Below are positions 1-64,000 of a stretch of DNA of 64,000 nt, one piece after another (positions within the stretch are counted from its first letter, which is position 1; each line of letters opens with the position of its first letter). The position numbers and the translations under genes are program-made. Origin of the DNA: Linderina pennispora (taxonomy: Eukaryota; Kickxellomycota; Kickxellomycetes; Kickxellales; Kickxellaceae); assembly GCF_002104995.1 (NCBI RefSeq), contig NW_024468252.1, positions 1-64,000 on the forward strand, read 5' to 3'. The notes under the pieces are model-generated. The model saw only the letters and a list, made by a program, of their open reading frames with translations. It was not told the DNA's origin and did not search any database.

Positions 1-210
1 ATGTCTATCTGAGTTGAGCATAACATTGGTGTTATGCTTGAATCTGATGAGCATGAACATGATGACTCAGCTTGAACTCCCACAATATCCCCTGACCCAG
101 CTCCCATAGATCCAAGTCCACACATAGTACAACAATGCAGTACCTTTATGCTGCAAAGACCAGTGACTGGTATTCCTGTCATTCATGCAATGCAATATCA
201 CTAGCAAGAC
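1..210. repeat. head-to-head degenerate repeat modules, copy pair 1
   Basis: A 9-bp hairpin (AGCATAACA at 17-25, TGTTATGCT at 30-38, TTGG loop) separates two divergently oriented module starts. Reading rightwards the sequence encodes a degraded peptide beginning LESDEHEHD and, at about 160-200, PVTGIPVIHA. Reading leftwards the complement starts MLNSD and leaves the window. The same two motifs recur in the pair at 655-1086. The right copy has stop codons, so it is not a working gene. The parent element is not recognised; a retroelement gag-like segment is one guess. Confidence 0.6.
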
Positions 211-654
211 ACTAGTGCATCAAAGCATATATATGCTTCAACTTGACAAGACTCCAAGACAATTCATTATCCAGTGTCTACTAGAGTTCCCTACTCATAT
301 ATTCTGTTTCAACCTGTTTCCCTCCTGTTTTTGAGTTTGAATACCATTTATTTAAACTTCACCTGAACCTGATAAGATCCCTTGACTCCATCCTCCTGCT
401 CTAGTACCTGACTCAGATATGTCTGCAAGTAGTTCATCCAGCCCCAAGTTCTACTCTGTTGCTTCCTCTGCCACTAACATAACATTGTGTTATTACCTGG
501 CCCAGGTGATAATGATTGAGCCAAATGGAAAGAAGAGCTTGAGTCAGAGATTATTGTATTCAGGAAATCAAAGTCAAAGACAGGATCAGAGTTATCCTTC
601 TCTCCATGTGCATGTATAAGATGTGTACTTATATATACCGATGCACACTTGAGC
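211..654. other. AT-rich repeat debris, no gene
   Basis: No supportable gene is seen. A further short inverted repeat (ATAACA-TTG-TGTTAT) near 477-492 resembles the hairpins at 17-38 and 851-871, but the flanking codons no longer match the module. A 66-codon open frame at 419-619 is low complexity and serine-rich at its start, and I do not believe it is a gene. Confidence 0.5.
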
Positions 655-1086
655 TAAGGTCTCAGGGCTGCATAGACAATAGGAATCCCAGTGACTGGGT
701 CGACCCTTGTCACATGGCTATGAGACTGGTCTTGTGGACTTGAAACTGAGACAGAGGAAGAGATGCGGGGCAATCATGGGTCTCGTATGTCTTGATCTTG
801 ATCTTGATCTAGGAGCGTATCAGCGACATGTTCATGATCGTCAACGACGGGCATAACAATCAGTGTTATGCTCAACTCGGATGAGCATGAACATGACGAA
901 GCCCACCTGCGAGATCAAGATCAAGATCAAGACCCGGGCCAAGACAACGTCACACACGCACAAGGTTCCACTCGCAATATAAACACAAGTACACTGCCTC
1001 GTCTACGGAACAAGTCCGCCCTTTATGCTCCTCTTACGGATCCTAACACAGGAATTCCTATCGTATATGCTACACCTAAAGCGTAG
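655..1086. repeat. head-to-head degenerate repeat modules, copy pair 2
   Basis: GCATAACA (851-858) and TGTTATGC (864-871) form a hairpin. To the right, 868-1086 is an open frame of 72 codons with DEHEHDE near the start, a DQDQDQD tract and DPNTGIPIVYATPKA at the end. To the left, the complement of 655-850 encodes DDHEHVADT, DQDQDQD, a stop codon, then DPVTGIPIVYA. The two copies are therefore an inverted pair of the same module. Only the right copy is open. No known domain is recognised. Confidence 0.65.
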
Positions 1087-1357
1087 CCAAGACACTCGTT
1101 GACTACTCCATATATATGGAGAAGTCAGACCGACAGGACAAGACAAGAACAACAAGCCCCCGAATATTCCTTGACTCAGAACCTGTTTCCAAATATAACC
1201 CGTTACAATCCCGACCTTCTCTCCCCGACGTCTGAGCTCCGGTTCGAGCTCTTCCGACGCTAGCTCCTTTGCTAGCATATTATCACTCCCGCCGAGCGAT
1301 AACATCAGAAATTGGGAAGTAATTCGGATTCATTATTGGATCGGATTCCTCAATTCA

Positions 1358-1430
1358 GGGGGTCTAGCTCAAATGGGAGAGCGCGCGCTTAGCATGCGCG
1401 AGGCACTGGGATCGATACCCAGGTCCTCCA
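1358..1430 (+). tRNA. tRNA-Ala(AGC)
   Basis: A 73-nt cloverleaf with the anticodon loop TTAGCAT (anticodon AGC) closed by a perfect CGCGC/GCGCG stem. The D-arm begins TAGCTC (A box) and the T-arm is CTGGG-ATCGATA-CCCAG (B box). The acceptor is GGGGGTC against GTCCTCC with discriminator A; one T-T mismatch and one G-T pair are seen in the acceptor stem. No intron and no encoded CCA. Confidence 0.93.
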
Positions 1431-2681
1431 TTCTTTTGCCTATTTTTTGCTTTCTCTGTAATCGTTTGAGCGAAGATGCTAGTTTGGTTTGCAAAGCTGC
1501 TCAGAAAGTAGAGATTGTAAAGAATAGAGCGCCCATTTTATCCTCGATTTCAGCAGGAGTTGCGACGCGTATTTTGTAGCAGTTTCTATACTTAACCTCT
1601 ATCATTCTAAGAAATTCTACTGGCTTACCCTATGAGATGAGCCAAGCCATATCAAATGGCTGTTGCTTGATGGTAGCAAGCTCCAGTATATATGCCTTAC
1701 TACCTACTTTATTTTTATATATTCTTATACCTTATTACTCCCCAGATCTAACCCTCCTCAGAGTACTACTTTTTGTCTTCAGCTGGCAGATAGAATATGC
1801 CTCTAGTTTATATGCAAACTAGTCCTACCCCTCCTCACACCTTGATCATTTTAACCACCCAACTTTCTAGATATGCTTTTCTAAGCTGATAGTCATAGGC
1901 ATACTAATAGATATTAGTAAGGGATTTTTGGAGGTAGTTATGAGGCTTTCTTCTGATCTATATATGTTGAGTAATGAATTATATAATCAACTTCATTCTT
2001 ATACTGGCTGCATGAGTAACTATGAACTGCTTTCAGCCCTTATCCATACTATGTAAGCTGTTCATTCATTCTTAAAATACTGGTGAAATTTCAAAGGTGA
2101 GGGTAGAAAGAGCCTCTATAAACATAGTTCAGCAACTAGGGAGTTTCATGGGGAGAGCATTTCTGGGATTCATGAAACGCAGTGTCCGTTTATTCACAGA
2201 TTTGTGAGTGAAAATTATGTTAGACCAATCCAAAACGCTAATGGTGGTTGAACAGACTTCACAAATAGGTGGTTGCATTTCTCCACATTCTCACTGGCTT
2301 CTCAAATGCAAACACATGGTAGCGGTTGAACAGCATTGAGTGATTACCGGGGCATGGGCCCCTTTGGTGAAAAAACAGTTCATGAACTGGTGTCAATCGG
2401 CGACTGATAGCAATTTATTAGATGATCAACATGACACTGGTCCGAAACTTAACAAAAAGGCAGCTTTCTGTTTGTGCAAGGAAACTAGAATCGCCAATAC
2501 TGTGCCATGTAGGCACTGGATGTGAAGTACTAGAGCAGGAAAACTGGGGTGTATCAGGGTATCTTGAAAAAGCCCATGGTCGTTCAAAGTAATCGCTGTA
2601 GGTGTCGCTGACAAATGGACTTCAGATGTATTGAGGGGGGGTTTTTTTTTTTGAGAAATGCTCGAAGCTCGAAGCAAGGGA
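1431..2681. other. AT-rich intergenic, no gene seen
   Basis: Short frames of about 60-120 codons occur on both strands, but none shows a domain, a signal peptide or protein-like composition. A G7-T10 junction lies at about 2634-2652. It probably holds tRNA termination (T-runs after 1430) and the promoter of the secreted peptide gene at its right edge. Confidence 0.5.
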
Positions 2682-2689
2682 TATATAAA
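2682..2689 (+). promoter_or_regulatory. TATA box for the gene at 2843
   Basis: TATATAAA lies about 155 bp upstream of the ATG at 2843 and is the only strong TATA element in the leader. It suits a strongly or conditionally expressed secreted-protein gene. The transcription start has not been mapped. Confidence 0.5.
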
Positions 2690-2842
2690 AGAGCACAACG
2701 AAGGCCACATATGAGAAGCAAACATTGCCAAGCAGCAGATAGTTCTTTTGTGTCCATTCCTCTCCGTCTTGCCGAACATCTTATCCACAAGTACACTTCG
2801 TTATCCGTTCACTAAAGCTGTTTGCCACGATACTCCTCGATC

Positions 2843-3319
2843 ATGAATATCACCAAATTTACCGTTTCGATCACCACTGTTTTCACTGCGGCTGTTTCGT
2901 TGGCAGCAGCCCTTCCAGTTGCTGATATTGCCAGTGCTTCGCTGGGTATTGCTCCTGCTCTCGAATATGTTGCACCAAAGGCACTGGGCTTGGACAACCA
3001 GGCGCAGCGCCAGCATGATTCTGCCACAGGTCTTGATGTGTCAAGCACCCAGAACTACCCAGCCCATTGCGATCGCCAGGGCAGCGGTAATCCACGCGGA
3101 TGGGACTATTTCAGTCAGCGCGATCGGCCGGTTTTGGCAGTTGCCAGATCGGACAAGCAAGCAGTCCGGGCTCGTGGCAGGGACTACTTTAGCCTGCGCG
3201 GCGAGTCCGGCAAAGAGCCAACGCTTGAAGAACCCTGCTGGAACTACCAGCTTTTACGCAAGCGCGATTCAGTTTCGGATGGGTATCTGCAGCGCGGATG
3301 GGACTACTGGGCTCAGTAG
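2843..3319 (+). CDS. secreted precursor with repeated WDY-type peptides
   Basis: A single-exon 158-aa protein. Residues 1-25 form a signal peptide (MNITKF, hydrophobic core, cleavage plausible after AAALP). After an Ala-rich pro-region, four related short motifs occur, each next to basic residues: RGWDYFSQR (85-93), RGRDYFSLR (111-119), CWNYQLLRKR (132-141) and, at the very C terminus, RGWDYWAQ (151-158). R, QR and KR flank the repeats, as in fungal precursors processed by Kex2-like proteases (KEP proteins, pheromone precursors). The open frame extends 7 codons upstream only through a non-ATG codon, so the ATG at 2843 is chosen. Role is inferred: a multi-copy secreted peptide, either signal or mating pheromone. 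A plain secreted repeat protein is the alternative. Confidence 0.75.
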   Translation: MNITKFTVSITTVFTAAVSLAAALPVADIASASLGIAPALEYVAPKALGLDNQAQRQHDSATGLDVSSTQNYPAHCDRQGSGNPRGWDYFSQRDRPVLAVARSDKQAVRARGRDYFSLRGESGKEPTLEEPCWNYQLLRKRDSVSDGYLQRGWDYWAQ

Positions 3320-3419
3320 CAATTTCGTTCACTCCTGCATTTTCTTCTAGACGCTCATTGTGGTTTATGAAATGAAATTTTTTAGACAGTCTGATAGGAT
3401 ATGCAAGAGAAAATTGGTG

Positions 3420-3566
3420 CTATTTGTTTTCGGAACCGGCGTAGTGGACGAGGATCATATGGTCCCAATAGGAGTTTTCGATCTTGAAGGTAGCACCGCA
3501 CTGCTGGCAGACATAGTTGCCGTGGGCGTGGTAGAGACGCATGGCAGGGAAAACGAGCGATGGCAT
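3420..3566 (-). CDS. small C2H2 zinc-finger protein
   Basis: A 48-aa frame starting MPSLVFPAM. It contains one zinc finger, YVCQQCGATFKIENSYWDHM followed by ILVH, spaced C-x2-C-x12-H-x4-H, and ends shortly after (GSENK). The finger fills about half of the protein. There is no ATG upstream before the in-frame stop near 3655, so it is either a genuine microprotein or the last exon of a gene whose other exons I cannot find. A comparable C2HC finger fragment lies at 47414-47516. Nucleic-acid binding is inferred from the finger only. Confidence 0.5.
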   Translation of the reverse strand: MPSLVFPAMRLYHAHGNYVCQQCGATFKIENSYWDHMILVHYAGSENK

Positions 3567-4072
3567 ACGAGAGTTCACTTTTATTAAGTGGATTGTAGTG
3601 GAAAATATCGAGGGACGAGGGATGGCGGAAGTAGCTAGAAGGGCAGAGTCTGAGTTTTATAATGCAGAAATGGAGCATGGAAACATGGTATGAGGGTATT
3701 TTGAGAAAAAGGGGGATGGGGTGACAGGGGCACGCGGTTATGTTCTGCATTTCCTTTTTGCTTGTCTTTCCCTCATTTGTAGAGGCAACGCATGTGGTGG
3801 CGATTGTATGGCGAAAGCACGCGATTCATCCGCCTACGTCATTTATCAGTCAACGTGATAGAGGAAGAATTATGTCGGTATGACATATGCTGCAGGGGTT
3901 GTTGCATCGGTCAATGGGAGACCACGCGGTAACGGTGCACTTGTCAATGTGGTAAATCGCGGAACTGCGCCTCGCGTGCAACATCGGTTATTTAGATAGC
4001 TGGGCAAGGGCTTATGACGTGTTCCTGGAAGACTGGTGGAAAGAGGAAAATGAAGAAAGGTGAAAAAAAAAA
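3567..4072. other. intergenic, no gene seen
   Basis: Spacer between the zinc-finger gene and the 3' end of CTR9. It presumably includes the CTR9 terminator. No RNA gene, repeat or conserved frame is seen. Confidence 0.5.
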
Positions 4073-7000
4073 CTAGGCTTCGTCGTCAGAGTCGATGATA
4101 GCCTTGGGGCGCGCGTCGTGCGACGGCATGGGCGAGTCTCTGGGCTCAGGGGTGACGTCGCCCGGGCGGCCAGACAGGGTGTCGTTGTCCAGATCGTCGT
4201 CAGAGTCGGTAATGATGGCCTTTGACTTGTACTTGCCGTAGTCGTCGGCCTTGGCATCTTCCAGGCGCTGCTTCTTCGACTTGAGGGCCTTCTTGGAGAC
4301 GGGGCGAGCGTCCGGGAAGAGCTTTTCGGCATCCACCACGTCTTCGTCGTGAGGCTTGCGCTTGCGGGGCTTGCTGGCGGGCGCCCGGGCCACGGGCTCG
4401 GCATCGTCGGTGTCGGAAATAAAGCCGTCGTCCTTCTGCTTGCGGGCACGTGCCTTGGGAGCTTCAGTGGCCGCACGCAGGGCAGCATCGGCCATTTCCT
4501 GCCTGAGCACCGCATTGCGCTGCTCGGTCTCGCGCAGCATCCTGGCCTCGCGCTCCAGCATTTCGCGGCGCTGGCGCTCCTCCTGGTCGCGGCGCTGGGA
4601 CTGCTCGCGCTCCTGCTTGCGGCGCCACTCGTCCAGGTGCTGCTGGCGCTCGCGCTCAAACACCTCCTGCTCGGTGCGCTTGCGCTCGAGCTTCGTGGCC
4701 AGCGACTTGCCAAAGGTGGCGCGCTCATTGGCCAGGCGCGGGCTGTACTGGATGCGCGTGCGGCGCTTTCGGCGGCTTGCCGTAGGCGGCCAGGAAGGTA
4801 AAGGCGCGGGTGCTGTGGGTCAGGGCGGCGGTGCTGAAGTCGATGTCGGCCAGCGTGCGCTGCGTCTCGGGCTGCTCACTGACCATCTGCGCTACCGCCT
4901 GCTCGATCAGCGCCTGGTCAAACAGGATGTGGCTGTCTTCGGGCTGCAGGCGGCTGGCCGGCTCGGACTTCTTGGCGTCTTCCGGATCCTTGGCTTCCTC
5001 CGACTTGCTGGTCTCCTCTGCGCCCTCTGCGTCCTCAGGCAGCTGGATGTCCTGGGCGGAGCAGAGGTTGCGGATCTCCGTCAGGGCCGTACGCATGGTG
5101 GCCACGTCCTTGGTGGCCTTTGGCCTGGACATAGAGGGCGCGGACCAGATACAGGTGCAGGTCGCGCTGGACGCGGCGGCGCTCGTGGCTCTCGGCCTTG
5201 GTCAGACGCTCAGGCGTATTTGCCAGGGCAGGCGCATCGGCCGGCTCCAGGGCCTTGACAATGAACCGCGAGCCGTCGATGGTCCTCGGCGTCCTCGAGG
5301 ACCTTGGAGGTGTCGTTGAGCCGGCGAATGCACGCCTCGTAGGCAAGCACGGCCTGGCGGTAGTTGCCAGTCTCGACATGCACGTGGGCGACATTGACAG
5401 TGGCCCACAGCAGAACGTCGCTGGAGACCGGGACATCCGCGAACGGCAGCTCAGTGGCGCTCGGCTCGGGGATCTTGAAGACCAGATCAGCGTTCGGCGA
5501 GGTGAGGGCGGGCGAGCCAAGACCAGCAGAGGCAGGCATCGCGGACGTCCTGGAAGACGGTGCGGGCGCGAGCCGGATCGCCACGCTCAGCCATGGCAAT
5601 GGCAGCGCCGTGGGCAGCCATGGCACACGACTGGTCGAGCTGCAGGCACTTGTCGAAGAACTCCAGCGCGCGCTTGTAGCTCATGGCGGCCACATCGCGC
5701 AGCTTCTTGTGCTTGGGCGAGTCGCGCGGCTCGTTGGCAGGCGCGCGCGTGCTCGGAGCGCCCGGCCGCCAGGTGGTAGTTGCCCAGGGCACACAGCGCA
5801 TACACGTCGTGCTTGGCAATGTCCTTGAGCACGTGCTCGTAGGCGCGACGCGCGTCCTGCACGTTCTTGCGCTGCAGCTCAATGCCGCCCTTCAGCAGCC
5901 ACACCAGCGCCCGCTTGCCGTCGTTGGCCGTCGCGTCTGCCAGCAGCGCCAGCGCGTCGCTGCTGTTGGCACGCGCGTAGTACGCGATGTGCGCCAGCCG
6001 CAGCCGCGCGTCGTGGTACGCGGGCGTCGCCTGCAGAATGCGCTGGTACAGAGCCTCGGCACGGTCCCATAGCCCGCAGTGCTCGTAGAATCGCGCGGTG
6101 TTGTATGTCACTGTGGTCAGCGTACCCTCGAGCCGCTGCACGTCATGGGCCGCCCGCCCGCCGGACTTGTCGCCAAGCCGGGCGCGAGCCGACTCCAGCA
6201 GCGCCGTGCATTTCTGCACCGCATTGTCGTACTCGGCGAAGATCAGCTCGCGATCGTCACCCGCCAGCTGCCGCAGCGCCCCCAGATTGCTCCACAGCTC
6301 CGGCAGCTGGTCCCCGGTTCCCTGGCGCTGCAGGATGGCGGCGGCCATCGAGTATGCCTTGCGGGCCTTGCGGGCACTGGTAGCCTCATATAGTAGCCCG
6401 GCCTCCAGGAACAGGTTGGCGTCGTCGAACCACGCGGCTACGTCGCCATCGCTGCCTTGGCGCTTGGCCTGCTCGGCCGCCTCGTCGGCCACCGCCTGCA
6501 TTTCCTTCTCGTAGTACTCCACGGCTTTGGCCTTGTTGTTGGGCAGCCGTGCGTGCAGGTAGCCCAGCGCCCGCAGCACCTCAACGCATTTTGGGTGCTT
6601 CTCCAGCACGCGCTGGAACGTGGCCTCGGCGCTGGACATGTCTGGTGCGCTGCAGCTGCATCTGCCCCAGCCCAAACCGCGCCAGCGCGTGCTGCTCGTT
6701 GTGCTGAAGGCTCTTCTGGTACGCATCAAACGCCAGGTCGAATCGCCGCATTGCGTGGTGCGCGCGAGCCACCTGGAAATGGGCCTCGGCCTGGATCGCC
6801 AGCGTATCGGCCGTCTTCAGCGCCCGCTCGCCAAGCCGCCGCGCACCCTCGTAGTCGTTGCTGTAGAACAGCCGGTCTGCGAGTCGCGTCAGCACTGCCG
6901 CATTCGCCGGCTGCCGCTCGTATGCCAGCTTCAAGCTGCGCCATGGCCGAGTTCAGCAGCGAGCCGCCCTCCGCCAGCGCCTCCTCCAATTTCCCTGCGT

Positions 7001-7779
7001 CGAGCTGTGCGTTGAGCCGCGGGTCCATCAGCCGCTTGGCCGCATTCAGATCCATGGTCGCCAGCAGAACATACGGTGCTACCGCCTGCTCATCGACCTC
7101 GATCGCGCGCTCCAGCGCCCGCCGCGCGTCCTTTGCGTGTCCGAGCTTCATCAGACACAGCGCAATGCCGATGCGCGGGTCCGGCTTGTCGTTTGGCCGC
7201 AGTGTCAGCACGCGCTGGTAGATTCCCAGCGCCGTCTGGAACTGCCGCTTGCTGAACAGCACCCGGGCCTTGCCCAGCAAAGATGCCACGCATGTCGGGT
7301 TCAGTCGCAGCGCTAGATTGAACTGCTGCAGCGCCTGGTCCGGGCTGCGCCTCACCATCGCCAGCAGCCCTTTGACCAAAGAACGTCCGCGGATCCTCCC
7401 GGCTGATCTTCTCCGACTCCGTCAGCAACGTCGCCGCCATCTGCAGCTGAATGTCGCGCTCGGTTGCCGTCCCGCTGACCGTCGCCACCTTCGCCTTTTG
7501 CACGCTGATGCCTGCCAGAAGGTTCAGCAGCGGCACCTTCGACGTCAGGTCATTGGCGCGTGCTTTGGCCAGCCCGCCTTTTAGTACCGTAATTGCGTCC
7601 TCGGTCTTCCCCTGCTTATAGTACTCGAGCGCAAACCGGGAGTAAAACGGCATTGCGGCTTTCTCTGTGTCTAGTATGGAGCACATTTCTGACCCAGATG
7701 TATCCAGATTTGTGCATTCGATTTCGACAACGTCATTCGTGTTGTGAATCGGTACCTCGACAAAACGCCTTTCAGCCAT
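4073..7779 (-). CDS. CTR9: CTR9, TPR subunit of the Paf1 complex (frame broken)
   Basis: A TPR scaffold of the Paf1 complex, which rides on RNA polymerase II and promotes H2B ubiquitination and elongation. The product starts MAERRFVEVPI and runs through many TPR units (for example FALEYYKQGKTEDAITVLKG, ALQQFNLALRLNPTCVASLL, WSNLGALRQLAGD). It ends in a charged coiled coil rich in ERQ/EER and an acidic tail with SDDE repeats, the classic CTR9 order and about the expected 1200-residue length. The reading frame changes about eight times, near 7385, 6930, 6640, 5750, 5535, 5280, 5128 and 4765. Homology continues across each change, and at 7385 removing one G from a GG pair restores TFFVKGLLAM. 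No splice sites fit these positions. I favour uncorrected one-base indels; real decay is the alternative. Confidence 0.85.
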
Positions 7780-8633
7780 TGTTGTGCTTTATACCGCTGG
7801 TGCGGAGTGTGTCTAGAGGTGAAAAATAAAAAATAATTGTTGTGGAGAGCAGAAATGTGGCCTTGAGCGTGTGCTCCCAGGACCCGTCCTCACAGCGGCA
7901 CAAGCCTCTCGAGATAATTTGATCCCTGTCTTGGCCTGATCTGAATCGCGCCCGAGTATGTGATCCACGACCGCTTTTGCAAGGGGCGTGCTGCCGATTT
8001 TCCGCTCCCTTCAAAGAGCGCAGCGATCGGCTCAAGTTCTGCAGCCGGATGCGCGGCACCAAAACTAAAAACACCTGTGCCGAGACAGCCCTCGTGAGCA
8101 TGATGGACATAATTGCTGGTCACGCTGGAGCCCGCTCCAACCTCTGGAAAAACAACAACAGGACTGCTTTGTCTAAGAAAGAAAACAGGAAATGGGGTTC
8201 TACCAGATTCCACACCAAGAAAATGAGCATCAAGCGCACCACCCGCACTTTTTTTTCTGCCAACAGCACCCTGATTTGGTGGGGGGGCCAGAGGTCTGTT
8301 TACTCGCTTGCCCAAGGGCGTCCGCCCGCAGCAAAAATGTGTCGCGAAGGCGGATTACTAATTAATAGTGCTCCTAGCTGTGGGGCGGCGTCTCTACTAG
8401 TGCCAATCACTGTGGTGCCAAAATTCTATTGCTGGCTGTCTGGGGAGGAGCTGGAAAAATATTCGCAATTCTGCGGCACCTACTCCGAAAAGGCAGGTGG
8501 AAAAGAATGCTCACAAAAAGCCAAGAAAAGCTGGCATTTATGCCGATTATTTTTCTTGAAATCAGCTTTCGCTCTTTCTCCTCTCTACCGCACCCGCCTT
8601 TTATACTTCACCTATTTTTCTTCTATTTAAACC
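7780..8633. other. shared upstream region of CTR9 and the bZIP gene
   Basis: A divergent promoter region of about 850 bp between CTR9 (minus) and the bZIP gene (plus). Short open frames on both strands have no protein signature. The stretch just before 8634 is pyrimidine-rich. A long leader is possible for the bZIP transcript. Confidence 0.5.
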
Positions 8634-10049
8634 ATGGACACCGACTCTTTCAACGCATATATTAACCAGAGCCTGGTTGACTCGTCCACTGCCCAGTCGG
8701 AGGAGCCCTCTGCCAGCGACCTGAGCGGCCTGGACAACGAGCTCCTGCTGCAGCTGCTGCTCAACTCGACCACCGCCACCACCACCAACAGCGCAGCTGC
8801 TGCCACCATCGACCCAAACTCTCTGTCTACCCCTGCGTACGACGACGTGTACATGCAGTCCGTTGCCTCTACCGAGACAGCAGACACCAACCCGCTGCTG
8901 ACCGCAGCACTTTTATCCTGCACTTGCCCCCCACCTCCAGCAGGCCGCAGCTGCCGTTGCGGAAGCCGAGCCGATGGCTGTTGATGAGCCGACGGCGGTT
9001 GCTCCAAAGAAGGTCGCTGCGCTGCCCAAGCCCAAGACCACCACCATCCAGCAGCAGGCGCTGTCAACGGCGGGCAAGAAGAGCGCCAGCTCGACTACAC
9101 CGCAGCAGCCGGCGAATCAGAGCCAGGTGCGTCGCGCTACTGTCTCCAAGGCGCAGCCCCCGAAGCAGCAGCAGCAACAGAAGTCCCCGGCAGCGGCGGC
9201 GCCATCGGCTCCCAGTGGCGGCGACCGGGCAATGAGCGAGGAGCACGAGGCGGAATTAGAAGGCGTCGACTTGAAGAACATGTCATCCAAGGAGCGCCGC
9301 CAGCTGAGAAACAAGATTTCGGCAAGAAACTTCCGCGTCCGTCGCAAGGGTAAGTGTTGCAAAGAAAAGCTTCCTGTCAGTGTGGCGCAGGCCAACACCT
9401 CCAGCAACCCGCATTGTGTCATACTAATAGTGCCTCTATTTTGTTTCTTTGTGCCGTAGAGTATATCTCGAATCTCGAGGCCGAGGTTCGCCAGCACCGC
9501 GAAGAGGCCGACGGGCTCCGCAAGGAGCTGACCACGTCCAAGGCCGAGAACTCCCAGCTGCGCGAGGAGGTCGCCAAGCTGCGCTTGAAACTCAGTGCCC
9601 TGACTGTGGCCGCCAGTTCCCCTGCTCCGGTCCCCACTGTGGCCGCCCAGTCGCCTGTGCCAGTGCCCAAGCCCACTCCGGCTGCATCGCCAGTCGTGCG
9701 CTTCAACCCGCGCAAGGACGTGGGCCAATCCAAGGCTGCCGGCAACTGGGCCGCAAAGAGCAGCGGATCGGGCTTCATTGCCGTCAACACTGCCTTTGTC
9801 GACCACGCCCAGAACGACACCGTGCTGCGTGAGGCCCAGCGCAAGCGTGCTGTCGATGCTCTGCTCAGCATGCGCGATGAGTCCGACGCCTTTGTCGCCA
9901 GCGAGGCTACGCGCTGCGCCGCCCTCGCCCTTGCCGGCCTGGTTGCCGAGCTGGTTTTGTCGCAGACTGCCCTCGAGTCGTCCATCCACATGGCCCACAA
10001 GACCGCTGCTATCGCTGCCGCCGATGCCCAGGCAGCTGTGTCGTGCTGA
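8634..10049 (+). CDS. bZIP transcription factor, one intron, one frame break
   Basis: The N terminus (MDTDSFNAYINQSLVDS) is acidic and Ser/Thr/Leu-rich, as in an activation domain, followed by a Gln/Pro/Ala-rich linker. The basic region is KERRQLRNKISARNFRVRRK, with the N-x2-S/A-A-x2-(F)R signature. It continues after a GT-AG intron (9350-9459, branch ATACTAATA) into a leucine zipper, EYISNLEAEVRQHREEADGL and onward. The intron splits a Glu codon and is in phase. A conserved-looking tail of about 110 residues follows. Between about 8905 and 8935 the frame shifts by one; removing one T from TTTT gives a continuous LLTAALYPALAPHLQQ. Subfamily is not assigned; GCN4/ATF-like and other fungal bZIPs remain possible. 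Confidence 0.85.
9350..9459 (+). other. intron in the bZIP gene
   Basis: The donor GTAAGT follows the Arg-Arg-Lys of the basic region, and the acceptor CCGTAG precedes AGTATATC. A TACTAAT branch-point match lies at 9423-9429, about 30 nt upstream of the acceptor. Splicing joins the basic region to the zipper in frame. Confidence 0.9.
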
Positions 10050-10169
10050 GCCACCTACCACTCACTATGCTTTTCCATTTTCCTTCTCTCTCCTCCCTTT
10101 CTTTTCAAGCTGTAATTTGTAGATAAAAAAACCCATCCACCAAACAATAAACTCTATTCTATCCTCTAC

Positions 10170-10882
10170 TCACAGGACCGTCCGGGACTGGCCCGGCGAG
10201 AAAAACTGGACGGCTGTGTCAGCCACCTTGTAGTGCAGATGGACTGGCTTGAATGTCTTGGCGGTCTGGCAGTTTAGGATGGCCTGGGACCGCAGTCAGC
10301 TGGCCCGATACATCCGACGACGCGCCCGATGCCAGGCCCTCGAAATTGAACACATAATGCGACCGTCTCGCCAGGGCCCTGACCAGCTTCTCCGTGAACT
10401 CGTCCAGAAACACACTGACCACCAGCCTGCCGCCCAGCAGCTCTGTGATCCTCCGACACGTATCAAAAACACCCACCGCCTGCACAGCGCTCATCCCCTG
10501 ATCCATCAGCGAGCACAGCCCGTCGACTACCAACGTGGTGTTTTCGGGCTGCCCGGCCAGCCACTGGTAGAACCGCGGACCAGTCGCCATTCACAGTGAG
10601 CTTTGGCCGGGTGGCCGAGGGCAAGGCGTCCAAGCTAAAGTCCGTCAGTGCATTGACAAAGTGGATCTTCGGCCGGTGCACGCCCATTTTGCGCAGAATG
10701 TGCATGTAGTGGTTGCTGGTCTGCGTGAACGACAAAAGGACCGCATGGTCGCTGCTGAGGAAATGCGGGAGCAGGATGTCGCCGGGCGCTGAGAGCGAGC
10801 TGCATATCAGCGTTGTGGTCTGGGAGGGCGGCTGGCCTGTGGGCCAGTCGAGCGAGGCCGCGAGCGTCTTGTAGGTTGCCAT
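10170..10882 (-). CDS. ELP6: Elongator subunit ELP6 (frame broken)
   Basis: A RecA/KaiC-like subunit of the Elp4-Elp5-Elp6 ring that assists tRNA wobble-uridine modification. The product starts MATYKTLAASLDW. It shows SAPGDILLPHFLSSDHAVLL and SFTQTSNHYMHILRKMGV, then LVVDGLCSLMDQG, FDTCRRITELLGG, and a final segment NCQTAKTFKPVHLHYKVAD ending GQSRTVL. The fold and length suit ELP6, with no canonical Walker A. There are two frame breaks, near 10585 (an extra C in TCC) and near 10280 (an extra C in CCC); each is repaired by removing one base. It is convergent with the bZIP gene, with only about 120 bp between stops. ELP5 is the alternative but fits less well. Confidence 0.72.
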
Positions 10883-11080
10883 GGAAGATAGTATTTTTTA
10901 CAGGTGCTTTTTTTTTTAATTGATGCTGAGGGGCTGCGGTCGGAATGCAAAAAAAAAAAATGGCATTAATGGCTGTGGAACCGGCACGGTTTTGGGTACG
11001 ACGCTTGCGGGTTCCAGAAAAAAAAAATCAACCTCGTGTTTTTTGTTTGTGGAATCAGGGGTTTCGGCAATCCCGCTTTA
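10883..11080. other. ELP6 promoter and insertion-site flank
   Basis: About 200 bp with several poly-A/poly-T tracts. Its right edge (T on the minus strand, position 11080) is the host base immediately outside the CTAG terminus of the Fanzor-bearing unit. No gene is seen. Confidence 0.5.
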
Positions 11081-11231
11081 CTAGAAATATCTGCTCGCGA
11101 TGCGAGCTCGGCTGCTAGTCAGCATGGGTTGACACGTCGATAAGGGCATCACGGCGAACCGGTCATTTGAACGTGTCGGATGGTTGTTGGTGCAATGGCG
11201 ATCATGGACATCTCCCACCTTGATTGCCTGC
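11081..11231 (-). ncRNA. candidate guide-RNA (fRNA) region and 3' terminus
   Basis: In characterised Fanzor loci the guide RNA is derived from conserved non-coding DNA between the nuclease stop codon and the element's end (established for the family). Here about 150 nt separate the Fanzor stop (11232) from the CTAG end. The last roughly 75 nt, including a GTGTCAA block, CTGACTAGCAGCCGAGCTC and the terminal hairpin, are conserved in the mini-element at 48663-48847. Transcription and guide function are inference. Conservation may instead reflect transposition signals alone. Confidence 0.35.
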
Positions 11232-13815
11232 TCAGCGCAGACGTTTCAGGGCTGGTTCGCTGCTGCTGGCAGCAGAATCACCTGCAGCTGGTCCACGCCT
11301 CTTGTGCGGGTTCTTTGTTGCAGGGGTGGTGCCAGAAGTACCGGCAGCAATGGCCGTAGAACGACAGAACCGTTCAGGAATACTGCCTGAATCACAGAGT
11401 GACTGGAAAATGAGTCTGAAGTTTAGAACTGCTGCGAGATCGCGGTTCAAGAGCCGAGACGAATAGGCTCGCCTGTATTGTGCCATGGCCCGCTTACATG
11501 ACTCGCTTGTACAGCGGAGAAGGCCATGGCACTTCACAGTTGGGTTCTTCGATCTCTGGTAGGGCCGCGGATTGGGAACATGCCGGAATGTCTGCAGTGA
11601 CTTTTCGCAGCAGAACGGGCACACCGACGATGTCCGGAATTCGTCGATCAGATAGACTTCAAAGCCATGGTGCTTGAACTTGTCGCGCCATCCCTTGCCA
11701 CGAATCGGCGCATGGTGTCGGGCCATCGGCGCACTCCAATTGCCCATGATCAGCACTGGATCTGGACCGAACTTGCTCCGGAGTTTCGCGGCAAGCCTGT
11801 GGTCTGCACGGGCCTGGTTCATGAATGAATCAAGGCGCAGCTTGCGGTGAAGCGGGTACACCTTGGGACTGGTCCCGACACCCGGATGGGCCTTCCAGCG
11901 CCTCTGATGCTGCTTGTTTGACTTAGTGGGCTGCTGCTCTAGTAGCCTTCGCGCTGTCATCGTGTTGGCATAAAACGGTGCTAGGAAACACCGCACAGAT
12001 GCACGGGCAGCAACGTAGGCACGGAATTTTGCTGGGCTAAGGGTCCGGCAGCAGTGCTTGGAAAGCTCTGCCTCTGCTCTGCGGACAGCATCTTCTGGGA
12101 CTTGATCCTTTGTAGCCTGACGAATCCTGTCATAGTGGCGCAGCTTGAGCTCCTTATTGCGCTGCTGCCGTGTGTAGCGGTAGAGCATTCTCTCACCCTC
12201 TTTCCCATTGCTGCTATTTTCGTGCATCATGTATAGCAAATCGCCCCGACCTGGATCGATGAATACACAGCGGCCTTTCAGATTCTGCAGCTCTGGCTGT
12301 GGGATCTGGTGGATATAGCGACAGTCAGCTATAGTATTGCCTCCCACAGCACTACCTCCTGCAACATCGCCTGTAGCATCGCCTCCCACAGCATCGCCTG
12401 TAGCATCGCCTCCTGTAGCATCGCCTGTAGCATTGCCTGTAGCATTGCCTCCTGCAGCATTGCCTCCTGCAGCACCAGCCTTAGGATACCTTGTCTTGTA
12501 ACAAAATGCATATCGTTACACCATCTGTTGTCGCCATTCCGTGGAATTTTCTATCACCATGCGCCTTAAATGGCTTTGATGTTAGATCTGCGACCCGGCC
12601 CCATACATCCCACACAGATTGTGCAATCCCTTGGACCGGGTCGTGTGCACAGACTGGGGGTGCTGGTGCATATGCATTGTTAAGTGCTGCAACAGTGTCT
12701 GCTGCTGCCGCCGATGCAGCAGCAAGCGAATCAGCCGCTACTGCTGCAGTTGCTGCAGTGGCCTCTGTTTCATCTGATGGCATCTTCGCTGCTTCGCGTG
12801 CAGCCTTCTTGGCCAATTTTTCGCCCTTTTCTGCTGCTTTCCTTGCCTCTGTTGCTGCCCTCTTTGCTGCGTTGATCTTGGTAACCTGCTCACGGGTTTT
12901 CGAAATAAACACCTGCTTGAATATTTGGTTGTCTAAGCGCACATGGCCTGGGATCCATGATGTCCGCAGAGGCAAGCATTGAGGGGGAGACTTGCCAAGC
13001 TGCTCATTCTCGATAAGCTGGCATAGGCGAATGTATGCACGCAGATGCTTAAGTGGATTTACCTTGGCATCATAGTATCGGCTGTCTTTGGCGAATCTGT
13101 ACTTGGCATCATAGGCATTAAGGACTGGTGCCAGCTTGTTGTAGATTGCAAGCATCGGTGGGGTGAGCACACTGAGATCAGGGTGCCTAGAGGCAACTGC
13201 CTGGCGGAGCTTCTGTGCAGGTGTATAAATACACACTTGGCATGCATTATTGAACTCAGCCTTGGACACATTGCCCATTGTACTGTGCAGCGTGTTTTTG
13301 CGGCTGCGAACATCAATCAATTTGGCCAGAATCCGCTGTAGGCAAGTGCCATAGTGCAACACAATGTTGTTCTTGTATGCTGTCATCAGCTCGGTATCCA
13401 CGTATGTCGCTACCTGATTCATTTCACGTACGCCATGTAGCTCGATATCGCCATTATTTAATAGATAATCATAAATATGATATCTAATTACATCACCGAA
13501 ATCTGCGCTCGACAGTTCTGACCTGTCCTTCCGGTTAACGAAATCCTTGGCAGACATGGCCATCTTCGCCTTCAGGTTGTGATAAATAAATAAATAAATG
13601 GAACGAAAAAACCCCTTTTTTACAAATGTTGCAGGGTCAAAAGCATCATCATAAGCTAGTTGATGGAGTAATATCCATCGTGCAAGCATGTATGTATGCT
13701 CTTTGATGATATTGACGCTGTGTACAAATTGCTCTAGGCGGGGCAACATAGAATCACGGAAGCCAATACCACCAAGTGATGTCTTTATGACAGTAGTGCT
13801 GCGAGTAATATTCAT
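11232..13815 (-). CDS. Fanzor (eukaryotic TnpB-like) RNA-guided nuclease
   Basis: About 860 codons. The N-terminal part (13815-12500) is alpha-helical with conserved Fanzor features and ends GMATTDGVTICI. An Ala/Lys-rich segment and a Gly-Asn/Asp-Ala-rich repeat tract (about 12350-12480) follow. The nuclease part has RuvC-I CVFIDPGRGDLLYM (Asp codon about 12257), RuvC-II YLIDEFRTSS (Glu codon about 11642), a zinc ribbon with CPFC, KCHGLLRC and SESC, and RuvC-III LLNRDLAAVLNF (Asp codon about 11441). All three acidic residues are present. A basic tail with KRRG and LKRLR may be a nuclear signal. One frame break near 12495 is repaired by removing one T from TTTT (giving TICICYKTRYPK), so it may be a sequencing error. 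Fanzor genes are known passengers of several eukaryotic transposons, including Helitrons. Confidence 0.88.
12345..12480 (-). repeat. in-frame GGCGATGCTACA-type tandem repeat inside the Fanzor gene
   Basis: About ten imperfect copies of a 12-15-nt unit (GGCGATGCTACAGGA and variants with GGCAATGCTGCA). They keep the frame and encode Gly-Gly-Asn/Asp-Ala-Thr repeats just before the RuvC-I strand. It is probably a flexible linker. Slippage here could vary length between copies. Confidence 0.8.
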
Positions 13816-14347
13816 TTGAGAAATTCAATAGGCAAGTAAGAAGAGAAATGATGCTGTTCAGTTTTGCTGTATTGCGTATGCATAGCATTAAGAACTTTTT
13901 ATTAAAGATTTTCTGGCTTGCATGGTTCTTGGGGCCCTTAGCACTGATACAATCTCTTGGATAAGTCTATACAGACTGGGTCCGTTGTGACCCAAATACT
14001 ACCGCTTACGCATGTTCATAAGACAAATTGATTTATAAAATAAACCCACAAATATTGCATGACCGCTAGAAGAGCTATATGGCCTTACTCAATAGGTGCT
14101 CATAAATAAATATCCTAAGAGTGTTGCGCAGCCAGTGATGACCACTATGATGATGCCATGGAAATTATCAGGCTGACTGACAATGAGAGCAGCTCTTGCG
14201 CTGAACCAATGGAGATATCCAGCGGAGACCTGTGACCACTACAACAACAACTTGTCACCCTGGTTTCACCGGTGAGGTCAGATGCCGCACAAAACCAAAG
14301 GGAGTTTACAGAGCAAGTCACTCAAACCCATGTTGAAGCTTAAGAGT
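13816..14347. other. 5' region of the Fanzor unit
   Basis: About 530 bp upstream of the Fanzor ATG, presumably its promoter. On the plus strand 14119-14235 is an open, acidic stretch (DDHYDDAMEIIRLTDNESSS and onward) without an obvious start; it may be a scrap of captured coding sequence. Otherwise nothing is recognised. Confidence 0.4.
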
Positions 14348-14420
14348 TTTTTTAACCAATTAAATAATTTCTAGCAGACGGTCGGACACTTTTTTGGACT
14401 ATAAAATCTTATATATAAGT
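14348..14420 (-). repeat. 5' terminal repeat of the Fanzor-bearing unit
   Basis: A direct repeat of 19885-19958, near-identical over about 70 bp and in the same orientation. On the minus strand it reads ATATAAGATTTTATAGTCC, a T/A-rich spacer, GTGTCCGACCGTC, CTAGAAATTATTTAATTGG and a short poly-A. The mini-element at 48694-48740 shares the first half. Its location immediately beside the Helitron 3' CTAG marks a junction between two elements. Confidence 0.85.
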
Positions 14421-14421
14421 A

Positions 14422-14504
14422 CTAGCAGTCTCATGCTTGCGATGCAAGCGCACCTCTATGTGTGCCAAACGCTGTTTGTCACACATTTCGGTGGAGACTG
14501 CTAG
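14422..14504 (-). promoter_or_regulatory. Helitron 3' terminus with hairpin and framing inverted repeat
   Basis: The transposition terminator is the 6-bp stem, 3-nt loop hairpin at 14435-14449 followed by CTAG at 14425-14422. In addition CTAGCAGTCTC (14422-14432) is exactly inverted as GAGACTGCTAG (14494-14504), so the terminal 83 bp is a fold-back segment with CTAG at both ends. An internal CTAG also precedes the hairpin in the other two family ends (11115-11118, and about 48809). Confidence 0.8.
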
Positions 14505-14660
14505 CGCCTGCAGCGGGCTGAATACATAAATACAAATATGTTTTTGAATATAATAGGTTTTAATATAAAACATTTAATAATTTTAATACTAATAATAGTA
14601 TATGGTAGAAATTAGTATTAGCTAATAAAAAATATATTTATATATAAAGCTAAAATTAAA

Positions 14661-17600
14661 CTAAGAAAATATCTCCTTATAGACTATGTTTTTAGTCTTA
14701 GGTTCACTATCAGGATAATGTGTAGCTGACCCTAACATTATCTTGAGATTACTAAATGATTGTATGCGAGAAAGTGCCACGTAGAGTTGGCCATAAGTAA
14801 AGATAGGTGATGGAAGATAAAGCCCAACTCGTTCCATTGTTTGACCTTGGGCCTTATTTATAGTCATTGAGAAGGCAAGGTGGATTGGGAACTGGCATCG
14901 GCGTAGAACAAATGGTAATTGCTGGTGCTTAGTTGTTAATATCATTCGGAGTATAAATACCCTGGTACCATAAGCAGCACCAGTTATAATTTCAGCATCA
15001 ATCACATGGGGCTGTAATCTATGGCATATAAGTCGTGTGCCATTACATAGACCATGGGCTGAATCCAGGTTACGTAGGAGTATGATTGGTGCCCCTACTT
15101 TGAGGCGGAGGTGATGAGGTGGTAGGGTTCCACCAACATCTAGTGAATTAAGAAATTCAACTGGGAACAACTGCTGGGTCTCTGTAGTTGCACCATCAGT
15201 ATCTGCAATTGAGTCAGCACTATAGTAGTTAATGATAGTGCCTGGTAGATGGTCACTGATCTTGTTATTTAGATCATTCACTGAGGCATTAGTTGGTGAT
15301 AGGATGCTACGATTGACCATATAGTTGGCTTGATTATATTGATATGCTAAATTAGTATAAATTGCATTGATCAATAGCTCAACATTATCTGAGGGTATTA
15401 CAGTACCCACAGGCAATTGAATTTGGTCATATTCATCGCTGGGTAACCTTCCTTCCCCAACTTGAAGTAGCCAGTCAGCAAATTGGATTGCTGTATAATC
15501 CTGGGCACCAGCCCTAAGTTGGAGTCGCATATTGGTAGTAAGGTGTAGAATTTGTGGTTGACTCCATAATGGAGATCGGCAAAGAGCTGCATCAACAGTT
15601 TGAGCTCTATTTCCCTTTGGAATGACAGGGAGAATTTGGCGGAAATCGCCACCAGCTACTACTACCTTACCTCCAAAAGGCTGATGCTTAAGGGCTGGAT
15701 CAGCAGAGCACATTATATCCCGCAGTATGCGATCAAGGGCCTCAAATGTATGACGATGCATCATTGGTGCCTCATCCCAAATAATCAGCCTTGTGGCCTG
15801 GAGCAATGATGCCAAGTTAGTGCCAAGGGAGATATTGCATGTTGAAGTACTATCTACAATTAGAGGTATCTTAAATGTAGAGTGAGCAGTTCGACCGCCA
15901 GAGAGAAGCATAGCAGCAATGCCAGAGGAGGCAGTTGCTAAGGCAATATGGCCTTGGCTCCGAATATGAGCAAGGAGAAGCTTATACAGGAATGTTTTGC
16001 CACTTCCTCCAGGGCCATCAAGGAAGAAAAATGTTGCTGTAGTATTAGCTAACCCTTCTACAGCAGACATAATGGTATTATAGGCTGCTAACTGCTCAGT
16101 ATTAGCTATACGAAGCATCTGTTCAGTGCAATCAGCAAGCTCAGATTGATTAAATGATAGCTGCTCACTAATTAAATAGTTTTCAGTACTATCACCATTT
16201 GCATGTTCTGGTATTGGAACTGGCATGCCAGGATAGTCACTAAGTGAGCGCCCAGAGTGGAGAAGAATAGAGTTAATCTCCCTAAGGGCACTGTTAATAG
16301 CAGATTGCTCAGCGGCTTCCAGATTAGCTGTATGCATGAGGGCTCTATATAATAGATCATCAATTAGGCTTGTCTGGTGCTGTATCCATAGTGCATATGG
16401 GTTTACTGGGTTTTCTTGAGCAAGAATAGTGGCAAATAAATATCGGAGTTGGTGACCAATCTGGACTTGTGCAGCTTCATCTAAGCACCTAGCCCATTCG
16501 CGGTTATCTTCAAGCAGGCTAAGTGCTATACAGGCTTCTCTAAATGTTCGATAAACAACACCATTGATAGTCCTGAGATTTTCAAATGATATTGCACCAT
16601 GAACTACATTGAGTAGCATTCGGAGGTAGAATCGTTCTCCAGCTCTAGGAGAAACAAAGTAGATACGCCCAATTGTATTGCCTCTCTGCCTTGGCTTCCA
16701 GACATGCTGTTGGTGATTCCAGACAAAATGCTGTGGGTATTCAGCATATGTATATGCACGGGCCTCTGGGTGGGCAGCATTATAAGCAAACCACTATGTG
16801 AGTGTAGTATGTGCAAGGTGCTGCTGGTTAACAACTTCAGAAATAAGCTCACCATCATGAAAGAGAACCATTTGCTCCCCTGGTAAATGGACTTGAAGTC
16901 ATTGAATATCGGGCTTCTCCTCATGTAGGCGGAATGCAAAAATTCGCCAGATTGCCTCAGAAGTAGAGATATAGCGGCCATCAACATAGCTCTGGATCTC
17001 ATTCTCAACTGCAGTATTTGTTGTATCAGTTGTCCTTGCCCTTGTTATATGGAGAGCTGCATGATCATGGCCCTTGTACACAGATTTGAAAAGGTATTTG
17101 ACAGCAGTGATTGAGGAGCATACCTCAACATTAATATGTGCCTCATACTTTGCAGCTAGATAAGGGTTATAAGGTATAACCCATCGGTTATCAAGCTGCA
17201 TTCCTCTTATAGAAGCAAACTGCCCATCCTCACGCCGTCGATAAATTGGGTAGCCATTATTGGTGATTTGTGTGGCCTCTGAAAAGAATCTTGGGTAGCG
17301 CTTTGTGCAGTTGCCTTCTCTTACACATGGTGCCTGTAGGTTTAGTGGCCCGCATGGCCCATGCATCATTGAGGTGGCAATAACTCTAAAGAGCTGCATA
17401 TTCTGCTGTTCATTAGGAAGCTCAGCACATACCACTCGGTCGATTTCTGTGATAATTCGGTGCTTTGACTCGCTGTCCAGAATAAGCAGAATATGTGCAT
17501 GGGGCAACCCTCGCTTCTGAAACTCAACAGTGTAAATATGACCAGTGACCTGACCAAAAATATGCCTCTTCATTAGATCTTTAATCAGTTCCTTCAGCTT

Positions 17601-17951
17601 GATATTGAAGACACGAACTGTTAGATCTGGGCGATCAGCAGCAGATTGTCCAGGGAGTAATTCGGCCTGTACCTCCTGCCAACGGGGGTTGCAGGTGAAG
17701 GTAATAAATAGGTCAGGGGGACCGAATATCCTCACAATAGCCATTGCATCTTGATAGAGCTGATACATATGGCGGGGACCAGCAGTATATGAGGATGGCA
17801 ATATCACTCTACGACCAAGGTTAGCACCAACCATATCGGCTTCAGATAGCTGGACAGCATCTTGAAGGCCTATATATAGATAAATATGTTTGATTCAAGT
17901 TAGCAGCAGTTTCTTACTATTATAATAATTCATACTAAATGTGCATTAACC

Positions 17952-17993
<42 letters not shown>

Positions 17994-19583
17994 AGCATCA
18001 TTTCTTACTATATTTTATATATGATTGAAACTAATACATACCTTGGTACATTTCAGCACGAATATTATCTTGGTTTCTTGCATACCATCGTAGGCGGTTG
18101 CTCTCAATAGTGGAATATGCATCGACAATATACTGCTGGAATAACCTCCTACTTAGGTGGAGGATTGGAGCTGCCTCACCACGAAACTGAAGCCGGTAGG
18201 CATAAAAGGCCATCTGAGTTACATGGTTTTGGCGATGGGTTTCAGAGAGTGCTTCATCTCCAACGCCATTCTCCAAAATCTCTGAGATGTTATCCTGGGC
18301 TTGGATACTGTCTTGGCGTGTATGCCGATGACCTGAAATAGGAATGTCAGGATGCCAGCCATCCTCCCCACGTGGGAATAGAAGCACATAGTGCAGTACA
18401 GCATAGGCAACATGTAGCTCTGAAATCCGCTGTAGTGTACCATTAGTTGTCCGTAGGATGATATCACGGCCATTGTTTGTATATTGGCCATCGGGTACAA
18501 TTGCAGCTACTTCATCTGCTGTGGGTAAGTTGTAGCGACGCGAATCGTTATTGCGACCTGCTGTAATCGCTATGCATAGCTCAGGGGATGGATTCTGCTG
18601 GACAATTTCAGCAACCTGACGGAAGCGAGCAGCATACGGATTAACTGAATGGAGCATCTGCTGGAGGAGAGACAGAGTATTCTCATCAAGTCCAGGAATT
18701 GCAGTCATTCGATTTGCAAGCTCATTGGCAGTGTCGTAAATATACAGCTGTGCATACTGCGGCTGCTCGTTGCCATATACTGGAAGTAGTGATCCAATTC
18801 TATGGTACATCTGACCACGAACTCGAAAGTTAGAGACACCTATGATATAATATAATATGATTTGAGATGAGAGGAGATGATTCCAACAATTATATAGCTA
18901 TTCATAAAACAATCGTAGAACGTAGAACATAGAACATAGAATATAGAATATAGAATATAAAACATAGAATATTGGTACTTACCACCATGATGCCTGCTAA
19001 CTTCGCCATTAACTACTCCACCTGTTGAGGTAAAGGAGAGTACCGAGTTATACATTCGGATATTTCGCTGGAATTGCCGCGCTTCAGTGTTAGTGCCAGT
19101 CAATAGTCGAAGTAGTACTCCTGGTGGCGGTTGCAGAGCTGGAAGCACTACAGCTCCACGTACACAGCAGATCTGAAAAATTGGACATGTCATAGAGGAC
19201 TGCTGGATTCGTTCGGCAGTCCATAGCAAGGCACTACAACTGGTGCACTGCACATCCATTCTTCCAAGTCGGAGAGGTAACGTGTGTGCACCAGATACCT
19301 GCAATGCAAGCGGCAGATGTGCACCTGATGCAGTACGCTGAATCTGTCGTTGAGAAGCACGCTGAGCCTGTCGCTGAGAAGAACGCTGTCTGTTAGCAGC
19401 ATTGCGGCTCTCGTTGCTCTGCATTGCCCGTCGTCTCCGACTTCGTAATCTTTCCTGTTCAAGTTCATGGGAGCGGTCCCCTTGAGCACTCAAAGCCCTC
19501 TGACATTGGCGTCGTGTACGATCAGCAATCCGACGACGATAAGAAACCGAGGCATTATTCGTACTATTAGAATAGAATACCAT
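14661..19583 (-). pseudogene. Helitron RepHel transposase, three exons, two in-frame stops
   Basis: Exons 19583-18983, 18839-18042 and 17869-14661 join in phase to 1536 codons. Both introns are GT-AG (GTAAGT...CATAG; GTATGT...TATAG) and contain simple repeats. The order is an Arg-rich N terminus; a Helitron-like N domain (VSNFRVRGQMYHRIGSLLP spans the first junction); an HUH Rep domain with FQKRGLPHAHILLI; the tyrosine motif VKYLFKSVYKG; and a Pif1-family helicase with GGPGGSGKTFLY (Walker A), LIIWDEAPMM, and TINKAQGQTMERVG near the end. TGA at 16901-16899 and TAG at 16796-16794 interrupt the frame between Rep and helicase. The second catalytic tyrosine position carries Ser (TCT, 17084-17082). 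There are no frameshifts. It is a nearly intact but probably inactive transposase. Confidence 0.9.
17940..17992. repeat. (CAA)n microsatellite in RepHel intron 2
   Basis: An almost perfect run of about 14 CAA/AAC triplets inside the second intron. It has no coding role. Confidence 0.9.
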
Positions 19584-19884
19584 CGCTATTGCTTTTAAAT
19601 GAAGGAATAAATGAGGAGTATATATATAAGTATATATCTCAGTAAAACAAAGTCACAGTAAACCACAAAAATATGTAGAGAGAGAGAGTATGAGCGTTTA
19701 CAAAAAGAAAGTTTATATATATATACCAGGTTTTCTTGTCGTTGTTGTTGTTGTTGTTGCTCTTGTTGTTGTCATGACACTTGACAGGTATAGTAAGGTA
19801 TTGTATGATTGTTTAACAGGTCACACATGCATATTTAACAAAACACGTGCATATACACCCATTATTAAACTATAAAAATTTGTT

Positions 19885-20014
19885 TTTTTTTAACCAATTA
19901 AATAATTTCTAGCGGACGGTCGGACACTTTTTGGACTATAAAATCTTATATAAAGGTAAAGATAAAGATAAAAGATAAAGATAAAGAAGTAAAGATAAAG
20001 ATGTAGGACTGAGA
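19885..20014 (-). promoter_or_regulatory. Helitron 5' terminus
   Basis: From the A|TC boundary at 20015/20014 the minus strand reads TCTCAGTCCTACATC, an imperfect (TCTTTA)n array (about 20000-19962), and then the conserved TATAAGATTTTATAGTCC block and GTCCGACCGTCCGCTAGAAA. The start TCTCAG-CTACATCTTTAC is shared with the mini-element at 48663. The region also precedes the RepHel start at 19583 and may contain its promoter. Confidence 0.8.
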
Positions 20015-21441
20015 TCTATTCACATCTCACACACGGCTCTTGTGTACCATGTCATACAGCGTCTGTACACCACAGCTTCTCTTGTACCTTCACATGCACT
20101 GCTCCTCAGTCTTATGACACATCTCGCAGACGCGCATATTGTCGTTGTTCATACTCGTAGCGATGTTTCTGAGCTTTGCTTGCTTTGACTATTGAGCTCC
20201 TTGGTCTGATAGGGCTGCCTCAGCTGGGGGTGCGGGAGACGTGTCGAGCCCAAGAACAAGGCTAGAGTGCGCCGTTTGATTCGAACCTTGGCCGTTGCTC
20301 TCAGCTGGTTCTTACATAGACGAACACCGTTCTGTATATACATTCAAATTTCTAAGGTGTGTTGAAACATGGCTGTAAATCATGAGCTGTGAACGAGGCT
20401 TCTTGATGTAAGATACAGATCCAGCCTACATTCACCGATCGCTCTGATTCGCACCACTCTGAACCATGATACATGAAATCCGAACAAAATACCCAGTGGT
20501 AAACTTCATTGAATCAAAGATGATAGACCAAAATGCGGATGCGTGCATTATGTTTCATATCATAGTAGCATCGCCAGTATAAGTTACATATGCGGCTAAT
20601 GACTACACAGCCACCATATGGTAGCATTAATATGTTTAAATGACTTCAAAATAATTGTTGGTATAAATGTACAAAATGGGCTTATTCATGTGGTCCCACC
20701 TTGTATTGCACTGGGCTGGACTTTTTGTACCCAAATCTAAGGCTGAATACACCGAGTCCTTTTGCTCTCTGTTGGTTTGGCATAGGCGACCAACTGTCAA
20801 GTCTGCTTGTCCCATCCACTGCTTTACAAAACTAGCCGGTTTTAGTTAGTTTACAGCCATATGAACCAATGATGTTGGAATATCAGGTTCAAGCGTGATT
20901 TTTTTACCTGTTGCTCCACCTTCGGGTATCTAGATACCAGGTTCGACTTGGTCTACTCGGCTTAGCCACTCCCCATAGTGTGTATGCTTCTTTAGAACAC
21001 TTTCAGCAACTGTTGTCCAGTCGATGCTCTGCTCAGACCCGTATTGCTGCTTCACCTCGCTTGACACACTAGCCGCCAGTCAATCACCTGGCTGAAGGCT
21101 AAGTTCATGCTACACCCTATCAAGGTTTATATCTCCTGCTCTAGATCCGTAAGCATGGGTAGGAAGGGCTATATACAACAGGATGCTCTAGTTATGTGCA
21201 ATAATGGCAGCTAAGGCCACCAGCGCGGAGGCGAATTGCCTAGGGTTAAATTTAGTTCTCTATGATTCTCTTAATTAAGAATTGGGTCCAGAAACAACTA
21301 GGTTTGGATCAGAGCTGCAAGCCACAGCCGCTGATCACTTTCTAAAACCCATCCTCGCCTTCACCGGCTTCGCTTCCCACCCTGTCCTGTGTCACCGTTG
21401 CTCCTCTTCATCCCTCGCTACCTCACAGTTTTTTTTTTACA
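20015..21441. other. AT-rich intergenic with old repeat debris
   Basis: No gene is supported. It holds a MITE-like fragment (20583-20723, listed separately) and the Helitron insertion flank. The last 30 bases before 21442 are T-rich, as in fungal leaders. Confidence 0.5.
20583..20723 (+). repeat. degenerate MITE-like repeat, copy 1
   Basis: The segment 20583-20621 (starting GTTACATATGCGGCTAATGA) is the inverted counterpart of 63624-63663. The adjoining segment to 20723 (ending with GTATTGCACTGG and GGACT) matches 63503-63609 in direct orientation. The combination implies a short element with terminal inverted repeats, each copy retaining one good terminus. There is no coding capacity. Confidence 0.5.
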
Positions 21442-22272
21442 ATGGACGACAGGTATTACGCGGTGGCCGCTGGCTATACCGTTGGCGTTTATGAGGACTA
21501 CGAATCAGCACGGTATCAAACTGACGGTTATTCTAACAACGACATGCGTGTCTTCTACTCGCTGGAGGACGCCGAAGACTACATTGACTTGGGCTCAAAG
21601 CGCTTCTTCAACCGGTACCGCTGGTATGTATCACGCGGGCGTGGACCCTCACAAATCCTCCACGTCTACACTGACGGCATCTGCAAGGGCAACGGACAGC
21701 CGGGCGCAGTGGGCGGAGTGGGTGTATATTTCGGCTGCAACGACCCAAACAACCTGTCCGAAGTACTGGCGGATGGCCGACAGACAAACTTGCGTGCCGA
21801 TTTGACAGGCGTTCTGCGGGCTCTGCAGATTGTGCATTCTGGGATCCGTCGGTACGACACGAATATCGATTACCAGGTGGTAGTCTATACTAAGTCGAAA
21901 TATGTTTTACACTGCTTGTTCGAAGGGTACGACAAATGGGTGCAGAACGGGTGGACAACGAGCCGTGGGTATGATGTGCAGAATCGTGATCTGATCCAGC
22001 GGCTTGTCCACGAATTCCGCAACTCCAAACTGCGTATATCTGTTGAGCATGACTCAGTCGAGAGTGGAAACCTGTGCTCGGGAGCGGCAAACGACCTGGC
22101 AAATGAGGCAGTGGAGGAATACTATGAAGAGTACGAGTGGGATGACGATGACGATGACGACGACTATGATGACTACTATGAGTCTGATGAATACTACGAC
22201 TCCGAGGATGACGATTACCTAGCATACTTGGAAGCCGCCAGACTGCTCGAGATGCTGCGTATAAATGACTAG
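21442..22272 (+). CDS. RNase H1-like protein with altered active site
   Basis: 276 aa, single exon. Residues 5-60 form the viroplasmin/hybrid-binding fold typical of eukaryotic RNase H1 (YYAVAAGYTVGVYEDY, FYSLEDAEDYI). Residues 72-225 are an RNase H fold (HVYTDGICKGNGQPGAVGG, QTNLRADLTGVLRAL, VVVYTKSKYVL, NDLANEA). The first Asp (78) is kept, but the second acidic position is Asp instead of Glu (120) and the third, normally in TDSxYV, is Lys (151). A His is present at 203 and a C-terminal Asp at 218. A very acidic Asp/Glu/Tyr tail follows. RNA:DNA hybrid binding is plausible; catalysis is doubtful. It may be a divergent paralogue or a domesticated retroelement RNase H. Confidence 0.8.
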   Translation: MDDRYYAVAAGYTVGVYEDYESARYQTDGYSNNDMRVFYSLEDAEDYIDLGSKRFFNRYRWYVSRGRGPSQILHVYTDGICKGNGQPGAVGGVGVYFGCNDPNNLSEVLADGRQTNLRADLTGVLRALQIVHSGIRRYDTNIDYQVVVYTKSKYVLHCLFEGYDKWVQNGWTTSRGYDVQNRDLIQRLVHEFRNSKLRISVEHDSVESGNLCSGAANDLANEAVEEYYEEYEWDDDDDDDDYDDYYESDEYYDSEDDDYLAYLEAARLLEMLRIND

Positions 22273-22486
22273 ATCCTTAGCCATAAGAATGCAATGCCAA
22301 TCAGTGACAAAAATTCCTCAATAACTTTTGCAGTGACTCAAACAGCTGAATATCATGTTGAAGATGTACGTGGGATACAGTGGAAAGTATGAATAGAATA
22401 GGCATAGTATGCTTCGCCATGTACACCAAAACATCTAATTTATATATATTCGTAATTTCGGGAAATCAGAATCCGAGTATGTCGGT

Positions 22487-22559
22487 GGCCGCGTGGCCCA
22501 ATGGATAAGGCGCTTGACTACGGATCAAGCGATTCCAGGTTCGAGTCCTGGCGTGGTCG
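22487..22559 (+). tRNA. tRNA-Arg(ACG)
   Basis: 73 nt with acceptor GGCCGCG/CGTGGTC plus discriminator G, anticodon loop CTACGGA (anticodon ACG) on a TTGA/TCAA stem, and T-arm CCAGG-TTCGAGT-CCTGG. A and B boxes are intact, followed by a T-run (22563 onward) as the RNA polymerase III terminator. Confidence 0.95.
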
Positions 22560-23355
22560 ACATTTCTTTTTCGCTCAATTTTGTATCTGAGCCTTTGTAT
22601 CTTCAGCTTGGTTATGTTGATTTGTGACCTACTGTTTTGCGCAGCTATTTGGTGGGTTCTACTGCCTATATGAATAGCATGTAGACATATATACATTATT
22701 TTTGAATTGTTCTGCCATGGCCTGCCTCGACAGGCCCGGCTATCATCGTGGGAGTGGCATCAGCCATTGCCATCTTTAATAATGCTTGCTTACGGGAATA
22801 AAATAGGGGTTTGATGAAGTAGTCGACACACACAGAGAGTGTAGAGGAGTATGAAGAAATACGGGGGGCTGCTTGTTTTGACGAGTGCCGAGTGCACATA
22901 TACGAGTTGAGTATTCTTTGGTTTGCACTAAATCTGCTCCATTCCGTCGATGGTGAACAATTTAGATACACGAAAAACCTACTGAAAAATACTATCGAAT
23001 CCAAGAGCTACTGTCATATTGTTGTACTTTTATGTGGATCCTGCGGAGACATCCATCATGGTCGAACATACAATGATCTGACACGGATCCCGATTAATTA
23101 TTGGCCATAAGGACTAAAGCTCAGCTTTCTGGGACACCGGTCCTTACTCCTATTTTTATCGGCGCCTACCTCGATCTTGGTATGCGGAAATATCGCAAAA
23201 GGGCAGCTTCGACGATCTCTCACATCAGTGGATGATCACCATGATGTGCCCATGGATTTGCCGCTGGTCCATGGAATGCCTGACACAAGGTCACAGAATT
23301 ATAATATATACATTATTTTTGGATGCTGGCAGAAAACGGTGTTGGTGCTGTATCT
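22560..23355. other. intergenic between two tRNA genes, no gene seen
   Basis: Mixed-composition spacer of about 800 bp. Short open frames lack any protein signature. TTTCTTTTT at the left end is the terminator of tRNA-Arg. Confidence 0.5.
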
Positions 23356-23429
23356 GCTTTCGTGGCGCAACTGGTTAGCGCGTCTGACTGTTAATCAGGA
23401 GGTTGATAGTTCGAGCCTATCCGAGAGCG
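23356..23429 (+). tRNA. tRNA-Asn(GTT)
   Basis: 74 nt with acceptor GCTTTCG/CGAGAGC, anticodon loop CTGTTAA (anticodon GTT) on a TCTGA/TCAGG-type stem, T-arm GATAG-TTCGAGC-CTATC, and discriminator G. It is followed by TCTTTTTG, a polymerase III terminator. No intron. Confidence 0.95.
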
Positions 23430-23568
23430 GTGTCTTTTTGTCCCAGCTCTCTTTTGCTATTTGTCCACGTCTCCAGAGGCAATGGATATGTGTCGTCTTA
23501 CTTCTCCATATCACCAATCAGATGGTTCGACGGTTATTATTATAGGCAATGGCTATCCAAGAAAGATT

Positions 23569-24195
23569 TTACTTGCTAAGGTACTTTGCCATCTTCGGGT
23601 CAGCACTGACAACCTCAACAACCTTGTTGATCAGGGGTGCCTTTTCCGGAGTGAAAAAGTCCGACATGCCTGACAGGCACTGGTTTCCAAAGTCGTTAAT
23701 CGAGCGCAAGGTTGCAACGAGAGCTACATCCATGTATGTGATTTCGTTGCCAAAATAGTGGCCGTTGGAGCCGTTGTTCTTGAGATGGTTCTCGTGGTAT
23801 TTGATGAAGAACTGGACCTGGGTCTCAAACCGTTCCTTGATAGACGGGCGAGCCTCCTCAACAGTAAAGCGGTGTCTTGGGGCATAGTTGAAAATATCAA
23901 CAAGCTGATGGCGTAGCTCATCTTGGCGGGCACTGTCTTGAGGGGTGCCGTTGACAAGCAAGCCGTGCTTGGCTGCCAGGTAGTGCTCAATTGCCAGAGA
24001 CTCGCTAAGCTCAAAAACGTTTCCAGACTCATCAGTCTCGATCAGGACGGGGAGCTGGCCAACCGGCTGGTTGACTTTATCCTGGGGCCAGACAGGGGCC
24101 TCATCGCTGTACTCAGAATCGTTGTAGCTCAGCAGGGCACGGCAGGTCTCGGCGCGAGCCTTGAGAGGGAAGTAACGAAGAACATAGGTAGACAT
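23569..24195 (-). CDS. glutathione S-transferase, sigma-like
   Basis: 208 aa, single exon, cytosolic. The N-terminal thioredoxin-like half begins MSTYVLRYFPLKARAETCRA, matching the sigma-class YF-x3-RAE pattern with the catalytic Tyr. QLPVL carries the cis-Pro and ELSESLAIEHYLA the glutathione-binding Glu-Ser. The all-alpha C-terminal half includes GHYFGNEITYMDVALVATL. The ATG at 24195 is preferred; the open frame extends upstream into non-conserved sequence. Likely role: conjugation of electrophiles to glutathione or prostaglandin-like isomerisation; substrate unknown. Intact, unlike many genes in the window. Confidence 0.85.
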   Translation of the reverse strand: MSTYVLRYFPLKARAETCRALLSYNDSEYSDEAPVWPQDKVNQPVGQLPVLIETDESGNVFELSESLAIEHYLAAKHGLLVNGTPQDSARQDELRHQLVDIFNYAPRHRFTVEEARPSIKERFETQVQFFIKYHENHLKNNGSNGHYFGNEITYMDVALVATLRSINDFGNQCLSGMSDFFTPEKAPLINKVVEVVSADPKMAKYLSK

Positions 24196-24698
24196 GGTTG
24201 CTTTGTGGGTGTTTGAGTGTGGGTTGTCAACGAAAAGTATATTATGGCAAGTAGTGAAAGTGAAGGTGCTAGATTGGTATGTGTTGCAATTTATATGTTT
24301 TTGGATGGTTGTCACCAGGTGGCGTTGGTTGGCATTCTGCGGAGTTCGGACTATTTTTTGCACAATGCAGCTTGCAAGAGACAGTAATGTTTACAGCATG
24401 AAGATGTTTGTAAGCATGGATAGTTTGTATCAAGAGGTTAGCTCTATCAAAAATGATGTAAAGGAAAGGCCAAAGGGGCTCCTGCTGTCATGCTTACAAA
24501 TTGGACAGCTATAAGAGGAGGCTGTAAAAAACCACTCTCCCCTCACATGCACAATGTGAAAGAGTGCTAATCATACCCATAAATGCCACGTATGTCGAGC
24601 TTGTATTTGTCAGCCGTAATGCAGATCAAGGTGAAAAGTGGCAATCCCTCTGGTGGATATCCGTAAAAGGACGATTCGCTTAGAAACCACAAACCATA
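24196..24698. other. intergenic, no gene seen
   Basis: GST promoter side and the 3' flank of the OB-fold gene. No RNA gene or repeat is recognised. Confidence 0.5.
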
Positions 24699-26639
24699 TC
24701 ACACATGTATCCCAGACATCCCTACCCTATCTATCGGACATGCTGCTTCAATGCGCAACAAAGGGCCACTATCACCACCGCCGTCGATAAACGATGTCAG
24801 CGAAATGACAAACTCCAGCCCTAAGGGACTCTTCAGTTGTTGGTGCTGTTTGTGCTCGGCGGACAGTGACAGGAACTGCGATGGTGATATCCCCAGGATT
24901 GTTGCTGCAGCTTCCGGCGAGACATCTGCAGTACAACAGTCAGTCCCGTCATCGATTTCTGCTGTAAGCGCAAACTCCCACACAACATCAATGTCTGGGA
25001 CCTCTTTGATTTTGCAGCGCTGGCAGCTAAACTCGTAGTCGCTCTTGAGTGATTCCAGCACAGTGCCGTCTAGACGTGCAGAGGGAACAACAGCTCGCCT
25101 GCACTTTTTGTGGGCAAACCTTGTTATCCCTACTTGGTCCCGCGAGTCCTTGACAAAATCACCAGCACTATGTATCCCAGTCACCGCTGCACGCACGTAG
25201 CAATTGGCCTCACCTGCAATGTCAGCCAGGAACGAATATCCCCGCAGCTCAGAGCAGCTTAGCATTCCAGGCATCTGCGAGATATTGAATATCTGTGCAT
25301 GGATTGCAAGGCTCCCATTGATAATGACTCTGCTGTCGTTGAGTGGATTCGGGCTCTCGTCCTCGTGGGTCTCAAAGTTGTGCAGCACCACCAGTTGGCC
25401 AGGCATAGTTCGGGCAGCGGTTCTTCCAAGCTCACCCCAAACTGTGGCATCGCATACTCCTGTTCCATCGCCGATGCGCAGAACATAGCGGTCCAAAGTT
25501 GAGCCGTTCTCTACCTGGGTCGGATAATTTTCAGAGACTGCGACGACTCGCGCCATCATCGTCAGGTTGATGATCTCGGGCACAAGTTGGCCAATCGAGA
25601 TCTGGTGCGCGTATCGCCGATAGTCAAAGAACCCGAGGTCATTGTACGCAACGCTTGTTTGTGATGTCTCGTTGTATGAGGCGCGTGTGCCGCGCATGAT
25701 GAAGGCAATTGTCTGCAGTCCATAGACAAACTCCGTATCTGAGGCCTGCTCGGCGCAGAGCAAGCCAATGTAGTCATCATCATGGAAAAGCCGCACCAGC
25801 GGTATATCCGCATCGTAAAATCGGATGGATACCAGGTATGGTGCTTCCACATGCTCGATCAGACAGCTGACGGTGGCATACGAGACTGGCCGGCCGTCTT
25901 CGAATTCCTCTCTGGTACGCTCAATGCGCTCAATCTTCCCCCACACCTGGTTCGCATCGAATATTGGGTCCCGTGCATATACGAACCTTTCTCGGCTAAA
26001 AGCAACGCCAAATATGTCTCGCAAGAAGAGCTCGTCAGTAGGCGTGGTGTCCTGCAGCGCACTGTTGGATGGCCCGACTTTGACCTCAAATACAAGTGCA
26101 CAGTCAGGCAAAAGTGTTAGCAATGGTCTGCCTGACCCGCACCCGCGATCTGCTGCCTTGAGGTTTGTTGCGTAGATGCACCGCTGGTCAAAAAACCCAG
26201 CAAACTCCTTGGAGTCAATCATCGGGCAGTGTCGCTCGTGGACAAACATATCCATGTGCTTGTCTGCCGTGCGCAACCGCCGCTCACTGCCTGAGCTCGG
26301 TCCACCGCAGACGCTCCATAGCCAGATATCTGTCCCTGGAAGCTTGTGTGTCTGCAAAACCTTCAGGTGGAAACGAGTTGATAGCGGTGGCGGAATAGAG
26401 CATCCTAGGAATGGATCAACTGTCCGGAATATCTCACCATCCGCAGATTCCTTGGCTATTAGCGAGTGCCATGACGCTTCAAGTTCAGTTAACAGAACCG
26501 TCCGCGTCATATTTCCATGTGCTGTCAGCAGCGATGCTACTTTCGTTGCGATCCACGGCCACGGTACCTCGCCTGGCTGCTTCTGACAGCATGCTGCAAG
26601 ATCCTCACGCAACGCAGCCAAAGTGCCTGAGAATTCCAT
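24699..26639 (-). CDS. RPA70-like multi-OB-fold protein (SHLD2/MEIOB-type candidate)
   Basis: 646 aa, single exon. The middle region has an OB fold typical of RPA1-like proteins: LTMMARVVAVSENYPT, DRYVLRIGDGTGVCDATVWG, PGQLVVLHNFETHEDE, INGSLAIHAQIFNISQMPGM. The C-terminal region contains paired cysteines (KKCRRAVVPSA and FSCQRCKIKE) embedded in an OB-like strand pattern (WEFALTAEIDDGTDCC), as in the zinc-containing C-terminal OB domain of RPA70. The N-terminal 250 residues resemble another OB-like region but are not assigned. It is too short and divergent to be RPA1 itself. It is likely a single-stranded DNA binding paralogue in repair or meiosis. SHLD2 and MEIOB are the families to test. 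Confidence 0.6.
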   Translation of the reverse strand: MEFSGTLAALREDLAACCQKQPGEVPWPWIATKVASLLTAHGNMTRTVLLTELEASWHSLIAKESADGEIFRTVDPFLGCSIPPPLSTRFHLKVLQTHKLPGTDIWLWSVCGGPSSGSERRLRTADKHMDMFVHERHCPMIDSKEFAGFFDQRCIYATNLKAADRGCGSGRPLLTLLPDCALVFEVKVGPSNSALQDTTPTDELFLRDIFGVAFSRERFVYARDPIFDANQVWGKIERIERTREEFEDGRPVSYATVSCLIEHVEAPYLVSIRFYDADIPLVRLFHDDDYIGLLCAEQASDTEFVYGLQTIAFIMRGTRASYNETSQTSVAYNDLGFFDYRRYAHQISIGQLVPEIINLTMMARVVAVSENYPTQVENGSTLDRYVLRIGDGTGVCDATVWGELGRTAARTMPGQLVVLHNFETHEDESPNPLNDSRVIINGSLAIHAQIFNISQMPGMLSCSELRGYSFLADIAGEANCYVRAAVTGIHSAGDFVKDSRDQVGITRFAHKKCRRAVVPSARLDGTVLESLKSDYEFSCQRCKIKEVPDIDVVWEFALTAEIDDGTDCCTADVSPEAAATILGISPSQFLSLSAEHKQHQQLKSPLGLEFVISLTSFIDGGGDSGPLLRIEAACPIDRVGMSGIHV

Positions 26640-27354
26640 TATTAAGCATAAAGCGAGAGCAGCTGAAATAAAGATCCGAACTGCGCAATAATCGAGCTAA
26701 TTTATTATAGAAACGTGGACAGAGAGTGTAAAATGGGTGATTAGGCTGAGTTCCTTGGGAGCAGGAATGAGATCTGCTTCTCTGTCTGGGTTGACTGACA
26801 ATGCAGCTGCCATGTCTACTACAGACGCTGGCCGCTGCCTCATCCGTTTGCCTGTCTACTTTACTTTTCTGGATTAAACACACCATGCTGGCAAAATCTA
26901 TTAGTATCAGCAGCGTGTCAACAGTGGCAGTTGTTGTTTGATTTCTTGACATGGCGGCATTCGCACTCTGAGACTAGCACACTAGCGCAGAAAATTCTTT
27001 GGAGCTGTTTTAGATGTGGCGAGGTACCGGATAACGATTCCCTCCAATATGCGTAGGCACAAATGGCATAGGTTGCGAAAAGCGGTATCGAAAGCTGGTA
27101 TGTTCTTGCTTTCGCTCAGTGGCATTATATCAATAGCACTATGGAACATGACAGCTGACGTTCATTCTTGCATGTGTATATTTGTTGGTGTGTAGTATCC
27201 AAGGAGCAGGAGGTTCTGGGGTTATATTAGCGGCAGAGTGCAAGAATGCAGTGTCAAGCGTACTGCTCCACTGTTCAATTCCTTTATGTATACATTATTT
27301 CCTACTAATTTCAGCAGTTGATCGGCTCAGAGCCTCGGCTCGATCCGGATAAGC
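26640..27354. other. intergenic, no certain gene
   Basis: Minus-strand frame 26952-26605 begins MSRNQTTTATVDTLLILIDF and then becomes low quality; it could be a small gene with an intron, but I cannot support splice sites. The remainder is AT-rich. The right edge is the flank of tRNA-Ser. Confidence 0.4.
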
Positions 27355-27436
27355 GTCAGTGTGTCCGAGTGGTTAAGGAGACAGACTCGAAATCTGTTGG
27401 GCTCTGCCCGCACAGGTTCAAATCCTGTCGCTGACG
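27355..27436 (+). tRNA. tRNA-Ser(CGA)
   Basis: 82 nt with acceptor GTCAGTG/CGCTGAC, anticodon loop CTCGAAA (anticodon CGA) on a CAGA/TCTG stem, a long variable arm (TTGGGCTCTGCCCG) as expected for Ser, T-arm ACAGG-TTCAAAT-CCTGT, and discriminator G. No intron. Confidence 0.95.
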
Positions 27437-27737
27437 ATTCTTTTGCCCATTCCTTTTGCCGCCCCACCCCGGCCTCGGCAATCCTCACTCCCCGAGTGCT
27501 GACCAAGTCACGCCCTGCACATGTTTTTGCTGCTGCTTTTGGCGGACCGCCGGCGATTCCTAAGCCGGCCGGGTCACGCTTCCCACCACCACACCGCAAG
27601 CCACTGTCCCCAGCCCCCCCCGACGCCTTATGTAAAGGCTGCTGCTTGTGCTGGCAGCTGCGTATTTATTGCGCTCCAACCCACATGGAACGAAGCGCCT
27701 GCCTCACCTTGTCCTCCACTCCAACCATGCTCCAGCC

Positions 27738-29675
27738 ATGCTCCAACCACTCGTATCTACCATTTACTTTGCTGCTCTGTCCTGTGCGCTTATCTCCCAG
27801 CCACAGCAGCGACAGCTCTCCACGCCAGCCAAGCCGTTCAGCCCTGCTCTCAGCCACAGACAGCCATTTACTGTCTACGAGACTCCTCTGTCTCTGAACC
27901 CCATTGCAAGCCCTACCGCCTTTTCCTCGTCGCTTGCCCACAGCGACCCCTTGCTGCTGCAGAGCATGTCGATTGCTGCCACTTATCTGCACCAGAAGCA
28001 TGGCATCCAACTGGACAGCATCCACATCACCGATGCATACACCGACACTGCTACAGGGCTAACACATGTCTACATGGTCCAGACCCACGATGGCCTGCAT
28101 GTCACCAATGCCGTAGCAAACGTCAACATTGACAAGAATGGACGTGTCATTTCGTCTGGCCATTCATTTACTCCTGGGCCTCTGGCTAGCAACAATGCCG
28201 ACTTTTCATCAGCTGCTCTCTCAACAGACTCTGCCAGAGCGGCCCTTCTTGCTTTGGCCAACCACATCCAAGCACCACTTGCCGACACTGACCTTGGTGG
28301 CATGGCGGCAACCAGCTTTGACTCATCGTCTGGGCTCACTGTCACGAACTTGCCTGCACACTTTGCCATCGATGGAACTGCCCGTATTACCTCTGCTCTC
28401 TTGCAGAATGCTGACGGCTCAGTATCCAGCGTCTGGCGTGTCAATGCCGAGCAGCAGGACCACTGGTGGACTGCAAGCATCGACACTTCTTCGCACAATG
28501 TGCTCGCCCTCTACGACTGGTACTCGCAGTCTGAATCATACAATGTCTATGCCAAGGATGTGCTGTCTCCTGAAGATGGCAGGCACACACTGGTTGCTGA
28601 CCCAGCAAGCAAGGATGCCAGTCCAAAGGGCTGGGTCACCAAGGGCTCGACCTACGGCAACAATGTCTGGGCACAGTCCAACCCAACCGGTGGCCCGACA
28701 TGGCAGACAAACCACCGCCCGAAAGCTGGCCCCGGCAATGTGTTCGATTTTCCCCTCAACTTGTCGCAGCCACCAGAGTCATACATTGACGCAGCTATTG
28801 TGCAGCTGTTCTATACCAACAACATCATGCACGATCTGTCCTACATCTACGGCTTTGATGAGGCTGCAGGCAACTTCCAGGATGAGAACTTTAGCGGCAG
28901 AGGGGTTGGCGGGGATGGCGTCATTGCCAATGCCCAGGACGGCTCTGGCACCAACAATGCCAACTTTGCCACGCCTCCCGATGGCCAGCGTCCGCGCATG
29001 CGTATGTATACATGGACCCAGACTATGCCAAACCGCGACGGCGACTTTGAGCAGGACATTGTAGCACACGAGTTCACCCATGGAATCTCGAACCGGCTGA
29101 CAGGTGGGCCCGCCAATACCGACTGCCTGAATGATGGCGAGTCGGGTGGCATGGGCGAGGGGTGGAGCGATGCAGTGTCGACTATCCTGCGCCTCAAGAG
29201 CACTGATACACATGACGCTGACCTCGTGCTGGGCCACTATGTGTACACCAAGGGGATTCGCAACTATCCGTACTCAACCAGCATGGACACCAACCCATCA
29301 ACATACAGCTACCTCGACCGCATGGACTACCAGGAAGTGCATGCCATCGGCGAGGTGTGGGCTGAAATTCTGTATGAAGTGATGTGGGCGCTGATTGACA
29401 AGAATGGCTTTGCCGATGACATCTTTGCCCACGACCTGACCAAGGGCAACTCCATCATGCTCCAGATCCTGCTTGACGGGATGAAGCTGCAGCCGTGCAA
29501 CCCAACGTTTATCGATGCACGCAATGCCATAATTCAGGCCGAGCAGAATCTGACTGGTGGCAAGAACAGGTGCGAGATCTGGGGTGCATTTGCCAAGCGC
29601 GGACTTGGTGTCAATGCACCAGGTGGTGGATGGGGCAGGCATACCGATGACAGCAGTGTTCCTGATGGGTGCTAG
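27738..29675 (+). CDS. fungalysin, secreted M36 metalloprotease
   Basis: 645 aa, single exon, secreted as a zymogen. The signal peptide is MLQPLVSTIYFAALSCALIS; the longer open frame upstream starts only from a non-ATG codon, so the ATG at 27738 is used. An FTP-type propeptide follows (about residues 60-230; THVYMVQTHDGLHVTNAVAN). The catalytic domain has the zinc site HEFTH at 29067-29081 (residues 444-448), the third ligand Glu in GMGEGWSDAVS, and typical flanks (FYTNNIMHDLSYIYGF, YLDRMDYQEVHAIGEVWAE). It ends CEIWGAFAKRGLGVNA, the M36 C terminus. It digests extracellular protein for nutrition. Family expansion is common in chytrids and zygomycete lineages. Confidence 0.95.
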   Translation: MLQPLVSTIYFAALSCALISQPQQRQLSTPAKPFSPALSHRQPFTVYETPLSLNPIASPTAFSSSLAHSDPLLLQSMSIAATYLHQKHGIQLDSIHITDAYTDTATGLTHVYMVQTHDGLHVTNAVANVNIDKNGRVISSGHSFTPGPLASNNADFSSAALSTDSARAALLALANHIQAPLADTDLGGMAATSFDSSSGLTVTNLPAHFAIDGTARITSALLQNADGSVSSVWRVNAEQQDHWWTASIDTSSHNVLALYDWYSQSESYNVYAKDVLSPEDGRHTLVADPASKDASPKGWVTKGSTYGNNVWAQSNPTGGPTWQTNHRPKAGPGNVFDFPLNLSQPPESYIDAAIVQLFYTNNIMHDLSYIYGFDEAAGNFQDENFSGRGVGGDGVIANAQDGSGTNNANFATPPDGQRPRMRMYTWTQTMPNRDGDFEQDIVAHEFTHGISNRLTGGPANTDCLNDGESGGMGEGWSDAVSTILRLKSTDTHDADLVLGHYVYTKGIRNYPYSTSMDTNPSTYSYLDRMDYQEVHAIGEVWAEILYEVMWALIDKNGFADDIFAHDLTKGNSIMLQILLDGMKLQPCNPTFIDARNAIIQAEQNLTGGKNRCEIWGAFAKRGLGVNAPGGGWGRHTDDSSVPDGC

Positions 29676-30438
29676 TGGTGAACATGTGCATATGTAAATG
29701 TCCCCTCCATTCCACCTCCATCAGTTTTCAATGCCCATTTATAAACATCGCTTTCCAGCCTTGCAGCTATTTTGTTAACCACACCGTCCATTTCTCAGAT
29801 GCATCGTTATGCGCCATGTGCACAAGCAGTAGAAGGAAGGCTTTGCTTAGAAGTAAGGTGTTTGGCGGCAATGGCTTCCAATCAATTTCGACATTTCATT
29901 GTGGTATTGTCCAGATATTTGGATCTGTGTGTTTTATTATCCAGAAAAATGGCTCTGCTAGGCCCTGCTCATCAGGTATAAATATCACAGCGGCCTGTTG
30001 CTAAATGACAGGACCATCGTCAAACACCCAGTGCGGTTCCCTATTCCCCATTCCCTATGCTTCTCACTTGAAAGCACTTGCAGCAAAGACAGATATTCGA
30101 CTGGTCTTTTCTGCTTGCCTGTACATAGATTCAGTATCCAGCAGACGAATGGCTTGCCAAACATATCTTATCGGACAAGCGACAACGAGCGAATGCATAT
30201 AAATATGTACTGCCAGTGCCCGAAGCGGCAAGAGGCAACCAATACGATTGCTGGCTCTTGGTCCTCTGAGGGACATGGCATGGGGTTGCCCGAATGACAA
30301 CAATATGCATGCACAATCGACTGAGCAAAAAGCAAACGTGGCATGGATGAGCACCACCGGTTGGGGCAAACCAGTGTGTCGAGCACTGGGACGATCCAAA
30401 AGAGTATGGCGATCTGGCGAGCAAAAATAGATCCGTAG
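29676..30438. other. intergenic, no gene seen
   Basis: 3' flank of the fungalysin gene and the downstream side of tRNA-Phe. Only short frames without signatures. Confidence 0.5.
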
Positions 30439-30511
30439 TGGGGCTTCCGTGGATCGAACACGGTGCCTTATGAACTTCAGTCATACGCTCTCCCAGATGA
30501 GCTAAAGCCCC
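30439..30511 (-). tRNA. tRNA-Phe(GAA)
   Basis: 73 nt on the minus strand: acceptor GGGGCTT/AAGCCCC, D-arm TAGCTC...GGGAGAGC, anticodon loop CTGAAGT (GAA) on a TATGA/TCATA stem, T-arm CCGTG-TTCGATC-CACGG, and discriminator A. A T-rich tract follows on its downstream side (CTATTTTTGC). Confidence 0.95.
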
Positions 30512-31608
30512 AGAACCATCGAAGATCAAACCAGATTAGATCCCGAACTCTGGAAACCTTGAAAAATAAAACGTTTAACTCTATAGGACATTGGTCACCT
30601 TAGAATTCGTTGCTTTCTCCGCTGACCTTCGCTATCGCTGCTCATAGATGATATCTCCAAATGAAAGGTTAGATGTCCCAATTACGGATAGCATCTCATT
30701 GCACGGTTTGTGAGTCTACGATGGAGCATCCATGACTTGAAATCACTTGGTGTACTGCTTTTATTATCTGAATCTGTTTCGGCGAATGTGTGGATGCACT
30801 CTAGTATAGCTGTACTCAAACATCATTGGTTTGTGGCCAGATTTATACCCAGATACATGCCGACCATTTTGTAGGATAGCTTCCCCACAACAACATCATG
30901 AAACCTGTGTAGAGCGTGGGATCATTTATCTCAGATCCTGGTCGAGTGACTGCTTTTCTGATCGCTGTCGACAGTATCGCTATATATTAAGCCACGCATC
31001 CTGATAAGCAGTTGCTTTCCCAGAAGCAGCCAAGCGATGTTAATACACACCTACCACAGGTATTTCAAACAAGCATATCTAGGCTAACGCTGCCCAGCAG
31101 ACGCGGCATTTGGTGTGGCCACGGGAACACACATGCACGGCGCCTCCCCCATCTGGTGAAGCAAGCGCACAGCACAAGCAGCGTACGAGCGAGTTCCAAC
31201 TGTGGCCTAGCCTTTTTCCTCAGAGCATTGACGTCAGCTGGACATCACACTGCTATATTTTTTTTTGGGGAGGAAGGCAAGAAAAGAGCCTGGCTGGCCA
31301 ATGAGGGCCGGTGACCTCTGGTGCCCCAACAGCTTTGGGGAAAATTTTTTATTTTTTTGCTCAGTTGGATACCAGTAAAAAATTTTTATTTGCCTCAAGA
31401 GAGCACCAAAAATCAATAGAGCGTAGCGGCGAAAAGAGCGAGCAGATTGAAGCTTTTCTTCTCTTTTCAGCAGTACTCGACACCTATTTTCCTCATACTT
31501 TTTTCCAGGACTCTATTAGAGGGAGGAACAAAGCCGAAAAGCAAACATATAGAATACACCGGGCATATACCGTTTACGCTAGTACTTTCTTTCATAACAT
31601 AAACGACC
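30512..31608. other. long upstream region of the ABCF gene
   Basis: About 1.1 kb without a gene. It contains a perfect CRE/ATF palindrome at 31229-31236 and T-rich stretches at 31256-31266 and 31340-31360. The last 150 bases look like a transcribed leader. Confidence 0.5.
31229..31236. promoter_or_regulatory. TGACGTCA CRE/ATF palindrome
   Basis: A perfect palindromic bZIP site about 370 bp upstream of the ABCF2/ARB1 start codon. CREB/ATF-type bZIP factors bind this sequence (established), and a ribosome-biogenesis ATPase is a sensible target. A single occurrence could be chance. Confidence 0.3.
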
Positions 31609-33468
31609 ATGGCAGTTTCCGCATCCAAGCAGAAGCGTCTCGCAGCGAAGGCGGCCAAGGCAGCGGCCAAGTCTGGCAATGCTGGTAATGCCGGCAATGC
31701 CGGTGAGGCCTCCGGAGCCAGCACGCCCGGCACCGCCACACCCGGAACGGCGACGCCGACGGGCACTGAGGGTGGCAAGGGTCTGGCCAAGACGATGAGC
31801 CAGCTGAAGCTGGTGGTTGATCGGTCCGCGACCGGAGTTCTGACATCGGCGCCGCTGTCGCGCGACATCCAGATTGACTCATACACGCTGTCGTTCCACG
31901 GACGCATGCTGATTGAGAATGCGTCGGTGGAGCTCAACTTTGGCAACCGGTACGGTCTGCTTGGCGACAACGGCAGTGGTAAGACGACATTCCTGCGGTC
32001 AATTGCCGAGGGCGACATTGAGCTGCCGCCGCACATGGACACGTATCTGCTGAGCGAGGAGGCGGAGCCCACGGAGCTCTCGTCGCTCGAGTATGTTGTC
32101 AAGACGGCGCAGGACGAGCTGATCCGTCTCGAGCACGAGCTGGAGGATCTGCTGGCGTCTGAGGAGGGCGCGGACAACCCTCTGATTGACGATATCTACG
32201 AGCGTATTGATCAGCTGGATGCCAGCACGTTTGAGCCGCGCGCGGCCGAGCTGCTGCATGGACTGGGATTCGATAAGGAGCGCATGAAGATGCCGACCAA
32301 GAGTCTGTCTGGAGGCTGGCGTATGCGTGTGGCGCTGGCCAAGTGCCTGTTCAAGAAGCCGACGGTGCTGCTGATGGACGACCCGACGAACCATCTTGAT
32401 CTGCAGTCGGTGGTGTACCTTGAGGAGTACATGAAGACGTACAACCGGATTCTGCTGATTGTGTCGCACTCGCAGGACTTCCTCAACAACGTGTGCACGC
32501 ACATCATCCACCTGACGCCGAAGCGGCGGTTGGTGTACTATGGTGGTAACTACGACACGTTCGTGCGGACCAAGGCCGAAAACGAGGTCAACCAGATGAA
32601 GGCGTACGAGAAGCAGCAGGCGGAGATTGAGCACATCAAAAAGTTCATTGCGTCGGCGGGTACGTACGCGAACCTTGTGCGGCAGGCCAAGTCGAAGCAG
32701 AAGATCATTGACAAGATGGAGGCGGCGGGTCTGATTGAGAAGGTGGAGGCTGACCGCAAGTACGTGTTCCGGTTCCCGGACACGCCCAAGCTGCCGCCTC
32801 CTGTGCTGAGCTTCGACGACGTGACGTTCTCGTACGACGGCAACCCCGACAATGCGCTGTACTGGGAGGTTGACGCGGCAGTGGACATGGACTCGCGGAT
32901 TGCGCTGATCGGCCCGAACGGAACCGGCAAGAGTACGCTGCTGAAGCTGATGACGGGCGAGCTGGACGCGACCGAGGGCCGTGTGCAGCGGCACACGCAG
33001 CTGAAGCTGGCCAAGTACAGCCAGCACTCGAACGACCAGCTGGACCAGGACAAGTCGCCGATCGACTATCTGCGCGACAAGTTCCCGAAGATCTCGCAGG
33101 ACATAGACTTCTGGCGGCAGAACCTGGGGCGGTTCGGTCTGTCGGGTGGCCACCAGACCAGCCCGATCAGCACGCTGTCGGATGGGCTGAAGAGCCGGCT
33201 GGTGTTTGCCGAGATTGCGCAGCAGGCGCCGGGCATTATTCTGTTTGACGAGCCGACCAACGGTCTGGCGCCCGAGGCCATTGATGGGCTGGCGGATGCG
33301 ATCAACCACTTCAGCGGCGGCGTTGTGCTGGTGTCGCACGACTTCCGGCTCATCAGCCAGGTGGCCAAGGAGCTGTGGCTGTGCGAGAACAAGCAGATTA
33401 CCAAGTTTGAGGGCTCGATCGAGAAGTACAAGGAGTCGCTGCGCAAGGGCATCACCATCAAGCAGTAA
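31609..33468 (+). CDS. ARB1: ABCF2/ARB1-type ribosome-biogenesis ATPase
   Basis: 619 aa, single exon, soluble ABC-F protein with two nucleotide-binding domains and no membrane segment. The N terminus is basic (SKQKRLAAKAAKAAAK) with a GNAGNAG/TPGTA low-complexity linker. NBD1 has GLLGDNGSGKTTFL, signature KSLSGGWRMRVALA, and MDDPTNHLDL, with Asp replacing the usual Glu as is typical of ARB1. NBD2 has ALIGPNGTGKSTLL, LSDGLKSRLVFAE and LFDEPTNGLAPEAID, then SHDFRL. It acts in 40S/60S export and biogenesis. Oddities are Leu in place of Gln/Gly-type residues in signature 2 (SDGLKSR) and Ala in the D-loop (NGLAP). Codon bias is strongly GC3, suggesting high expression. The frame is intact. Confidence 0.93.
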   Translation: MAVSASKQKRLAAKAAKAAAKSGNAGNAGNAGEASGASTPGTATPGTATPTGTEGGKGLAKTMSQLKLVVDRSATGVLTSAPLSRDIQIDSYTLSFHGRMLIENASVELNFGNRYGLLGDNGSGKTTFLRSIAEGDIELPPHMDTYLLSEEAEPTELSSLEYVVKTAQDELIRLEHELEDLLASEEGADNPLIDDIYERIDQLDASTFEPRAAELLHGLGFDKERMKMPTKSLSGGWRMRVALAKCLFKKPTVLLMDDPTNHLDLQSVVYLEEYMKTYNRILLIVSHSQDFLNNVCTHIIHLTPKRRLVYYGGNYDTFVRTKAENEVNQMKAYEKQQAEIEHIKKFIASAGTYANLVRQAKSKQKIIDKMEAAGLIEKVEADRKYVFRFPDTPKLPPPVLSFDDVTFSYDGNPDNALYWEVDAAVDMDSRIALIGPNGTGKSTLLKLMTGELDATEGRVQRHTQLKLAKYSQHSNDQLDQDKSPIDYLRDKFPKISQDIDFWRQNLGRFGLSGGHQTSPISTLSDGLKSRLVFAEIAQQAPGIILFDEPTNGLAPEAIDGLADAINHFSGGVVLVSHDFRLISQVAKELWLCENKQITKFEGSIEKYKESLRKGITIKQ

Positions 33469-34785
33469 AGCAGATATTGGGGAGATCCGAGGAAGCTTGC
33501 GGGGGGTCCACCAATTCGGAAACGGATCTCTGGGTCCGCCCAACACCCTGTTGTCGTCTCCAAAGGATCCCGGTTTTGGTTAAAATAAAATCGGCGAATT
33601 CTAATTCATGCAATAAGGTGCGAGCACGCAAAATAGAGCGCGAGCGGTGGTGGGGGAAAAGACGGGAGAGGCGGGCAATAGTGCGGTTCCAAGTATCAGC
33701 AGACGAGGATAGTGTCGTTTTTGGAATTGCACAGTGGCTGCCAGCTGCACAAAACTCAAAATCTTGAATTCTGTCCCATTCTGCCCCTTGGTCATCAGCG
33801 GCTCACTATCCAGGTCATCAGGCATCGCAGGCTGTAAATCCCCGAGGGGAAAGCAGCATCCTTTGTGGCACTATACGTGCGGAGCACGCAAGGGCATCAG
33901 AACTGGCTATTTGGCAGGCGCTGCTGGTATAGTACTTTGGCTTATTATTGCACTGGTATTTTTTCTGGGCATCAGCAAAAACTACGGGGGGCCAAGCTTG
34001 CGGGACGTATTTTTAGTAGCGACTGCATATTTGCGGGGTATTGTCGGCAAGCATCATCAGCAGAACCGCTTGCAGCCTGGCTATTGTCCTGGGAACAACC
34101 GATGCTTGCTAGCTTTTTTTGCGCAGTGTCTCCGCTCGGATGGAGGCAATTAACAAACGAAAGCGGCAAAAATAAATATAGATGCATTTCTTGTCTGCGC
34201 TATGATGGGCCGTCGGTTGGTGAGAAGAACCAGCTGGTGTATGTTTACAGACGTCCAGAAATACAATGTGCATGTGTCCTGAAACAGACACAAAACAGGA
34301 CACACTGGGAGGAAAAAGCGTATTCACGATTGTGATACAGGTGTTCGCAGAGGAAATGACATGCGCGTCTGGCAGTCGAATAGTGCGAGTGCATAAGAGC
34401 AAAAGCCGATGGAGAAAGGGCTGGTCTTTTTGGCCTGGGTGTTTACATGGGTTGCCTTGCACTGCTCTCGCCAATCACTCGCCATGAGCCCCAACAAAGC
34501 AAGAGTGAGGAAAAAAGTGTCCCTAATTTTTTCCCTCTACTACTGCCCGAGCCTGGTTGGTTCGACCCAAAAACAGGACCCTTGGTGCTTTTATTCGCCC
34601 TTCAGACTATTTAAAACACCGCCTGGCTGGCCATCCTCGTGGGCGCAAGCGCCCAGAGAAAAAAAAAACCACACCCTCCTTCCACCTTCTTCATTTCCTC
34701 ATCCCCGTTTCCACACAAAGCAAAAAGCACATTTCTATATCCACAGCATCGCATTTATCTTTTCTCGTAATCTCTTTCTCAAATA
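33469..34785. other. intergenic, no gene seen
   Basis: About 1.3 kb between two plus-strand genes. A TATA-like TATTTAAAAC at about 34609-34618 and a C/T-rich leader (34670-34785) belong to the anillin-like gene. Nothing else is recognised. Confidence 0.5.
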
Positions 34786-37168
34786 ATGGCATCTATGGTA
34801 GACAGCTGGGTGGTGGTGGACAAGACCTCTGGCGGCGAGCTGCGGGCCAAGGCCAGCCACGAGTCCCTGTACATTAGCGATTTGTCTGCCAGCAAGCCAC
34901 GCGTGCATATCCAGAAGACGACAACCAAGAGCCTGGCGCCGGAGCTCATGGACTGGATCAACAACTCGGCGCAGGAGCTGCCTGTGGCCGAGCGCAACCC
35001 GTCGACCACCAGCTCGTACAAGACAAACTCGAGCTCGGTCAACCGCCGCACAATGCGCAGGTCGAGCATTCACGGGACGGGGGGTTTTGGCGGGCTGCAG
35101 CGCAGTGACGACTGCTACAATGACGGCATGTTTGTTGTCAAGGTATTGGAGGTCAGGCAGGTGGGAGCAAACAAGCGTAAGTAAAAGTGGCAGTTACCAA
35201 AGCAGTTGAGCGAGGGTTGTGTGTGTGTTTTTTTGTTCGTAACTGCTAACCGGTATTTTCCATGTAGCCATGAACTTGCAGTGCGTGGCACAGGTGGGCG
35301 ACGAGAAGTTTGCGATAGCGCCGGTGCAGACACAGTGCACGGGCGGCAATGTGTGGGCGGCCAAGATGGACGACACGTTTGTGTTTGACGTATCGCGGCA
35401 GTTCACATTCAACCTGGCGGTGCTGGGGACGCACGTGGCGCCGGTGCGTCGGCACCCGACGATATCGCGGATAACAATGAGTAAGCTGCATCTGGGGTCG
35501 CAGGTCAGCGTGGCGACCACGCAGACGGTGAAGTCCAAGAAGCGCATCTCGGGGCTGTTCTCCAAGATGTTCCGCAACAAGCACATAGCCAATGACCCGG
35601 TGTACGCCGGCAACAAGTCGCGGGTGTCTCTTTCGCCCAGCACGACGTTCCTGCAGGACGACGTGCTTCTGGAAGAGGCGACGGACGAAAGCGGCCGGCC
35701 GCTTGAAATCCAAAGACACTCGGTGTACTCGCCCACCAGCTCCACCAGCGACTTCAGCCAGGCACCCGAGAGCTCGCGGTTCTCTGGGTATTTCCCACGG
35801 GCGCGCGCCAACACCACAGCAACCGAAGCGTCGGTGTTCCGGCCGCGGCTGCGCACATTCTCCAATGCCTCGCAGATCACGCCGCAGTCCCTGGGCGAGG
35901 TCTTCCTGGACTTCCGCGTCGATAGGCGCGAGAAGCGCCGCACCACGCTGACTTTGCCTGCAGTCAACCAGGCGCAGGAGGCGATGCGCGGCGGCAACCA
36001 CGTCGAGGTGCAGGTGCTGCTGGAGTACGGCATTCTGGTCAACGAGACGTACGAGGAGCGGCTGGCCAGGCAGCAGCAGGAGCGCATCAGCGAGGAGCGC
36101 ATGATGCAGCAGCGCCGCAGGCAAGAGACCGAGATGCAGTGGGAAAAGGCAGACCGTGACGACCGGCAGCCCAGGCTGCGCGGGTTTGTCAGCGTGTTCA
36201 CCCGCAGCGGGCGCATCTCCACGTGGAAGCGGTACTGGGCGGTGCTCAGCAGCGCGCGCATCGAGCTCTTCGACAATGAGAAGGAGCACGAGCCGGTGAC
36301 AGCCATCCCGCTGTTCCATCTGCATGACGCCGGGGTGCCCGAAACCGACCTGGTCAATCTGGGGCCGACGGGCATTGAGCTGCGGCTGTCGCCTTTGGCC
36401 ATGACCGACAGGCATAGAAGGCAGAGCGCACACCCGCGCCAGTCCGACGCCATGGAGGCGACGCTGCGGGACATTAACGTGAACGACCTGGACGACGACG
36501 ACGCGGCGCTGGTGCAGTACTGCGACTGGCAGTGCCGCGTGTACATTCTTTTGGGGTCGCTGCCGGACCGCGACCTGTGGCTGCACGAGCTGCGCAATGT
36601 GACGGTCCCCAGCGCCGAGTTTGCGCGGTTCCGCGCCCGCCAGCGCCGCCAGTGGCGCAACCAGGAGCTCAGCCTGGCGGCCGAGCAGCTACGGCGCATA
36701 GGCAGAAACCTGCAGGTGGTCCATGGCCAGGCCATGCCCGGTCTGTCGGAGCAGGAGACTCTGTCGGCCAAGCAGGCGTTCCTGGAGAGCATCGGGAGGA
36801 CCTCGGCCCGGGTCGTGTCGATGTCGGGCATCTGCGGCGAGTTTGGCGGCAACACCCTGACCAATGCGCCGTTCGCCCCGCGCCTGGTCAACCTGACCGT
36901 GCGCAAGCCCAGCGGCTCGCAGCGGCTGCCGCTGCCGGCCGCGCTGTGCAGCGACGCGTTCCCGCGCATCCCCAGCCCGCCGCCGCAGAAGAAGATGCGG
37001 GCCAGGCGCGACAGCAGTGAGCTCGGGCTGCCGGGCACCGCTGTCGCCAAGGACCGCAATGTCAGCGGCGGCAGCACCGTCATCCAGGTCATGGGCACCG
37101 CCAAGGAGCGCCGCCAGGGGACCGTCAGCCGCCGCTTCCTGTTTGTGTGGAGCGTCAACGACCTGTGA
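34786..37168 (+). CDS. anillin/Mid2/Bud4-like PH-domain protein
   Basis: Two exons (34786-35176 and 35268-37168) join in phase, N-K-P-M, to 763 aa. The intron is GTAAGT...ATGTAG, 91 nt, with a TGCTAAC branch site. Residues from about 115 form a C2/anillin-homology-like region (FVVKVLEVRQVG, LQCVAQVGDEKFAIAPVQTQ, DDTFVFDVSRQFTFNLAVLG). A Ser-rich linker follows, then a coiled-coil segment (EERLARQQQERISEERMMQQ). The PH domain starts LRGFVSVFTRSGRISTWKRY (about 36178) and closes in DLWLHELRNV. The C terminus is rich in proline and basic residues. Anillin-type proteins tether septins and the actomyosin ring to membrane at division sites. Domain order is clear; the exact orthologue is not. Confidence 0.78.
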
Positions 37169-37237
37169 ACATGTATTACTCTTTCTTCTTATCCCACTTG
37201 TTTTAGCGCATTAAAGTAATTTTTTTTCTCCCAAGTC

Positions 37238-40200
37238 TCATGGTGCCAGCGGCTCGATCCCACCGCTTTGGCACGCCTCGGCATACGCAGCACGCACGTT
37301 TTTGGTCATGCCCGCCGACCGCGACAGCTTGGCCTTGTACAGCCGGCGGTCGTCCTCCATGGTGACGCCCAGCCGGCACACGTGCTGCCCGGCGACCCAT
37401 TTCCACGACCGGCTGGCGCCGAAGAAGCACACCAGCGCGACACTGTCGGCATGGCGGTCCTTGTGGACTTCCTCAGGAACCCTGGGGCTTTTGGGGTCGA
37501 CGATCTCAGCCGGGAACCACGGATACGACGCCATCTTTGCCCACACCAGCGTGCCCGGCCGGTACTCGACGTCCTGCTCCATTGCCTGCGCATGGCGAGT
37601 CTTGGCGCGCTTCGCCGGAGCTGCCATCTCAACGGGCAGCGAGGATTCGTGTGGGCGCTTTTGCGTCTTGCCCGAGTCCTTGCGCAGCCGCGTGGTGATG
37701 ACGTTGATGTCGTCGGGCACTGCCGAGTCGGGCGTCTGGCGGCGCGCGCGGCTGCTGCGGCGGATGTCGGGCGGCGGCACCGACAGCTGCTCGAACAGAG
37801 TCAGCCGCCGCGCGTCTTCAGCATCGTCGGCCGGCTCGGCTACCCAGGCCCATCCGCGCATATTCTTGGGCGGTTTGCCGTCGGCGTGTCCGTTCGTCGG
37901 CGCTGCTTTGCTGGTCCCGTTTGTCATCGGCGCTGCTTCTTCTTCGGCCTTTGTGCGGCTGCGCGACCGCGTCATTGGCAGGTCTGCCTGGACCACTGCC
38001 TGGCTGCCATTATCGGCTGCAGGTGAAGGCTCCTTGGGACTCGCTTCTGCTGGTGCCAGGGCCTTGCTGTCTGTGTCGGCCTGCAGCGGGCTGGGCGGCT
38101 CCGGCACGCGGCTGTTGAGGGCAAAAATGTCCATGTCGATATCAACCAGCATGCGCCCGGTCTTTGGGTCGATCGGCAGCCGCTCGATCTGCCGCCTTGC
38201 CTCGCCCATCAGCCGCTCAATGTGCTTTTTGACGCGCACGGCCAGCCGGAAGTAGTACGTGCCGGGCTTATTGTACGTCGTGCAGTTATTGACTACCAGC
38301 AAAAGGTCGCGCTCAAACTCGTCCATGCCACAGTACTCGAACTCGTCCAGCTTCTGCCGCATGGTGCCGAAATCCATGGGCTGGTGGATCAGCGACAGGT
38401 AGTCGGGGGCCTCGTCGGTGCTGACCGGGCGGCTCAGCACGCCGCGCGGGTCACGCTTGTCAATCAGCTCGTCAATGACCGACCTCATGATTGGCGTCAG
38501 TGGATCAATCGCCTGCTGCAGATAGTCGGTCTGCAGGCGCGTGCGCTTGAGCTTCTCGCGCTCGCGCCTCCGCACGCTCTCGACCAGCAGCCGCACGCGC
38601 TCCAGGTCCGTGCGCAGCCGCCGCACAAACGCCTGGCGCTGGCCCTCGGCCATCTCCAGTGCCCGCTGCTGCGTAGCCGACGCTGTCCACGGCTCCAGAT
38701 GCAGCCGCTTCAGCAGCGGCGCGCCGTGCCGCATCGCGCGCTTCAATGCCCAGTACCGCGCCACCTGCCCCACCAGCTGCGGCCGCTGCGCAAGCCCCGA
38801 CCGCGCAGTGGCCAGTTTGCGCAGCACCTGCCCATACACATGTGCATTCAGCACCGGGCGGTCCGGATTATACACCGCCATCGTCAGCCGCAGCGACGCA
38901 TCGGTGCTGCCACGGCTGGCCGCCTGGAACTGCCGCGTGGTTTCCGCTGTCGGCGAGCGCAGCAGCTCGGTGCTGGTGGGCGGCCATGCCGTGGCAGGCG
39001 AGCTGTGGCCGTTGGCTGCCCGCGCCAGGCTGGCCGAGGCCGAGGAGAGCGCGCGGCGCTGGCTGATGGCTTTGAGGGGCGCTGCCAGGTCGATTTGCGC
39101 GCGGTGGCTGGCTGGCGTGTGCTTCTCGCAATATGCACGGAACACCGGCTCGCCCGTGAGCCGATCCTGCTTGACGATCATGGCGAGCCGGGCCTTGCGC
39201 GCGCACGTGGCATGGAAGGCCGTCACGCACTGCCGGTGGGCGCACTGGATGCACGCGCCCTGCTTGCGGTGGCACAGGTGGCAGTACAGGCGCCAGCGAG
39301 ACCGCGGGATCTGGTCCACCGAGTCGATCGGCTCCATGTAGACGGTGTTGGCTATGCCCACCTCGGGGATCCACAGCGCACACAGCAGGTGCGCCCACTT
39401 GTTGGCTGTGGTCTTCTTGAATGCCCCGCCGCGCTGCGGACAGAACATGCACGCGACGGCCTTGTCAGGCGCCAGCATGCACCGTCGGCACAGCCACTGG
39501 CCCTCGGGGATATACGGCACTCCGTAGCAGTCCTGGTGGACCGCCAGATTGCAGCCGTCGCAGAACACAATTGCGTTTGTGTTGTCGCACTCCTCCTCGC
39601 CGCAGATCGCACACGCCGCGTCCTCGGCTGGCAGCTGCTCCTGGTGCTGCGCCGAGATTGCCTTCTGCGCGTCCTTGGTCAGGTCAAACCACTCCTTCTC
39701 CAGCCCGTCCACAATCGTCTCCAGTACATTCGCCGACACATCTGACGCGACTCCGCTCTCGGCTCGTTCCCGGTTCGCTTGCCGCAGCCACTCGCGGTCA
39801 ATGTCCTCCAGGTCGTACTCAACCATCTCTGCCAGATCTGTCTCCGTCAGCTCGACGTTGCGGATATAGTGCGCTGACGGCCGTTCAAACTCTGCCGGCC
39901 GGTACTGACCCGCCTGTCCTTCCAGCTTCCGCACCTGCGCCGACGGCAGCGCCAGCACCGGCTTCTTCGGCGCCAGCACCACCACCGACGACTGTGGCGT
40001 GCCAGAAAACGACCCCGCTCCCTTGCCGCGTCCCAATGCGACCGGCGGCGACTGCGGCGGGTTCGGGTCGTTGAACAGCAGCTTGATCGTCAGGCTGCTG
40101 GGCTCCGTCGTCTGCGGCACCGGCGTGCTGGCCACCGACGACTGCCCCGACGACTCTGCCCGTCGGAACTGCACTAGCAGCGGTGCGTCCTCTGCCAAAT

Positions 40201-41526
40201 CAGGAAAGAACTCCCGGTAGCTGCGCTCCTCCCGCGGCTTGTCGAGTATTGCTGGTGGGCTCTGCGCGCGCACCGGTGTCGCTGTCTCGCTGTCATTGGG
40301 GAGCCCTGCCGTCAGTGCCAGCAGCGAGGCTGCCAGTTTGCGCTTGCGCGGCACGTGATCTTGCGCTGCCTTCAGCGCCCGTGCGCTGTCGCTGACCGTC
40401 GCCTCGTCGCTGGCTGAGATTAGCTCCGGTACCACTCGCCTCCGCTTGCGTGGTTGGTCGTCTACATTTGGCTGGTCGGCGCTGCGCAGGCTGTGCCGCA
40501 ACCGTTCCCCAGCTCTGCCCCTGAACGCTCAGCTTCTGACGACTCAGCTTCCGATGACTCAGCCTCCGATGACTCCGCCGACCCGACGAATTCCGCATCG
40601 TCCGAATCCTCGGGAATTGCTCCCAAGGGTGGAAGCTCCTCGATCTCTTCCTCAGCCACAGCCTCGCCCTCTTGCTCGCCATCTGACGTTGATCCAGACG
40701 TCTCCGAGCCGCTGGCCTCCTCTTCCTCTTCCTCCTCTTCCTCCTCCTCCATGACCTCGCTGTCTGATGTCTCTTCGGCCACCTGTAGCTCGACGCTAAC
40801 CTCCTCCGTTTCTTCTCTCTCATCCTCCTCCTCATCCTCCTCCTCATCCTCCTCCTCATCCTCCTCCTCCTCTTCCGAGGTTCCCGATTCGCTTTCAGCC
40901 TCTTGGTCGTCCGAATCATCAGGGTCGTCCTCCTCCACCTCCATGGCTTCTGCTGTTTGCGCCTGTACGACAGTATCCTCTTCTGACGACTCTGTTTCCT
41001 CTTCAGATTCGCTTTCTACCTCTTCGGTGGCCTCTACTTCGCCGCTGGATTCATCCTCCTCCTCCTCCTCCTCCTCCTCTTCAGAGTCTGTGGTTTCTTC
41101 GACTTCCTCTTCGACTTCTTCTTCGACCTCCTCCTCAGCTTCCTCGGTTTCTTGTTGCTCGACCCCGGTCTCTTCCTCGGAAGACTCTGATTCGGACTCT
41201 TCTTCCGATTCAGGCTCCTCGCCTGAAGATCCCTCAATCTCGCCTATATCAACCACGACCGCTGGCTGCTCCTCTTCTTCCTCTTCAGACGACGACTCTG
41301 CACTCTCAGAGGCTTCAGCTAATGCGTCCACCTCCATGCCTTCGCTCTCCGTCTCCTCCTCTACCTCTGCGCCCGGATCGCTCTCTACTTCATCCCCGCT
41401 GCCTTCCGCTGCCTCCTCGTCTGTGCATGCGTCGCTGCCTAGTCCGCTTGTGCAGTCCTCCGACCCTGCGCTGCCCGACGCGCTTTGCTCTGGCCGCTCT
41501 AAGTCGTCTGTATCTTGTGTGCTCAT
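37238..41526 (-). CDS. BRPF/NTO1-type scaffold: acidic N terminus, PHD-zinc-PHD, bromodomain, PWWP
   Basis: About 1430 aa. The first roughly 340 residues are almost entirely Glu/Asp/Ser (41526-40510). One frame break near 40500 (about one base missing; restored reading GERLRHSLRSADQPN) joins this to the main frame. The order then is an EPL1-like segment (AHYIRNVELTETDLAEMVEY); PHD1 (CAICGEEECDNTNAIVFCDG, CNLAVHQDCYG); a zinc knuckle and PHD2 (CMFCPQRGGAFKKT, ANKWAHLLCALWIPEV, FHATCARK); a bromodomain (YLSLIHQPMDFGTMRQKL, NNCTTYNKPGTYYFR, with the acetyl-lysine Asn); and a C-terminal PWWP (PGTLVWAKMASYPWFPAEIV). This is the animal BRPF1 layout, a scaffold for MYST histone acetyltransferases. 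Ascomycete Nto1 is simpler. The acidic part could be a separate upstream gene, but it has no stop before the break and no promoter gap. Confidence 0.88.
40790..41240. repeat. purine/pyrimidine-skewed GAG-rich coding repeat
   Basis: Tandem TCCTCC/TCATCC units (GAG/GAT codons on the minus strand) encode poly-Glu/Asp runs of the BRPF-like protein. It is a long polypurine tract on the coding strand, prone to slippage and possibly to triplex or R-loop formation. Confidence 0.8.
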
Positions 41527-41929
41527 TCCTGCCCTCGCAAGAAAAACAAAAGGGTTGAAGCGTCTCCTCGCGGACTGTGTAGGGGGACCTAAATATGCGT
41601 ATGATTAAATAACGGAAGTCGCGCTTTATTTAATTTTGTCCAAGGCAGTTGGTGCCTACCTGTATGCGAATAAAAACGTGTTCCCAGTGTGGTTTGCCTG
41701 TGCTTGTTAAATGCGCTGAATTTTCCCCTTTGTGTGCGTCCACTATGCAATGTTGCGTGCAGAATGTGCGTATGGAGGGAGGCTGAACAGAGTAGGACGC
41801 CAGAGACAGGTAAACAAGTACAAACGTGTCTATACGCCGCGCCCCGCCTGCGCGTTAAACAAAATAATAAACCCTTTGCAATAACACTTCCAACCATATG
41901 GGCTCCTCACGGATTAGCTGATCTTGCAA
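41527..41929. other. intergenic, no gene seen
   Basis: Promoter side of the BRPF-like gene and 3' flank of the transporter gene. No feature is recognised. Confidence 0.5.
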
Positions 41930-43123
41930 TCACAGGACCAGTATCCCAGCCCAGCTTTGCCAAGTTCCCTTCATGTTCACGAAAAAAAAAAAAAAAAAGA
42001 AATCTATTTTTTCCCAGCGCCTCGCCGGTTGACCTTGCCTGAGGACCGACCCGTCCGCCTGCGTCTTGCCTGGAACAACAGCAACCTCCGAACCCGAGTC
42101 GCTTTTCCCCGCGCCCATCTGCACATGCGCCGGCAATGGCTTTATTTGCGAGTACGCAAACGTGCCCACAAACACCATCGCGCAGCCGGCAATCATGCCG
42201 CTATTTACAGTATTCTTGAACAGCACAACCGACAGCACCAGGCTCACCAGCTTGCGCAGATTCAGCACTACATTGAGCGTCAGCGACGACGACATCGACG
42301 TCAATCTATGCACCCCCGACACGCACACCAGCTGCGACAGAATATTCGCCACCAGCGACACCCACAGGCCCGGCACTGAAACATCTGGGCACACCGCTCC
42401 TACGCCCGGCAGTGTCGCCAGGCTGACCGGCTGCGACCTGCTCAGCGCTCGCACCTTGTGCCATGATATCGCGCCCTAAAAATCACAAACATCGGCAGTG
42501 CCAGCGCATGGTTGTAGAACAGGCCCTCTTGCCAGTGTTTGCCGTACTTTTTGTACGTCGTCTCCTGGTACAGCCCCAGCATGGCCGCCAGGAACACGCC
42601 CATGGTCAATAGCGCAATCCCTATCAACGACTCATCCGCTCCTTCCGCATCGTGCTGTGTGACGCTTGCCAATGTCGCCACCACCACTCCCACCGACACC
42701 ATTAGCACAGCGACCACCTGCTTCACCGGATACCGCTTGCCCATCACCACGTACCCGCACGCCATATTCGCCATCAGCCCGCTCGACCGGAACACAATAT
42801 GCAATGGAATCGAGATCCGGTACCCCAGCGCAATGTTGTTCAGAACCGAAACCAAGAAATACAGCCCCACCATCACCGCCCACCGTCGCAAGGGCACCCG
42901 CCGCGCCCGCAGTCGCGGCAAGAACGACCGAGCTGGCACGTATACGTACGACGGCAGTCCAATCAGCGTGATGAACAGGAATTGCGCAAACGTTATCAGG
43001 TTGCCGCTCTTCGGCACCTCCCGCACAAGGTGCTCCAGCGCAAACACGTTCGAGCAGCACCCGCCGAATATAAAGCCCAAGCACCGACAGCCACCCGCTG
43101 GCTATAAACGCTGTTAATTCCAT
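41930..43123 (-). CDS. YEA4: YEA4/SLC35B4-type UDP-GlcNAc transporter (frame broken)
   Basis: A multi-span Golgi/ER nucleotide-sugar antiporter of the UAA family, with about ten hydrophobic segments. It starts MELTAFIASGWLSVLG (ATG at 43123). It continues in a second frame with GFIFGGCCSNVFALEHLVRE, the family signature ISIPLHIVFRSSGLMANMAC and GKRYPVKQVVAVLMVSVGVV, and ends in a third frame with LTLNVVLNLRKLVSLVLSVV and GMIAGCAMVFVGTFAYSQIK. Breaks near 43080 and 42460 are explained by single indels. The 3' end is uncertain because a 16-A homopolymer (41984-41999) lies in the terminal frame; the true stop may be near 42000. UDP-GlcNAc supply for chitin or glycan synthesis is inferred from the family. 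Confidence 0.75.
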
Positions 43124-44498
43124 GCGCAGAATGTGTAGTGTACAATTATGAAATATTACAGAAGCAGGCTGTGGAGTAAAGAATAAGGTGCTTTTCACAA
43201 AAGGTCTATTAAAAAATCGTCGCTGGAGTGGAGAGGGATGTATGAGAAGCTGGAATACTCTTCCCCCTGGTTCGCCCCCTGATCGGGCCAGGAAAGGAAA
43301 TCCGTGCTGTGACGTGGCGACCCTGGTTCGCAGAGAGGGAGTGGAATCCAGTGATCGTGGATTTACCGCCCATGTCCGATTAAGCATGTGACCTCATTGC
43401 CACCAGTTTGGAGTGGTATACAGATACACAGGGTATCGGGCTGCCTATTAATTAAAAATCGGCGCTCTGCCAGAAATCAGCTAATTTCAGTCCAAGTATG
43501 CAGAAAGGAAATGTGTAGGCATTATTGGATCCGGGTACTGTGCGTCTAGGGCAATAAGCGCTACAATGCGACACAATCTACATACATGCTAGGCGAATAC
43601 TTCGTGCTGCCTTGTAGTACACGCCCCCCCATCCTGGATCTCCATCCCTCCCGAAACCTCTGCAGCTATCACCTGGTATTCTCAAATGGCCTGGCACGGT
43701 GAACCTTGAATGCTGTATTAATACACAGTGTTTGACAGCTCTGGCCAGCGAATTGGAACAGCTGCAGATCACGCCTGGGAGACGCAAAAAACCAGAGACA
43801 CCCGATGGGTATCTGCATACAACCTGTTTTCTCAAACAATAGGCTAGTGTTGCTGCGGGAGAGTATGTGTGTACATGTCAAAACAGAACAAGGTGCTCTG
43901 CAGCTTTATACCACCGTATCCCTCTTCCCAGATCCCCAATCTCCGTCTGCTGTTGCTTCCCCATCTCGACATATCCTGATACGTACCAACGATTACCGAA
44001 AAGGAATAGTGGTTGCACACTGTGGTCAGGGTTAGTAAGGTGTCAGCTCTTTTCTTTGACAGGAAAGAGGTGAATTTATGACAGTGCGGAAGGAAAACAT
44101 TGTGGTCATGGCATGATGACATGCATATGCCTTGTGACCACATTGGCTTTCGAGAGGGTGGATGAGTGGTGGGCATACAGCAAAAACACCAGCCCTGTTT
44201 TTCCTCCTCTGACATGGGCGCATTCAATTTGTCCCTAATTTTTCTTGGCCGCTGCCACTGCCCCCTTTCCTTTATTCAGGGATTCTCTTTGGACGCAAGG
44301 TACAAAAGGTCTGCATCTCGCAGGACCCACTGCCGCCCAAAAAGCAGCTTAAAAAATAGGCGCACATCTTGAACCTTTTTCCCATTCACTATATCTTTTT
44401 TTCTCCCACTATCCTAGTTCATTACAGGATATTAAGCTTTTTCGCACTGTTGCTTTATGTTCTTATAGCTTCCCTATTATTTTCCTCCAGCAAACGCC
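43124..44498. other. intergenic, no gene seen
   Basis: About 1.4 kb of divergent promoter space between the transporter and the next plus-strand gene. Short frames carry no signature. A pyrimidine-rich leader lies at 44375-44498. Confidence 0.5.
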
Positions 44499-46145
44499 AT
44501 GGCGCAGAAAATGCAGCCAACCGCGCCCTATGAGGCCAACTACAGCTACCAGGGAATGAACAACGTCAACGTTATCAACGGGAGCGTGCCAAACATCATC
44601 TCTGAGGCAAGCGGCTTGATGGGCAATGCGCAGCAGCAGAAACGCCGAGACCCAGAGCCAGGTATCGGCCACCAGCAGCAGCACCATCACTATGCCGCAC
44701 AGCCAGTCCGCCCGCCAGCCCCGCCACTGCCGCCCGTGGGGCAGCAGCACGGATATCCAGCATATGGAGGCCAGTATCACGGTGACCCCTGGCCCGCCGC
44801 AGCGCCCGCCCCCACAGCAATACCAATACAATAACCACCAGGGGTATGGCCCGGATGGAGGGCCGGTGTCGAGTGCACAGGGGTCCGAGTACGGCGAATA
44901 CGCAGGCAATGGTCGTCCGCCGCAGGTTAACCGCTACGGAACGTATCCGCGTCCAATTCTGAGGCCGCCTACTGGCCCGGCATTCCACCCGCCACCAATG
45001 AATCCCAGGCCCCCCACCCATGGCCCAGGGTCGGCCTCCGATGGGGCCAGGTCGTCCGCCCATGGGGCTTGGCCGGCCACCTGATGCCCCAGGGCCGGCC
45101 CACCAATGGGGCCTGGTCGCCCACCCCCCAGCGCCGCGGGCAGCGGCTACTATTCCGGCAGCTCCGAGTATAGCTCTGACTCTGACTATCCGGTAGCCCG
45201 GCCACCGATGCACAGGAAGCAAGGTGGATTCGTCGGTGCCCTCAAAGGAAGCTGATGGAGCACCTTAGCTACGCCGACCTCGTCCCTATTGTGGGCACTA
45301 TTGGGACCTTCGCTTACCACAAACTTCGGAGCCGCAATAAGCGAGATAATGCCCAGTACCAGAAACCCTCGTGGATGAACCATGTCGAAAACGCCGCGTT
45401 CATCTACACTGCCTACGACTTTGTCAAGGGCCCTGGAGGCTCTACCTCTTCCAACAGCCAGCGCCCGGCACAAGGCCCACGCCCGCCTGGCGGTGGTGGG
45501 GGATGAACTGGACAAGCATTCTGGCTACAGCCATCGGTGCCAACCGTCCTCAAATGTACGGCGGATTCCACCCGTACTCCGCAGCCAGACAAGGGCACCC
45601 TGGCCATGCATAAAATCATAAGCAGTCTGTTCAAAAAGGCCACCTCGCGTGACGCGGCTGTGGACAGCAATGGGCCCATTTCGCTGGACGACTTTGACAG
45701 GTCCTGCGCCATTGACAAGCGCACTGCCGAGTACTACCACAGCCTACTTTTTGGTCCGCAGGCAGACCTGAGCAAAGCTACAGCGCAGATGCTGGGCGGT
45801 GCAGCAGCAATCCAGGCACTCCGGTCCGAGCCCCAGGTGCAGGAGGCGCTGAAGACAGCTGTGAAGCAGGGACATGCAAACAAGATACCAAAGGACCTCA
45901 ATCATGAGCATGTCGTGCTGGGAGTCGCCATGTCCGAAGCCGACCAGCTGATGCAGAGAAAGTCCACCGTTGTGCATCTTTCGCCTGACGACACACTCTT
46001 CAACTATTGCGAGGATCGCCATTGCCTCAGTCATCCAGATCAAAATGGACGAGGAGAAAACCATGGGGATGGGCTCCGAGACACTGCAGGGCCACCAGGA
46101 GGATGGAAACCACCAGAGACGAAGAAAGCCACATCGCCGGCATAG
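44499..46145 (+). CDS. Pro/Gln/Tyr-rich protein with conserved C-terminal region (frame broken)
   Basis: Coding character runs continuously but changes frame several times (near 44820, 45090, 45255, 45510 and 45600). The N terminus is MAQKMQPTAPYEANYSYQ, then a disordered Gln/His/Pro/Gly-rich part (YGTYPRPILRPPTGPAFHPP). A structured segment follows (YADLVPIVGTIGTFAYHKLR, ENAAFIYTAYDFVKG), then SSLFKKATSRDAAVDSNGPI and an alpha-helical region (ADLSKATAQMLGGAAAIQAL, HVVLGVAMSEADQLMQRK). The last part resembles uncharacterised fungal C-terminal domains found after low-complexity regions (DUF7721-like). Function is unknown. The 3' end is uncertain because low-complexity sequence follows. Confidence 0.5.
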
Positions 46146-46343
46146 CGCAGCCGAGCAAACACCCGGCGGGGCAAGGCTACTTGGCCACCACTGGGCAGAT
46201 GAGCGAGGCTGTGTCCTACAACAATCCATCCAAATCACGAGCAGTATCAGCACCAGCAGCACCAGTACCAGTACCAGCACAGTCAGCAGCGCTATCAGCA
46301 ACATCAGCAGCATCCACAGCATCCACAGCAGCAGCTACAGTCG

Positions 46344-46386
46344 CAGCCACAGCCACAGCCACAGCCACAGCCACAGCCACAGCCAG
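46344..46386 (+). repeat. (AGCCAC)n hexanucleotide repeat
   Basis: About seven tandem AGCCAC units at the 3' side of the Pro/Gln-rich gene. In one frame it encodes SerHis repeats and in another AlaThr repeats, so the frame cannot be fixed from composition. Confidence 0.85.
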
Positions 46387-46569
46387 CACCGCGTCGTAAC
46401 ACAAACTACTACTGATACTACCCGTACTAAATCTGTTCTACATGTCATCACCACCACAAAATTGTAAAACTATATTATAGCGATATAGCTATCTGTATTA
46501 CATGTGTGTTAACTCTTCCAACGGGGTTTGCACAAAGAATATTATAAAAGTACAAAGCCGCACCTTCCT

Positions 46570-47119
46570 CTAGCACATCACCAAGTCGCAGCGGCATACT
46601 GGGCACACTGCGTTGGTAGTCAGCCATGGATCAATGCAAGGCACATGGAAAATGTGTTCGCATGGCATCCTCCGCACCATGCACTCACTGCCAATCTTCT
46701 CCAGACATACGGGACACTCTGCCTGCCTGCACACTCCAATCTGGGTTGCCGGAAATTCCCGCTCAATGTCCTCCGCCATGAATACCCGTACAATGTGCTT
46801 GCGGAGTGGAGCTACCATTGGCGCCCTCCACCGACGAACCCGCAGCCGGGGCCAAATCTCAATGTGGTAAAAGTAGAAGAATATTGCTGTGCAAAACAGC
46901 TAGCCCGCAGACAACACCCTGCAGCTATCGATGCCTTAATCACTATGCTGGGTCCCGACATGCGACTGCACAAGAGGGCGTCTGTCTAGATTGCGAAAGT
47001 GGTAAAAGTATATTTGAAAAAGAGACATAAAGAGAGAGAGCAGAGAAGCAGAGAAGCAAGCGCCTTACGAGTCCAGCAGGTATTGTGCTGCACAACTTGG
47101 TTGGCGTGCTTATTGGCAT
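46570..47119 (-). CDS. membrane-anchored RING-H2 E3 ubiquitin ligase
   Basis: Two exons (47119-47069 and 46899-46570) join in phase to 126 aa; the intron is GTAAGG...GGCTAG, 169 nt. Splicing places a hydrophobic signal-anchor at residues 14-28 (IPAGLLFCTAIFFYFY), followed by a basic stretch (RLRVRRWR) and a C-terminal RING-H2 finger: CPVCLEKIGSECMVRRMPCE, HIFHVPC, WLTTNAVCPVCRCD. The ring has the C3H2C3 ligand pattern. The gene model rests on the splice sites and on recovery of the transmembrane segment. It is likely an endomembrane E3 of the small ATL/RNF type. Confidence 0.72.
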
Positions 47120-47413
47120 GCCTGTCACCTGCTCTCACAGAGATGCATTAACCGTCGTTAGAATTTTTGCTCCTGGGAACCGGCAAAGTCGGATGCGAAA
47201 AGAAAAGTGAAAATGAGAATCCCCCGCTTTCGTGCTGCGCGATTGTCAGGATCGCACGCTCTAAATAGGCGTGTGGAGACGAAATAGAACACTGGCTGTG
47301 TGAACGGGCCGGGGGAGTGAGGGGGATGAGAAAAAGAGCGATTGACTTTGCCATCTGGCAGATGATCGTCCACAGCAGCAAATCAGTTCGGGACAGCGAC
47401 CCTTCTGACCTCA
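47120..47413. other. intergenic, no gene seen
   Basis: Promoter side of the RING gene. Frames on the minus strand are short and lack signatures. Confidence 0.5.
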
Positions 47414-47516
47414 TTATGGAATGGGCATTGCCTCACACTCGTCATAGTAATGGGCTGTGAGCTCCTTGCTTGACTCAAACTTCTCGCCGCAGCAAACGCA
47501 GTTCGTAGGTAGGGTA
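47414..47516 (-). CDS. C2HC zinc-finger fragment
   Basis: A minus-strand frame encodes NCVCCGEKFESSKELTAHYY then DECEAMPIP and a stop, spaced C-x2-C-x12-H-x4-C. The frame has no ATG; an ATG just upstream (ATGCCCTACCC) is in a different frame. No convincing splice acceptor was found, so this may be a last exon, a gene with an indel, or a relic. It parallels the small finger protein at 3420-3566. Confidence 0.35.
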
Positions 47517-47718
47517 GGGCATGATGTATTAGTGATTAGAGGAAAGTATCAACTGAGTAATGTAACAAGAGGGAAATAGAAGAGCTGAAGAAGCAACTTG
47601 CCAGTCTGGATGGCTCCTGCGTTCCGCATGCGTTTTATATGCAGAGGCTGTCCACAGCTAGGACCGGCTTGATGCAGACAGCCACACCAATCACCGGTCC
47701 AGACGGTCCAGTTTGGCT

Positions 47719-47720
<2 letters not shown>

Positions 47721-47751
<31 letters not shown>
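47721..47751. repeat. T31 homopolymer
   Basis: An uninterrupted run of 31 T on the plus strand. It may be a retroposition tail (poly-A on the minus strand), a nucleosome-depleted promoter tract or an assembly artefact. No retroposed gene body is visible beside it. Confidence 0.8.
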
Positions 47752-47814
47752 CGCTTCTAGGCAACGCTGATGTCCGCTCTAATAATAGGGCGATAAATAT
47801 CACAGGACAATGCA

Positions 47815-48000
47815 ATGGCGTCTAAACTGCCCAACCAACAACCCAACCAAGCTGCGGCAGGGATGTATGTCCCGCAATTGCTTGGAATAAAAAAGAACGG
47901 TGCTGCTGGTGACTATACAGATATCAACAGTACATCAGCAGAAGCCGAAGTTCTTTGGGAGTCTGCAGACTCCTTGGCACATCCAAGGCATGGGACCTAG
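47815..48000 (+). CDS. short uncertain open frame
   Basis: 61 codons starting MASKLPNQQPNQAAAGMYVP. The composition is protein-like (Gln/Asn/Pro at the start) but no domain is visible, and other frames open immediately downstream (to 48158). It may be the start of a frame-broken gene ending near 48170. No function is proposed. Confidence 0.25.
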   Translation: MASKLPNQQPNQAAAGMYVPQLLGIKKNGAAGDYTDINSTSAEAEVLWESADSLAHPRHGT

Positions 48001-48271
48001 TTCCACTCATAGCTGTGTACTTCATGCACGACCCTATGCGGAATCCCAGGGCCATGGCCATGACTAAGGCTTATCCGGCAGCGGATCTTGGGATGATCTG
48101 CAGCAGCCAAGACAACCCTCCGCTCCGCGACTATGTACTCCTGCTAGAGCATAAATAGCATACCCTCGCCCTCTGAACTGTACAGTCCAGCTCCTGGTTC
48201 CAGCACATCCATTATTATTCGTTCCACATTTGTATAAAATACAAACTACCACTAGCTGATGAGTGACGACC

Positions 48272-48520
48272 ATGAAAACCACGATAAGCATGACGGGCAC
48301 GACAAAAACGCCTCATCAAATGGCCACATCAACAACAAGCACCTTGGGCAGGTCGCCGCTGTATCCATCGCAGCAAGTTATCGGTTTCATCATCATTATA
48401 ATGCTGATACTGCTTCTTGTTCGCTGGATTCAGCAGCGGCGGAAAAAGAAACACCAGCAGCAGCCAGCAACAACAGCAACCAGCAACCTGAGACCAAGCC
48501 GGAAGAGCAAGTGTAAATGA
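48272..48520 (+). CDS. single-pass membrane microprotein
   Basis: 82 aa starting MKTTISMTGTTKTPHQ. A Thr/Ser-rich N terminus of about 35 residues is followed by a strong transmembrane helix, QQVIGFIIIIMLILLLVRW, and a polybasic, Gln-rich tail (QQRRKKKHQQQ). This is textbook type III or tail-anchor-like topology with the basic side cytosolic. An overlapping frame from 48259 (MSDDHENHDKHDGHDK) is also open but wholly low complexity. I favour the membrane frame. Function unknown. Confidence 0.45.
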   Translation: MKTTISMTGTTKTPHQMATSTTSTLGRSPLYPSQQVIGFIIIIMLILLLVRWIQQRRKKKHQQQPATTATSNLRPSRKSKCK

Positions 48521-48662
48521 CTATTGAATAAACATAGAGTCGCCAATGAATGTGCAGAAACCTTTGTATAGATTGTTTGCGTCTTCTGCTATTGCTGCTC
48601 TAATATTGCAAAACAGCATCCTATACGTTGTAATAGCTTTTGGAGTGCTGCCATTTCTCTTC

Positions 48663-48847
48663 TCTCAGCTACATCTTTACTTATCTTTACCTGTATATAA
48701 GATTTTATAGTCCAAAAGTGTCCAGCCGTTTGCTGGACTGTTTTTAGATGGCCTGAAATGGTTCATGCTCTTTTGGCCCTCACGGCGAATGTGTCAAACA
48801 ATACTGACTAGCAGCCGAGCTCAGCATCGCAAGCAAAGCAGTTCTAG
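48663..48847 (+). mobile_element. mini-Helitron sharing both ends with the Helitron/Fanzor units
   Basis: About 190 bp without coding capacity. The left end TCTCAGCTACATCTTTAC and TATAAGATTTTATAGTCC matches the Helitron 5' end. GTCCAGC-CGTTT-GCTGGAC (48720-48738) is a perfect hairpin. The right end carries GTGTCAA, CTGACTAGCAGCCGAGCTC, the hairpin half GCATCGCAAGC and CTAG (48844-48847) followed by T. The right 70 bp most resembles the Fanzor unit (11081-11160), making it a likely internal-deletion derivative. The exact left boundary is uncertain because the preceding base is C rather than A. Confidence 0.75.
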
Positions 48848-49034
48848 TAACTAATATTGCTCATCTGTAAAGCAGGGGTCTTCAAGGTACTGGAGGCATT
48901 TTGTAGACATTTGCAAAGATGGTGCTGGGACCCTGTACTCCCTGCCGAAGCACTTCCCTAATGTCCCTGAAGTTCCAACAATTGCTATTACGAGAAATAG
49001 ATACTAGTGCATGGAAGGGGAGGCTATAAAAGTG

Positions 49035-51080
49035 TTAAGGCTTGGTTGCGCACCGATCGATAGGCGGCGGTGCAACACCCCAGCTATTAATGCCAATATA
49101 TGTGACGTACACCATGATGATAACGCCAACGGTGCCCAAGGTGGCATCCTTGATCTTGACCCACTGGCTGGTGGAGGTTTTGTAATGCAGGGCGGTCGGG
49201 AAGATGAAGCTGAGCGGAGTGCACGAGAATGCACCGATGATAGCAATGAAGTTATCGAACTGGTCAGCGCCAAACACGGCCACCATAGCAATCAGAAAGA
49301 CTGTTCCGGCGCGGAACAGGTTTTTCTGCCACTTCACATACGGGTCGCCCTTGCCAGAGCCAGCAAATAGGTTGGCCTCAACAGATACGGACAGCGGGGA
49401 ACAGTTGCAAAGGAACAGATAGACATGATGGCCAGCGAGTAGAACAGCTGGACACAGATTGTGCCCCACGAGCCGCTGGGCAGACTCAAAAGAACGACAG
49501 TCTCGACTTCCTCGCCAAATGCCATATACGACAGTGAGCCAACAAGCACACACACGCACACACATACACAGAGTGCAGAAGTCAGGACCATGGGGAACTT
49601 GTCCTGGTGTGTCATGCTGTCGAGCACGGGGATCACCAGAGTCACGCCTTCGTATGCGAAGACAGCCGTGCCAATCAGTAGCGGGAACCGCACTGGGTTG
49701 AACTGCACAACATCGGCAATTCCGTGCTCCGACACAGTCAGGATATCGTAGAACAGGACGTATCCGAGCCCGACTACAATAAACAGATTGGCAGCCAGAG
49801 CGAATGGCGCCAGTTTCTTGATCTTGCGCACCCACGACAGCGGAATGTAGGCAAGGAGCTGGATAAGAACCCAGAAGCTGGGCGAAAAGTCAAAGCGGCA
49901 CTTTGTCAGGACATTCCAAAGGTCCCTCATATTTGTGGCAATAAAGATTGTGTAGGCTGAGCAGAACCCAAGCTGTGCTGCGACAATCGACACAGTAATA
50001 AAGCTGCGCATCCACGGGCCATACAGCTTGTTGCCAAGGTCACTGTAGCTGCCGCCGACCTTTCAGATACACATCCGCCAGCAATATCATGCAGTGCCAG
50101 GCATACCACGCAACAAACGTCATTACAAACGCCGACGCTAGCAGGCCGCCATTGGAAAACGCCTTAGGCAGCACGAGAACCCCGGTGCCCACAAACGCCT
50201 TGACCAGCAAGAAAAACGCCTTCCGACTGGACGCCGTCGCATGGATGTCTCTAGCCGACCGCTGGCGTGCCAGCAGCGGTGCTTCCTCGCCCTCTTCCTC
50301 CTCATCGTCTTCGTCGCTAGGATAATCACCTCCAGCGAAATGGCCGTACAGGCCGATGAAGTCGACAAAGCTGTCGGTAAGCATATCCACCTGTCTGCCC
50401 TCGCGCTCGGCACGGTCCTGCACAAAGTGCCTGCGCATTCCACCGGGCGCTCTCAATTGGCTGCGCAGACACGCCTAGGTCCCAATCGGAATCCGACGCC
50501 ATGCCCGAGAACGACCCGCGGCGCTTGCCCCGCACAGACTGTGTCGGCGAATGCTTCTTCTGCCACTTGTAGATGCCATGGGTGATATCGCCTGACGGCA
50601 AAGTCAGCGGGTCAACCACCTCCCGAGCATCCTCCGCCTCATCGTCGTTGATATCGCCGGCATAGCCGCCCTCGTCATCCTCCAGCTCTGTTCGCAGCTG
50701 GCTGGTGGCACCTATCGACCCCCGCGCGCTGCTCGCAACAGAGTCTCTCGCCCTCGTCACCAAGTGCCGCCGCAGCCGCCGTGCGGTCTCGTTGGCATCG
50801 AGACGAGCCGGACTGGAGCCAAGCCGCGCGGAGGCTGCGTCAGAGTCGCCGGCATCGCTGCTGGCGCTGTGTGCGTTGTTATCGTCCAGATGGGAAGTGC
50901 GCGGTAGGGAGGAGGGGACAGAGGTGGCGAGTTTTTCAGTCGCCCTGGCCATGCTCACCGACCCACGGATACTCAAGGGCGTGGACTTGCCGCCACTGCC
51001 GCTGCCTCCGAGCTGGGCGATTGCGCGGTAGCCGGTTGTCGCTGTCGGACTGGTGGTCGGACGTCTTTGGGCTTAGACAT
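49035..51080 (-). CDS. AVT3-type vacuolar amino-acid transporter (frame broken)
   Basis: An amino-acid/auxin permease family protein with a long polar N terminus and about eleven hydrophobic spans. The start is taken at MSKPKDVRPPVRQRQP (51080). After a first break (about 51000) come SIRGSVSMARATEKLATS and a Ser/Asp-rich region, then FVDFIGLYGHFAGGDYPSDE, an acidic DEDDEEEEGEE, and the transporter core: KAFFLLVKAFVGTGVLVLPK, SFITVSIVAAQLGFCSAYTI, FPLLIGTAVFAYEGVTLVIP, and a final span GTVGVIIMVYVTYIGINSWG. Breaks lie near 51000, 50470, 50035 and 49400. A (CA)n tract at 49545-49575 encodes CVCVCVCV inside a membrane helix. The likely role is vacuolar amino-acid efflux. Confidence 0.78.
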
Positions 51081-51191
51081 AATAATACAACTGAATGCTG
51101 CTGTCTAAATTTGGGGGGGGTAAAAAGAAGTAGAGATTATCTAAAGGCTTATTGGGCGGGTCAAGGAAAGAGAAAAAGGACCAGCAAACAG

Positions 51192-53041
51192 TCACTTGAG
51201 CTTGGACAGGGATACGTAAACTAAATCGAGCTGGCGCAGCATTGTGCGCATATCCGACTCGGACAAATCCCTGGACCGAACCGTATCTGAACCACCTGCG
51301 GGCTCCCTCAGCACCTCGTCCTGCCACACCCTCGACATCGTAAACAGCGCAGCGCTCACCGTGGCAAAGCTCTCCGGCTCAGGGCTCCGCGCCAGCAGCT
51401 CCACGCACTGTGCTGCAAGGCTTGAGACCTGAGCCGTCAGTGCTCCAATCGCCTGTGCTCCGTCGCCTGGCGACTTCACCGAGTCAGTCTGCAGCTTCTG
51501 CGGTAGTGACGTAGGCGTACCAGGCGGGCTCTTTGGTGACACACTTGCCGAGCCGCCTGACCCGCATCTGCTGCAGTGTGCTGCTTGTATATCGCTTACG
51601 CGCCTGAAGCATTGCACTCGTCGGCTTGCTGCTGCTGCTGCTGCTGGCCCGGGCACGACTGGTGGTTTCTGCCATATTCCTGCACCGACCTGCCTCCTAG
51701 CGGGTCGCCGTCAATAATCCGCAACCCAATTGCATCGTCATTGACCAGATTCCACGAGTCGTCCTCCCAAACCGTATACTGTTCAGCAATCTTGCTTGCC
51801 GTGCCTCTCGTCTGCCTGCCCCGCAGGTACCCGGCCTGCAGCGCCAACCGCTGGACTGGCAGCAGGTTTGTCTGCACCAGCGCCTGCACCGGCACCTTAT
51901 TCACGATCGCTCGTCGGATCCATGATCGGTGATATTACAGCTGCGTGTGCTGGCAGCGGCGTGTTGGGAAACATTGGAGTACGCTCCAGCACATCCTGCC
52001 CAGGTTGCGGCAGTGGCGGTATGTGCAGGAGCGTCGTTAGGCAATCGGCGTAATCGCCTTGCATCAGATCCTGCCGATTCGCTAATAGCAGCGTCACGCC
52101 GATCCAATCCACAAGCCCCAGCATCCCCGACACATTATCGGCCAACATGATATCCCACAGCGCCATCACATCCGACAGATGTGCAAACTCGCGACTGAAA
52201 AGAAGCCGGTACCACCGAATCCCGAATAGCTGGGGTTCAATACTAAGCTCCTGCAGATGTCCGGCCAGCTCAGGGTCCACAAGCGCAATCCGCTCCATCA
52301 GGCGCTGACACTGTGAGATTATTGGCGCGTCTATGCTGCTGCGCCGCCGCGCATTGACTGCCCGCAGCCCAGGCGATACCATGCTGGGCGACTGGAACCA
52401 CACAGTGCAGATGCGCATCAGCCGCGCAAACATCGCATACGCGTCATGCTCCACATACCGCACATCCACCACGCGGCTGATCCCACAGCTCTCCTTCCTC
52501 CACACTGTCAGCCTCCACTGCCATCAGAATTAGCGCCAATAGCTCATGCATGCCCTGTCTGTACTGCAGTGAGTTGTGTACCTTGGCATGCACAAACAGC
52601 ACATCTCCAATCATCTTCTGCACGCGCGCCGGATCGGAAATATCGCCTGGTCTGGGAAGGTCCTCGTAACGTCCTGCATTATCAGTGTGCGCAGCTCCTG
52701 GTCGCGATGGTACTTTTGCCACGGGACTGTCTTCGTCCAGCGACAGCGGGTTCATCCGCTCCCAGTCGACATCTTTCCCTTCTGTCGCCAGTTCGCCTGG
52801 GTCGACTATGTATTTGGACCGCAGCTGCGATGTAGTTTTGCCGCTCGCGGTCCATTGCCATTGTCCACACCTGTGGGCACTCGTCAGCGCCAAAGCTCTC
52901 TATTGGCAGTATGTCAAGATAGGCACGCCACCGCAAGGACCGCAAAGGGAGTCGGGTCGAGTAGGGTAACGTGCGGAGGTTCTCGGTTGACAGCAACGTC
53001 AGCCGCTTCAGGTCTTCCCAGTCCTTTGTCAGCTTGTCCAT
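51192..53041 (-). CDS. TBC1D5-like Rab GTPase-activating protein (frame broken)
   Basis: Starts MDKLTKDWEDLKRLTL and shows LRSLRWRAYLDILP (TBC entry motif). The family-typical MNPLSLDEDSP is followed in another frame by the arginine-finger motif IMQDVTRTFPD (about 52660-52690). VQKMIGDVLFVHAKVHNSLQ and the glutamine-finger motif YRQGMHELL come next, then LFGIRWYRLLFSREF and MALWDIMLADNV. Both catalytic fingers are present. The C-terminal part is Ser/Gln-rich and ends in a predicted helix (LLRQLDLVYVSLSKLK). Several one-base breaks occur (near 52860, 52725, 52640, 52490, 51900, 51690 and 51580). TBC1D5 proteins inactivate Rab7-type GTPases with retromer; the assignment rests on the NPLSLDE and finger motifs. 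Confidence 0.75.
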
Positions 53042-53481
53042 TCGGGCCGAAATTCGAAGAAGAAAAAAGCACAAGCAAAATGAAAAAGTGGAAAGTGAGG
53101 GAAACCTGGGCTGGCTCTTGTGCTGACAGCGACACAAAGTGGTCACTCTTCTAGATCACCGATAGTTTTGTTCGTGGCGGTGGTTAATTTATTAACCTTG
53201 CTCAGCTGATCCGCACCTGTACCAGGCTGTGAGCATGTATGTTTGAAAAAAAAAAAAGAGGTTATATGAGAGCTGCGACTGTCCTGCCTGAGTGCCGGCA
53301 TATTTGAACAGCACTCCAATAGGTAAATGGAACCTGTATTTCCCATCCTGACCCTCCTTCATATCACCATGACGAATGTGAATCCACCATAGGTAATACA
53401 GCATATTCGGAAGATCGAAACACATTTATATTCTTACATGTAAGATATATTTAGAATATTCAAATATGATATGTGAATACT
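53042..53481. other. intergenic, no gene seen
   Basis: Promoter side of the TBC gene and 3' flank of the cysteine-rich protein gene. It is AT-rich towards the right; no feature is recognised. Confidence 0.5.
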
Positions 53482-53673
53482 TTAAGCACGTAGGCACATC
53501 CCGCCGGGCGCACAAAACTCTCCATCGCGGCAGTCGCCCGAGGAGCTGCAGGAAGCGGGGATAGAGCACTGCCCTTTGATATCGCAGGCTTCATTGCCAG
53601 AGCACTCTGAATTCGATGTGCATCCAAGCACGGTCGAGACAGCAGCCAGAAGCAGGACGGAGATGTATTTCAT
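53482..53673 (-). CDS. small secreted protein with cysteines every sixth residue
   Basis: 63 aa, single exon. The signal peptide is MKYISVLLLAAVSTVLG. The mature part has eight cysteines at residues 18, 24, 30, 36, 42, 48, 54 and 60, each separated by exactly five residues. Two halves look duplicated: CTSNSECSGNEACDIKGQC and CSSSGDCRDGEFCAPGGMC, both fitting C-x5-C-x2-G-x2-C-x3-G-x-C. That resembles EB/Dickkopf-N-type disulfide modules. A TATAAAA lies about 90 bp upstream. Function unknown; an effector-like or cell-wall protein is possible. Confidence 0.82.
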   Translation of the reverse strand: MKYISVLLLAAVSTVLGCTSNSECSGNEACDIKGQCSIPASCSSSGDCRDGEFCAPGGMCLRA

Positions 53674-53760
53674 GGCAAGTAATTTGTGACAATGGTGGAA
53701 AGCGACTGAGAGAAAGACTGAAGATGTCGGAGAAAGCTACTGTCCTTCGACAGAGTCTTC

Positions 53761-53767
53761 TTTTATA
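53761..53767 (-). promoter_or_regulatory. TATA box of the cysteine-rich protein gene
   Basis: TATAAAA on the minus strand, 88-94 bp upstream of the ATG at 53673, well placed for a core promoter with a leader of about 60 nt. Confidence 0.6.
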
Positions 53768-53839
53768 CACAACCGTGGCCCCTCGGCACCCTCAACGCCT
53801 CCTTCATCGTATGTTCAAATAGAAGCGCCACTATGTCTT

Positions 53840-56800
53840 CTAAGCTTCTAGATTTCCACATGCCATATTGACCAAAACATCGAGCTCGCCACTCTTTTCG
53901 CACAGCGTTCTGAACACTCCGCCCTCCGCCTGAATCAGCTCCGCCGGAGTGCCAAACTCCTCCACCCTGCCATTCTCGAGCACAAGAACCCGGTCATAGT
54001 CAATAATAGTGCGCAAGCGATGTGCAATGCACAGAATAGTCGAGCTCTTGAATTCTGCTCCGCGGATAGTGCGCTGCATGGTCTCGTCGGTCTCGAAATC
54101 AACTGATGCCGTAGCCTCGTCCATCAAAATGACCTTGGACCGACGTGTCAGTGTGCGTGCCAAAGCCACCAGCTGGCGCTGGCCCAGTGACAGATTCTGT
54201 CCATCACTCATGATCTCGTCGTCAAGAGAATCAAATACAGCGATGCCTCGATCCCCTGCCGACTCATGGGTCGTTTTGAGCAGAAGCGTACGCTTGAGTG
54301 CGTCGAGCAGGATCTCGTCCGGGTACTCGCCAAAGGGATCCAGGTTGAACCTGATCGTGCCATTGAATAGAACTGGGTCCTGGGGTACAATCGTGATGTT
54401 CTGGCGCAAGTCCTCAAGCCCGATTTTGGATATGTCCACACCGTCAATCAAGACCTGCCCACTGGTAGCTTCAACAAACCGCAGAAGCGACAGCGACAAT
54501 GTCGACTTGCCAGCACCTGTACGTCCAACAATGCCGATTTTCTCGCCAGCACGAATGCTGAAACTCAGCCGGTGCAGCACAGGTTCGTTCGCAAAATACC
54601 CAGCGACCAGATCTCTGACCTCAATCTCGCCTCTAAGCGGCCAACCTGAGCAAGGCTTGTTCCCCACAGACGATTTGGACGGCGCCTCCTGGTCGATTTC
54701 CAAGTACTGTCCGACTCTCTCGACTGCATTGAGGGAGAGCTCCAAGTTGCTGTACCTGCGGATAACGCTCAGTGACTCCATCCAGAAGCTGACTGCGTAG
54801 ATGAGCACAAACCCAGCCAGCCCGCTACTGAAATACTCGATTTTCCACAGAATCATCACTGTCGCAGCGCATCCAACCAGCGAGCTTGTCGTGCCCATGC
54901 GCGATCCGAGCCACCGCCGTGTCGCCCGGAACACAAAATCCGCTTGTGTGTGCTCTGTATACCGTATCATGATCTCCTCCATGTATGCGTCGCGCATGCC
55001 AAATGCGCGGATTGACGCGACGCCCTGGATCAACTCGCTATATAGAGACAGCAGTGGGGCGAACATCGTGGACTCGAGACGTTTGACTTCACGCTGTGAC
55101 TGCATGAACCGCCACGTGAATTGCGAGTACAAGAACAGCACGCATACGCCGACGACTGCGAATAGTGGGACCGTGGTCGATATCACGATCAATGTAGTGA
55201 ATGCGATGATGAAGGCGCGAATGAAGTAGAACGCAATCTCACCGATATCCTCGTCAATCATGTAAAAGTCCTTGGAGAACCGTGCCAAGGTGCGGCCGAT
55301 TGGCGTGGTATCCATGAAACGCGGGGTGGCATAGATTACGGCGCGCAAGAGTTGCTCGTGCAGAATCACTGAGGCGCGCAGGCTGCCGGTGTAGATCAGC
55401 AGCATGGTGGTGGCCACAAGCACCGAAGAGAGTAGACTGATTGACAAATACACAATCAGCCATATGTACTGAGAGGAGCCACCGCCGGGGGTCTTGTCAG
55501 ACCCGACCTTTTGCGCCAGGTAGTAATCCTTGTATGTGCCAAGCAGCTGCGCAATTGTGATCAGGAACAGCCAACTGGACACAAACGACCAACTACCACT
55601 AGCACTCAAATACCTGCGCCATACGTCAACCTTAACCATGCCGCGCATCCGCTCCTCGTCTTTAATGAGCCGACCAACTGGTAGCGAACTGCAGAGCGCA
55701 CCATCTCGGCCCGGTGTTGCAGTAGCACTAAGCAATGCACGCTGCTCGTTGTACTCGTCTTCGGCAACAGGGTCATCGAGTCCTGCCTGCCGCACATTTG
55801 ACATATCATCAGTCGATAACTCAGAATCTGACAACTCCTCCACAGCCACTATCTGAGACACCTCAAGCGGTGAACCTTGGGCAATAATTTCGCCGCTGCG
55901 CATCATCACGATGTACTGGCAGTGCGGCAGACACATAGCCATATGATGCGTTACCAGAATGCGCGTTCTGCCGTGCATCATTGGGCTCTGGCTCAGCAGA
56001 CACTCGTGCAGAATATGCCTGCCTGTATGTGAGTCTACCGCAGATAAACAGTCGTCAATTAGCAGAATTTTGCATGACGAATACACAGCACGCGCCAATG
56101 CCACACGCTGCTTCTGTCCGCCAGACAGAGTAATTCCGCGCTCACCGATCTCGGTCAGATCCCCAGCACTGAATATGCGCAGATCGGGCTTCAGCCCACA
56201 CATGCGTAGCGTCTCCTCATATCTCGACTGGTCATATGGACTCCCAAACAACACATTGTCTCGGATGGTGGCGTTGCGCAGCCAGGCCTCTTGGGACACG
56301 TATGCAACGCTGTGCAGCGACCAGTCGGACGATACAGGAATAAGAACTTTGCCATGCACCAGAGTCATCTCGCCGATGAGTGCTGACAACAACGACGACT
56401 TGCCACTGCCTGTTGGTCCACCAATAACCGTGAGTTTGCCCAGTGGAAACCGTACATTGAGATTGCGCAGCACAAACTTCTGGGCACTGGCGTCGCTGCT
56501 GGTATCAAGTAAGCCTTGTGGCTCTCCACGCGGTGAGTCGCTCTCGTCAGCAAGGTGCCATACAAGCTCTGCGCCATCGAATCCGATATCGCTGCCTTGT
56601 GGATCTACTCTCTCGGCAACTGGCTGCACCTCTTCCTCATCTAAATACGCCTCTATGCGTTTAAGAGAGACATAGACCGTGATTGCCTCGGAAGCTGCGC
56701 TAGGCAGCCACGACACCGAGCGCTGCAGAATCTTGAACACAGCAATTGTGGTAAACGTGGTTTCGCCGTCCAGTTGCCCGCCCAGACTGTATGCCAGCAG

Positions 56801-58480
56801 CATGACGAAGATGATGAAAGGCAGTGTGCTTTCAGTCCACAGATTGAGCAGGGTCCAGATCTTGGCGCGCTGCCACAGTGTAGCCAGCTGCTTTGTGCGC
56901 TTTTCGCCAACGATCTGGATAAACTTGGTGCCCCACCCAAACAACTTGACTGAGGAGATTCCGCGCACAACCTCACTGACAATTGCCAGCCGCGCATCGT
57001 TAAACAGTCCAAGCTCAGCCTCAATGTTCTTTGCGCGCACCATCAGCTGCTTGCCCACAGCCATGACTACGAAAATCAGCGATGTACCGACCAGACCGCC
57101 AATGCCCATCAGGCTGTACATGTAGGCGCATCCAATGATAAGCTGGGTAGGGCAGACCAGGACTGTGTTCCAGATTGCTGGCGCCTTGCTTAGTCTGCTG
57201 ATGTCCGCAGTCAAGATATTATATACTCGGCCATCGGTTGACTCTTTGCCGCCAAACTTGCCCTCCGTATCTGGCTGTGTAAACGATTCCTTGGCGCGCC
57301 GACGCAGTGTCTTGTTGGACAGCTTTTCCACCAGCACATTACACATGTACATGACCAGCGACCGCGAGTGCCACTGTTGCTGCTGCTCGACCACGGTGCC
57401 CAAGATGCTGGTCAGCAGCATCATTGCCGCCAGAAAGTACCCAAACCGCAATCCGATCGACCGATCTTCTGAGTATTCGTCAATGAACCGCAAAACGCGC
57501 TGCATCAGATACGGCTGGATATAGTCAGAGATAGTGCCATAGAGATTCAGAGCAATTTGCACCAAAATCTCGAACCGAAAAACCGAGATGAGCTGCAATC
57601 CTAGCGAATATTCTCGTACCTGCTGGCCACGCGCAATGTATCTCTGTTGTGCAAACTGGACATGGTAGCGGTCCGGCTGCACGTACAGATCGCTAGGCAT
57701 TGCCTGACGCTCAAGGCACTTTTCAATGAACGGGGTCATCCAGCGGAACATCATGTTAGACAGGATCGAGCTGCGCAGCTCGGGTGACTCCTGGCGCACG
57801 TTGATTTTGCCAGTGAGTCGGCGTACACCTGAATAATGACCGTCGCGCAAATGTGCTGGTATAGCGTCACTCATATAATCCAGCTGCGGCAACGGATGCA
57901 CTATTAGCAGTAGCACGATAATCAGCGCATTTACCAGTGTTTTTGCATGCAGCGCTGCGGCCACAGCGCTCAGCCCGACGCCCCAAATCGGCGTGCGCCA
58001 CTGCGTGCGAACAAAGAAGCCAAAGTACATCTCGACAAGGCAGCAGCAGAACTGGACGGCTACGAACCCGAACACTATTCCGCTGAACAGACCACGGTAG
58101 TTGGACATGCCGCTTCTCAGGTACTTGGCCCACTGCCGAGTGGCGAGCAAGGCAACCACCAGCCATCCAATGCCTAGTACTGCCGATTCGATGCCAGCTG
58201 CCTCCATCCCCTGAATGCCGGCCTGGCTCAGCAGTAGCATCACGACAAGCGGCCCAATCCAGACACGGTTGTCAGCAACACCTGCGCTCTGGGTAGATGA
58301 CGGCTTGCCGGTGCGCAGGATCGTGCCAGGTCGAGCAAAATCGCCGACGCACAAGCTAACGAGCAGAAACGACAACGGCACGACCCCTTCGAAAACAGTC
58401 CTGCGAATGCATGCGTTGCCCTCCCAATCCCAGTCCCAGAACCAAGGATGATCGATGCCGCAAATGTCAAAGGACTCCAT
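53840..58480 (-). CDS. full-size ABCC (MRP/YBT1-like) transporter
   Basis: 1546 aa, single exon, intact. An N-terminal TMD0 of about 200 residues precedes TMD1 (from about 300), NBD1 (Walker A GGPTGSGKSSLL about residue 687, signature LSGGQKQRVALA about 784, Walker B LLIDDCLSAVDSHTG), TMD2 (about 960-1240) and NBD2 (GIVGRTGAGKST about 1317, LSLGQRQLVALA about 1429, VILMDEATASVDFETD). NBD1 has the non-catalytic Asp after Walker B, as is usual in ABCC. It is probably vacuolar, exporting conjugates, bile-acid-like compounds or heavy-metal thiolates. The neighbouring GST gene, 30 kb away, is not linked in an operon sense. Confidence 0.95.
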   Translation of the reverse strand: MESFDICGIDHPWFWDWDWEGNACIRRTVFEGVVPLSFLLVSLCVGDFARPGTILRTGKPSSTQSAGVADNRVWIGPLVVMLLLSQAGIQGMEAAGIESAVLGIGWLVVALLATRQWAKYLRSGMSNYRGLFSGIVFGFVAVQFCCCLVEMYFGFFVRTQWRTPIWGVGLSAVAAALHAKTLVNALIIVLLLIVHPLPQLDYMSDAIPAHLRDGHYSGVRRLTGKINVRQESPELRSSILSNMMFRWMTPFIEKCLERQAMPSDLYVQPDRYHVQFAQQRYIARGQQVREYSLGLQLISVFRFEILVQIALNLYGTISDYIQPYLMQRVLRFIDEYSEDRSIGLRFGYFLAAMMLLTSILGTVVEQQQQWHSRSLVMYMCNVLVEKLSNKTLRRRAKESFTQPDTEGKFGGKESTDGRVYNILTADISRLSKAPAIWNTVLVCPTQLIIGCAYMYSLMGIGGLVGTSLIFVVMAVGKQLMVRAKNIEAELGLFNDARLAIVSEVVRGISSVKLFGWGTKFIQIVGEKRTKQLATLWQRAKIWTLLNLWTESTLPFIIFVMLLAYSLGGQLDGETTFTTIAVFKILQRSVSWLPSAASEAITVYVSLKRIEAYLDEEEVQPVAERVDPQGSDIGFDGAELVWHLADESDSPRGEPQGLLDTSSDASAQKFVLRNLNVRFPLGKLTVIGGPTGSGKSSLLSALIGEMTLVHGKVLIPVSSDWSLHSVAYVSQEAWLRNATIRDNVLFGSPYDQSRYEETLRMCGLKPDLRIFSAGDLTEIGERGITLSGGQKQRVALARAVYSSCKILLIDDCLSAVDSHTGRHILHECLLSQSPMMHGRTRILVTHHMAMCLPHCQYIVMMRSGEIIAQGSPLEVSQIVAVEELSDSELSTDDMSNVRQAGLDDPVAEDEYNEQRALLSATATPGRDGALCSSLPVGRLIKDEERMRGMVKVDVWRRYLSASGSWSFVSSWLFLITIAQLLGTYKDYYLAQKVGSDKTPGGGSSQYIWLIVYLSISLLSSVLVATTMLLIYTGSLRASVILHEQLLRAVIYATPRFMDTTPIGRTLARFSKDFYMIDEDIGEIAFYFIRAFIIAFTTLIVISTTVPLFAVVGVCVLFLYSQFTWRFMQSQREVKRLESTMFAPLLSLYSELIQGVASIRAFGMRDAYMEEIMIRYTEHTQADFVFRATRRWLGSRMGTTSSLVGCAATVMILWKIEYFSSGLAGFVLIYAVSFWMESLSVIRRYSNLELSLNAVERVGQYLEIDQEAPSKSSVGNKPCSGWPLRGEIEVRDLVAGYFANEPVLHRLSFSIRAGEKIGIVGRTGAGKSTLSLSLLRFVEATSGQVLIDGVDISKIGLEDLRQNITIVPQDPVLFNGTIRFNLDPFGEYPDEILLDALKRTLLLKTTHESAGDRGIAVFDSLDDEIMSDGQNLSLGQRQLVALARTLTRRSKVILMDEATASVDFETDETMQRTIRGAEFKSSTILCIAHRLRTIIDYDRVLVLENGRVEEFGTPAELIQAEGGVFRTLCEKSGELDVLVNMACGNLEA

Positions 58481-58858
58481 TATTTTTCCCCTTTAATCTT
58501 TTGGCTTTTCTGAAAAGGAGCTCAAAAACTTGAAAGTCAGAGAAATGAAGGCAGCTTTAGGACTGGCATAGACATGAAGCTTATAAACAAGCGGTCCCAA
58601 GAAAATCACGCTCGGCTGCGGCACAAGATAATGCAGCAGTAGAGCTGCTTCCCCCATGCCACCAGGATACTTCGCCGTGTCACTTTTTATGTGGGAAATT
58701 GGAGAAAGAATTGTAGCTGCAGGTGGCAACAAATGCTGGTGCCTAATAGATCGCCGCCACGGCATAAGGTAGAAAATCAAGCATCCAGCTCACACGATGG
58801 CCACAGGCCTTATAGTGCCATCCTCCAATGTAACCTCCACCACACACCTTTCAGAAGT
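58481..58858. other. intergenic, no gene seen
   Basis: Promoter side of the ABC transporter and 3' flank of the F-box-like gene. No feature is recognised. Confidence 0.5.
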
Positions 58859-60556
58859 TTATTGCGGATTGCCTAGGTAGTACCGCCAGCGGCTTCTCGA
58901 CTGCAAAAAGGCTCCCGACACCCGCGCGGTCGGATTTTCGCCGTACCCATCCAGTTCTTCCGCGCTAATGGAGGCACTGGCCATAGGCAGCTTGTCCAGG
59001 TGCAAAAGATTCGGCAGACTCTCTGCTAGCGACTTCAAGTACACATCCTGCTTGGAATATGGCATATTAGACCAGTCTGAGATGAGGGCCAAAACTTGCA
59101 GGCTTGTACTGACTGGTGAGACCCACTGGCCGAACAGAAACCGGCCACTTGATGATTTCTCGATAGTTTCGGAAACCAAGAACTCTATCCCGATACGCAA
59201 ATCTGTTAGATTCGGAGTTCCTCGCAGAAGCTCATTGAAGCCTGTGGGTGATACACTGGCGTTCAGGCTCAAAACACGTAAACTTGGAGAGTTCAAATAC
59301 CGAAACAGCTCCTCGTGAATGCTAGCTTTGGTAGAGCACTGGCCATGTCGATTGAACTCGAATTTAGCCTTGCGGAGGAGCGGCATCTGAGATACACGCT
59401 GGAAAAGGAACACAAACAGATCTCGGTCGTAATGTGAGTATGCGCTAGAATCGAATCTGATACTGAGCTCCCGGACGTCCTTGAATCTGCTAATGTCAAG
59501 ATGCTCTCGGACCCAGCAATCTACAGTCAGGTGAACCACCTGCACGGGTGCACTGCTTAGAGTATCAAGCATATTGACAATGTCCCCGCTATGTGATCGA
59601 TAGTCCAGGAACTCCAGTACTGGGAACGAGTTGCTTGTCAAGAGTGTTTGCCCGAGTATAGGCACACCAAGCTGTATGTTGAAGCTCTCGTACCAGCTGC
59701 TTCTATATCCAAAAACCAGTCGCTTTAGGCACAGAAACACCAGAGGCACAGTGTGATCTCTGCATACAAACCGGCTCCATATCGTAACACTGGCGACATT
59801 GGTCAGCTCCAGCGATACTAATGATGACACGTGTACTTTTGGTATAATCTGGCCAAATAGTCTGTAGTCTGAGGAAACCTTCAAGTGTTTCAGTTTCAAG
59901 GCAGGAGATGGCAGTTCCCTGAAAATGCCAGTGACGTGCGCGTAAAACTGAATGCTGTTGAGATTCTCTGACAATGCATTTGCCAGCTGACTCATCGGAA
60001 AGTACATATCGGCGCCCATACCCGTGTTGGCAATTGAAGTAATGCTTGTCAGGTTGGGAAAGAGCACCTTAAGATGCAACTCCATCTCAAGAGGGTCCTC
60101 GCCCGAGGACGCTGCTAGCTGCTTGTATTGTTGGCCGATATCCAGCACAAACCTCAACGACTTGATCTGGGAGCAGACCTCCTTTGAAATACGCAGCCTT
60201 TCCAAATAGGCAAATACGCTTCTTGAAAGCGGCACGTCGATATGGAGCATTAGGCCAGAAAAGTGCCCTGCTGCTCCTACAGCTCTGGCCAGGTCCATGT
60301 TGGTCTTCCAGTGGGCGTCATGTATCAGACTGTTGGGTTCAGTGGGTGGCTGCGCTTCAAACTTCTCCATAGACCTGGGCTCTACGATGAGATACTGGTA
60401 CTGAAACGGCTGTGCGAGTCGCCTCCACCTACGGTCGACCTGTGCTATCGAGTCAACCCCGGTCCTGAAACTGGCTTCAGAGCTACTTTTGCCATTGCGA
60501 GAATATGCTTCGAGACTGCAGCAATTGCGGAAAATTGTGTCCAGGACCTCGTCCAT
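58859..60556 (-). CDS. F-box/LRR-like protein, tandem paralogue A
   Basis: 565 aa, single exon. The N terminus (MDEVLDTIFRNC, then AQVDRRWRRLAQPFQYQYLI) fits an F-box-like helix pair. It is followed by irregular leucine-rich repeats throughout (LKSLRFVLDIG, LKLKHLKVSSDYRLFG, SLVSLELTNVASVTIW, SPSLRVLSLNASVSP, NLTDLRIGIEF). It parallels the gene at 60763-62391 in length, order of hydrophobic strands and the VDVAxxW/DVPLSRSVF-type region. Such families are expanded in Kickxellales-type fungi (general knowledge, not checked here). Likely a substrate adaptor of an SCF-type ligase; partners unknown. Confidence 0.65.
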   Translation of the reverse strand: MDEVLDTIFRNCCSLEAYSRNGKSSSEASFRTGVDSIAQVDRRWRRLAQPFQYQYLIVEPRSMEKFEAQPPTEPNSLIHDAHWKTNMDLARAVGAAGHFSGLMLHIDVPLSRSVFAYLERLRISKEVCSQIKSLRFVLDIGQQYKQLAASSGEDPLEMELHLKVLFPNLTSITSIANTGMGADMYFPMSQLANALSENLNSIQFYAHVTGIFRELPSPALKLKHLKVSSDYRLFGQIIPKVHVSSLVSLELTNVASVTIWSRFVCRDHTVPLVFLCLKRLVFGYRSSWYESFNIQLGVPILGQTLLTSNSFPVLEFLDYRSHSGDIVNMLDTLSSAPVQVVHLTVDCWVREHLDISRFKDVRELSIRFDSSAYSHYDRDLFVFLFQRVSQMPLLRKAKFEFNRHGQCSTKASIHEELFRYLNSPSLRVLSLNASVSPTGFNELLRGTPNLTDLRIGIEFLVSETIEKSSSGRFLFGQWVSPVSTSLQVLALISDWSNMPYSKQDVYLKSLAESLPNLLHLDKLPMASASISAEELDGYGENPTARVSGAFLQSRSRWRYYLGNPQ

Positions 60557-60762
60557 TCTGCTACACTATACAAATAGAAACCAAGAAACAGGTTGTGAAA
60601 CAAGAAAGCTTCAGCTGCTGATGCTTCAGAAACCCCATGGCACAGCCACAAGGTTTCGCAGCAGTCTTCAGCAGAGTATGCATTGTGCAAAGGAAATGGA
60701 ATTTCTAGCTAGTGCTGCCCTACGGATCCGGCGGAAACTCTGGTACCGTCTTGAATACTATG

Positions 60763-62391
60763 TCACCAATGGGCATGGTTTTCGGCGGAACACCGTCCAA
60801 AGTCCATTTCCCTTTGGAAAATGCCGGGTAGTACATGGGCGGTAAATAGACGGGTGCGGAGATTTGGCAGCGAACGGAAGATCCTGACAAAAGACGTCAT
60901 TATATGTAGTGATCCTGGACGGTGGGTAAGCATGTCGATGCACAGCGTCTGCGCGCTATAGCTAATAGGCTCAGGAGTGGCTGCATTGATATCTGTACCC
61001 ATGTACCTTGCCGACCACTCACTCATATCAGCAACGTCCATATATACGCAAAGCTCCCATAGCCGTGGCAGTTGCTTCAGAATTCGGACGAGTGCAGTGG
61101 GAGAAACGTATGTCCGCAGCCGCAGCCGCAGCCTTTGCAAGGTTGGCGAGTGGGGCCATTGGGAGAACTGCGTGTCAAGTCTTACTGGCTTGCAAAAACG
61201 AGCGTTTCCCATGAAACGGGCATCAAGTCTCACCAGGTGTGGCAGTCGACATATTGCCTGAGTGATCATTTCTCGGAACCGCTCCTTCATCGGGCTGCGG
61301 CCAACCACTTCCACAACCACCCGAATCTCCTGGAGGTCTTTGAGTTTACTTAGCTCTATATCAAGACAAGATGCCCCGATCATAATCAGATGAAGGGTGT
61401 GTAGAGGCGATGTGTGTACAAGTCGCAGAAACCGACTGGTGTTTGGCGAGTAACATGACAGGCTCAAAAACTCGAGGGCAGGAAACGGGCTGTGGCTGAT
61501 GAGCAGAGGGGTTTTGAATCGCTGGTGGTGAAAGATGAACGCATTGGTAGGATTTTCAGGGCCGTGAATAGTGAGTCGACGGAGCTTAGGGAAGCGAAAG
61601 TTTCCCACTGTGTGCTTGCATACAAGCTGCGTAACAAAAAGGTCAAGATCGCAGGGCTTGAGACTCAGAGTCTCCAGGCTGTATATCTGGACGTTTGTGT
61701 AGAAACTGTGAGGCAGCTCGCTGTATGACTGGATGTTGAGGTGCTTGATGTTCGCAAGCCTAGTGTCAGAATCAAGGCTTAGCTTGACCGGAGTGAGCGA
61801 GAGGATATTTAGTCGCTCCAAGCGCCAGGCAAAGCGTCTGATCATGAGTCTCAATAGAAAACTACCGCTTGTGTCGATTCCTTCGCTAGGTATGGTGTAA
61901 ATCTCTCGCAGGCCAGGAATCGTGTCAACAAGAAACGAGCACATTAGCTCCAGTGCCTCTGGTGGGCAGAGCTCCTGTGGTCTGAGAACACCCTGGTTGC
62001 CGACTATGAACCTCAGGGTTGTGAACTGGTACCAGGTAATGAAATCAATATCAAGCTGCTTCAAATACTCAACGACCACCCATGGGTTGGCAACATCGAC
62101 GTGGATGCTGAGCCCGCTTAGCATATGCTGAGCGCCAGCTGACTTGATCAGCAGCAGGTTGTCGGACCAAACTGCCCTGTTGATCCCGCCAATATCTAAG
62201 GCATACCGCAGCTCGCAGGTCGCAAACTGGTACATGTACGGTAAAGCGACCACCCTCCACACACGACACACTGCCCCCAGTGGCTGGAACGCTTTGAACA
62301 GACCGTTGTCAGCAGGAAGCCGCCAGTAGACAGAGTTCTTGTAAGGATCGCTGTAGAAAAAGAATATGTTTTCGATGACGACAGAATACAT
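60763..62391 (-). CDS. F-box/LRR-like protein, tandem paralogue B
   Basis: 542 aa, single exon, same strand and about 200 bp upstream of paralogue A. It begins MYSVVIENIFFFYSDPY, with an F-box-like stretch including LGAVCRVWRVVALPYMYQFA (compare AQVDRRWRRLAQPFQYQYLI in A). Leucine-rich strands follow (LERLNILSLTPVKLSL, ANIKHLNIQSYSELP, SLETLSLKPCDLDLF, FPKLRRLTIHGPENP, FPALEFLSLSCYSP). Similar architecture but clearly diverged sequence indicates an old duplication. Same functional caveat as A. Confidence 0.65.
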   Translation of the reverse strand: MYSVVIENIFFFYSDPYKNSVYWRLPADNGLFKAFQPLGAVCRVWRVVALPYMYQFATCELRYALDIGGINRAVWSDNLLLIKSAGAQHMLSGLSIHVDVANPWVVVEYLKQLDIDFITWYQFTTLRFIVGNQGVLRPQELCPPEALELMCSFLVDTIPGLREIYTIPSEGIDTSGSFLLRLMIRRFAWRLERLNILSLTPVKLSLDSDTRLANIKHLNIQSYSELPHSFYTNVQIYSLETLSLKPCDLDLFVTQLVCKHTVGNFRFPKLRRLTIHGPENPTNAFIFHHQRFKTPLLISHSPFPALEFLSLSCYSPNTSRFLRLVHTSPLHTLHLIMIGASCLDIELSKLKDLQEIRVVVEVVGRSPMKERFREMITQAICRLPHLVRLDARFMGNARFCKPVRLDTQFSQWPHSPTLQRLRLRLRTYVSPTALVRILKQLPRLWELCVYMDVADMSEWSARYMGTDINAATPEPISYSAQTLCIDMLTHRPGSLHIMTSFVRIFRSLPNLRTRLFTAHVLPGIFQREMDFGRCSAENHAHW

Positions 62392-62627
62392 TCTTTAGAG
62401 AGAAAACGAGAGCCAAAGGGTGGGCGAGAGAAAGGAAAAATGGAGAGAAAAAGGACTGAATAGTTTTCGTGTGGGGGTGGGGAGGTGCAGTTTTATTCTC
62501 TCGGCAACATCATGCATCTCAAGCATTATTTGGGGTCTGTAGCCACTGCTCTTCATAGGATACGCAATCATGAACATGGGTGAATGTGTGGCAAACAGCT
62601 GGGGCTGACCTTGACATCCGATTCACA

Positions 62628-62744
62628 ATGGACAGGCGAAGAGCGCGCCAACCACTCAATTTTCGGGTGGTTTTCAAGCATGCAACCTATAAGCTGGCAC
62701 ACGAGTCCCACATCAGCGAGGTGGCATCCAAAATGAAGGAATAG
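62628..62744 (+). CDS. short uncertain open frame
   Basis: 38 codons starting MDRRRARQPLNFRVV and ending SEVASKMKE. The composition is protein-like and it has a proper ATG, but no domain is recognised and no splice partner was found. It may be a relic of a gene fragment or chance. Confidence 0.2.
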   Translation: MDRRRARQPLNFRVVFKHATYKLAHESHISEVASKMKE

Positions 62745-63502
62745 GGGCTAGCGCCATCATTTTTGTGCACAAATACTCGGATAGTAATAGTATTTCAGAT
62801 GTAGCATTAAATAAAGATGCTGTCAGGTACGAGTATGGTTATTAAAAGAATAAAACGTGCTATATTTCAAGTACAGAGGTAATGCCCAAAGCATGATCTT
62901 GTCCATCCACTCATTACAATACATGAGCTCGTAAGAGGCACAGTACTAGTCACCACGCACCTTTTAGTATACTTGCCCATGTCTATGGGAAGCTATCCTC
63001 AATGTAGAGGTAGCCAGCTGGTTATAATACAAAGTAGCCATGTGTATTGGTCGGGTAATGAAGCACAGAGTCACCAATGCAGCTAGCCAATGGGCTGTAT
63101 ATTCGTAACTAGTACTATTTAAAACAGGCCGCATCATTCAGAAAGATACTGAATTTCACGTTATCTTCAGCTTTATCTCACTAAAAGCCCACAAAAATGG
63201 TTGTGATAGTTTTTAATGTGCTAATAGGGGAGTTTAAATAAGTTTAAATTTCAAAACAAATGAAAAGGAGAGACGAGAAAGGAAAACTACAAATGCCATG
63301 CATTGGCCATTATGAAGATTTCGCTGCTATATGGCACCTGACCTCATCGGTGAAACCAGGGCGACAAGCAGTTATTGTAGCAGCCACAGGACTCCACTGG
63401 ATATTTCTATTGCTTCAAGGTGAGAGCTGCTCTCATTATTGGTCGACCTGATAACTTCCATGGTCTCATCATGGTGGCCATCACTGGCCGCGCAACAGCC
63501 TC

Positions 63503-63663
63503 AACAATAATATATTGATATGACATCAAAATAGCCACTGATATAAATTCAAAATATGAGTTTATTATCCATATGCCTCCTACTTCGTATTGCACTGGAT
63601 TAGACTCTTCATTCTAGGAACTAACATATGGCAGTTGTGTAGTTATTAGCCTCATATGTAATC
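63503..63663 (+). repeat. degenerate MITE-like repeat, copy 2
   Basis: 63503-63609 (containing GTATTGCACTGG) matches 20622-20723 in direct orientation. 63624-63663 (CATATGGCAGTTGTGTAGTT then ATTAGCC) matches the inverse complement of 20583-20621. Many differences are C/T or G/A transitions. No coding capacity. Confidence 0.5.
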
Positions 63664-64000
63664 TATGCTGACAGTGCTACAATGCTACAATGACATGAAA
63701 CACAATACAGGCATGCACATTTTAGAACATCTATATTTATTCAATGGCCCTCATTTACAGCACATGATTTATAGCCATATTTTAACATTCACGTTAGAAA
63801 CTGGAGTATATATGCAGGAAGATGTTCATCTATATAAGAAGCAGTTGAGAGAAACGGCCAAGGCTTGAACCAAAGAGCACATTCCAGCTATCAGAATTAG
63901 ATTTTCCTCATTTCATTGTTCTATTTTCACTTTATGTTTTGCTATACTGTCAAATACTGGACCGGATCCTCCTTGTCTTTCATTTATATTTTTCTATTAG

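Follow-up and report, generated by a model that had tools for sequence, protein, structure and literature searches.

The 64,000-nucleotide stretch of the Linderina pennispora genome analysed here (hereafter the window, belonging to contig C157) contains a non-autonomous canonical Helitron, located at positions 11081-14421 on the minus strand, whose sole recognisable gene encodes a Fanzor1 protein. Comparison of the ends across copies places the 5' end at 14421 and the 3' end at 11081. The first-pass annotation had described a Fanzor nuclease lying between Helitron ends without a transposase of its own, and homology, the ends and Pfam analysis of the additional ORFs all agree with this description. 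A search of the whole genome (26,172,285 bases in 222 contigs) with 11081-14421 as query returned at least 67 matches (40 of 315 candidates scored). Among the 67 matches listed, 13, including the window copy, cover query bases 1-3341 in full, and four more fall short of the full span by no more than 15 bases; the boundaries at 11081 and 14421 are thus common to other copies, as had been anticipated. Of 323 candidates in a six-frame genome search with the C-terminal Fanzor half, 107 gave at least 109 matches, and an exact 3'-end pattern, blind to mutated ends and to the shorter tail form of the window copy, was found at 98 places genome-wide, as opposed to none for a control pattern. The family comprises about a hundred copies in the genome of L. 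pennispora. Besides Fanzor, five ORFs of 80-163 amino acids overlap the element. Pfam analysis of these five gave no convincing match (best E-value 0.044, below the cut-off), nor did it reveal within 11081-14421 the serine recombinase of an IS607 element of the Fanzor2 type, and the Rfam analysis of the window returned only tRNA at gathering scores.

The Fanzor gene and the Helitron sense both run on the minus strand, and the left and right ends had accordingly been assigned the wrong way round in the earlier annotation. The 3' terminus is the CTAG at 11081-11084, preceded by a terminal hairpin (GCTCGC-ATC-GCGAGC, 11093-11107) and followed by the target bases TA at 11079-11080, while the CTAG just beyond 14421, previously taken for an end of this element, belongs to a neighbouring RepHel Helitron. 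The latter (14422 to approximately 19962, minus strand) encodes a Helitron Rep domain (PF14214, E = 5.7e-48) and a PIF1-like helicase (PF05970, E = 1.6e-78) in an interrupted frame, adjoins the 5' boundary of the Fanzor element head-to-tail, and has its own 3' hairpin (GCTTGC-ATC-GCAAGC, 14435-14449) ending in CTAG at 14422-14425. The two elements have the outer ~75 bp of their 5' ends in common, whereas their 3' ends are alike in terminal hairpin plan only. In the Fanzor element this shared stretch (14347-14421) forms the outer part of the 5' non-coding region (13816-14421, minus strand) and is 95% identical to the RepHel 5' end; in another comparison it aligned in two pieces, of 98 and 94% identity. 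The Helitron-sense 5' end carries TCTTTACC in 19 of 29 copies, giving the family a 5'-TC terminus, although this exact 5'-TC is missing from the window copy. In the fetched loci (50 examined, one of which, L019, has no 3' end), the hairpin is followed by CTAG in 42, CTGG in 6 and ATAG in 1 of 49 ends, so that hairpin and CTAG or CTGG occur together in 48 of 49. Three tail forms exist in the family, and the tail of the window copy is one base shorter than the exact pattern. A canonical Helitron has A^T as its target and CTRR at its 3' end (PMC3627910). Insertion between A and T without duplication, the 5'-TC, the hairpin-CTRR and an autonomous partner sharing ends assign the family to Helitron1; its A^T target is not that of Helitron2 or Helentron elements (TTTT^T/C or T^T).

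The Fanzor1 gene of the window copy is represented by two separate minus-strand ORFs, both homologous to Parasitella parasitica Fanzor1, at 12481-13815 (N-terminal part, E = 1.1e-29) and 11232-12389 (C-terminal part, E = 4.3e-57), and the frame is broken between them, as the earlier annotation had noted. The three RuvC acidic residues that it reported (D at 12255-12257, E at 11640-11642 and D at 11439-11441) are present in the C-terminal ORF, together with the four zinc-ribbon Cys codons (11619-11621, 11610-11612, 11511-11513 and 11496-11498, minus strand). The motifs IDPGRGD, IDEFRTSS, CPFC, CTSESC and NRDLAAVLNF constitute the Fanzor1 signatures, namely a RuvC D-E-D triad with DPG and a C4 zinc ribbon ahead of the last D; the Pfam profile PF07282 scored below its cut-off on the Fanzor protein. 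An intact copy matched the Fanzor1 proteins of solved structure in both lobes (PpFz1, E = 2.1e-84; SpuFz1, 1.3e-34; GtFz1, 1e-5), and by analogy with these relatives the gene probably encodes an RNA-guided, motif-dependent DNA nuclease. The break in the window copy is not general to the family, since a single continuous frame of 857-889 amino acids was found in 9 of 30 fetched loci. Across these nine intact copies pN is 0.025 and pS 0.080 (pN/pS 0.32), in contrast to a pN/pS of 1.62 within their acid/Gly-rich linker; the protein contains both Ala-rich and acid/Gly-rich linkers. The N-terminal part has a pN/pS of 0.31 in six nuclease-deleted copies versus 0.22 in intact copies and, because the two values are close, low pN/pS alone does not demonstrate selection for cutting. 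Loss of the nuclease may have been recent, or may have happened several times, in the deleted copies; alternatively, their N-terminal part may have a retained function.

Uninserted sites were sought by joining the flanks of 22 loci and searching the genome for the joined sequences. Spanning alleles were found at five loci and a partial match at one (L006), so that an uninserted allele, whole or partial, is still present for 6 of the 22, and the empty sites expected by the earlier annotation do exist. At 11 of the 22 loci both flanks lie on another contig 1-3.5 kb apart, and something of that length therefore occupies these sites; neither a spanning allele nor paired flanks could be assigned to the remaining five. 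The element inserts at A^T without target duplication. The empty allele on C221 is clean, reading GATA/TATT with no duplication at the junction, and the one on C99 likewise lacks a duplication, although it has TC where TA would be expected. Immediately 5' of the element, 20 of 22 loci have an A, though the boundaries were chosen by eye in a way that favours this base. That the TA might be part of the element was rejected, because the C221 empty allele contains the same TA without gain; some doubt is left by C99 and C112, which have TC and AA, respectively, at those two positions. In three of the five spanning alleles (C106, C1:1004414 and C206), 8-11 extra bases occur no more than three bases from the junction. 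Filler bases have been described in rice, where Helitrons had putatively excised, and in maize (PMC4683698), and those seen here may be traces of excision or else of target deletion at insertion. A match that seemed to span the L014 site was discarded as the 5' end of L014 itself, and the match of L005 at C2:650k was set aside as a putative recombination between 5' ends. An (ATCTTT)n run precedes many 5' ends; neither the C99 nor the C221 empty allele contains it, so it apparently originated together with the element.

The 3' flank is more uniform than the canonical A^T rule, which asks only for T. It is TA at 96 of the 98 exact-pattern ends genome-wide, the two exceptions being C3:18792 and C112:1614942 (the end of the window copy lies outside these 98). 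The 49 fetched ends have TA in 48 cases, or in 43 of 44 distinct sites, the sole fetched exception (L080) having a degenerate hairpin and a CA flank; by comparison, A follows T in flanks generally at 28%. The last base of the element is G in all 49 fetched ends. Genome-wide, no end with a last base other than G was found beside TA, versus 96 CTAG-TA and 8 CTGG-TA ends, the latter showing that the third base of CTAG varies. Both regularities may originate in the transposition machinery, the TA as a target preference of Rep and the terminal G as a base fixed through Rep. The 3' flanks of the RepHel Helitron are TC in five, TA in two and TT in one of eight ends among the matches listed, or TC at three, TA at two and TT at one of six loci when two pairs of allelic ends are merged. 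Rep thus seems not to demand TA, its own flanks being mostly TC or TT, although these sites are few and alike; all RepHel 3' ends compared sit at Helitron 5' ends, which makes the contrast a weak one.

The last ~97 nt of the element (11081-11177, minus strand) form a conserved block that may serve both as the Helitron 3' end and as a candidate guide-RNA scaffold, in which case the guide would begin beyond 11081. Among 27 copies, diversity in the last 100 nt is 0.037 versus 0.067 upstream. The outermost 20 nt are variable (0.066), because three tail forms exist, and values as low as that of the block (0.027-0.041) recur in windows of the coding sequence 320-400 nt inward of the 3' terminus. Across the nine intact copies the 3' non-coding distance is 0.030 versus a pS of 0.080, and the 5' non-coding distance is 0.052 in the eight intact copies retaining that part. 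The RepHel 3' end, taken for comparison, has a diversity of 0-0.046 throughout, with eight young copies only. In published Fanzor1 guide RNAs there are three stems, and bases of the target site are incorporated in the scaffold (PMC10711439). The block of L003 folds with three stems in the minimum-energy structure and two in the centroid; the minimum-energy stems correspond in the window to 11170-11177 paired with 11131-11138, to 11111-11123 and to 11093-11107 (minus strand). The fold energy of the L003 block is no better than that of shuffled sequences (z = -0.55), and covariation in the stems is limited to a single double change, some pairs being broken in some copies.

From the sites, the ends and an assay on a relative, we infer that the Helitron target may coincide with the motif of the nuclease, and we lean somewhat towards a homing cycle built on that coincidence. 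Mobilisation would depend on a RepHel Helitron acting in trans, with which the element has its 5' end in common, and insertion would take place at A^TA without target duplication. A guide RNA would run from the 3' ~97-nt scaffold through CTAG into the flank, the sequence beyond TA acting as guide. In the uninserted allele the guide match would be preceded by ATA, which would serve as target-adjacent motif, while at an inserted site the motif would be split and the match preceded by GTA. An occupied copy would escape its own cutting because the element ends in G, which gives GTA and not ATA; a terminal A would restore ATA, so the invariant terminal G would prevent the return of the motif. Cleavage of the empty allele by the nuclease would follow, and the element would be copied into it when the break is repaired with the occupied allele as template. 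Motifs have been published for Parasitella Fanzor1 (5'-ATN, PMC11423790) and for SpuFz1 (CATA, PMC10432273); one sentence of PMC11423790 transposes the SpuFz1 and GtFz1 motifs relative to PMC10432273, which is followed here. Among the points against the proposal, Parasitella Fanzor1, a distant relative, needs just AT, so that ATN leaves the fixed A unexplained, and uninserted alleles, whole or in part, persist at 6 of 22 loci. The earlier annotation had asked whether the nuclease cuts the empty donor or the target site to promote retention. Helitrons are described as copy-and-paste elements (PMC5148889), for which reason the empty allele is more relevant to this question than the empty donor, although Helitron excisions have also been reported (PMC4683698).

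It is less probable, but a serious competitor, that Fanzor is carried passively: a preference for A^TA would belong to the RepHel machinery, the terminal G would be that of an ordinary CTRR, and the 3' conservation would reflect the Helitron end only. The known A^T target and CTRR terminus of canonical Helitrons (PMC3627910) agree with this explanation, as does the RNA fold, indistinguishable in energy from shuffles. Copies without most of the nuclease domain are also flanked by TA (6 of 6, L025-L030, with L028 at the site of L016), and such copies have multiplied. On the other hand, a full frame is kept in 9 of 30 loci with a pN/pS of 0.32, the conserved block extends over ~100 nt, and the 3' flank of RepHel itself is TA at only two of six loci, even if its TC flanks derive from few, similar sites.

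A rather doubtful extension of the homing proposal is a dispersed RNA-guided drive, in which each of the roughly hundred copies would carry a guide against its own uninserted allele and the intact Fanzors would be shared in trans. Nuclease-deleted copies retaining the 3' block would then also make guides, the coupling would have left its marks in the TA flank and the final G, and the surviving empty alleles would be escape alleles. All five spanning empty alleles are altered in the motif or the first 12 bases, and events are denser near the junction than elsewhere (9 in 65 versus 17 in 341 positions; Fisher p = 0.022 in a post hoc comparison); in the 13 bases upstream of the junction, two of the five show a change. 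Against such a drive, five occupied pairs also have four changes in 60 near positions versus one in 140 farther out, and three of the empty-allele changes are the 8-11 bp junction fillers, as in reports of Helitron excision.

It is improbable that RepHel and Fanzor move as one composite of about 8.9 kb in which the RepHel 3' end is bypassed. Among the matches listed, all eight RepHel 3' ends (about six loci) abut a Helitron 5' end, which in seven of the eight belongs to a Fanzor element or its 5' part. Conversely, only 5 of 29 Fanzor 5' ends (L001-L030) are preceded by a RepHel 3' end, and the RepHel/Helitron junctions have three different sequences. At the locus of the window, the composite is rejected by the haplotig C5 (flank identity 94.8%), which begins inside the element and so shows the 5' side of the site only, and which holds the Fanzor element at the same site with a Fanzor-type 5' end and without RepHel. 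RepHel therefore arrived after the Fanzor element at this locus. The earlier suggestion that a neighbour supplies the transposase is plausible as regards supply in trans, but the adjacent RepHel came later and its frame is interrupted; none of four RepHel copies inspected has a clearly continuous frame, introns being unaccounted for. Even less probable is an action of Fanzor in trans on other elements or host sequence, such as competing transposons, instead of on its own empty alleles: Fanzor elements within Helitron 5' ends (L005 and L014) would bear guides against the Helitron family itself, but these two are the only nested copies noticed, and the match between motif and target points to the element's own empty sites.

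Most of the closest matches in the protein search are Fanzor-like proteins of Coemansia, which belongs to the same order as Linderina, with 31-44% identity over part of the protein. In the IS200/IS605 family, transposition is single-stranded, the motif of the TnpB nuclease is the insertion motif and the guide is read from the flank; there the left flank retains the complete motif, whereas in the Linderina element insertion falls inside the putative motif. Saito and others (PMC10432273) point out that the peel-and-paste cycle of TnpB elements may have a counterpart in Helitrons. Fanzor1 is known from the non-autonomous Helitron2 elements CRe-1, CRe-2 and CRe-3 of Chlamydomonas reinhardtii (Bao and Jurka 2013, PMC3627910), which likewise have ends in common with autonomous Helitrons and frequent truncated and deleted copies. 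They differ in having two hairpins, asymmetric inverted repeats, insertion after TTTT, in many cases with target duplications, and a multi-exon gene, unlike the Linderina element, a canonical Helitron1 with 5'-TC, CTAG-3', A^T insertion without duplication and a single exon in a fungal host. PpFz1 of P. parasitica (PDB 9cf0) is the closest relative of solved structure; its ATN motif contains the Helitron target AT, and it contains an FRI domain (PMC11423790). The accessible text of that paper contains no occurrence of "helitron" and no description of the host transposon of PpFz1. SPu-1 of Spizellomyces punctatus, which carries SpuFz1, is alike in being a fungal Fanzor1 element with a CATA motif and TA at the insertion site, but it has 33-bp terminal inverted repeats and TA duplications and is not a Helitron (PMC3627910, PMC10432273). 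The most abundant repeat of an alga also encodes Fanzor (PMC12633428). As far as the searched literature goes, Fanzor1 in a canonical Helitron is new, the described Fanzor-Helitrons being the Helitron2 elements of Chlamydomonas.

The Linderina family has a high copy number, intact genes, clear ends and readable sites, a single genome holds both its occupied and its empty alleles, and its insertion site matches a published Fanzor motif, making the homing idea directly testable in a single fungus. If that idea is true, every copy would have the unoccupied form of its own insertion site as its target.

The 3' end of RepHel, the neighbouring Helitron encoding Rep and a PIF1-like helicase, was adjoined head-to-tail by the 5' end of another Helitron in all eight cases among the matches listed (about six loci), namely the copy in the window (14422-19962, minus strand) and the genome loci L002, L005, L012, L025, L032, L033 and L035. 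The adjoining Helitron was a Fanzor element, or the 5' part of one, in seven of these eight, and the junctions, again among the matches listed (about six loci), comprised three different sequences. Helitron 5' ends seem to be the target of RepHel insertion. When read without intron resolution, none of four RepHel copies (14422-19962, L032, L033 and L034) had a clearly continuous frame, in contrast to 9 of the 30 Fanzor loci, and the source of active transposase was not found among these four copies.

Nuclease-deleted Fanzor copies (L025-L030) retain the conserved 3' block and the N-terminal part, with pN/pS of just 0.31 for the latter; their deletion breakpoints mostly lie near position 515 of the query (11081-14421) on the left and between 1616 and 1718 on the right. 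A run of ATCTTT units precedes the 5' end of many elements (L003, L006-L008, L013, L016, L021 and L022). Two empty alleles, belonging to L021 and L022, lack this run, so elements seem to gain TCTTTA units at their 5' end, either during insertion or later. In three of five spanning empty alleles (L082, L083 and L085) the junction contains an additional 8-11 bases, which resemble footprints of Helitron excision or filler left by repair.

Many of the small contigs, such as C5, C23, C53, C106, C171, C203 and C221, resemble second haplotypes, with about 90-98.6% identity to stretches of large contigs, so that the assembly seems to be partly unphased diploid or dikaryotic; alternatively, these contigs may be duplications.

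Two Fanzor copies, L005 and L014, are located within Helitron 5' ends, as read from their 3' flanks, and because of this position their candidate guides would match the 5' end of the Helitron family itself.
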